From a virus: a stretch of DNA of 26,538 bases. The translations under genes were made by a program, and so were the position numbers. Where the stretch lies: the IMG/VR virus record IMGVR_UViG_3300022925_000148, positions 1 through 26,538 of that record, one strand, 5' to 3'. The stretch's first letter is position 1. Every line of letters begins with the position of its first letter. The notes under the pieces are model-generated. The model saw only the letters and a list, made by a program, of their open reading frames with translations. It was not told the DNA's origin and ran no database searches. Positions 1-26,538 of the stretch are shown here, in pieces.

Positions 1-1
1 T

Positions 2-370
2 TACCGTGATTCTGGACTGACCTCTGCACTGCTTCAGGCGATTGGTGACCGTTGTGATGTGAATACCGTAGGCTTCTTTATCATGCCGAACAAGACTCGT
101 GAAATTAAGTCACAGGCGGCACGATTTGGAATTTATGATTCTGAGATTGTGCGTGATATTCGCTCCAACAAGTTCTTAGAAGTAAAGTCTGCTGGCTATG
201 ATAGTTACTTCCTAATCCCAGGTGGTAGTGCTTTAGAAACCGCACCTGAAGGTCTTGATGTTGATGCTGGTGCCAGCAAGTCTAAGTTGAAAACGGCATT
301 CATGAAGGCTTCAAATGCCAAGACTGCAAACCGTGTTTTGTTGAACCGAGTGATGGAGATTGTATCCTAA
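2..370 (+). CDS. VWA-domain (CobT-like) protein, C-terminal part
   Basis: The frame is open from the left edge of the window, so the gene starts upstream and only about 122 C-terminal residues are visible. The visible part has the strand/helix pattern of the end of a von Willebrand A fold (VNTVGFFIM, then YDSYFLIPGG), followed by a basic helical tail rich in K, A and R. From memory this matches the C-terminus of VWA proteins of marine T4-like phages, which resemble the CobT cobaltochelatase subunit. The metal-binding MIDAS residues would lie upstream and cannot be checked. A CobS/MoxR-like AAA+ ATPase follows 290 bp downstream; MoxR ATPases commonly work with VWA partners, which supports the call. 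An internal GTG at 59 is not the real start, because coding similarity continues upstream of it. Confidence 0.7.
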   Translation, partial: YRDSGLTSALLQAIGDRCDVNTVGFFIMPNKTREIKSQAARFGIYDSEIVRDIRSNKFLEVKSAGYDSYFLIPGGSALETAPEGLDVDAGASKSKLKTAFMKASNAKTANRVLLNRVMEIVS

Positions 371-577
371 GTGACTAAAAATATTGACCTAAAATTGCAA
401 AACGCATATGTTCAATACCTTGCCTGTCTTAGGAAAAAGTCTGTCATGGGTATGGAACATTGGTTGAGTGTACTAGACCTGCTTTCTGATGAGAAAAACC
501 AAAATAATTTGATGAAAAATGGAAATACTAATAAAATCAACAACTTACAAACCAAGGAAAACCAAAATAAACCTTGA
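371..577 (+). CDS. small hypothetical protein (68 aa)
   Basis: Begins with GTG directly after the TAA of the preceding VWA gene, with GGAG at 355-358 inside the end of that gene as a likely ribosome binding site, so it is probably translationally coupled. The first 40 residues could form two helices (LQNAYVQYLACLRKK and MEHWLSVLDLLSDE). The C-terminal 28 residues are Asn/Lys-rich and look disordered. Similar short helical proteins occur in cyanophages, but I recognise no function. Its last codons contain part of the -35 box of the next promoter and a 19-bp sequence repeated near 16.86 kb, so the 3' end is also regulatory DNA. Confidence 0.55.
   Translation: MTKNIDLKLQNAYVQYLACLRKKSVMGMEHWLSVLDLLSDEKNQNNLMKNGNTNKINNLQTKENQNKP
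530..548 (+). repeat. 19-bp repeat upstream of a promoter, copy 1
   Basis: AATAAAATCAACAACTTAC occurs exactly at 530-548 and again at 16858-16876. Both copies lie just upstream of a TTGACA-N17-TATACT promoter, 25 and 15 nt from the -35 box respectively. It may be a regulator site or duplicated promoter DNA. Confidence 0.6.
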
Positions 578-589
578 CAATCCCTTGGT
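551..589. repeat. inverted repeat spanning a -35 box
   Basis: ACCAAGG (551-557) and CCTTGGT (583-589) are perfect 7-bp inverted arms around the -35 box at 574-579. They could be an operator or form a weak hairpin with a 25-nt loop; there is no U-tract after it, so it is not a good terminator. Confidence 0.35.
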
Positions 590-602
590 GCTTTGATATA
601 CT
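574..602 (+). promoter_or_regulatory. sigma70-type promoter for the CobS-like gene
   Basis: TTGACA (574-579), 17-nt spacer, TATACT (597-602), followed 57 nt later by the ATG of the AAA+ gene. The -35 is preceded by ACCAAAATA and four bases, an arrangement repeated exactly at 17390-17408. Confidence 0.85.
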
Positions 603-659
603 ATATAAGTGATGTGGGGATATTGACTCCCTTTTGATAACTGTGAAAGAGACTATATT

Positions 660-1832
660 ATGAAAAATCTTACCTCAACCCAAGCCCGCTTTGTTGAAGT
701 CGCTATTGAAAAGTTCGGTGCTGTTGTCACCAAAGAACAAATTGTCGACCTTGCTGAACAGATGGGGTTAAAGCGTCCTCGTTTCATCTATGCCGATAGC
801 AGTCTGCGAGTTGGTCGTGGGCAGTATCGTCTATCCCTCGACACTAACAATGTTGTCGCTCAAGTTGCCGCACCAGTTGTTGCACCTACTTTGTCTGCCG
901 CACCAGTTGCTGAAATGCGTCCATTGACAATGACCCAGACTGTTACTGAGAACTTTGTTCCTGCAAAAGATAGTCTGTACGTTCCTTTCGGGTTCTTCAA
1001 TGACCTGAAAAACATCCTCGTTTCTCGCATGTTCTATCCTGTCATGGTTACTGGTCTGTCTGGTAACGGTAAGACCTTCATGGTCGAACAGGCATGTGCG
1101 GCATCTGGTCGTGAAATGATTAAGGTGTCAATCTCAATTGAGACTGATGAGGATGATTTGATTGGTGGCAATACACTAGTCAACGGTAACGTGGTTTATC
1201 GTGAAGGTCCTGTTCTGAATGCTATGCGCCGCGGTGCTGTTCTGGTTCTGGACGAGATTGACCGTGGTTCGAACAAGTTGCTTGCTATTCAGGCAATCAT
1301 GGAAGGCAAGAACTACATCAACAAAAAGACTGGTGAAGTTGTGCGTCCTGCTGAAGGCTTCAATGTTGTTGCCACTGCCAACACTAAAGGTAAGGGTTCA
1401 GATGACGGTCGCTTTATCGCCGCCCAGATTCTGGACGAGGCGTTCCTTGAGCGTTTCCCAATTACTGTTGAGCAAGAGTATGCATCCAATGCTGTTGAGA
1501 AGAAAATCCTCGACAAGGTGTTCAAGTCTTTGAACCTTGAGGATGACGGCTTCATCGGCAAGTTGGTTGACTGGGCTGATATCATTCGTAAGACTTTCTA
1601 CGAAGGTGGTGTGGATGAAATCATTGCGACTCGCCGCTTGGTTCACATTGCAAAAGCGTACTCAATCTTCGGTGATAAAATGAAGGCGATTGAATTGTGT
1701 GTGAACCGCTTTGATGCTGAAACCAAAGAGTCATTCTTAGACCTCTACACCAAACTTGATGCTGGTGTGATTGGTGCTGGCGATGGTGCAGAAGTTGCTT
1801 CTGCTCCCAAAGATGACTACACCCCATTCTAA
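660..1832 (+). CDS. cobS: CobS/MoxR-like AAA+ ATPase
   Basis: A 390-residue AAA+ ATPase. Residues 1-60 look like a small winged-helix-type domain. Residues 61-105 form an Ala/Val/Pro-rich linker. The ATPase core has Walker A GLSGNGKT (132-139), Walker B AVLVLDE (193-199), sensor-1 Asn in VVATANT (around 241) and a candidate arginine finger in AFLERF (261-266). Proteins of this type in cyanophages and pelagiphages are annotated CobS after the ATPase subunit of aerobic cobaltochelatase, the enzyme inserting cobalt in B12 synthesis. That activity needs CobN and CobT, which this window does not show. Pairing with the VWA gene upstream also fits a MoxR-VWA remodelling pair acting on a phage or host complex, and I consider this at least as likely. 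It has its own sigma70 promoter (574-602) and ends in a terminator. A weak GAAAGAG precedes the ATG. Confidence 0.88.
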   Translation: MKNLTSTQARFVEVAIEKFGAVVTKEQIVDLAEQMGLKRPRFIYADSSLRVGRGQYRLSLDTNNVVAQVAAPVVAPTLSAAPVAEMRPLTMTQTVTENFVPAKDSLYVPFGFFNDLKNILVSRMFYPVMVTGLSGNGKTFMVEQACAASGREMIKVSISIETDEDDLIGGNTLVNGNVVYREGPVLNAMRRGAVLVLDEIDRGSNKLLAIQAIMEGKNYINKKTGEVVRPAEGFNVVATANTKGKGSDDGRFIAAQILDEAFLERFPITVEQEYASNAVEKKILDKVFKSLNLEDDGFIGKLVDWADIIRKTFYEGGVDEIIATRRLVHIAKAYSIFGDKMKAIELCVNRFDAETKESFLDLYTKLDAGVIGAGDGAEVASAPKDDYTPF

Positions 1833-1841
1833 AAATAAAAT

Positions 1842-1879
1842 AACGGGAGTCAGGTTTTGCTTGACATCCCGTTCTTTTT
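1842..1879 (+). terminator. intrinsic terminator overlapping the next promoter
   Basis: AACGGGA (1842-1848) pairs with TCCCGTT (1867-1873). Inside, GTCAGG pairs with CTTGAC (one G-U, one bulged A), giving a TTTTG loop. The stem is followed by C and TTTTT (1875-1879). The distal arm contains the TTGACA of the next promoter, so terminator and -35 box share bases. Confidence 0.8.
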
Positions 1880-1889
1880 GATGTATAAT
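1861..1889 (+). promoter_or_regulatory. sigma70 consensus promoter for the replication operon
   Basis: Perfect TTGACA (1861-1866), 17-nt spacer, perfect TATAAT (1884-1889). It lies 26 nt before the ATG at 1915, which has AAGGAG (1902-1907) as ribosome binding site. It probably drives the 1915-5310 operon. Confidence 0.9.
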
Positions 1890-1914
1890 ACTATTAAATT
1901 ATGAAGGAGAACCG

Positions 1915-2346
1915 ATGAGTAAACCGTGGAATAAGTCTGAGAGTGGTGCAATGCGTGAAGCGATTGGCGTACCATACTTCAGGCAGTTACCTCTTGAGGC
2001 ACTTGCCGCTGGTGCCGCCGCCCTTGAATATGGTGCAAAGAAATACGAAAATCGTAACTGGGAAAAGGGTCTACCCTACCAGCAAATGATTGATAGTCTC
2101 AAGCGCCATATTGAAGACTTTGAGCGTGGACGTGATTATGATAGTGATGAGGGTGGCAGTGGTCTTCCTCATGTTGCCTTGATTATGTCTTCTGCCATGA
2201 TGTTGTGTGCTTCAGTGATTCGAGGAATCGGCACTGATGACAGACTACCTGCTGTTGGGGATGATGCACTGACAGCAAAAGAATGTGCCAAATGGGTACA
2301 ACAAACTTTGATTAACGCCGACAAAATTATGAACGGAGAACAATAA
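1915..2346 (+). CDS. DUF5664 / dATP-dGTP diphosphohydrolase-like protein
   Basis: A 143-residue helical protein with the family signature: GAxKYxxRNWEKGLPY (40-55), MIDSLKRHIEDFERGRD (58-74), then a DSDEGGSGLPH segment and a hydrophobic helix. This matches DUF5664, the N-terminal-type domain of phage dATP/dGTP diphosphohydrolases (MazG-related, all-alpha NTP pyrophosphohydrolases). The acidic residues that bind Mg2+ in such enzymes are plausibly the E/D groups in IEDFERGRDYDSDEGG. It would hydrolyse a purine dNTP to dNMP plus pyrophosphate and so shape the dNTP pool. It leads the operon holding the clamp, clamp loader and dUTPase. Its stop overlaps the next ATG (TAATG), so it is coupled to gp45. 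Family assignment is fairly sure; substrate is inferred. Confidence 0.8.
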   Translation: MSKPWNKSESGAMREAIGVPYFRQLPLEALAAGAAALEYGAKKYENRNWEKGLPYQQMIDSLKRHIEDFERGRDYDSDEGGSGLPHVALIMSSAMMLCASVIRGIGTDDRLPAVGDDALTAKECAKWVQQTLINADKIMNGEQ

Positions 2347-3017
2347 TGAAGATTAGTAGCGAAACCTTGACGGTTCTAAAAAACTTTTCTACAATCAATA
2401 CTGGTATTGCAGTTGACCCAGGATTGCCTTTGCGTACTGTATCCAGCCAGAAGAATATTCTTGCTGAAGCGAAACTTGTAGAAGAGTTTGACACTGCATT
2501 TGCAATTTATGACTTGAACCAATTCTTGGCTACAGTCTCTCTATTTGAGAACCCAGATTTTGATTTCGGTGATAAGTCTGTTACCATTTCTAGTGGTAAG
2601 AACAAATCAAAATACTTCTACACTGATAAGTCTATGATTATCACTCCACCTGATAAAGACCTATCACCACTGCTTGCTGATGCTGAAATCAAATTCACTG
2701 TCACTCAAGGTCAGGTTGCTGAGGTTCTCCGTGCGGCATCTATTCTTGCGGCACCAGAAGTTGCTGTGGTCGGTTCGATTGGTGAATCAATTACTTTGAC
2801 TGCATTCGATAGTAAGAACCAAACTTCAAACACATTTGACGTTGACGTTGATACTGAGTCCACTGCAAACTACAAGATGATTTTCCGTACAGAAAACTTG
2901 AAGATGGTTGCAGGTGACTACGATGTAGAGATTACATCTAAGGGTATTAGTCGTTGGTCTGGTAAGAAAGCAACTTACTACATTACCACCGAACAGGCTT
3001 CGAACTATAAATCTTAA
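2346..3017 (+). CDS. 45: DNA polymerase sliding clamp gp45
   Basis: 223 residues, close to the 228 of T4 gp45. The N-terminus (MKISSETLTVLKNFSTINTG) closely follows T4 gp45 (MKLSKDTTALLKNFATINSG), and FDTAFAIYDLNQFLATVSLF matches the T4 FDVAIYDLNGFLGILSL segment. The trimeric ring encircles DNA and holds gp43. In T4 it also works as the mobile enhancer of late transcription with gp33/gp55, which is relevant because T4-type late promoters occur here. It is translationally coupled to the DUF5664 gene (TAATG overlap; GGAG at 2335-2338), and the clamp-loader genes follow immediately. In T4 the clamp mRNA is repressed by RegA, encoded three genes downstream. Confidence 0.97.
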   Translation: MKISSETLTVLKNFSTINTGIAVDPGLPLRTVSSQKNILAEAKLVEEFDTAFAIYDLNQFLATVSLFENPDFDFGDKSVTISSGKNKSKYFYTDKSMIITPPDKDLSPLLADAEIKFTVTQGQVAEVLRAASILAAPEVAVVGSIGESITLTAFDSKNQTSNTFDVDVDTESTANYKMIFRTENLKMVAGDYDVEITSKGISRWSGKKATYYITTEQASNYKS

Positions 3018-3030
3018 TTCTAAATTTTAG

Positions 3031-3978
3031 GTGATGAATATGCGTGAAGAATTTTTATGGGTTGAGAAGTATCGCCCGAAGACAATCAAAGACACTATTC
3101 TGCCCGCAGGCATGAAAAAGACTTTTCAGGAGTTTGTAGACAATGGTGAAATTCCTAATCTGCTCCTGAGTGGAACACAAGGTACAGGCAAGACTACTGT
3201 TGCCCGTGCTTTGTGTGAAGAAATCGGTGCGGATTATATCGTTATCAACGGTTCTATGAACGGTGGTATTGATACACTCCGTAACGATATCAAAAACTTT
3301 GCGTCTACCGTATCGCTCGGTGGGGGGCGTAAAGTCGTAATTCTGGATGAGGCTGATTATCTAAATCCACAATCAACTCAACCAGCATTGCGTGGGTTTA
3401 TTGAAGAATTCAGTAAGAACTGTTCTTTCATTCTTACATGCAACTTCAAGAACCGTATCATTGCACCTCTACATTCACGGTGTTCTGTTATCGACTTTAA
3501 GATTGACAACTCTGAAAAGCCTAAACTTGCAGGTCAATTCTTTAAGCGTGTAATGGAAATCTTGAAGACAGAAGAGGTTACTACCAATGAGAAAGTTGTT
3601 GTAGAACTTGTCACCCGACACTTTCCCGACAACCGCCGTATTCTGAATGAACTTCAGCGATATGGTGCGAGTGGTACAATTGACGAAGGTATTCTGACGG
3701 TAACAACAGATGCAAACGTCAAGACCCTTATGACTGAACTGAAGGCAAAGAACTTCAAAGAGGTTCGTAAATGGGTTGCACTGAACATTGATAATGACCC
3801 AGTGCAATTGTATCGTTCACTGTACGATAGCGCATCAACATACATTGCGCCTCGTTCAATCCCCCAATTGGTCGTAACGATTGCAGATTACCAATACAAA
3901 TCTGCTTTCGTTGCTGACCAAGAAATTAATCTAGTTGCGTGTCTGACAGAACTGATGGTGGAATGTGAGTATTTGTAA
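3031..3978 (+). CDS. 44: clamp loader large subunit gp44
   Basis: AAA+ ATPase of about 315 residues (T4 gp44 has 319). Visible motifs, counted from the GTG at 3031: the clamp-loader signature WVEKYRPKTI (10-19), Walker A GTQGTGKT (48-55), Walker B VVILDEAD (102-109) and the SRC arginine-finger motif (149-151). With gp62 it opens gp45 and loads it on primer-template junctions at the cost of ATP. The start is uncertain: GTG 3031, ATG 3034 and ATG 3040 are all in frame behind TTTTAGG (3025-3031); MREEFLWVEKYRP from ATG 3040 would be the most compact. It sits between the clamp and gp62 in the canonical T4 order. Confidence 0.96.
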   Translation: MMNMREEFLWVEKYRPKTIKDTILPAGMKKTFQEFVDNGEIPNLLLSGTQGTGKTTVARALCEEIGADYIVINGSMNGGIDTLRNDIKNFASTVSLGGGRKVVILDEADYLNPQSTQPALRGFIEEFSKNCSFILTCNFKNRIIAPLHSRCSVIDFKIDNSEKPKLAGQFFKRVMEILKTEEVTTNEKVVVELVTRHFPDNRRILNELQRYGASGTIDEGILTVTTDANVKTLMTELKAKNFKEVRKWVALNIDNDPVQLYRSLYDSASTYIAPRSIPQLVVTIADYQYKSAFVADQEINLVACLTELMVECEYL

Positions 3979-3990
3979 GGAGCATATATA

Positions 3991-4386
3991 ATGAGTAGTC
4001 CATTCGATTATGTAAACTCAATCAATTTCTCAAAAGAGAATATGATGAGGGATACAGAGAATGACGAAATGGCAGAAAAAGGTTATGATGCCTTTCTTGC
4101 CAATCGTTCATTATCTTACTTTGAAGACACTATAGGTATGGCGAATGAAATGAACTCTCGCTCATTTCTGGATAAGAAACTACAATATGAGTTTCTACTA
4201 AATACAATACGAAAGCGCAAACGCTTTTCGAAATGGATTAAACCAGAGAAGAACGACCAAGTACAAATCATTCAACAGTTCTACGGTTACAGTCGCAGAA
4301 AAGCAGAAGAGACGCTTGCGATATTGACCAATGACCAGATTAATGAAATAACAAATAAACTTGAAAAAGGTGGATTGAAAAAATGA
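3991..4386 (+). CDS. 62: clamp loader small subunit gp62
   Basis: 131 residues, shorter than T4 gp62 (187) but similar in size to cyanophage versions. The family core MNSRSFLDKKLQYEFLLNTIRKRKRFSKWIKP (50-81, described in pieces: MNSRSFLDKKLQYEF then LLNTIRKRKRFSKWIKP) aligns with the T4 region around [20 protein letters not shown]. gp62 has no ATPase site of its own and completes the gp44(4)-gp62(1) loader. AAGGAG (3978-3983) precedes the ATG. Its stop overlaps the regA start (ATGA at 4383). Position between gp44 and regA is the strongest support. Confidence 0.9.
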   Translation: MSSPFDYVNSINFSKENMMRDTENDEMAEKGYDAFLANRSLSYFEDTIGMANEMNSRSFLDKKLQYEFLLNTIRKRKRFSKWIKPEKNDQVQIIQQFYGYSRRKAEETLAILTNDQINEITNKLEKGGLKK

Positions 4387-4784
4387 ACATCACAGTAGAA
4401 GACCTTGTGGAGGTTACCCTAGAAAAAGAAGATGACTTCTTGAAGGTGCGTGAAACCCTAACTCGTATTGGAGTTGCTTCCCGTAAAGACAAAAAACTAT
4501 ATCAGTCTTGTCACATTCTTCATAAGAAGGGCAAGTACTATATCGTGCATTTTAAAGAGTTGTTTGGTTTAGATGGCAAGCCATCAAACTTTGCAGAAGG
4601 AGATATTGCACGGCGTAATACTATTATCAATTTGCTAGTTGAGTGGAATCTCATCAAAGTAGTTAGCAAAGAGAAGATTGAAGACCCTGTTGCCCCTTTG
4701 TCCCAGATTAAAATTCTGAACTACAAAGACCGCGGTGATTGGGAGTTGATTGCAAAATATAACATCGGTAAGAAAAAGGTATAA
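4383..4784 (+). CDS. regA: RegA translational repressor
   Basis: 133 residues (T4 RegA 122). Strong match through the core: DDFLKVRETLTRIG, KKLYQSCHILHKKGKYYIVHF and KELFGLDGKPS correspond to T4 KVKETLTRMG, VLYQSCHILQKKGLYYIVHF and KEMLRMDGRQ. The C-terminal WELIAKYNIGKK matches T4 WKLVPKYTIGN. In T4, RegA binds the initiation regions of many early mRNAs, including those of the clamp and loader, and lowers their translation. Here it lies in the same operon as gp45-44-62, consistent with feedback. The ATGA overlap indicates coupling to gp62. Confidence 0.97.
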   Translation: MNITVEDLVEVTLEKEDDFLKVRETLTRIGVASRKDKKLYQSCHILHKKGKYYIVHFKELFGLDGKPSNFAEGDIARRNTIINLLVEWNLIKVVSKEKIEDPVAPLSQIKILNYKDRGDWELIAKYNIGKKKV

Positions 4785-4791
4785 CACTTCT

Positions 4792-5310
4792 ATGCAAATG
4801 ACAATTGAACGCCCGCTTGGGTACTACAAGATTTCAGATGATGTTCAAGACCCAGTAGTAGCAACTGCCAGTTCTGCATGTTTTGATTTACATGCATATC
4901 TAAAAGACGGTGTATCCGTTAAATGCTTCTCTTCAATGAATCAGAAGATGGATACACCTGTTATTGCGGGTAAGATTACAATAGAGCCTGGGGCTAGATA
5001 TCTAATCCCAACAGGTTTGATTTTCGATATCCCAAATCAGTGTAGTGTACGCTTACATGCACGGTCTGGGCTATCGTTAAAGCAAGGACTAGTTCTTGCT
5101 AATGCTGAAGGTGTAATTGATGAGGATTATGTTGAACCAGTTTTCGCCATGATTACAAATATTTCAGATGCAAAAGTCACTATTAATAATGGTGACCGCA
5201 TTTGTCAAGCAGAACTTGTGTATCAACCAAACTTTGCAATTATGCCTCTAGTAGATTCGCCAGCGAAAAAAACTGACCGAGATGGTGGTTTTGGTTCAAC
5301 TGGCGTATAA
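4792..5310 (+). CDS. dut: trimeric dUTPase
   Basis: 172 residues from ATG 4792, chosen because it follows the regA stop and has AAAGG at 4775-4779; an in-frame TTG at 4750 lies inside regA and is unlikely. The five dUTPase motifs are present: ASSACFDLH (26-34), RSGLS (91-95), GVIDEDY (107-113, catalytic Asp110), GDRICQAEL (134-142) and the Arg/Gly/Phe-rich C-terminal clasp RDGGFGSTG (163-171). It converts dUTP to dUMP and pyrophosphate, preventing uracil incorporation and feeding dTMP synthesis. It is slightly longer than usual because of an insert near residues 45-56. It ends the early replication operon; the late promoter for Hsp20 overlaps its stop codon. Confidence 0.95.
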   Translation: MQMTIERPLGYYKISDDVQDPVVATASSACFDLHAYLKDGVSVKCFSSMNQKMDTPVIAGKITIEPGARYLIPTGLIFDIPNQCSVRLHARSGLSLKQGLVLANAEGVIDEDYVEPVFAMITNISDAKVTINNGDRICQAELVYQPNFAIMPLVDSPAKKTDRDGGFGSTGV

Positions 5311-5313
5311 ATA
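5306..5313 (+). promoter_or_regulatory. T4-type late promoter for Hsp20
   Basis: Exact TATAAATA, the T4 late -10 consensus, overlapping the dut stop codon. The expected start near 5319 places a hairpin (5318-5345) at the very 5' end of the transcript, 66 nt before the Hsp20 ATG. Confidence 0.7.
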
Positions 5314-5317
5314 AAAT

Positions 5318-5345
5318 TGTGATATGCCACTCTGTGGGTATCACA
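5318..5345 (+). other. 5'-leader hairpin of the Hsp20 transcript
   Basis: TGTGATA (5318-5324) pairs with TATCACA (5339-5345), and CCAC pairs with GTGG inside around a TCT loop. No U-tract follows, so it is better read as a stabilising leader hairpin than as a terminator. Confidence 0.5.
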
Positions 5346-5384
5346 CTTTCATAATAATCTTGCTTTTAATAAAGGAGAAAACAA

Positions 5385-5801
5385 ATGACAAGAGTATTTG
5401 ACCCATTCTCGGTCGGCTTCGACCGCATCTTCGATGACGTAGAAAAACTCGCAAAGCGAACTACCGCCATCAAATACCCCCCATACAATATCACAAAGAC
5501 TGGCAATCGTTATTCGATTGACATGGCTGTTGCTGGCTTTAAGAAGTCTGATATTACTATTGAACATGCTAAGAACACCTTAGTTGTTAAGGGGGTCACT
5601 GGTAATCCGTTGGAAGCAGAAGTAGACACTAACACTACTTGGCTGTATCGTGGGATTGCTAATAGAGACTTTCAACATCAATTCAAGGTTGCTGATAACG
5701 TAGAAGTTATTGAAGCAGAAATGTCTGATGGTATGCTCTCAATTGTACTTGAAGAGTACACACCAGAAGAACATAAACCTAAGCGAATTGTGCTGAAGTA
5801 A
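5385..5801 (+). CDS. small heat-shock protein (Hsp20/IbpA type)
   Basis: 138 residues with an alpha-crystallin domain: PPYNITKTGNRYSIDMAVAG (32-51), ITIEHAKNTLVVKG (57-70) and the end of the domain VIEAEMSDGMLSIVLEE (108-124), followed by the C-terminal tail KPKRIVLK. These chaperones form oligomers that hold unfolding proteins without ATP. Hsp20 is a common gene in cyanophages and other marine T4-like phages, where a role in head or tail assembly or in host stress has been suggested. AAGGAG (5372-5377) is the ribosome binding site. It follows a TATAAATA motif and so is probably made late, unlike its upstream neighbours. Confidence 0.95.
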   Translation: MTRVFDPFSVGFDRIFDDVEKLAKRTTAIKYPPYNITKTGNRYSIDMAVAGFKKSDITIEHAKNTLVVKGVTGNPLEAEVDTNTTWLYRGIANRDFQHQFKVADNVEVIEAEMSDGMLSIVLEEYTPEEHKPKRIVLK

Positions 5802-5811
5802 ATCACACATT

Positions 5812-5834
5812 GGGGTGGGTGTAATGCTCACCCC
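5812..5834 (+). other. hairpin between Hsp20 and endolysin genes
   Basis: GGGGTG (5812-5817) and CACCCC (5829-5834) form a 6-bp stem with an 11-nt loop, 11 nt after the Hsp20 stop. No T-run follows, so termination would be weak; it may protect the mRNA 3' end. Confidence 0.4.
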
Positions 5835-5863
5835 ATACCGTATAAATCAAAAAGGATTATCAC

Positions 5864-6736
5864 ATGTCTTTCCCCCTAACTGGCGATGTATTCGCTAAAA
5901 TGTTTCCTAATTGTAAAGACCCACAGGGCTGGGTTGATGCTATGGCGGAAGTCTGTCCAAAATATGAAATTGATACTCCAAAACGTATTGCTTCTTTTAT
6001 TGCCCAGTGTGGTCATGAAAGTGGTGGATGGCGAGTCTTTTCAGAAAATCTAAACTACTCTGCAAAATCACTTGATGCAGTTTTTGGTAAATACTTTGTT
6101 CGTGGAGGTCGTGATGCTACACAATATGCTCGTCAGCCTGAAAAAATTGCCAATGTGGTATACGCTAATCGCATGTCTAACGGTGATACAGATAGTGGCG
6201 ATGGTTGGAGTTATCGTGGTCGCGGTCCTATCCAACTAACAGGTAAAGCAAACTACGCATCCTTTTCTGCCGACATGGGTGTAGATGCAATCAACAACCC
6301 AGACCTAGTTTCAGATGATAAGACAGTAGCACTAATGTCTGCTATCTGGTTCTGGAACAAAAACAAGTTGAACCAGTATGCTGATTCTGGTGATATCAAG
6401 ACAATGACCAAGCGCATCAATGGTGGTTACATTGGACTTGAAGACCGAGTTCATCATTGGAAAGTTGCACTTGCCGCAATGGGTGAGATGCATTCCCAAG
6501 AACATGACACGCATGTTGGTGAAGAAGACCCAGAAGTTAATTCTGATGACTTCGGTATTCTACGCAAAGGAATGCGTGGTGCTGGCGTTAAGGCAATGCA
6601 AGAAGGACTTGGTATCGCCGCAGATGGTGTCTTCGGTCCAGGTACAGAACGTAAACTAAAAGAATGGCAGAGTGCAAATGGACTCGTTGCTGATGGTGTT
6701 GCAGGTCCTGCGACATTTGACAAACTGTTTGATTAA
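5864..6736 (+). CDS. endolysin: GH19 lysozyme/chitinase domain plus peptidoglycan-binding domain
   Basis: 290 residues. The N-terminal domain (about 1-205) is a GH19-type glycoside hydrolase: catalytic Glu52 in GHESGGW and second acid Glu61 in FSENLNYS, then WSYRGRGPIQLTGKANY and the RINGG motif. A short acidic linker (about 210-228) leads to a PG_binding_1 domain (229-290) with the two half-repeats AADGVFGPGTERKLKEWQ and VADGVAGPATFDKL. It would cut the glycan strands of peptidoglycan for lysis. There is no signal peptide, so release should depend on a holin, not identified here; the nearby membrane proteins at 10215 and 17819 are candidates only. AAAGGA (5851-5856) is the ribosome binding site. 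Confidence 0.95.
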   Translation: MSFPLTGDVFAKMFPNCKDPQGWVDAMAEVCPKYEIDTPKRIASFIAQCGHESGGWRVFSENLNYSAKSLDAVFGKYFVRGGRDATQYARQPEKIANVVYANRMSNGDTDSGDGWSYRGRGPIQLTGKANYASFSADMGVDAINNPDLVSDDKTVALMSAIWFWNKNKLNQYADSGDIKTMTKRINGGYIGLEDRVHHWKVALAAMGEMHSQEHDTHVGEEDPEVNSDDFGILRKGMRGAGVKAMQEGLGIAADGVFGPGTERKLKEWQSANGLVADGVAGPATFDKLFD

Positions 6737-6745
6737 GGATATAAT
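6717..6745 (+). promoter_or_regulatory. consensus sigma70 promoter abutting an ATG
   Basis: TTGACA (6717-6722), 17-nt spacer, TATAAT (6740-6745), immediately followed by the ATG at 6746. Initiation near 6752 would exclude that ATG and its AAGGA site (6735-6739, in the spacer), so this promoter should serve the ferredoxin and polymerase genes. Confidence 0.7.
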
Positions 6746-7033
6746 ATGAGTGATGTTGTTATTGTTCGTCTGAGTACGGGCGAAGAGATTGTTGCACAAA
6801 AGAAAGAAGGTCGTTATCTTCACTGTGCAATTTTGATTCCCAATGGGCAAGGTGGCATCGGCATTCATCCTTGGATGCCGTATGTTGAAGGTACGCAAGA
6901 CGATAAGGGTGTCTTGATTAAGAGTGAGAATATTGTATTTGAGAACACACCCGTCGGTGACTTGTTGCAAGAGTATAATACTCATTTTGGTAGCGGCATC
7001 ATTACACCACCAAAGAAGCAACTGATTCTTTAA
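6746..7033 (+). CDS. Sm-like conserved phage protein
   Basis: 95 residues. The start VVIVRLSTGEEIVAQKK resembles the first strands of an Sm/LSm barrel. The rest has a pattern I recall from many marine T4-like phages: IHPWMPYVEG, ENIVFENTPVGDLLQEYN and the end FGSGIITPPK. Function is unknown; Sm-like folds often bind RNA or form rings, but no RNA-binding motif can be confirmed. AAGGA at 6735-6739 gives a 6-nt spacing to the ATG. That ribosome binding site lies in the spacer of a consensus promoter, so the protein must come from mRNA starting further upstream. The ferredoxin start follows after 2 nt. Confidence 0.8.
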   Translation: MSDVVIVRLSTGEEIVAQKKEGRYLHCAILIPNGQGGIGIHPWMPYVEGTQDDKGVLIKSENIVFENTPVGDLLQEYNTHFGSGIITPPKKQLIL

Positions 7034-7035
7034 AA

Positions 7036-7338
7036 TTGATAAAATTCTATAGTATACAGAACGGTGAGAAGAAGGAACATGAGGCAAGCATAGGAGATAA
7101 TCTTATGCTTGCCCTTGGCATCATGGGTGATTGTGGTGGTGAGTGCCTATGTGGCACATGCCATGTTCAGATTGATGACATTGAACTTAGCATGTTACTT
7201 CAGGACGAATTCGAGAAAATAACACTTGACATTGAAGCAAATGTAGACTATAATAGTCGTCTAAGTTGCCAAATAACGGTTGACGAGAGAATTGAAAATA
7301 AAACTGTGAGGGTTCTAAATAATGCGATTTTATACTAA
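7036..7338 (+). CDS. 2Fe-2S ferredoxin
   Basis: 100 residues with the plant/adrenodoxin-type cluster motif C-x5-C-x2-C (in GDCGGECLCGTCHV, residues 34-47, with one extra Cys inside) and a distal Cys in RLSCQI. A 2Fe-2S electron carrier, possible donor for a reductase or oxygenase. The start is TTG 7036, 2 nt after the upstream stop, with no good Shine-Dalgarno, suggesting coupled re-initiation; no better in-frame ATG exists before residue 24. The 3' end overlaps the polymerase gene by 17 nt. The region coding for LDIEANVDYNS holds a perfect sigma70 promoter (7226-7254). Confidence 0.88.
   Translation: MIKFYSIQNGEKKEHEASIGDNLMLALGIMGDCGGECLCGTCHVQIDDIELSMLLQDEFEKITLDIEANVDYNSRLSCQITVDERIENKTVRVLNNAILY
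7226..7254 (+). promoter_or_regulatory. consensus sigma70 promoter inside ferredoxin gene, for DNA polymerase
   Basis: TTGACA (7226-7231), 17-nt spacer, TATAAT (7249-7254), within coding sequence. The polymerase ATG is 68 nt downstream with its GAGGG site (7308-7312) included in the transcript. Confidence 0.8.
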
Positions 7339-9820
7339 TGTTCAAGTATCTGGCGATAATTTGCTTGTGCGAGAATATGACAGAGGTGAGCGTAAACAGT
7401 ACCGTCTACCGTACAAACCCACGCTGTTCATTCCTACAAATAAACCAACTAAGTTTAAAACACTAGAAGGCAAGCCTGTTGGTGCAATCCAGCCAGGTGG
7501 CATTCGTGACACTCGTGATTGGGTGAAGCAATATGCAGACGTAGAAGGTTTTGAAATCTACGGGTATCAGAACTACACATATTGCTATATCTCTGATGAA
7601 TATCCAGATGTTGTTGAGTATGACAAATACAACATGGTTATCGCTAACCTTGATATTGAGGTTGGTTCAGAAAACGGGTTCCCAGACCCAGACAAAGCAG
7701 ATGAAGAACTTACTGCAATCACATTCAAAGCAAAAGGCAAGTACTTTGTGTTTGGTTGTCAACCATTCGACAGTAGTGCATATGACCGACTAGAATACGT
7801 CCACTGTGATGATGAGTACGAAATGTGTCGCTTGTTCCTTGATGTATGGGAAGCAGTTGCGCCAGATATCCTCACGGGCTGGAACATTCAATTCTTTGAT
7901 ATCCCCTATCTGTACAATCGTATTTCAAAGGTCATGGGTGAGAAAGATGCAAAACGTCTTTCGCCTTGGAAAATTGTTGGCGAACGCAAAGTCAACATGA
8001 TGGGTCGAACTCTAATCTCTTATGACTTGACTGGTATCTCTGTACTTGATTACATTGAACTGTACAAGAAATTTACATACACCAACCAAGAGAGTTATCG
8101 CCTAGATTACATTTGCCACGTTGAACTTGGTGAACGTAAACTTGATTACTCTGAAGTAGAAACCCTTCATCAGTTGTATAAGACTGACTTTCAAAAGTAC
8201 ATTGAATACAACATTCGTGACGTTGAACTTGTTGATAAACTTGAACAAAAGATGAAGTTGATTGACATGGTTATTGGTCTTGCGTATGACGCTAAGGTTA
8301 ATATCAATGACGTATTCTCACAGGTTCGCATGTGGGATACTCTAATCTTCAACCACTTGCGTAAAGACTATATTGTTCTGCCTGATAAAAAGTCTACTGC
8401 AAAGAATGACAAGTACGCTGGTGCATATGTGAAAGACCCACAAGTTGGTCAGCACAAATGGGTTATGTCTTTTGACTTGAACTCTCTGTATCCTCACTTG
8501 ATTATGCAGTACAATATTTCACCAGAAACGCTGTTGCAAAATGAGCGTATGAACGTGAATGTTGATATGCTTCTCAATCAAGAAATTGACCTGTCTCATT
8601 TGGATGGTAAGACTATCTGTGCAAACGGTGCAATGTTTCGCACTGACAAGCAAGGTTTCTTGCCTGAGATGATGCAGAAGATGTATGATGACCGTAAGCG
8701 ATACAAGAAGATGATGCTTCAGGCGCAAAGTGAACTGCAAGTCGAAAAGAATGCCGACAAGCGTAGAGAACTAGAATACAAGGTATCTACATATAACAAT
8801 ACGCAGATGGCAAAGAAGATTCAGTTGAACTCTGCTTATGGCGCTATCGGTAACCAGTACTTCCGTCACTACGATTTGCGTATGGCTGAAGCGATTACTC
8901 TATCTGGTCAGGTCAGCATTCGTTGGATTGAGAAATATATAAACGAGTACATGAATAAATTGCTCAAAACTGAAGGAGAAGATTATGTCGTTGCGTCCGA
9001 TACAGATTCGGTATATATCCGTTTTAACAAGTTGGTTGATAATGTGTATCCGAATGGAGGAGACACTGATAAAATCGTTGCCTTCTTGGATAAAGTGGCT
9101 ACCACTAAAATTGAACCGTTTATTGATAAGTCTTATCAAACTCTTGCTTCGTATGTAAATGCGTTTGACCAAAAGATGCAGATGGCACGAGAGGCAATTG
9201 CTGATAAGGGCATCTGGACTGCAAAGAAACGATACATTCTAAATGTTTATGATATGGAAGGTGTTCGTTATGCTGAACCTAAGTTAAAAATCATGGGCAT
9301 TGAAGCAGTTAAATCTTCAACACCAAACGTATGTCGTGATAAGATTAAAGAAGCACTGAAGATTATCATGCAAGGTACTGAAACAGAGGTTCAATCTTTT
9401 ATCGGTACATTCAAAGACCAATTCTTCAAGTTGCCGCCCGAAGAGATTTCATTCCCAAGGGGTGTGAACAATCTGGCTAAATATAGAAGTAGCGTAAGTA
9501 TTTTCACTAAGGGTACACCAATGCATGTTCGTGGTACTCTTGTGTATAATCACATGATTAAAAAACAAGGTCTTGATAAGCGTTTTCCAATCGTACAAGA
9601 GGGTGAGAAGATTCGGTTTTTGTATTTGAAAGAACCAAATCCATCAATGCAAAATACTATTGCATTCCCGTCAAGTCTACCAAAAGACTTGAAACTGCAT
9701 GATTACATTGACTATGAGTTGCAATTCTCTAAGTCGTATGTTGAACCATTGCAGGTTATACTTGATGCGATTAACTGGAAAGCAGAGAAACAAGGCGTCT
9801 CATTGGAGGACTTCTGGTAA
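7322..9820 (+). CDS. 43: replicative DNA polymerase gp43 (family B)
   Basis: 832 residues (T4 gp43 898). The 3'-5' exonuclease motifs are Exo I DIE (111-113), Exo II GWNIQFFDIPY (186-196) and Exo III YNIRD (296-300). The polymerase motifs are A DLNSLYP (385-391), B KKIQLNSAYG (498-507) and C SDTDS (559-563) with the catalytic aspartates. The C-terminal SLEDFW fits a sliding-clamp binding peptide for gp45. The gene is intact, with no intron or split between motifs, unlike some T4 relatives. The start MRFYTNVQ matches the beginning of the family, and GAGGG (7308-7312) lies 9 nt before the ATG. Expression is probably from the promoter at 7226. The stop overlaps the next ATG (TAATG). Confidence 0.98.
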   Translation: MRFYTNVQVSGDNLLVREYDRGERKQYRLPYKPTLFIPTNKPTKFKTLEGKPVGAIQPGGIRDTRDWVKQYADVEGFEIYGYQNYTYCYISDEYPDVVEYDKYNMVIANLDIEVGSENGFPDPDKADEELTAITFKAKGKYFVFGCQPFDSSAYDRLEYVHCDDEYEMCRLFLDVWEAVAPDILTGWNIQFFDIPYLYNRISKVMGEKDAKRLSPWKIVGERKVNMMGRTLISYDLTGISVLDYIELYKKFTYTNQESYRLDYICHVELGERKLDYSEVETLHQLYKTDFQKYIEYNIRDVELVDKLEQKMKLIDMVIGLAYDAKVNINDVFSQVRMWDTLIFNHLRKDYIVLPDKKSTAKNDKYAGAYVKDPQVGQHKWVMSFDLNSLYPHLIMQYNISPETLLQNERMNVNVDMLLNQEIDLSHLDGKTICANGAMFRTDKQGFLPEMMQKMYDDRKRYKKMMLQAQSELQVEKNADKRRELEYKVSTYNNTQMAKKIQLNSAYGAIGNQYFRHYDLRMAEAITLSGQVSIRWIEKYINEYMNKLLKTEGEDYVVASDTDSVYIRFNKLVDNVYPNGGDTDKIVAFLDKVATTKIEPFIDKSYQTLASYVNAFDQKMQMAREAIADKGIWTAKKRYILNVYDMEGVRYAEPKLKIMGIEAVKSSTPNVCRDKIKEALKIIMQGTETEVQSFIGTFKDQFFKLPPEEISFPRGVNNLAKYRSSVSIFTKGTPMHVRGTLVYNHMIKKQGLDKRFPIVQEGEKIRFLYLKEPNPSMQNTIAFPSSLPKDLKLHDYIDYELQFSKSYVEPLQVILDAINWKAEKQGVSLEDFW

Positions 9821-10218
9821 TGTCAAACATACCACAGGAATATTTAAATTTAACCGAAGACTTTGGATTCAGCGCAGTTGATGAATCTGAAGTCAATTTA
9901 AAGCAAGCAGACCCAGGTCTATCTGAAGCAGTTGCAGAAGCAGTTGCAGGAAACACTGAGGGTGTCAGTCGATTAGAAAACAAGATTGATATGTTGCTTG
10001 ATGCAATCGCTGGTCAGAGTAAAGAGATTGAAATCCGCAAGGCTGAAGTTGAAGAAGATGTTAAAGAGAAGTTGCTTGAAGTTGAAAAACTGATTATGCC
10101 TCTTCTCGTTAAACTGCTAAAGTCAGCAGACAAAGAATACATTAAGTGGGAGAATCGTGGTCCTGCAATTCAGTCTCAGATTGATAAATTGTTGGCAATC
10201 ACACGGGCAGAGCAATGA
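9820..10218 (+). CDS. hypothetical coiled-coil protein
   Basis: 132 residues. Residues 1-45 are acidic and probably disordered; 48-110 are strongly helical with heptad character (SRLENKIDMLLDAIAG, then an E/K-rich stretch and EVEKLIMPLLVKLLKS). The end is KWENRGPAIQSQIDKLLAIT. Conserved company of gp43 in marine T4-like phages as far as I recall, but I know no function. It is coupled both ways: TAATG overlap with gp43, ATGA overlap with the membrane protein downstream. This suggests a partner for the coiled-coil membrane protein. Confidence 0.75.
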   Translation: MSNIPQEYLNLTEDFGFSAVDESEVNLKQADPGLSEAVAEAVAGNTEGVSRLENKIDMLLDAIAGQSKEIEIRKAEVEEDVKEKLLEVEKLIMPLLVKLLKSADKEYIKWENRGPAIQSQIDKLLAITRAEQ

Positions 10219-11492
10219 CTTATCTAGTGTTCTTTGTTGCACTTGCATTGTCTGCGGTTGCGGCATATTACTCCATCATTGGACTTGTAACTATATTTGC
10301 GGCTTCTGTACTTCCCGTTGCTATCATGGGTTCTACACTTGAAGTTGCAAAGTTGGTTACTGCATCATGGTTGTATCGAAACTGGAAGACTGCAAATGTT
10401 CTACTGAAATCGTATTTTGTTGTTGCAGTAATCGTTCTCATGCTTATTACAAGTATGGGAATTTTTGGTTTTCTCTCTAAGGCACATATTCAACAGACCT
10501 CTGAAGCAGACCAAAACTTGGCAGTCCTTGAGCGAACAGAAGACCAGATGCAACAGATTGAATTCCGTATTATGGAATTGTCAGAAGCAGGTGTTGTAAA
10601 CAATGAGAAACAAAACGACCAAATTGATAACAATAAGAAACAAATTGCAGATATCAATACTCGTTATGCAGAACTAATTGAAGAAGCAAAAGCACAAAAT
10701 CCACTTATCATATTGGATAAGTATATTGCAGATGGAAATACTAAAGCAGTCCAATCGTTGATTGGCGTTAAACCAGATGGTGCATGGGGAAGCAAAACTT
10801 CACAAGCAGTTGATGCATTTCGTGAGAGAAACAAAGACCGAGTTGATGATGTTAGAGCAAGAGTAGAAGAGTTGCGTAATGCACAATTGGCAGAAGTCAA
10901 AGTGCTTACAGATGCGAATGCGAGACTACAGTCCGAGATTGGAACAATCAAAGTTGACTCAACTCAGATTGCTCAGTTTGAAGAACAGTTGACTCAACTC
11001 AGAGAAAAGAAGTTTGAGTTAGAGACAACGTATCGAAAACTGGAAGCAGAATTCGGACCAATAAAATACATCTCCGAAATGATATATGGAGATGATGCTG
11101 AGGCGAACCTAGATGATTCTGTTAGAATTGTTATTTTGATGTTAATATTCGTCTTTGACCCACTGGCAATTTTACTTTTGATTGCCGCAAACCAAGGACT
11201 GAAAGAGAAGCAAAATGATAGACCCAATAGAAGAGTTGAGACAGTTGACACTGAGCAATATGCAGAAATGGGAAGTAGTGTTCCAGACAATGCTGTTCCC
11301 ACAGATGATGCACGAAATAGCAAAGTGGAACAAACTGAAGTACAGTCTGATAAAGTTAGAAAAGTAAAGGTTGCTGATGTTGAGGTGAAATATGAAGCGC
11401 AAACTGGCGAATTCAATTTTGTCGAATATCCAACTGATGTGAGAGATGATAGAAACCACCCCGAACTACGGGCACTCAAGGAGAAAAAATAA
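10215..11492 (+). CDS. membrane coiled-coil protein with a peptidoglycan-binding-like insert
   Basis: 425 residues. Hydrophobic segments at about 3-20, 22-40, 66-88 and 303-325 look transmembrane. Between the third and fourth lies a long Gln/Glu/Lys-rich coiled-coil region (95-285). Inside it, residues 176-204 (AVQSLIGVKPDGAWGSKTSQAVDAF) have the pattern of a PG_binding_1 half-repeat (ADGxxGxxTxxAVxxFQ), also seen in the endolysin. The tail (330-425) is charged and disordered. With a large loop between membrane segments it could span the periplasm and touch the wall. Possible roles are lysis timing, envelope remodelling or superinfection exclusion; none is shown. It overlaps the upstream gene by ATGA and directly abuts the nuclease gene. 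Confidence 0.8.
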   Translation: MTYLVFFVALALSAVAAYYSIIGLVTIFAASVLPVAIMGSTLEVAKLVTASWLYRNWKTANVLLKSYFVVAVIVLMLITSMGIFGFLSKAHIQQTSEADQNLAVLERTEDQMQQIEFRIMELSEAGVVNNEKQNDQIDNNKKQIADINTRYAELIEEAKAQNPLIILDKYIADGNTKAVQSLIGVKPDGAWGSKTSQAVDAFRERNKDRVDDVRARVEELRNAQLAEVKVLTDANARLQSEIGTIKVDSTQIAQFEEQLTQLREKKFELETTYRKLEAEFGPIKYISEMIYGDDAEANLDDSVRIVILMLIFVFDPLAILLLIAANQGLKEKQNDRPNRRVETVDTEQYAEMGSSVPDNAVPTDDARNSKVEQTEVQSDKVRKVKVADVEVKYEAQTGEFNFVEYPTDVRDDRNHPELRALKEKK

Positions 11493-11951
11493 ATGAGCGA
11501 TTACAGTTATGATGTTAAAATTACAAAGATTGTTGATGGTGATACTGTTGACGTTGACATTGACCTTGGTTTCGGGGTGTGGCTCCATAAGGAGCGAGTG
11601 CGAATTATGGGTATCGACACACCTGAAAGTAGAACCTCGGACGAAGTTGAAAAACTTTTTGGAAAAGCCGCAAAACATAGACTTGAGAGTTTACTCCCAA
11701 TTGGTAGTATGCAAGTTCTAATCTGTGAAGCGTATGATGCAAAAGGTAAGTTTGGACGTATCTTGGGTGACTTCAAAGTTGAAGATAAAAATGTCACTGA
11801 GATTATGATTGAAGAAGGACATTGTGTACCGTACTTTGGTGGAAGCAAAGAAGAGATTCAAGCAAAGCACATGATTAATCGTCAAAAACTGTTGCGTGAA
11901 GGTGTAGTATCAAGTGACCAAGTAAATAATGCAATTAGAGAAATGGAGTAA
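11493..11951 (+). CDS. staphylococcal-nuclease-like thermonuclease
   Basis: 152 residues of the SNase fold: VDGDTVDVDID at the metal-binding strand, ERVRIMGIDTPESR, and DAKGKFGRILGDF. The residues matching the S. aureus catalytic set Arg35, Asp40, Glu43 and Arg87 appear as Arg37, Asp42, Glu45 and Arg89, so activity is expected: Ca2+-dependent hydrolysis of DNA or RNA to 3'-phosphate ends. No signal peptide is visible, so it acts inside the cell, perhaps on host nucleic acid. The ATG abuts the upstream stop, and GGAG (11480-11483) is the ribosome binding site. Confidence 0.92.
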   Translation: MSDYSYDVKITKIVDGDTVDVDIDLGFGVWLHKERVRIMGIDTPESRTSDEVEKLFGKAAKHRLESLLPIGSMQVLICEAYDAKGKFGRILGDFKVEDKNVTEIMIEEGHCVPYFGGSKEEIQAKHMINRQKLLREGVVSSDQVNNAIREME

Positions 11952-11955
11952 CATA

Positions 11956-12777
11956 GTGTCTGAAGAAGTAAAAGTAGGTAACGATAACGCAGGCGCTAGT
12001 GCATCCGCAGGTACAGAACAAACCAAAGATAGTGTAAGTGCAGGCGCAGGTGTTGAAGCCCATGCTGGTGTAGACACATCTACCCACAATGCAGTTGGCG
12101 AACAAGAAGCACACGTTGGTGCAGACACACATGCAGACGCAGGTGCATCCGCTGGAGTATCTGGTGGTAATGCTTCGGCATCCGCAAGCGTTGAAGCAGG
12201 TGCAAGTGTAGAAGCAGGCGTATCAAACACTTCAAAAGTTGGTGGAGTAACTTCTACTACAGAAGCACACGCAGGCGCAGAAACCCACGCATATGTTGGC
12301 GCTGAAGCAACAGTCGGTAAAGATGGTGCAGAAGCACATGCAGGTGCAATCGCTGGTGCTAGTGTTGGTGCAGGTGCATCTACTGGTGCTTATGATGATT
12401 CAGGCAATGGCGCACAAGCAGGAGCAGGTGTTAGCGTTGGCGCACAAGTAGGCGTTGAAGCAGGCGGCGGCGCTACTATGGATGATGGTGTTGCTACAGT
12501 TGGTATTGACGGTAAACTAGCACTTGGTGTTGGTGTAGACGTTGATGCAAGCGTAAGCGTAGATACAAAGCCCGCACAGGAGTTTGTTGTTGATACAGGA
12601 AACACTGTTGCAAAAACAGTTACCAAAGACGCAAACACAGTAGCAAAAGAAACTACTAAAGTGGTTGACAAAGGTGTTGATGTTGTCAAAGACACAGGCA
12701 AAGCAGTAGGTAACGCAGGCAAAAAAGCAGGAGATACTATCTCAAAGCCATTTAAGAAAATTAAGAAACCTTGGTAA
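11956..12777 (+). CDS. Ala/Gly-rich repeat protein with LEA-like tail
   Basis: 273 residues from GTG 11956, chosen because GGAG (11946-11949) precedes it and it follows the nuclease stop; an ATG at 11929 lies inside the nuclease gene. Residues 10-205 are built from degenerate short repeats of Ala, Gly, Ser, Val, Glu and His (AGASAGV, EAHAGAETHA, GAGASTGA). Residues 215-273 change to Thr/Val/Lys-rich 11-residue-like amphipathic repeats (TVAKTVTKDANTVAKETTKV, VVKDTGKAVG) ending in basic FKKIKKPW. This resembles LEA-type or glycine-zipper-like sequences, but no family is recognised. It is the last gene before the uvsX promoter. Confidence 0.75.
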   Translation: MSEEVKVGNDNAGASASAGTEQTKDSVSAGAGVEAHAGVDTSTHNAVGEQEAHVGADTHADAGASAGVSGGNASASASVEAGASVEAGVSNTSKVGGVTSTTEAHAGAETHAYVGAEATVGKDGAEAHAGAIAGASVGAGASTGAYDDSGNGAQAGAGVSVGAQVGVEAGGGATMDDGVATVGIDGKLALGVGVDVDASVSVDTKPAQEFVVDTGNTVAKTVTKDANTVAKETTKVVDKGVDVVKDTGKAVGNAGKKAGDTISKPFKKIKKPW

Positions 12778-12784
12778 AAAGTCC

Positions 12785-12813
12785 TTGACAAAGTGGTTAT
12801 TATCTGATAGAAT
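12785..12813 (+). promoter_or_regulatory. sigma70-type promoter for uvsX
   Basis: TTGACA (12785-12790), 17-nt spacer, TAGAAT (12808-12813), 32 nt before the uvsX ATG. AGTCC directly before the -35 box is shared with the promoter at 17403. Confidence 0.85.
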
Positions 12814-12845
12814 GTATTATATTCTCAACAATGAATGGAGTTAGA

Positions 12846-13958
12846 ATGAGCGATTTTCTTAACGGTCTTAGTAAGACGATTGGCAACGAATACGCAGGTG
12901 TCGTTGAAGATGGTATTGTAGCAGGAGATGTAGATGGATATATTGATACTGGCAGTTATGTGCTTAATGCTCTTGTATCAGGAAGTTTGTTCGGTGGGAT
13001 TCCCAACAACAAAATTACTGCTTTCGCAGGTGAGAGTGCAACTGGTAAAACTTTCTTTATTCTAGGAGCAGTCCAGAAATTCTTAAAAGATAATCCTACT
13101 GGTGGGGTCATCTACTTTGAATCTGAGAGTGCATTGACTAAGAATATGATTTCAGAACGTGGCATTGATACTAAACGTATTGCTATTGTTCCTGTGGCAA
13201 CGATTGAAGAGTTTGGTACACAATGTGTCAAACTACTAGATAAATACCTAGAACAAAAAGAAAGTGAACGTCAACCTATCTGTCTAGTACTAGATAGTCT
13301 TGGTATGCTTTCGACAGTCAAAGAAATGACTGACACTGAGAGTGGTAGTGACAAGCGAGATATGACACGGGCACCAAAGATTCGTGGTATCTTCCGTACA
13401 CTGACACTTAAACTTGGTCGTGCAAAAGTGCCTATGTTGATTACCAATCACACATATGATGTTATTGGTTCATACATTCCAATGAAGGCAATGTCTGGCG
13501 GCTCTGGTCTAAAGTATGCCGCATCAAACATCTTGTTCTTGTCAAAGAAGAAAGAAAAAGATGGTACTGAAATTGTCGGTAACATTATTAAAGTCGTGAA
13601 CCACAAATCACGTTTGACCAAAGAAAACAAGATGGTTGAAGTACTCGTTACTTACGATAAAGGTTTGTCACGATACTACGGTCTACTTGAACTTGCAGAA
13701 GAATCTGGCATCTTTAAGAAAGTATCTACACGCTATGAACTACCTGATGGTTCAAAGCAATTCGGTAAAGCAATCAACTCTGCACCAGAGAAGTACTTTA
13801 CTGATGATATTCTACAACAACTTGAAAAGTTTGTTATTAAGAATTTCATGTACGGTAAACCTTCAGAAGAAGAACTTGAAGAAGAGTATCAAGAATTGCA
13901 GGCGCAATTTGACGAAGAAGAATTAACACTTGTGGAGAATGATGATGAGAACGTATGA
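12846..13958 (+). CDS. uvsX: UvsX RecA-like recombinase
   Basis: 370 residues from ATG 12846, preferred over ATG 12831 because GGAG (12837-12840) sits 5 nt before it. Walker A GESATGKT (62-69), Walker B ICLVLD (145-150), and the DNA-binding loop region [15 protein letters not shown] typical of RecA/UvsX. It forms filaments on single-stranded DNA for strand exchange, recombination-dependent replication and repair. The acidic C-terminus ([19 protein letters not shown]) resembles that of T4 UvsX, which binds partner proteins. Its end overlaps the next small gene, and gp41 follows, as in T4-like phages. Confidence 0.97.
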
Positions 13959-14322
13959 TGATGGTGCGATTGACCCAAAGGGCATGTATGAGTTCGTACT
14001 TGCGCCTGAGGGCGACCAGATGCATGTCAAGATTGTCGAAGGCGAATACAAGGACGTAATTTATCGCTATGGTAAAGTTGGATTCAATCCAGACGAAGGT
14101 GATATCAATACTGATGAAGATGAACGCTTGACAATGGTGTTTGACTATGATATAATCTCCTTACCGATGAATCTACAAGATGCAGATTTAGGGGACGAGC
14201 AGTTTTATAATTTTGAAAATGTCTTGGGTGATATCCTGATTGACATTATTGAACATGATTTGGAGAGTAAGAACAAAGATGCGGCTAGAAACTCAAATAC
14301 TGAAACACCTATTTCTCAATGA
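13945..14322 (+). CDS. hypothetical protein between uvsX and gene 41
   Basis: 125 residues from ATG 13945, with GGAG (13934-13937) 7 nt upstream; ATGs at 13939 and 13942 are alternatives. It overlaps the end of uvsX by 14 nt and the start of gene 41 by 44 nt. The protein is acidic and begins [21 protein letters not shown], then [20 protein letters not shown]; it looks like a small beta-rich domain with a disordered tail. It occupies the place of T4 gene 40, but I see no clear similarity. It contains a perfect sigma70 promoter (14128-14156). Confidence 0.75.
14128..14156 (+). promoter_or_regulatory. consensus sigma70 promoter inside the small gene, for helicase gene 41
   Basis: TTGACA (14128-14133), 17-nt spacer, TATAAT (14151-14156), in coding sequence 123 nt before the gene 41 ATG. 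Confidence 0.78.
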
Positions 14323-15706
14323 AGACTATGCCAGAAAAGTCATCCCCTTCATCAAAGAAGAATACTTTCACGACAATTCTGAGAAACTCGTTTATCGTCA
14401 GGTTCATGATTACATTAACCGCTATAATGCTGTACCTACGAAAGAAGGTATTATCATTGGGTTGGGTGAAAAACCACTTTCTGAAGCAGAAATCGGAGCA
14501 ACAAATTCAGTCATTTCGGGAGCCCTCGAAAACTCAGACAGCCAAGAAAACCAAACTTGGCTCCTAGAGAAAACTGAAGAATGGTGTCAAGAGAAGGCAG
14601 TCTATAATGCTGTTATGGAATCAATCCAAATTCTCGACCAATCAGGTGGTGAAAAGGCGTCACAAGAAAAGGGTGCAATCCCTAAAATTCTTAGTGATGC
14701 TCTTGGGGTCTCTTTTGATAGTCACATCGGTCACGATTTTCTTGAGCAGTCAGATGAACGATTTGACTTCTATCATCGGGTAGAAGAGAAGATTCCGTTT
14801 GACCTTGAGTTGATGAATACTATCACCAAAGGTGGTATTCCAAACAAGACATTGAATATTGCTCTTGCTGGTACTGGTGTTGGTAAATCTCTGTTCATGT
14901 GTCATTGTGCAGGTGCAAACTTATCTATCGGTAAGAATGTTCTGTACATCACAATGGAGATGGCAGAAGAGAAAATTGCAGAACGTATTGATGCAAACCT
15001 ATTGGACATTTCTATCGACCAACTATCTGACTTATCCAAAGATATGTACGATAGAAAAATCGAACGAGTTGCAAAGAAGACTCAAGGTAAGTTGATTGTC
15101 AAAGAGTTTCCTACTGCATCTGCCCATGCTGGTCACTTCCGTCACTTGTTGAATGAATTGAACCTGAAGAAGAACTTCCGTCCAGATATCATCTACATTG
15201 ACTATTTGAACATTTGTGCTTCTTCTCGTATCAAAGCAGGTGCCAATGCAAACTCATACACTATGATTAAGAGTATTGCAGAAGAGTTGCGTGGTCTAGC
15301 AGTAGAGTTTGGTGTTCCTGTCGTTTCTGCTACACAAACTACTCGTAGTGGTTTCTCCAACTCTGATGTTGGTCTTGAAGATACCTCAGAGTCATTTGGT
15401 CTACCTGCAACGGCAGACTTTATGTTTGCTTTGATTAGTACGGAAGAACTTGAATCTCTTGGTCAGATTATGATTAAGCAGTTGAAGAACCGATACGGTG
15501 ACCCAAGTCTACACAAACGATTTGTTGTTGGTGTAGACAGAAGCAAGATGCGACTGTATGACTGTGAACAAGAAGCGCAAGATGATTTGGTTGATACAGG
15601 TCCTTCATTCGATAAGTCTAGTTTTGGTCAAGCAGTTGCAGATGAAGCATTTAGTTTAAGTGGAAAGAAAAGGAACAAATTCAGTGGAAAATTCAACAAT
15701 GTATGA
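14279..15706 (+). CDS. 41: replicative DNA helicase gp41 (DnaB type)
   Basis: 475 residues from ATG 14279, the same length as T4 gp41. This start gives [20 protein letters not shown], which aligns with the T4 N-terminus; the longer frame from 14240 adds 13 unrelated residues. Walker A AGTGVGKS (197-204), Walker B DIIYIDY (303-309), and the strongly conserved MEMAEEKIAERIDANLLD (226-243) and LPATADFMFALISTEE segments. It unwinds DNA 5'-3' at the fork as a hexamer and works with the primase gp61 (not in this window). GGAG (14262-14265) is a rather distant ribosome binding site. It is served by the embedded promoter at 14128 and probably by read-through from uvsX. Confidence 0.97.
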   Translation: MRLETQILKHLFLNEDYARKVIPFIKEEYFHDNSEKLVYRQVHDYINRYNAVPTKEGIIIGLGEKPLSEAEIGATNSVISGALENSDSQENQTWLLEKTEEWCQEKAVYNAVMESIQILDQSGGEKASQEKGAIPKILSDALGVSFDSHIGHDFLEQSDERFDFYHRVEEKIPFDLELMNTITKGGIPNKTLNIALAGTGVGKSLFMCHCAGANLSIGKNVLYITMEMAEEKIAERIDANLLDISIDQLSDLSKDMYDRKIERVAKKTQGKLIVKEFPTASAHAGHFRHLLNELNLKKNFRPDIIYIDYLNICASSRIKAGANANSYTMIKSIAEELRGLAVEFGVPVVSATQTTRSGFSNSDVGLEDTSESFGLPATADFMFALISTEELESLGQIMIKQLKNRYGDPSLHKRFVVGVDRSKMRLYDCEQEAQDDLVDTGPSFDKSSFGQAVADEAFSLSGKKRNKFSGKFNNV

Positions 15707-15881
15707 AGTAGTGCAAATTCAAGCCGCCTTCGCTGTTCTCGAACAGCAAACGAATCAATATGTTGCACAGGGCTTGTCTCTACAAGAAGCAACAGCATTG
15801 ACTGAAAAACTTAATGGTGGTAGTGGGTTTCAAGGAAACACACCAACGTTTTTGGTTGAAGGAGTAAATAATGCGAAGTAA
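15699..15881 (+). CDS. small hypothetical protein (60 aa)
   Basis: Starts at ATG 15699, overlapping the gp41 stop by 8 nt, and overlaps the next gene start by 11 nt, so it sits in a coupled chain. The sequence MYEVVQIQAAFAVLEQQTNQ looks helical, followed by GLSLQEATALTEKLNGGSG. The LSLQEAxALxEKLN part resembles short helical segments of other phage proteins, but I recognise no family. A longer frame from GTG 15660 would run inside gp41 and is not favoured. Confidence 0.6.
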   Translation: MYEVVQIQAAFAVLEQQTNQYVAQGLSLQEATALTEKLNGGSGFQGNTPTFLVEGVNNAK

Positions 15882-16551
15882 TTCTGTTGGTAAAAAAGCA
15901 AGTGCAATCTCACTTGAAGAAAAATATGATACTCCAGTTTCTGATTTAAAAAATAAATTTGAACTCACTGGTGAGATTGCGGAACGAGAAGAGCAGAAGC
16001 CAGATTTCCGTTTGACAAAATATATCAAAGTATTTGATGATGCATTGCCACCAGAATACTGCGATAAGATTATTAATAAGTTTTTAGAAAATGCAGACAA
16101 TCATATTGTTCGTGGTGCAAATGGAGAGAAGTTTGTTTCCCTCAATATTGAAATGAGTGCGGCATTTGAAGAGATTTCTGTAACACAGAGAAAAATCATT
16201 GAAGCAACATTGCCTGTTTATGCAAAGGCAGTAATGCCACATCAATCAATCTTTCCTGAACGTAGTATGATTGAAGACCTTTATGTTTATCAGTTCCGTG
16301 ATGATAATGATGTTCGTGAAACTAATATCGACATTACGAACTATGGACAAGCAAGACGTTATCTTACATTCATCTGGTTCTTGACTGATGATGAAGATTT
16401 TGAGGTTGGTTTCTTTGATGTTCAGAATACTGTCAGTGCAAAGAAAGGTCGTCTATTGATGTTCCCTTCAACTTGGACATATCCGTATTCGATTGCAAAT
16501 AGTAAAAATAACCAAAATTATTTGGTGAAAACCCACCTGACTTTGGTATAA
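15871..16551 (+). CDS. 2OG-Fe(II)-oxygenase-like protein, metal site apparently lost
   Basis: 226 residues. The C-terminal 120 residues follow the prolyl-4-hydroxylase-like phage family: ARRYLTFIWFLTDDEDFEVGFFD, then SAKKGRLLMFPSTWTYPYS and YLVKTHLTLV. In active members the first strand region carries HxD/E and WTxPH supplies the last iron ligand. Here the matching positions read TNID and TYPY, with no His at either. I infer a degenerate, perhaps non-catalytic, member; a register error in my alignment by eye is possible. Residues 1-50 are charged and unlike the domain. GGAG (15861-15864) gives the start at 15871. It ends the uvsX-41 block, just before a late promoter motif. Confidence 0.75.
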   Translation: MRSNSVGKKASAISLEEKYDTPVSDLKNKFELTGEIAEREEQKPDFRLTKYIKVFDDALPPEYCDKIINKFLENADNHIVRGANGEKFVSLNIEMSAAFEEISVTQRKIIEATLPVYAKAVMPHQSIFPERSMIEDLYVYQFRDDNDVRETNIDITNYGQARRYLTFIWFLTDDEDFEVGFFDVQNTVSAKKGRLLMFPSTWTYPYSIANSKNNQNYLVKTHLTLV

Positions 16552-16556
16552 TGCCA

Positions 16557-16564
16557 TATAAATA
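16557..16564 (+). promoter_or_regulatory. T4-type late promoter before the candidate RNA
   Basis: Exact TATAAATA, 5 nt after the upstream stop codon. No protein gene follows for 400 nt; initiation near 16570 would give a transcript of about 225 nt up to the terminator at 16772-16794. Confidence 0.6.
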
Positions 16565-16569
16565 ATATT

Positions 16570-16794
16570 AATCATAATGTGTGGGTGAGTGTTAGTAGGT
16601 GTCAAAAGAATAATTGGGCGAGGTACAAAATAATCGCCTTTGGAGTGTAGGAGCATTTATTGTACAAATCAATCCTAGTAAAGGAAAAGCGGGTCGCGGC
16701 GCATGTAGTCGTTGGTAGGGGTTTCCACCCGCATTCGATAGACACCTGAGAGGGTGATGTTTCTCTTCCACAGAGGGCATCGCCCTCTTTTTTT
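16570..16794 (+). ncRNA. candidate structured non-coding RNA
   Basis: Between the late motif and an intrinsic terminator there is no plausible ORF but many complementary segments. A closing helix pairs AGGTGTC (16597-16603) with GACACCT (16741-16747). Hairpin GGCGA/TCGCC (16617-16621/16634-16638) has a loop holding GTACAA (16623-16628), complementary to TTGTAC at 16660-16665, which would make a pseudoknot. GCGGGT (16689-16694) pairs with ACCCGC (16727-16732). The sequence is more G-rich than its surroundings. I do not recognise it as a tRNA, tmRNA, 6S, RNase P RNA or a known riboswitch. Endpoints are inferred from the promoter and terminator. Confidence 0.55.
16772..16794 (+). terminator. intrinsic terminator of the candidate RNA
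   Basis: AGAGGGC (16772-16778), loop ATC, GCCCTCT (16782-16788), running into seven Ts (16788-16794). An upstream segment AGAGGGTGATG (16748-16758) can pair with CATCGCCCTCT (16778-16788) instead, so two alternative stems compete. Confidence 0.9.
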
Positions 16795-16811
16795 GCCCAA
16801 AATTCATCAAA

Positions 16812-16827
16812 GTTAGTGTTCACTAAC
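16812..16827. repeat. operator-like palindrome
   Basis: GTTAGTG-TT-CACTAAC, perfect 7-bp arms with a 2-bp centre, 64 nt upstream of the -35 box at 16892. It resembles a binding site for a dimeric repressor; no regulator is identified. Confidence 0.5.
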
Positions 16828-16857
16828 CAAAATAAATCCAACTATTTTAAGAACTTC

Positions 16858-16876
16858 AATAAAATCAACAACTTAC
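16858..16876 (+). repeat. 19-bp repeat upstream of a promoter, copy 2
   Basis: Exact copy of the sequence at 530-548, here 15 nt before the -35 box of the metallopeptidase promoter. Confidence 0.6.
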
Positions 16877-16891
16877 GTTGGCTGGTTTTCC

Positions 16892-16920
16892 TTGACATGC
16901 TCCCTCAAATCTACTATACT
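16892..16920 (+). promoter_or_regulatory. sigma70-type promoter for the metallopeptidase gene
   Basis: TTGACA (16892-16897), 17-nt spacer, TATACT (16915-16920), 49 nt before the ATG at 16970. Confidence 0.87.
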
Positions 16921-16969
16921 ATCCATGTAGTTGAGAGTTTCCCGTTGTCTGCAATAGAGAGAAAAACGC

Positions 16970-17389
16970 ATGAATCAGGTGATAGTTACTGGCGGTAAGA
17001 AGTTTGAGCGAGATATCGTTGAACAGACTGTAGCATTTTGTATTCGTAAAATGATGCCCCGTCTCAGAACCCTAGACATTGAGATTAAAGTAAAGAATCT
17101 AAAAGACGCTATGGGTTACTGCATGATGGGTGACACAAATCGTGACTTTGAACTGGAGATTAAGAGTGGTATGGGAATGTACGACTTAATTAGTACAGTG
17201 TGTCATGAGATGGTGCATGTGAAGCAGTATGCACGAAAAGAAATCTGGCTTGATAGAGACTACAACCAGCGTTGGAAGCGGTCTCGTGTCTCAAGCAATA
17301 CTGAGTACATGGACTTGCCGTGGGAAAAGGAAGCGTTCCGTCAAGAACGTGCGCTGGCTGTTGAGTGCTTTGAAACAATGTGCAATTAA
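16970..17389 (+). CDS. SprT-like zinc metallopeptidase
   Basis: 139 residues with the zincin motif HEMVH (79-83: His79, Glu80, His83) in STVCHEMVHVKQY, preceded by a strand-rich segment (DFELEIKSG) and followed by WEKEAFRQERALAVECFE, whose Glu could supply the third zinc ligand. This layout fits a minimal SprT-like domain. Eukaryotic SPRTN cuts DNA-protein crosslinks, but the phage substrate is unknown. The gene has its own strong sigma70 promoter, so early expression and a role in takeover or DNA maintenance are likely. GAGAGA (16956-16961) precedes the ATG. Confidence 0.82.
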   Translation: MNQVIVTGGKKFERDIVEQTVAFCIRKMMPRLRTLDIEIKVKNLKDAMGYCMMGDTNRDFELEIKSGMGMYDLISTVCHEMVHVKQYARKEIWLDRDYNQRWKRSRVSSNTEYMDLPWEKEAFRQERALAVECFETMCN

Positions 17390-17395
17390 ACCAAA

Positions 17396-17415
17396 ATAGT
17401 CCTTGACAAGACTAT
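17396..17415. repeat. dyad centred on a -35 box
   Basis: ATAGTC (17396-17401) and GACTAT (17410-17415) are perfect 6-bp inverted arms with an 8-bp centre that contains TTGACA. This is where an operator for repression would be expected. Confidence 0.4.
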
Positions 17416-17431
17416 CGTTCTGCCCTATACT
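17403..17431 (+). promoter_or_regulatory. sigma70-type promoter for gene 17465
   Basis: TTGACA (17403-17408), 17-nt spacer, TATACT (17426-17431), 33 nt before the ATG. It starts 13 nt after the previous stop, so the two neighbouring genes are separate transcription units or nested ones. Confidence 0.87.
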
Positions 17432-17464
17432 GTATATGTAACGTGATGAAAGAGAGAATATATT

Positions 17465-17803
17465 ATGAATGAACAAATGACAAACGCCCTCGAAACTCTT
17501 CGCCAGATGGTCATTGCTGACTATCTAAATTTTCAAGGTCTTGAGAACCGCACAGAAGTCCAAGCCCGTATGGCTGATGAGTTTATCAACGGACTTGAAG
17601 TTCGTCCTGGTAACAAGTACATTAAGATTCTTACCAATCGCAGTGTTTGGGGTTTCATTGTCAATACTGACGATGATGCAAAGTTCAAGCGTGGTGACAT
17701 TCTGAAAGCCGCTGGCTTCAATGCTCCTGCCCGCAACAAAGCCCGTGGTAATCTGTTTGATGATGTATATGAAGTTCGCTGGACAGGTCCGCTCTACCTT
17801 TAA
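17465..17803 (+). CDS. hypothetical early protein (112 aa)
   Basis: No family recognised. Residues 1-45 are helical (ALETLRQMVIADYLNFQG, VQARMADEFINGL). The second half is a conserved-looking compact segment: YIKILTNRSVWGFIVNT, FKRGDILKAAGFNAPARNKARGN and VRWTGPLYL. The GDILKAAGxxxPAxNxARGN pattern I recall from other phage hypotheticals. GAGAGA (17452-17457) before the ATG matches the leader of the metallopeptidase gene. It is followed after 15 nt by the 32-residue membrane ORF. Confidence 0.8.
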   Translation: MNEQMTNALETLRQMVIADYLNFQGLENRTEVQARMADEFINGLEVRPGNKYIKILTNRSVWGFIVNTDDDAKFKRGDILKAAGFNAPARNKARGNLFDDVYEVRWTGPLYL

Positions 17804-17818
17804 GGGGGTGAAACAAAA

Positions 17819-17917
17819 ATGATAAGTAACAAAAAATATCTTAGACTTCAGCGCATTACATTACCCCTAGTGGGTATTTTAATGTTTGTTGGAACTATCT
17901 TTATGTTGATATCTTAA
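17819..17917 (+). CDS. 32-residue single-pass membrane microprotein
   Basis: A short ORF, ATG 17819 to TAA 17917, behind a very strong ribosome binding site (AGGGGGTG, 17803-17810). The protein has a basic N-terminus (MISNKKYLRLQR, five Lys/Arg) and a hydrophobic stretch of about 20 residues (ITLPLVGILMFVGTIFMLIS) that would form one membrane helix, N-terminus in the cytoplasm by the positive-inside rule. It lies between two early genes. It could be a host-membrane effector, an antiholin-like or holin-like peptide, or an envelope-protein inhibitor; nothing decides between these. Coding status rests on the ribosome binding site and composition. Confidence 0.6.
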   Translation: MISNKKYLRLQRITLPLVGILMFVGTIFMLIS

Positions 17918-17939
17918 CCCAGAGGAACAGTGATTTAAA

Positions 17940-18353
17940 TTGATACAACCCAAAATTCTGAAGTACCTAGAAAAACATGCAGTATCAACTTTGGGTACAG
18001 GTGGTCGCTTTAAACTTGCCGCAGGGGTTGTCCGTAGAGGCAAGTTGCTTGCTGTAGGTGTAAACTCATATAAGACACATCCAATCATGTTGAACAGTGG
18101 CTACCGTGATGGTCAACATTGTCTACATGCAGAAGCAGACGCAATTAAAAAGTGCATTCGTATGGGCTATGCTGATATCTTGTCGAATTGTGAATTGTAT
18201 GTTGTTCGTGTGAAGCATCCTGATAAATTCTCTGATGAGTATGTTCACGGGCTTGCAAAGCCTTGTAGTGGGTGTAATAATATTATTAATGAGTATAATT
18301 TTAAAGCAGTTTATTATACGACTGATGAACATGGCAGGTTAGAAGTCTTATAA
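17940..18353 (+). CDS. cytidine/dCMP deaminase family protein
   Basis: 137 residues with the zinc-dependent deaminase motifs HAE (63-65, catalytic Glu65, in LHAEADAI) and PCSGC (108-112, zinc ligands Cys109 and Cys112). The family includes dCMP deaminase (T4 gene cd), which makes dUMP for thymidylate synthesis, and this fits with the dUTPase at 4792. Other CDA-fold targets such as RNA or free cytidine are not excluded; the protein is shorter than T4 Cd (193 residues) and lacks an obvious allosteric insert. The start is TTG 17940, with AGAGGA (17921-17926) 13 nt away, so the start is not certain. A late promoter motif overlaps the last codons. Confidence 0.85.
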   Translation: MIQPKILKYLEKHAVSTLGTGGRFKLAAGVVRRGKLLAVGVNSYKTHPIMLNSGYRDGQHCLHAEADAIKKCIRMGYADILSNCELYVVRVKHPDKFSDEYVHGLAKPCSGCNNIINEYNFKAVYYTTDEHGRLEVL

Positions 18354-18356
18354 ATA
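18349..18356 (+). promoter_or_regulatory. T4-type late promoter for the virion/internal protein cluster
   Basis: Exact TATAAATA overlapping the deaminase stop. Initiation near 18362 gives a leader of about 41 nt to the ATG at 18403. No further promoter motif was seen up to the end of the window. Confidence 0.7.
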
Positions 18357-18402
18357 TAAGTGAATATCTACTTGAATATCGCTTAATATTGGAGCATCCT
18401 AC

Positions 18403-19371
18403 ATGGCATCTAAAACCATCAGTCAATTCTTAAAAGAAGCAAAAGAATCATTCAACGTACCTGACAGTCTTGACGTTCTCAAAGCAGAATGTGCAAAGAT
18501 TGGTTATGAAGATTTTAAAGCAATCAGCGGTTCTCGCTTTTCGATTCTCACCAACGAGAATCGTGTTGCCCTCCTAGAAAAACTAGCATCCCATCTAGCA
18601 CAATTCGGTGCATTCTACGACCCTGACTTTGGTTCATCCTCAGTCGGTATGGTTCGTATTGGGAAATTCGCAATTGGTGCCGCTCCAAAGTCTAAGCAAG
18701 GTAAAGCAAGTGCAGGCGTAGAGAATGAGTACATCCTCATTCAGATGATTAATGATGCACTATCAAACGGTCCTTTGAATCTTGTCTTCAGTGCAGGTTC
18801 AAGCAAATTTACAGTCCCTCAAGCAGTCCGTGCTGAAGCAGTCGGTGGCGATACAAAAGACCGTAAGAAGTCTGATGTAAACGTATTTGATGCTGATGGT
18901 AATGTTTACCCGTTGTCGCTCAAAAAAGACAAAGCAGAAATGTGGGAGTCTGCTGATTCTTATTGGGGCGATACAATGAAGAAGATTGTAGAGCGTGAAC
19001 AGAAGAAGGGTACAGTCAAAGTTGAACCACATCCTTCAGTTCGCTCAGTGTTTACAATCACACCAAACTTGGCAGTCAAAGCAGATGCCAAAGAAGTCAA
19101 GAATGTCGTATTTGGTACAGACATTCTCCCTAATGGTTGTGTGCTAGAAAAAACATACAACGGAAAATATACCATTGACGCTGATACTGAATCTGTTATA
19201 ATTGACGTAACAAAGATTATTACAAGTCCCAGAGAGTTAAAGGGTGAATATGAAGTGTATTTCTTAATTCGCAATGACAGTTCACGCAAGGGTTCTAAAG
19301 TACCTGGACTGCGTGTTCTTGCTGTTAAGAAATCACGAATCAATCGTAATGTAGAGGTCGTAAGTCGATGA
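18403..19371 (+). CDS. conserved phage protein with capsid-targeting-like N-terminus
   Basis: 322 residues, no known domain recognised. The N-terminus MASKTISQFLKEAKES resembles the T4 capsid-targeting peptide MKTYQEFIAEA, with a potential prohead-protease site L10-K11-E12|A13. Later segments (GAAPKSKQGKASAGVENEYILIQMIND, 93-119 in two parts; KKSDVNVFDADGNVYPLSLKKD) suggest an alpha/beta domain: ENE followed by DVNVF and SLKK is loosely like a restriction-nuclease-fold core (E...D...xxK), though I cannot confirm this. GGAG (18391-18394) is the ribosome binding site. First gene behind the late promoter; its TGA overlaps the next ATG. Confidence 0.75.
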   Translation: MASKTISQFLKEAKESFNVPDSLDVLKAECAKIGYEDFKAISGSRFSILTNENRVALLEKLASHLAQFGAFYDPDFGSSSVGMVRIGKFAIGAAPKSKQGKASAGVENEYILIQMINDALSNGPLNLVFSAGSSKFTVPQAVRAEAVGGDTKDRKKSDVNVFDADGNVYPLSLKKDKAEMWESADSYWGDTMKKIVEREQKKGTVKVEPHPSVRSVFTITPNLAVKADAKEVKNVVFGTDILPNGCVLEKTYNGKYTIDADTESVIIDVTKIITSPRELKGEYEVYFLIRNDSSRKGSKVPGLRVLAVKKSRINRNVEVVSR

Positions 19372-20627
19372 AAAGTTTCTCACAATTCCAACAATTAGAT
19401 GAAGCGGCTGAAGGTAAGAACCTTCACTTGGAGCATCTTGAAGATGAACTATTTAACAACGGTATCGTTGGCGGTCGTGCGGCTGTCAACTTTTTGCGTT
19501 CATTGCGTGATATGCTTCAAGGTGATGCGGCGTCTTCAGTAAACATCACAGTCAAGTGGGATGGCGCACCTGCTGTCTTCTTTGGTACAGACCCAGAAGA
19601 TGGTAAGTTCTTTGTTGCCAAAAAAGGCATCTTCAACAAAAACCCAAAGACATATAAGTCACATGCTGACATTGATGCAGACACTTCAGGTGACCTTGCA
19701 GTTAAACTAAAATCGGCATTTGACAATCTTCAGAAATTGAATCTAGGTAAGTCTGTGTATCAAGGTGACTTGATGTATACTAAAAAGGATTTGAAATCTG
19801 AGACAATCAATGGCGAGAAACTAATCACGTTTCAACCAAACACCATTGTGTATGCTGTCCCTGAGAACTCAGACTTGGCAAAACAGATTAAGAATGCCGA
19901 GATTGGTATCATTATTCACACCGAGTACAAAGGTGGTCCAACACTACAGGACATGAGTGCATCATTCAACATTGATGTATCTGGTCTTGGTCAATCAAAA
20001 GATGTATGGTATCAAGATGCGTCTTACAGAGATGTATCAGGTTCTGGTACACTAACGAAAAAAGAGACAACAGAATTGGATGTTGTGCTTTCAAAAATGG
20101 GCAAAGCATTCCGAGGAATCAACTCAAAAGAATTTGCAGAACTTCTTAAAATGCAAGAGCAACTATCTGGTAGTATTGCTGGTGCTAGTGTTAAGACATT
20201 TATTAACTCTAAAATCCGTGACCAGAAGAATGTTGACCCTAAATCTGCAAGTACTGAATATACTAAATATATTGAAAACTATTTTAATGAGAAGCAAATT
20301 GCCAAAGTGAAGACGGACAAAGCAAAGACACAAAAAGCGCAGTTGCGTGATGAATATGTCAGGTTATTGCAAAAATATCAAAAGACTTTGAGTGCAGTTT
20401 TTGACTTCTATTCATTGATTGTTGAAGCCAAACTTTTGGTTGTTCGAAAACTTGAAAGTGTTAAACAGTTGACTAAAACTTTCAATCGAACTGATAATGG
20501 TTTTGAAGTAACAGAACCAGAGGGTTTCGTAGCAGTCGATAAAATCGGTGGGAGCGCAGTTAAGTTAGTTGATAGGCTGACATTTTCCTATAACAACTTT
20601 ACTGCCGCCAAAAATTGGTCTAAGTGA
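19368..20627 (+). CDS. KxDG nucleotidyltransferase/ligase-like protein with capsid-targeting-like tag
   Basis: 419 residues. N-terminus MKSFSQFQQLDEAAEG matches the T4 internal-protein tag with potential cleavage L10-D11-E12|A13. Residues 61-72 (TVKWDGAPAVFF) contain KWDG (63-66), the motif I of covalent nucleotidyltransferases (ATP ligases, RNA ligases, capping enzymes) with Lys63 as the would-be AMP/GMP acceptor. Further matches by position are YQGDLMY (like motif III) and IGIIIHTEYKGG (like motif IV). I recall relatives in marine phages listed under a DUF name (DUF6267), not as proven ligases. The C-terminal half (285-400) is basic and helical. Substrate is unknown; a nucleic-acid end-sealing or repair enzyme is the simplest idea. 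Confidence 0.72.
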   Translation: MKSFSQFQQLDEAAEGKNLHLEHLEDELFNNGIVGGRAAVNFLRSLRDMLQGDAASSVNITVKWDGAPAVFFGTDPEDGKFFVAKKGIFNKNPKTYKSHADIDADTSGDLAVKLKSAFDNLQKLNLGKSVYQGDLMYTKKDLKSETINGEKLITFQPNTIVYAVPENSDLAKQIKNAEIGIIIHTEYKGGPTLQDMSASFNIDVSGLGQSKDVWYQDASYRDVSGSGTLTKKETTELDVVLSKMGKAFRGINSKEFAELLKMQEQLSGSIAGASVKTFINSKIRDQKNVDPKSASTEYTKYIENYFNEKQIAKVKTDKAKTQKAQLRDEYVRLLQKYQKTLSAVFDFYSLIVEAKLLVVRKLESVKQLTKTFNRTDNGFEVTEPEGFVAVDKIGGSAVKLVDRLTFSYNNFTAAKNWSK

Positions 20628-20650
20628 ACATCAATAAAGGATAACGGATA

Positions 20651-23404
20651 ATGAAAAAATTTAAACAACTAAAAGAAGCAGACGAAAAAAAGGTTGTGTT
20701 CACGTTTGGTAGATTCAATCCACCAACTACAGGACATGAGAAGTTGCTTAAAGCGGCTGACGATATTGCTCGGGCGCAGGGTGCTGACTTGATGGTATTT
20801 CCATCACAGTCCGAGGACCCAAAAAAGAATCCGTTGTCTTTTACTGATAAAGTAAAATTCATGCGTAAGATATTTCGTGCTTACGCTAAAGGCATTAGTG
20901 GTGATAAATCAGTCAAAACATCTTTTGACGCAATCACCAAACTCTATGACATGGGCTACACAAACATTACTATGGTTGTTGGTGGTGACAGAGTTGCAGA
21001 GTTTGATACATTACTAAACAAATATAATGGTGTAAAAGGTCGCCATGGATTCTATGAATTCGAAAATGGTGTACAGATTAAATCCGCAGGCAATCGTGCA
21101 GACCCAGATTCTGATGAAGCAAAACAGATGACTGCCGATTCAATGTCTGCATCTGTTCTACGCAAACTTGCGGCAGATGGTCACTTTGATGATTGGGTAG
21201 ACGAAAAAGGAAAGAAACAAAAAGGTTTCGTTGCGGGTGTACCTGACACAATAGGTGTCACTGATAAGCGTGTACTCTTCAATAAAATTCGTACTGGATT
21301 GAAACTTGCCGCAATCAACGAAATGTTTGAATTACTATTTGACGAAATGCTATTGAGTGAATCGGGTGAACAAATCTCAGAAAAAGCGCCACCAGATGAT
21401 AAGATTCTGAAGTGGACTGAAGACCCTAAAGTTAAAGCATCATTCAAAGACAAGTACGGCGACAAGTGGGCAGAAGTCATGTACGCTACTGCTTGGAAGA
21501 TGTACAACAGCAAAACAAAAGAACAAAATGAAGCATGGAACATTGATGAAGAGTTAGATGAAGATTGGGCTCCAGCAAACATCAATGAACTATTTGCAGA
21601 AGAATTCAAAGACTACACTAAGAAGTCATTTGATATGTTGCGTGAACGTGTAAAACTTACTGAAGAAGGTGAGATTACACAAGCACATCTAAACGCTATT
21701 GAGAAGTATGCAGACAAGTTGTTTGCAAAAGTTGGTATTGACGTAAACTTTACACGACATTTCTTGGACCGTGTGAATGATGCCCGTAACAAAACTCAAA
21801 TTACTAATGCTGAACTAGTTCGTCTGTTCAAGCAGACATACGCACAGTATGGTAAGAAGATTGCTCAACTAGGTCCAGACGCAGAAGCAGTACTTAACGA
21901 TATTAAGACTGATGTAAACATGCCATTCGTACTGAAGTGGGATGATAAGAATCAAGAACTAGACATGGTTGCGAAGACAGTCATGCGTAAGAAGAACTTT
22001 GCAACTTCAAGCACAAAACTACAAGTGCAAGAGTTTGACCCACTAGAAGAAAAGACTGATGATGGTAAAGAGCATTCATGGAAGTCTGAAGGACATTACA
22101 CTGCTGACGGACAAGAGTGGACAGGTCCTCAACACTACAATGATGAAATGCAAATGGTGATGACAGGTTCTGAACCATCTGCTGATAGTGTTCCCTTGTA
22201 CCACTACAAAGAATTACCAAAAGAAATTCGTGCTAAGATTGATGCGGGTTTGAAGACTGAGAAGAAGAAGTTGAAAAATGTTCGTGAAGCATACATTGCA
22301 GAAGTAACATCAAACGACTTGCCACAAATCGGTGATGTTGATGGTGATGGCATTGACGATGACCCATATCAGGATGTTCAAGTACGTTTTGTACCATATG
22401 CAGTGAAGATTAAAGGCTTCCCAGAATTCTTCTTGTGGTCTACAAGCATTTCTAAAGTACGTTCTTCAATTCGTTTGACACTCAAGCGTATGGATGATAT
22501 TGAATCCATTGAGCGTGTTACTGATGCAGAAGTGCGTTCTATTCACAGAAACCGTGCTTACAATCCATCTGAACTTAGAACAAAAGACGATAACCTAAAA
22601 ATACGTCAGGATGCATACTATAGAGAATCTCTCGAATATGGTACTGATGAACTTGTTAAGTCTTACAAGAAAGCAACCCCAGGTGAACTTGAAGAAGCAC
22701 CACAGTGGGTTAAGCAATTTATTTCTCAACTACCTGGTCAAAAAGATAAGTACCAAAAAGCGGCGCAAGCACTAATCAAACTACAACAAGATGAAGACCC
22801 CAAAGGTCGTCATGGTCTTGAATATTGGGCTAGTGAAATGATGCGTTGGACAAGTGGTTCACTTGATGCAAGAACATTAGCAAAGTTTGCGAGAAAGATT
22901 CTTGCTACCGAATCTGTATTTTACGCAGTAGAAAATAATCAACCCCTACACAGTATCTATCGCCCACATTCTGAGATGTACTATGAACTCTTTGATGTTG
23001 CAAGAGAACTAAATGTCGTCTCTGAGGGGTTGGATAAATACTTACTAGAGAGTACTGATATTGGTGAATTTGCTCGTTACGATGGTGAGTACGTCCCTCT
23101 TGATATTCCTCTTGTAGAAGAGTGGATTGATGAAGAGGTCGAACTCAACTCACCGAAGCGTGGTGGTTCTAAGAAGTTCTATGTGTACGTTAAGAATGAT
23201 AAAGGTAATGTCGTAAAAGTTTCATTTGGTGATACTTCTGGTCTGAAAGCAAAGATTGATGACCCAGAAGCAAGAGCATCATTTGTAGCAAGACATGATT
23301 GTGATAACAAGAATGATAAAACAACTCCAGGTTACTGGTCATGCAGACTACCGATGTATGCGAAAGAACTTGGATTAAGTGGGGGTGGGGATTTCTTTTG
23401 GTAA
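20651..23404 (+). CDS. 917-aa multidomain protein: NMNAT-like nucleotidyltransferase plus virion-associated modules
   Basis: N-terminal tag MKKFKQLKEAD with possible site L7-K8-E9|A10. Residues 15-215 are a HxGH-type nucleotidyltransferase: FGRFNPPTTGH (19-29) and SASVLR (166-171, the family's (S/T)xxR motif), as in nicotinamide-mononucleotide adenylyltransferases and cytidylyltransferases. Residues 245-290 hold DPKVKASFKDKYGDKW and EVMYATAWKMYN; residues 363-460 hold FTRHFLDRVNDARN and LDMVAKTVMRKKNF, both patterns recurring in marine phage proteins. A calcium-loop-like DVDGDGIDDD lies at 562-571. The C-terminal 80 residues (KKFYVYVKNDKGNVVKVSFG, RHDCDN, YWSCRL) resemble DUF5872. Possible internal protease sites are IAE|V (551/552) and LEE|A (682/683), between modules. 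AAGGA (20638-20642) precedes the ATG. Confidence 0.78.
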   Translation: MKKFKQLKEADEKKVVFTFGRFNPPTTGHEKLLKAADDIARAQGADLMVFPSQSEDPKKNPLSFTDKVKFMRKIFRAYAKGISGDKSVKTSFDAITKLYDMGYTNITMVVGGDRVAEFDTLLNKYNGVKGRHGFYEFENGVQIKSAGNRADPDSDEAKQMTADSMSASVLRKLAADGHFDDWVDEKGKKQKGFVAGVPDTIGVTDKRVLFNKIRTGLKLAAINEMFELLFDEMLLSESGEQISEKAPPDDKILKWTEDPKVKASFKDKYGDKWAEVMYATAWKMYNSKTKEQNEAWNIDEELDEDWAPANINELFAEEFKDYTKKSFDMLRERVKLTEEGEITQAHLNAIEKYADKLFAKVGIDVNFTRHFLDRVNDARNKTQITNAELVRLFKQTYAQYGKKIAQLGPDAEAVLNDIKTDVNMPFVLKWDDKNQELDMVAKTVMRKKNFATSSTKLQVQEFDPLEEKTDDGKEHSWKSEGHYTADGQEWTGPQHYNDEMQMVMTGSEPSADSVPLYHYKELPKEIRAKIDAGLKTEKKKLKNVREAYIAEVTSNDLPQIGDVDGDGIDDDPYQDVQVRFVPYAVKIKGFPEFFLWSTSISKVRSSIRLTLKRMDDIESIERVTDAEVRSIHRNRAYNPSELRTKDDNLKIRQDAYYRESLEYGTDELVKSYKKATPGELEEAPQWVKQFISQLPGQKDKYQKAAQALIKLQQDEDPKGRHGLEYWASEMMRWTSGSLDARTLAKFARKILATESVFYAVENNQPLHSIYRPHSEMYYELFDVARELNVVSEGLDKYLLESTDIGEFARYDGEYVPLDIPLVEEWIDEEVELNSPKRGGSKKFYVYVKNDKGNVVKVSFGDTSGLKAKIDDPEARASFVARHDCDNKNDKTTPGYWSCRLPMYAKELGLSGGGDFFW

Positions 23405-23652
23405 ATCCATACATAGAAGACAAAGATATTCGAATTTTCTCTTGCCAAACTGAACAAAGTGAGTTAGTATGGCATAGAGACAAGAAAGATAGAACTGTCG
23501 TGATACTTGAGGGTGAGGGTTGGATGTTCCAGCGAGATAATGAACTTCCAATGATTCTCTCAGAAGGCGATGAGATTGAGATTTCATCCTTTGAGTATCA
23601 TAGAATCATCAAAGGTAAGACAGATTTAAAGATTAAAATTAAGGAGCAATAA
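23398..23652 (+). CDS. small cupin-like conserved phage protein
   Basis: 84 residues from TTG 23398, chosen because GGGGGTGGGG (23381-23390) lies 7 nt upstream and homologues I recall begin (M)VNPYIEDKDIRIFS; the frame opens further upstream, but inside the 917-residue gene. The sequence fits a short cupin barrel: LVWHRDKKDRTVVILEGEGW, LPMILSEGDEIEI, FEYHRIIKG and LKIKIKE. Histidines in WHRD and EYHR could bind a metal, as in cupins. Function is unknown; the fold is found in sugar isomerases, dioxygenases and structural proteins. It overlaps the preceding gene by 7 nt and is followed 2 nt later by the next gene. Confidence 0.75.
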   Translation: MVNPYIEDKDIRIFSCQTEQSELVWHRDKKDRTVVILEGEGWMFQRDNELPMILSEGDEIEISSFEYHRIIKGKTDLKIKIKEQ

Positions 23653-23654
23653 CA

Positions 23655-24689
23655 ATGTTTAACGACAAACTAACAAAAGTACTTTCAGGTATCGCTAAAG
23701 ATATTATGGAAGGAAAAACAAAAGCAGAAGCATTTGAAACATGTGCTGACTGCAAAACAGAAAGCAAGTGCATGGCTGAAGGCAAATGCATGGGTGAAGC
23801 ATCCGAAGAAGTAGTCAAAGAAGGTACATGGCATCTGCCAGATACTCCAAAATTGATGGCTGACTTTAAGAAGTTGATGAGCAAGCCAATCAAGTTGGGT
23901 CGTAATGGCGATGATGCTATTGAGGCACTTGGTGCTGTTGTTGGGGATGATGAGTTGTTTGATGACTTGTATGTTGCAGGTAAAAAGAATGCAACGGGTG
24001 ATGCTCGTGATGTTGTTAAGAAGCACATGAAGCGTTTGGGCATCAAAGAAGAAGTTGAACTTGATGAAGAGAAACTTGCTGGTTGGATTGCAATGTTCAA
24101 TGGCAAGCAAGTAGAAATCTACAAAGATAAAGATGCTAAAGACTTGTATAGTGCGAAACTCTTTGCTATCAAGGCATTGAATGTTCCTAAGTCTAAGCAA
24201 GGTCTACTATCAGTTGAACCAGCATACGAAGAAGTTATTAAAGAAGCAGACTTGTCTGAAGCAGTTGATGCAAAGAAAGTTGTCGCACATTTAGTCAAGA
24301 AGGGTAGCAACCCTAAAGACGCAGAAGCAATGGTCAAGAAAGAATTTGACGGTGCAATCAAAGCATACCCAAATGCGCCTGTTGCTAAAATCGCAGATTA
24401 CATTATGACTGTTGCAGAAGCAAAAGATGGCGGCTATACCGTCAAGCACAAAACATTCTCTTCTGCAATTCAACATGCAGTAGAAGTTGCTATGAAGCGT
24501 GGCTACGAAGTAGACGCAGACGATTATGACCGCAAGGTTGCAATGGGTCCTAAGAAGCCTAGCGAAGGTAAAACAAATTCATATTCACTCAAGTTGATGA
24601 AAGATGGGAAAGAGCAACGTAAAGCATTGCAAGTCCAAATCGCAAACTTGGACAACAAGTTCTATGAACTTAACATGTACATTCAATAA
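23655..24689 (+). CDS. conserved multidomain phage protein with internal L/I-x-E|A sites
   Basis: 344 residues. It starts MFNDKLTKVLSGIAKDIMEGKT, followed by a four-cysteine cluster (Cys30, 33, 39, 45) that might bind a metal. A second module (about 60-130) contains DDELFDDLYVAGKKN; a third (140-180) WIAMFNGKQVEIYKDKDAK. Acidic linkers contain IKE|A (197/198), LSE|A (202/203) and VAE|A (255/256), matching the T4 gp21 cleavage pattern. The C-terminal domain (257-344), with AMKRGYEVDADDYD, GPKKPSEGKTNSY and the end LDNKFYELNMYIQ, is one I recall repeated across marine T4-like phage virion-type proteins. AAGGAG (23641-23646) precedes the ATG. Probably processed or virion-associated; biochemical role unknown. 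Confidence 0.7.
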   Translation: MFNDKLTKVLSGIAKDIMEGKTKAEAFETCADCKTESKCMAEGKCMGEASEEVVKEGTWHLPDTPKLMADFKKLMSKPIKLGRNGDDAIEALGAVVGDDELFDDLYVAGKKNATGDARDVVKKHMKRLGIKEEVELDEEKLAGWIAMFNGKQVEIYKDKDAKDLYSAKLFAIKALNVPKSKQGLLSVEPAYEEVIKEADLSEAVDAKKVVAHLVKKGSNPKDAEAMVKKEFDGAIKAYPNAPVAKIADYIMTVAEAKDGGYTVKHKTFSSAIQHAVEVAMKRGYEVDADDYDRKVAMGPKKPSEGKTNSYSLKLMKDGKEQRKALQVQIANLDNKFYELNMYIQ

Positions 24690-24700
24690 GGAAACCCATC

Positions 24701-25132
24701 ATGGCAAACGATACCACAGCAAAACAACTAAATGCAGTTGCACAAGCATACAGAGACATGATGAATAAACAACCAGACGCTGTTGTTGTTGAAACTTCTA
24801 CTCCTACTCCTGCAGCCGCACCTGTGTCTTCTGTCAAATCAACATTGAGTAAAATCAATCAAGTTGCACAAGCATACAGAGACATGCAAGTAAAACCTAT
24901 TATTACAGAAGCAAAGTTTGCAATTCCTGAAGAGATTGCAAAAGAAGATGCATCTGACTTTACTGTTGCCGCTTCTGCCGCTAAAAAAGCAGGCAAGAAG
25001 AAATTCACATTCGGCGGAAAAGAATATCCAGTTACAATTAAAACGGATATCAAAACAGAGTCCGAAGAAGAAAAAACAGTCAAGAAGGGTAATGTAACAA
25101 TTGACCCAGAAGAAAAAGATTCAGAATATTAA
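24701..25132 (+). CDS. small phage protein with repeated VAQAYRDM segment
   Basis: 143 residues. Two copies of a helical segment, LNAVAQAYRDM (10-20) and INQVAQAYRDM (52-62), flank a Thr/Pro/Ala linker. The matching DNA is an exact 25-bp duplication. After the second copy comes IITE|A (68-71), a prohead-protease-like site, then a basic domain AASAAKKAGKKKFTFGGKEYPVTIK (88-112 in total) of a type I recall from marine phage structural proteins, and a charged tail. I infer a leader (1-70) that may be removed from a 73-residue mature part. AAGGAAA (24688-24694) precedes the ATG. Confidence 0.68.
   Translation: MANDTTAKQLNAVAQAYRDMMNKQPDAVVVETSTPTPAAAPVSSVKSTLSKINQVAQAYRDMQVKPIITEAKFAIPEEIAKEDASDFTVAASAAKKAGKKKFTFGGKEYPVTIKTDIKTESEEEKTVKKGNVTIDPEEKDSEY
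24736..24760 (+). repeat. 25-bp direct repeat, copy 1
   Basis: Identical to 24862-24886; encodes VAQAYRDM in both copies. Identity at synonymous positions suggests a recent duplication. Confidence 0.85.
24862..24886 (+). repeat. 25-bp direct repeat, copy 2
   Basis: Identical to 24736-24760, 126 bp apart (42 codons), in the same frame of the same gene. Confidence 0.85.
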
Positions 25133-25143
25133 GGAATTACAAA

Positions 25144-25695
25144 GTGAAAACGCTCAAGGACATACTCAGTGAAGCGAAAGCGGCTGACTTAAATCTGCCG
25201 CAAATCTACTGCGACATGGATATGGTCCTTGTCGATTTTATCGGTGGTGCAAACAAAGCACTTGAAGATGCTGGTTTCGACCAAGCGTTCAATGCTAAAG
25301 GGCAACATAACGAAAAAGATAAAAAGTGGGACATTCTTAAAGGAGTAGACAAATTTTGGTTCAATCTCAAACCTATGTCGGATGGACTCGCCCTGTGGAG
25401 ATTTATCGGAAAGTACAGCCCGTACATTCTATCTACACCAAGCAAGAGGATGCCTACAAGCAAGCCAGAGAAAAAGCAATGGGTTGCAAAAAATCTGATG
25501 ACAAAACCAAAGGGGATTCTACTAGTTCCTCGGGAAGACAAACAAAAGTGGGCAGTAACGAATGGTATGCCTAACATTCTTATTGATGACTATATAAAGA
25601 ACATCAATGAATGGGAAGCAAAAGGTGGCATAGGCATTCACCATACGTCTACAACTAAGACTATTTCTAAACTAAAAGAGTTGGGGTTTAAGTAA
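25144..25695 (+). CDS. HAD-family 5'-nucleotidase with capsid-targeting-like tag
   Basis: 183 residues from GTG 25144, with AAGGAA (25132-25137) upstream. N-terminus MKTLKDILSEAKAAD mirrors T4 MKTYQEFIAEA, including the first three residues and Glu10|Ala11. After it comes a HAD phosphatase: motif I CDMDMVLVDF (nucleophile and acid aspartates), motif II Ser/Thr in YILSTPS, motif III Lys in PREDKQKWA, and motif IV LIDDYIKNINEWEAKGGIGIHH. This order fits 5'(3')-deoxyribonucleotidases, which dephosphorylate nucleoside monophosphates. Tag and enzyme together suggest a packaged enzyme. The stop overlaps the next ATG (TAATG). Confidence 0.85.
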   Translation: MKTLKDILSEAKAADLNLPQIYCDMDMVLVDFIGGANKALEDAGFDQAFNAKGQHNEKDKKWDILKGVDKFWFNLKPMSDGLALWRFIGKYSPYILSTPSKRMPTSKPEKKQWVAKNLMTKPKGILLVPREDKQKWAVTNGMPNILIDDYIKNINEWEAKGGIGIHHTSTTKTISKLKELGFK

Positions 25696-26408
25696 TGGGA
25701 CGATATCTAAATGACGAAAGAATGCATATTGCTCTAGGCAGTCATCCTAAAGTTTCGCATATTCATAAGTTTGGTGCAAGAATTGGAATTGACACTACAT
25801 CCAAAACTATTTGGGATGGTGCTGATGGCATCTATCCTTGGAGCGTATTTGATACACCTAAAGTACTGACTGTTGTTGGTGCTAGTGATACAGGTAAATC
25901 TATTACCGTATCTGGACTTGATGCAAATTACGATAGGGTTGATGAAACTATTGCAGTAGGTGCTACTGGTTCTGTAGAATTCAAGCGTGTATATCGTGCA
26001 GTTGTCGAAACGACAACTAATGCTGGTTTAATCACTGTAACTGCTAGTGGTACAACTGTAATGGGGATTCAACCTGGAAATGCACAAACTCTAATGTGCG
26101 TTTATACAATACCTCGTAACTACACTGGACTCGTCCTAAAGGGTGCCGCTTCTGCCTCCGCAGACAAGGATATGATTATCGAATTCTTTGGTCGTACCCT
26201 AGATGATGAAGGAAACTATAAACCATTTAGGATTCAGCACATTGCTAATATATATCAAAACAACTATGTATATGAATTTGCAATTCCTCTAGCACTGCCA
26301 GAGAAGACTGATTTGGATGTTCGTGTGGTTGGTTATTCACCCGATGCGGGTGCGAAGGTAACTGCCGCATTTGATATTGTATTATACGAAATGGACACAG
26401 ACTATTAA
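25695..26408 (+). CDS. putative virion structural protein
   Basis: 237 residues, beta-rich with many Gly, Thr, Ser and Val (TVVGASDTGKSITVSGLD, VETTTNAGLITVTASGTTVM), typical of phage structural beta domains. The last third (MIIEFFGRTLDDEGNYKPFRI, split here: FFGRTLDDEG and KPFRIQHIANIYQN; LPEKTDLDVRVVGYSPDAG) looks like a conserved receptor- or capsid-decoration-type fold. I recall similar proteins in marine T4-like phages listed only as structural. TAATG overlap with the nucleotidase gene places it in the late cluster. No tag is present at its N-terminus (MGRYLNDERMH), so it is probably not an internal protein. Confidence 0.65.
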   Translation: MGRYLNDERMHIALGSHPKVSHIHKFGARIGIDTTSKTIWDGADGIYPWSVFDTPKVLTVVGASDTGKSITVSGLDANYDRVDETIAVGATGSVEFKRVYRAVVETTTNAGLITVTASGTTVMGIQPGNAQTLMCVYTIPRNYTGLVLKGAASASADKDMIIEFFGRTLDDEGNYKPFRIQHIANIYQNNYVYEFAIPLALPEKTDLDVRVVGYSPDAGAKVTAAFDIVLYEMDTDY

Positions 26409-26410
26409 AA

Positions 26411-26538
26411 ATGAAATTATACAATTTGAACGAGAAGAATGTTCTTCTATACGCTATGCAAAATTATGATAGTCCAGATGTAGAAGAAGATGGTATAAAT
26501 GCTTTCGATGCAGATTGGAAGCACATAAAGTATATTCG
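26411..26538 (+). CDS. conserved hypothetical phage protein, N-terminal part
   Basis: ATG 26411 follows the preceding stop by 2 nt and the frame is open to the window end (42 codons), so the gene is cut. The start MKLYNLNEKNVLLYAMQNYDSP, followed by an acidic segment and DWKHIKYI, resembles a short conserved hypothetical of cyanophages as I recall it. There is no clear Shine-Dalgarno, suggesting coupling to the upstream gene. Function unknown. Confidence 0.65.
   Translation, partial: MKLYNLNEKNVLLYAMQNYDSPDVEEDGINAFDADWKHIKYI

Follow-up and report, generated by a model that had tools for sequence, protein, structure and literature searches.

A cluster of enzyme-like phage proteins with T4-type capsid-targeting tags as candidate head-packaged cargo

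The virus record IMGVR_UViG_3300022925_000148, which comes from a marine T4-like phage and in its entire length of 26,538 bases is the window analyzed here, contains a cluster of seven genes at positions 18403-25695, four of which encode proteins with N-termini that resemble the capsid-targeting sequences of the phage T4 internal proteins. This raises the question of whether enzymes are loaded into the prohead, trimmed and delivered into the host with the DNA, as proposed in a sequence-only reading. We estimate a probability of about 0.75 that the four tagged proteins, F1, F2, F3 and F7 in the list below, belong to the T4-type internal proteins, which are packaged in the head, and represent enzyme cargo that enters the host together with the DNA. 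A slash marks the putative cut.

18349..18356, + strand: T4-type late promoter element, exact match to TATAAATA
18403..19371, + strand: F1, tagged protein, 322 aa, PHROG 12709
18403..18438, + strand: tag of F1, MASKTISQFLKE/A, targeting part retained in relatives
19368..20627, + strand: F2, DUF6267 protein with KxDG motif, 419 aa, Pfam PF19782 (346 bits)
19368..19403, + strand: tag of F2, MKSFSQFQQLDE/A, with ipI-like spacer, Glu retained in relatives
20651..23404, + strand: F3, NMNAT/cytidylyltransferase-like protein with long extensions, 917 aa, PF01467, PHROGs 395 and 3041
20651..20677, + strand: tag of F3, MKKFKQLKE/A, [LI]xE/A in 19 of 20 distinct leaders of relatives
23398..23652, + strand: F4, small untagged cluster protein, start in relatives TTG (MVNPY...)
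23655..24689, + strand: F5, charged protein, possible weaker fifth tag candidate, IME/G at residues 17-20
24701..25132, + strand: F6, untagged cluster protein, no match in family searches (PHROG, Pfam)
25144..25695, + strand: F7, HAD-type 5'(3')-deoxyribonucleotidase, 183 aa, PHROG 2643 (E 2.5e-21)
25144..25173, + strand: tag of F7, MKTLKDILSE/A, exact T4 register, similar leaders in close relatives
25695..26408, + strand: F8, downstream gene for a probable virion protein, untagged, 36% identity to S-CREM2 gp176

All four tagged N-termini described in the sequence-only reading were recovered, the sole omission being the initiator Met of the first (M-ASKTISQFLKE/A), and the gene at 25144 has a GTG start that is preceded by a ribosome-binding site. 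In the T4 record, which served as a control, ipII and ipIII begin with MKTYQEFIAE/A, ipI begins with MKTFKEF-TSTTTPVST-ITE/A and gp23 contains FLTE/A; the cut positions in these proteins are established (PMC9026906). Relative to T4, the tag at 25144 is in exact register, the tag at 18403 has two extra residues after Met, the tag at 19368 contains an ipI-like spacer and the tag at 20651 is one residue shorter and lacks Phe7. Hydrophobic residues at about positions 4, 7 and 8, as in the targeting peptide, and a gp21-type site, (L/I)-x-E/A, at the end of the tag are present in all four proteins, and in F1 and F7 the tag site is the sole [LI]xE[AGS] site in the whole chain.

Among the 33 window genes scanned, four contain [LIM]xE/A within residues 2-15, all inside one run of seven genes, and no comparable tag start was found in the remaining genes. 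Set against the internal rate of [LIM]xE/A in the window this count is only modestly unusual (P = 0.011); the clustering in the seven-gene run has a P-value of 8.6e-4, and four matches were reached in 1 of 20,000 trials with shuffled N-termini. A relaxed tag pattern (R2) was discarded as too permissive, since it matched internal starts. A weaker fifth candidate, F5, had been overlooked in the earlier list; it contains three [LI]xE[AGS] sites compared to 0.75 expected, and IMEG or ILEG near residue 20 is seen again in some of its relatives. The comparative evidence for the tags is stronger than these window-only statistics.

Whether the tag is missing from all close homologues was a question raised by the earlier reading, and tags were found to persist in the relatives fetched, the loci of F1 and F7 having been retrieved with search seeds outside the tag. 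At the F3 site, which is kept in 19 of the 20 distinct leaders, at least eight different residues occupy x. Among 80 cyanophage orthologues of F3, L8, E10 and A11 are invariant, with synonymous changes in their codons, and residue 9 varies among S, T, N, A and I, where one seed covered tag residues 1-8 and the bias-free positions are 9-11 only. The HTVC008M homologue of F3 lacks the tag Glu. In the relatives of F2 the Glu is mostly retained and the following residue (P1') is variable, and many of them are in exact T4 register (MLKFTQYLEE, MLNFSGYLTE, MHSFKQYITE); the DUF6267 proteins of S-SZBM1, Syn9 and S-CRM01 are untagged. Relatives of F1 retain the targeting half and several have Gln or Asn at P1. 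The F7 tags in close relatives are MKKIKDFLLE, MKTVADFLKE and MKTVKDFLRE, with a mostly conserved cleavage site, and the F7 homologues in the unrelated phages Atu_ph07, phiXF1 and OLIVR1 are without the leader and start at the catalytic domain.

The KVP40 homologue of F1 is also without the tag, and the position of F1 is occupied by gene 15 in Melnitz and gp126 in HTVC008M, two proteins without similarity to F1 that start with the tags MQGFKTFLSE/A and MLSFTGYSNLSE/A, respectively. One type of tag is thus found on unrelated proteins, and proteins of one family are found with and without it, which is how a targeting sequence should behave. Judged from these comparisons, the tag is a conserved add-on. 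Trimming after L-x-E, as proposed earlier, is likely for F3 and F7 (at 20651 and 25144), but for F1 it is doubtful outside this phage because of the Gln or Asn at the cut position in several relatives.

The suggested late promoter ahead of the cluster is borne out by the exact match to TATAAATA and by the presence of this element in 18 of 18 close-relative loci, some of them near-identical contigs, where it precedes the start of F1 by 47-55 bp. It is also located upstream of Melnitz gene 15. The window has the gene order of Methylophilales phage Melnitz (Kyanoviridae), with DNA polymerase, RecA and helicase followed by the tagged cluster, and in Pelagibacter phage HTVC008M the cluster likewise comes after RecA and helicase, in this order. 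The same cluster is present in a 69-kb IMG/VR relative, in which RecA is 90% and the helicase 81% identical to those of the window.

A search for the prohead protease, as advised in the earlier reading, found no gp21 homologue in the 26.5-kb window, and the protease was therefore sought in relatives. A T4-type gp21 is encoded in Melnitz and in the 69-kb relative, the latter also carrying T4-type genes for head and tail, gp17-gp23 among them. The gp23 protein of this relative has LFE/A at residue 52 as its sole [LI]xE[AGS] site, and the corresponding gp23 sites are LSE/A in Melnitz and LTE/A in S-CREM2 and S-SZBM1. We also observed a tag-like ORF between the portal gene and gp21 in a relative.

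The sequence-only reading placed a KxDG nucleotidyltransferase, an NMNAT-like protein and a HAD nucleotidase among the tagged proteins. The latter two identifications hold: F3 matches PF01467 with 23.3 bits, above the cut-off of 21, and contains the TxGH-type motif GRFNPPTTGH, and F7 matches the PHROG 2643 profile and contains the HAD DxD motif in YCDMDMVLVDF, with no Pfam match at E <= 0.001. These signatures predict F3 to be a nucleotidyltransferase of either the NMNAT or the cytidylyltransferase type, two types that its sequence does not separate. In F2 the motif K63-x-D65-G66 (KWDG) is invariant and PEG/KLVDR motifs are also present, but the assignment is motif-level only, as the family is DUF6267 and a fold search of the predicted model against the PDB placed DNA/RNA ligases among the top matches with none of them significant (best ligase E 0.25). 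For F1 there was neither a Pfam match nor a significant PDB fold match. The AlphaFold models had mean pLDDT values of 79 (F1) and 72 (F2), and PDB sequence searches for F1, F2, F3 and F7 gave nothing useful. Because the fold searches were not significant, we do not claim an enzyme mechanism for F1 and claim one for F2 only at the level of motifs. F2 matches one part of PHROG 455 and F3 matches the other part, which suggests that these two proteins may work together.

The tagged proteins could also be packaged without being injected or active in the host, and instead serve as prohead-core or assembly helpers, partly like IPIII in T4, mutants of which are slower in head assembly (PMC9026906); the tag-like ORF between portal and gp21 would fit such a role. 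However, assembly alone would not need the catalytic motifs that are conserved in F2, F3 and F7, and different phages have different cargo in the same position, and we therefore consider this explanation unlikely.

For one of the four proteins, F3, the predicted presence in virions is matched by published mass spectrometry of tagged orthologues. According to the cyanophage proteome papers (PMC10665884, PMC9146016, PMC9602691, PMC3037559), the F3-type nucleotidyltransferase was detected in virions of S-CREM2 (gp154/ORF154), S-SZBM1 (_140) and S-SCSM1 (ORF91); for S-SM1 virions the listed protein is a putative cytidylyltransferase. The N-termini were read for the first three of these phages, and the tags are MKNFSSFLTE/A in S-CREM2 gp154, MRFRQFIIE/A in S-SZBM1_140 and MKSFLQFLKE/A in S-SCSM1_91, the latter two genes being located in syntenic position. 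The N-terminal peptides would be AAESGASVQAK (S-SCSM1 NMNAT) and AVAAAAK (S-SZBM1_140) if cut, and EAAESGASVQAK and QFIIEAVAAAAK if uncut.

Genomes were also scanned with a pattern built from T4 positions 4, 7, 8 and 10, which was defined once the first N-termini of S-CREM2 were known and is not blind, so that S-SZBM1 and S-SCSM1 represent the cleaner tests. Six of the 219 S-CREM2 proteins match, and five of these are virion proteins, namely the SAM hydrolase gp6, gp13, the kinase gp14, gp136 and the cytidylyltransferase gp154 (P = 3e-3 overall and 1.7e-4 among non-structural proteins). Across the genomes of S-SZBM1 (0 of 4 annotated genes) and S-SCSM1 (1 of 3) the pattern is not enriched among virion proteins, and the pooled P-value is only 0.017. 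Since the enrichment is seen in S-CREM2 only, we do not claim that the association is general. Small tagged proteins encoded close to the terminase genes (S-SZBM1 gp191 and gp192, S-SCSM1_30) are undetected in these proteomes, and the tag may therefore not be sufficient for packaging. The DUF6267 protein of S-SZBM1, a neighbor of _140, is missing from the virion list; with this and the lack of tags in the three cyanophage DUF6267 proteins, nothing independent places F2 in virions. S-CREM2 gp176, the relative of F8, is among the proteins detected in virions in the same source.

Packaging is thus well supported for F3, and we infer it for F1, F2 and F7. As an alternative, the tags might be chance matches or generic helices at the N-terminus, and the proteins detected in virions might be cytoplasmic enzymes that co-purified. 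In favor of this are the modest window-only odds, the match of the tag pattern to RecA and the contamination that the proteome authors themselves raise and could not exclude. Against it stand the deep conservation, in which x alone varies freely, the modularity of the tag and the association seen in S-CREM2, where a kinase and a SAM hydrolase are among the matching virion proteins, and we consider this alternative very improbable.

Of the packaged-enzyme interpretation, it is the capsid-targeting part that the results strengthen, through register, conservation, modularity, the promoter, gp21 and gp23 in the relative and the virion mass spectrometry of F3 orthologues. By analogy to the T4 internal proteins and Alt, we infer that the tagged proteins would be injected and act before phage gene expression. 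Late in infection, each enzyme would be docked in the core of the prohead by its tag and freed inside the head when gp21 cuts after L-x-E, and the DNA would then be packed around the freed enzymes. In this manner the nucleotidyltransferase, the ligase-like DUF6267 protein, the deoxynucleotidase and F1 could be carried into the next host along with the DNA, where nucleotides, nucleic acids or NAD-linked defences would be their targets as infection begins. It is a reasonable guess that the candidate cargo restores or diverts nucleotides or NAD at this early stage.

A more tentative hypothesis, somewhat less probable than not, is that T4-type tags represent a general packaging code of the marine Kyanoviridae and their relatives, by which whole enzyme sets are loaded to serve as a first-strike toolkit that reaches the host ahead of phage gene expression. 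Such a toolkit might, if taken as a whole, contain a nucleotidyltransferase, a ligase-like protein, a nucleotidase, a kinase, a SAM hydrolase and even a Cas9-like protein. In cyanophage proteomics, virions have repeatedly been seen to contain nucleotidyltransferases, kinases and a SAM hydrolase, and cargo and contamination could not be told apart. A readable packaging tag would help to separate the two, would permit sequence-based prediction of the injected repertoire in abundant ocean phages and draws attention to enzymes with a possible role in the first minutes of infection.

The T4 targeting system and the presence of nucleotidyltransferases in cyanophage virions are already known. A limited search of the open literature found no link between the tag and cyanophage virion enzymes and no operon of tagged enzymes that is conserved in marine phages, and within that literature the one paper to mention both capsid targeting and cyanophages was a review on T4; we do not claim priority. 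The NMNAT/cytidylyltransferase-like virion proteins of S-CREM2, S-SZBM1, S-SCSM1 and S-SM1 are orthologous to F3, and the proteome papers, in their accessible parts, propose delivery without a packaging mechanism, for which the tag is the explanation proposed here.

The window proteins share with the T4 internal proteins the hydrophobic residues at positions 4, 7 and 8, Glu10, Ala at P1', the ipI-like spacer variant, a late expression predicted from the promoter, and gp21, here in a close relative. Unlike the internal proteins of T4, which are small and anti-restriction, the cargo is enzyme-like, spans 183-917 aa, is encoded in one conserved operon and is, in this phage, predicted to be packaged, cut and injected. 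Alt of T4 is an ADP-ribosyltransferase that is carried in the head and injected, with an N-terminus trimmed by gp21 (PMC9026906, PMC12373910), whereas the window cluster contains no ADP-ribosyltransferase, its chemistry differs and its tag is more similar to that of the internal proteins. Finally, head-packaged effectors and polyvalent proteins include enzymes, some of them NAD-linked, that are thought to be packed and injected (PMC9503650), but these were inferred from fusion to head proteins or from gene neighborhood, whereas the enzymes in the window were recognized by a putative cleavable targeting peptide.

In cluster C cyanophages, capsid-targeting tags resembling those of T4 internal proteins are also carried by kinase and Cas9-like proteins that were detected in virions (S-CREM2 gp12-gp15, L105:7704-13331; L209; L210). 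These tags, and others from S-CRM01 and S-H34, are as follows, with the bar marking the predicted cut by the prohead protease gp21:

Virion-detected kinase, cluster C cyanophages: MKRFDAFLTE
Virion-detected Cas9-like protein, cluster C cyanophages: LRFASFMAE|A, about 20 residues from the start
S-CRM01 kinase: MISFDQFLSE
S-CRM01 g127: MKLFNQFFKE|A
S-H34 Cas9-like protein: AGFSSFLKE|A

Small conserved proteins with tags lie close to the terminase genes in two further cyanophages, their leaders being MKSFKSFLSE, MKTFKQYITE|A and MKTFKQFMSE, and all three proteins are absent from the virion lists of both phages:

L111:24311-25125, minus strand: S-SZBM1 gp191 and gp192
L211:34215-34535: S-SCSM1_30

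Tag-like sequences also occur in other places. The 69-aa virion protein S-SCSM1_93 (L208:31627-31836) has RTFKEFLEYIE as its C-terminus, and the prohead-core gene block of the 69-kb IMG/VR relative (L206) contains a tag-like ORF, MKTFRELKASLVSE|S, between the portal gene and gp21.

Within the window, further matches to the T4-type late promoter element TATAAATA fall at 5306-5313 and 16557-16564, both on the plus strand, and one of these matches lies 72 bp upstream of an Hsp20-like gene at 5385; the total is three, no more than could arise by chance. A 282-aa low-complexity protein rich in Ala, Gly and Val is encoded at 11929-12777, flanked by a nuclease-like gene and recA.

The tagged NMNAT-like protein starting at 20651 has an internal domain (residues 339-457, window 21665-22021) that is found elsewhere as a small stand-alone protein, which starts with MKTFLQF or MKTFNQYLLSE in Melnitz, a Methylophilales phage, and other phages. 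For Melnitz gene 16 (L001:13272-13281), the annotated ATG gives MLTLINFSKYITE. Judging from its relatives and the ribosome-binding site, we favor the TTG at 13281 as the probable start, from which the protein would begin MINFSKYITE, in the exact register of T4.
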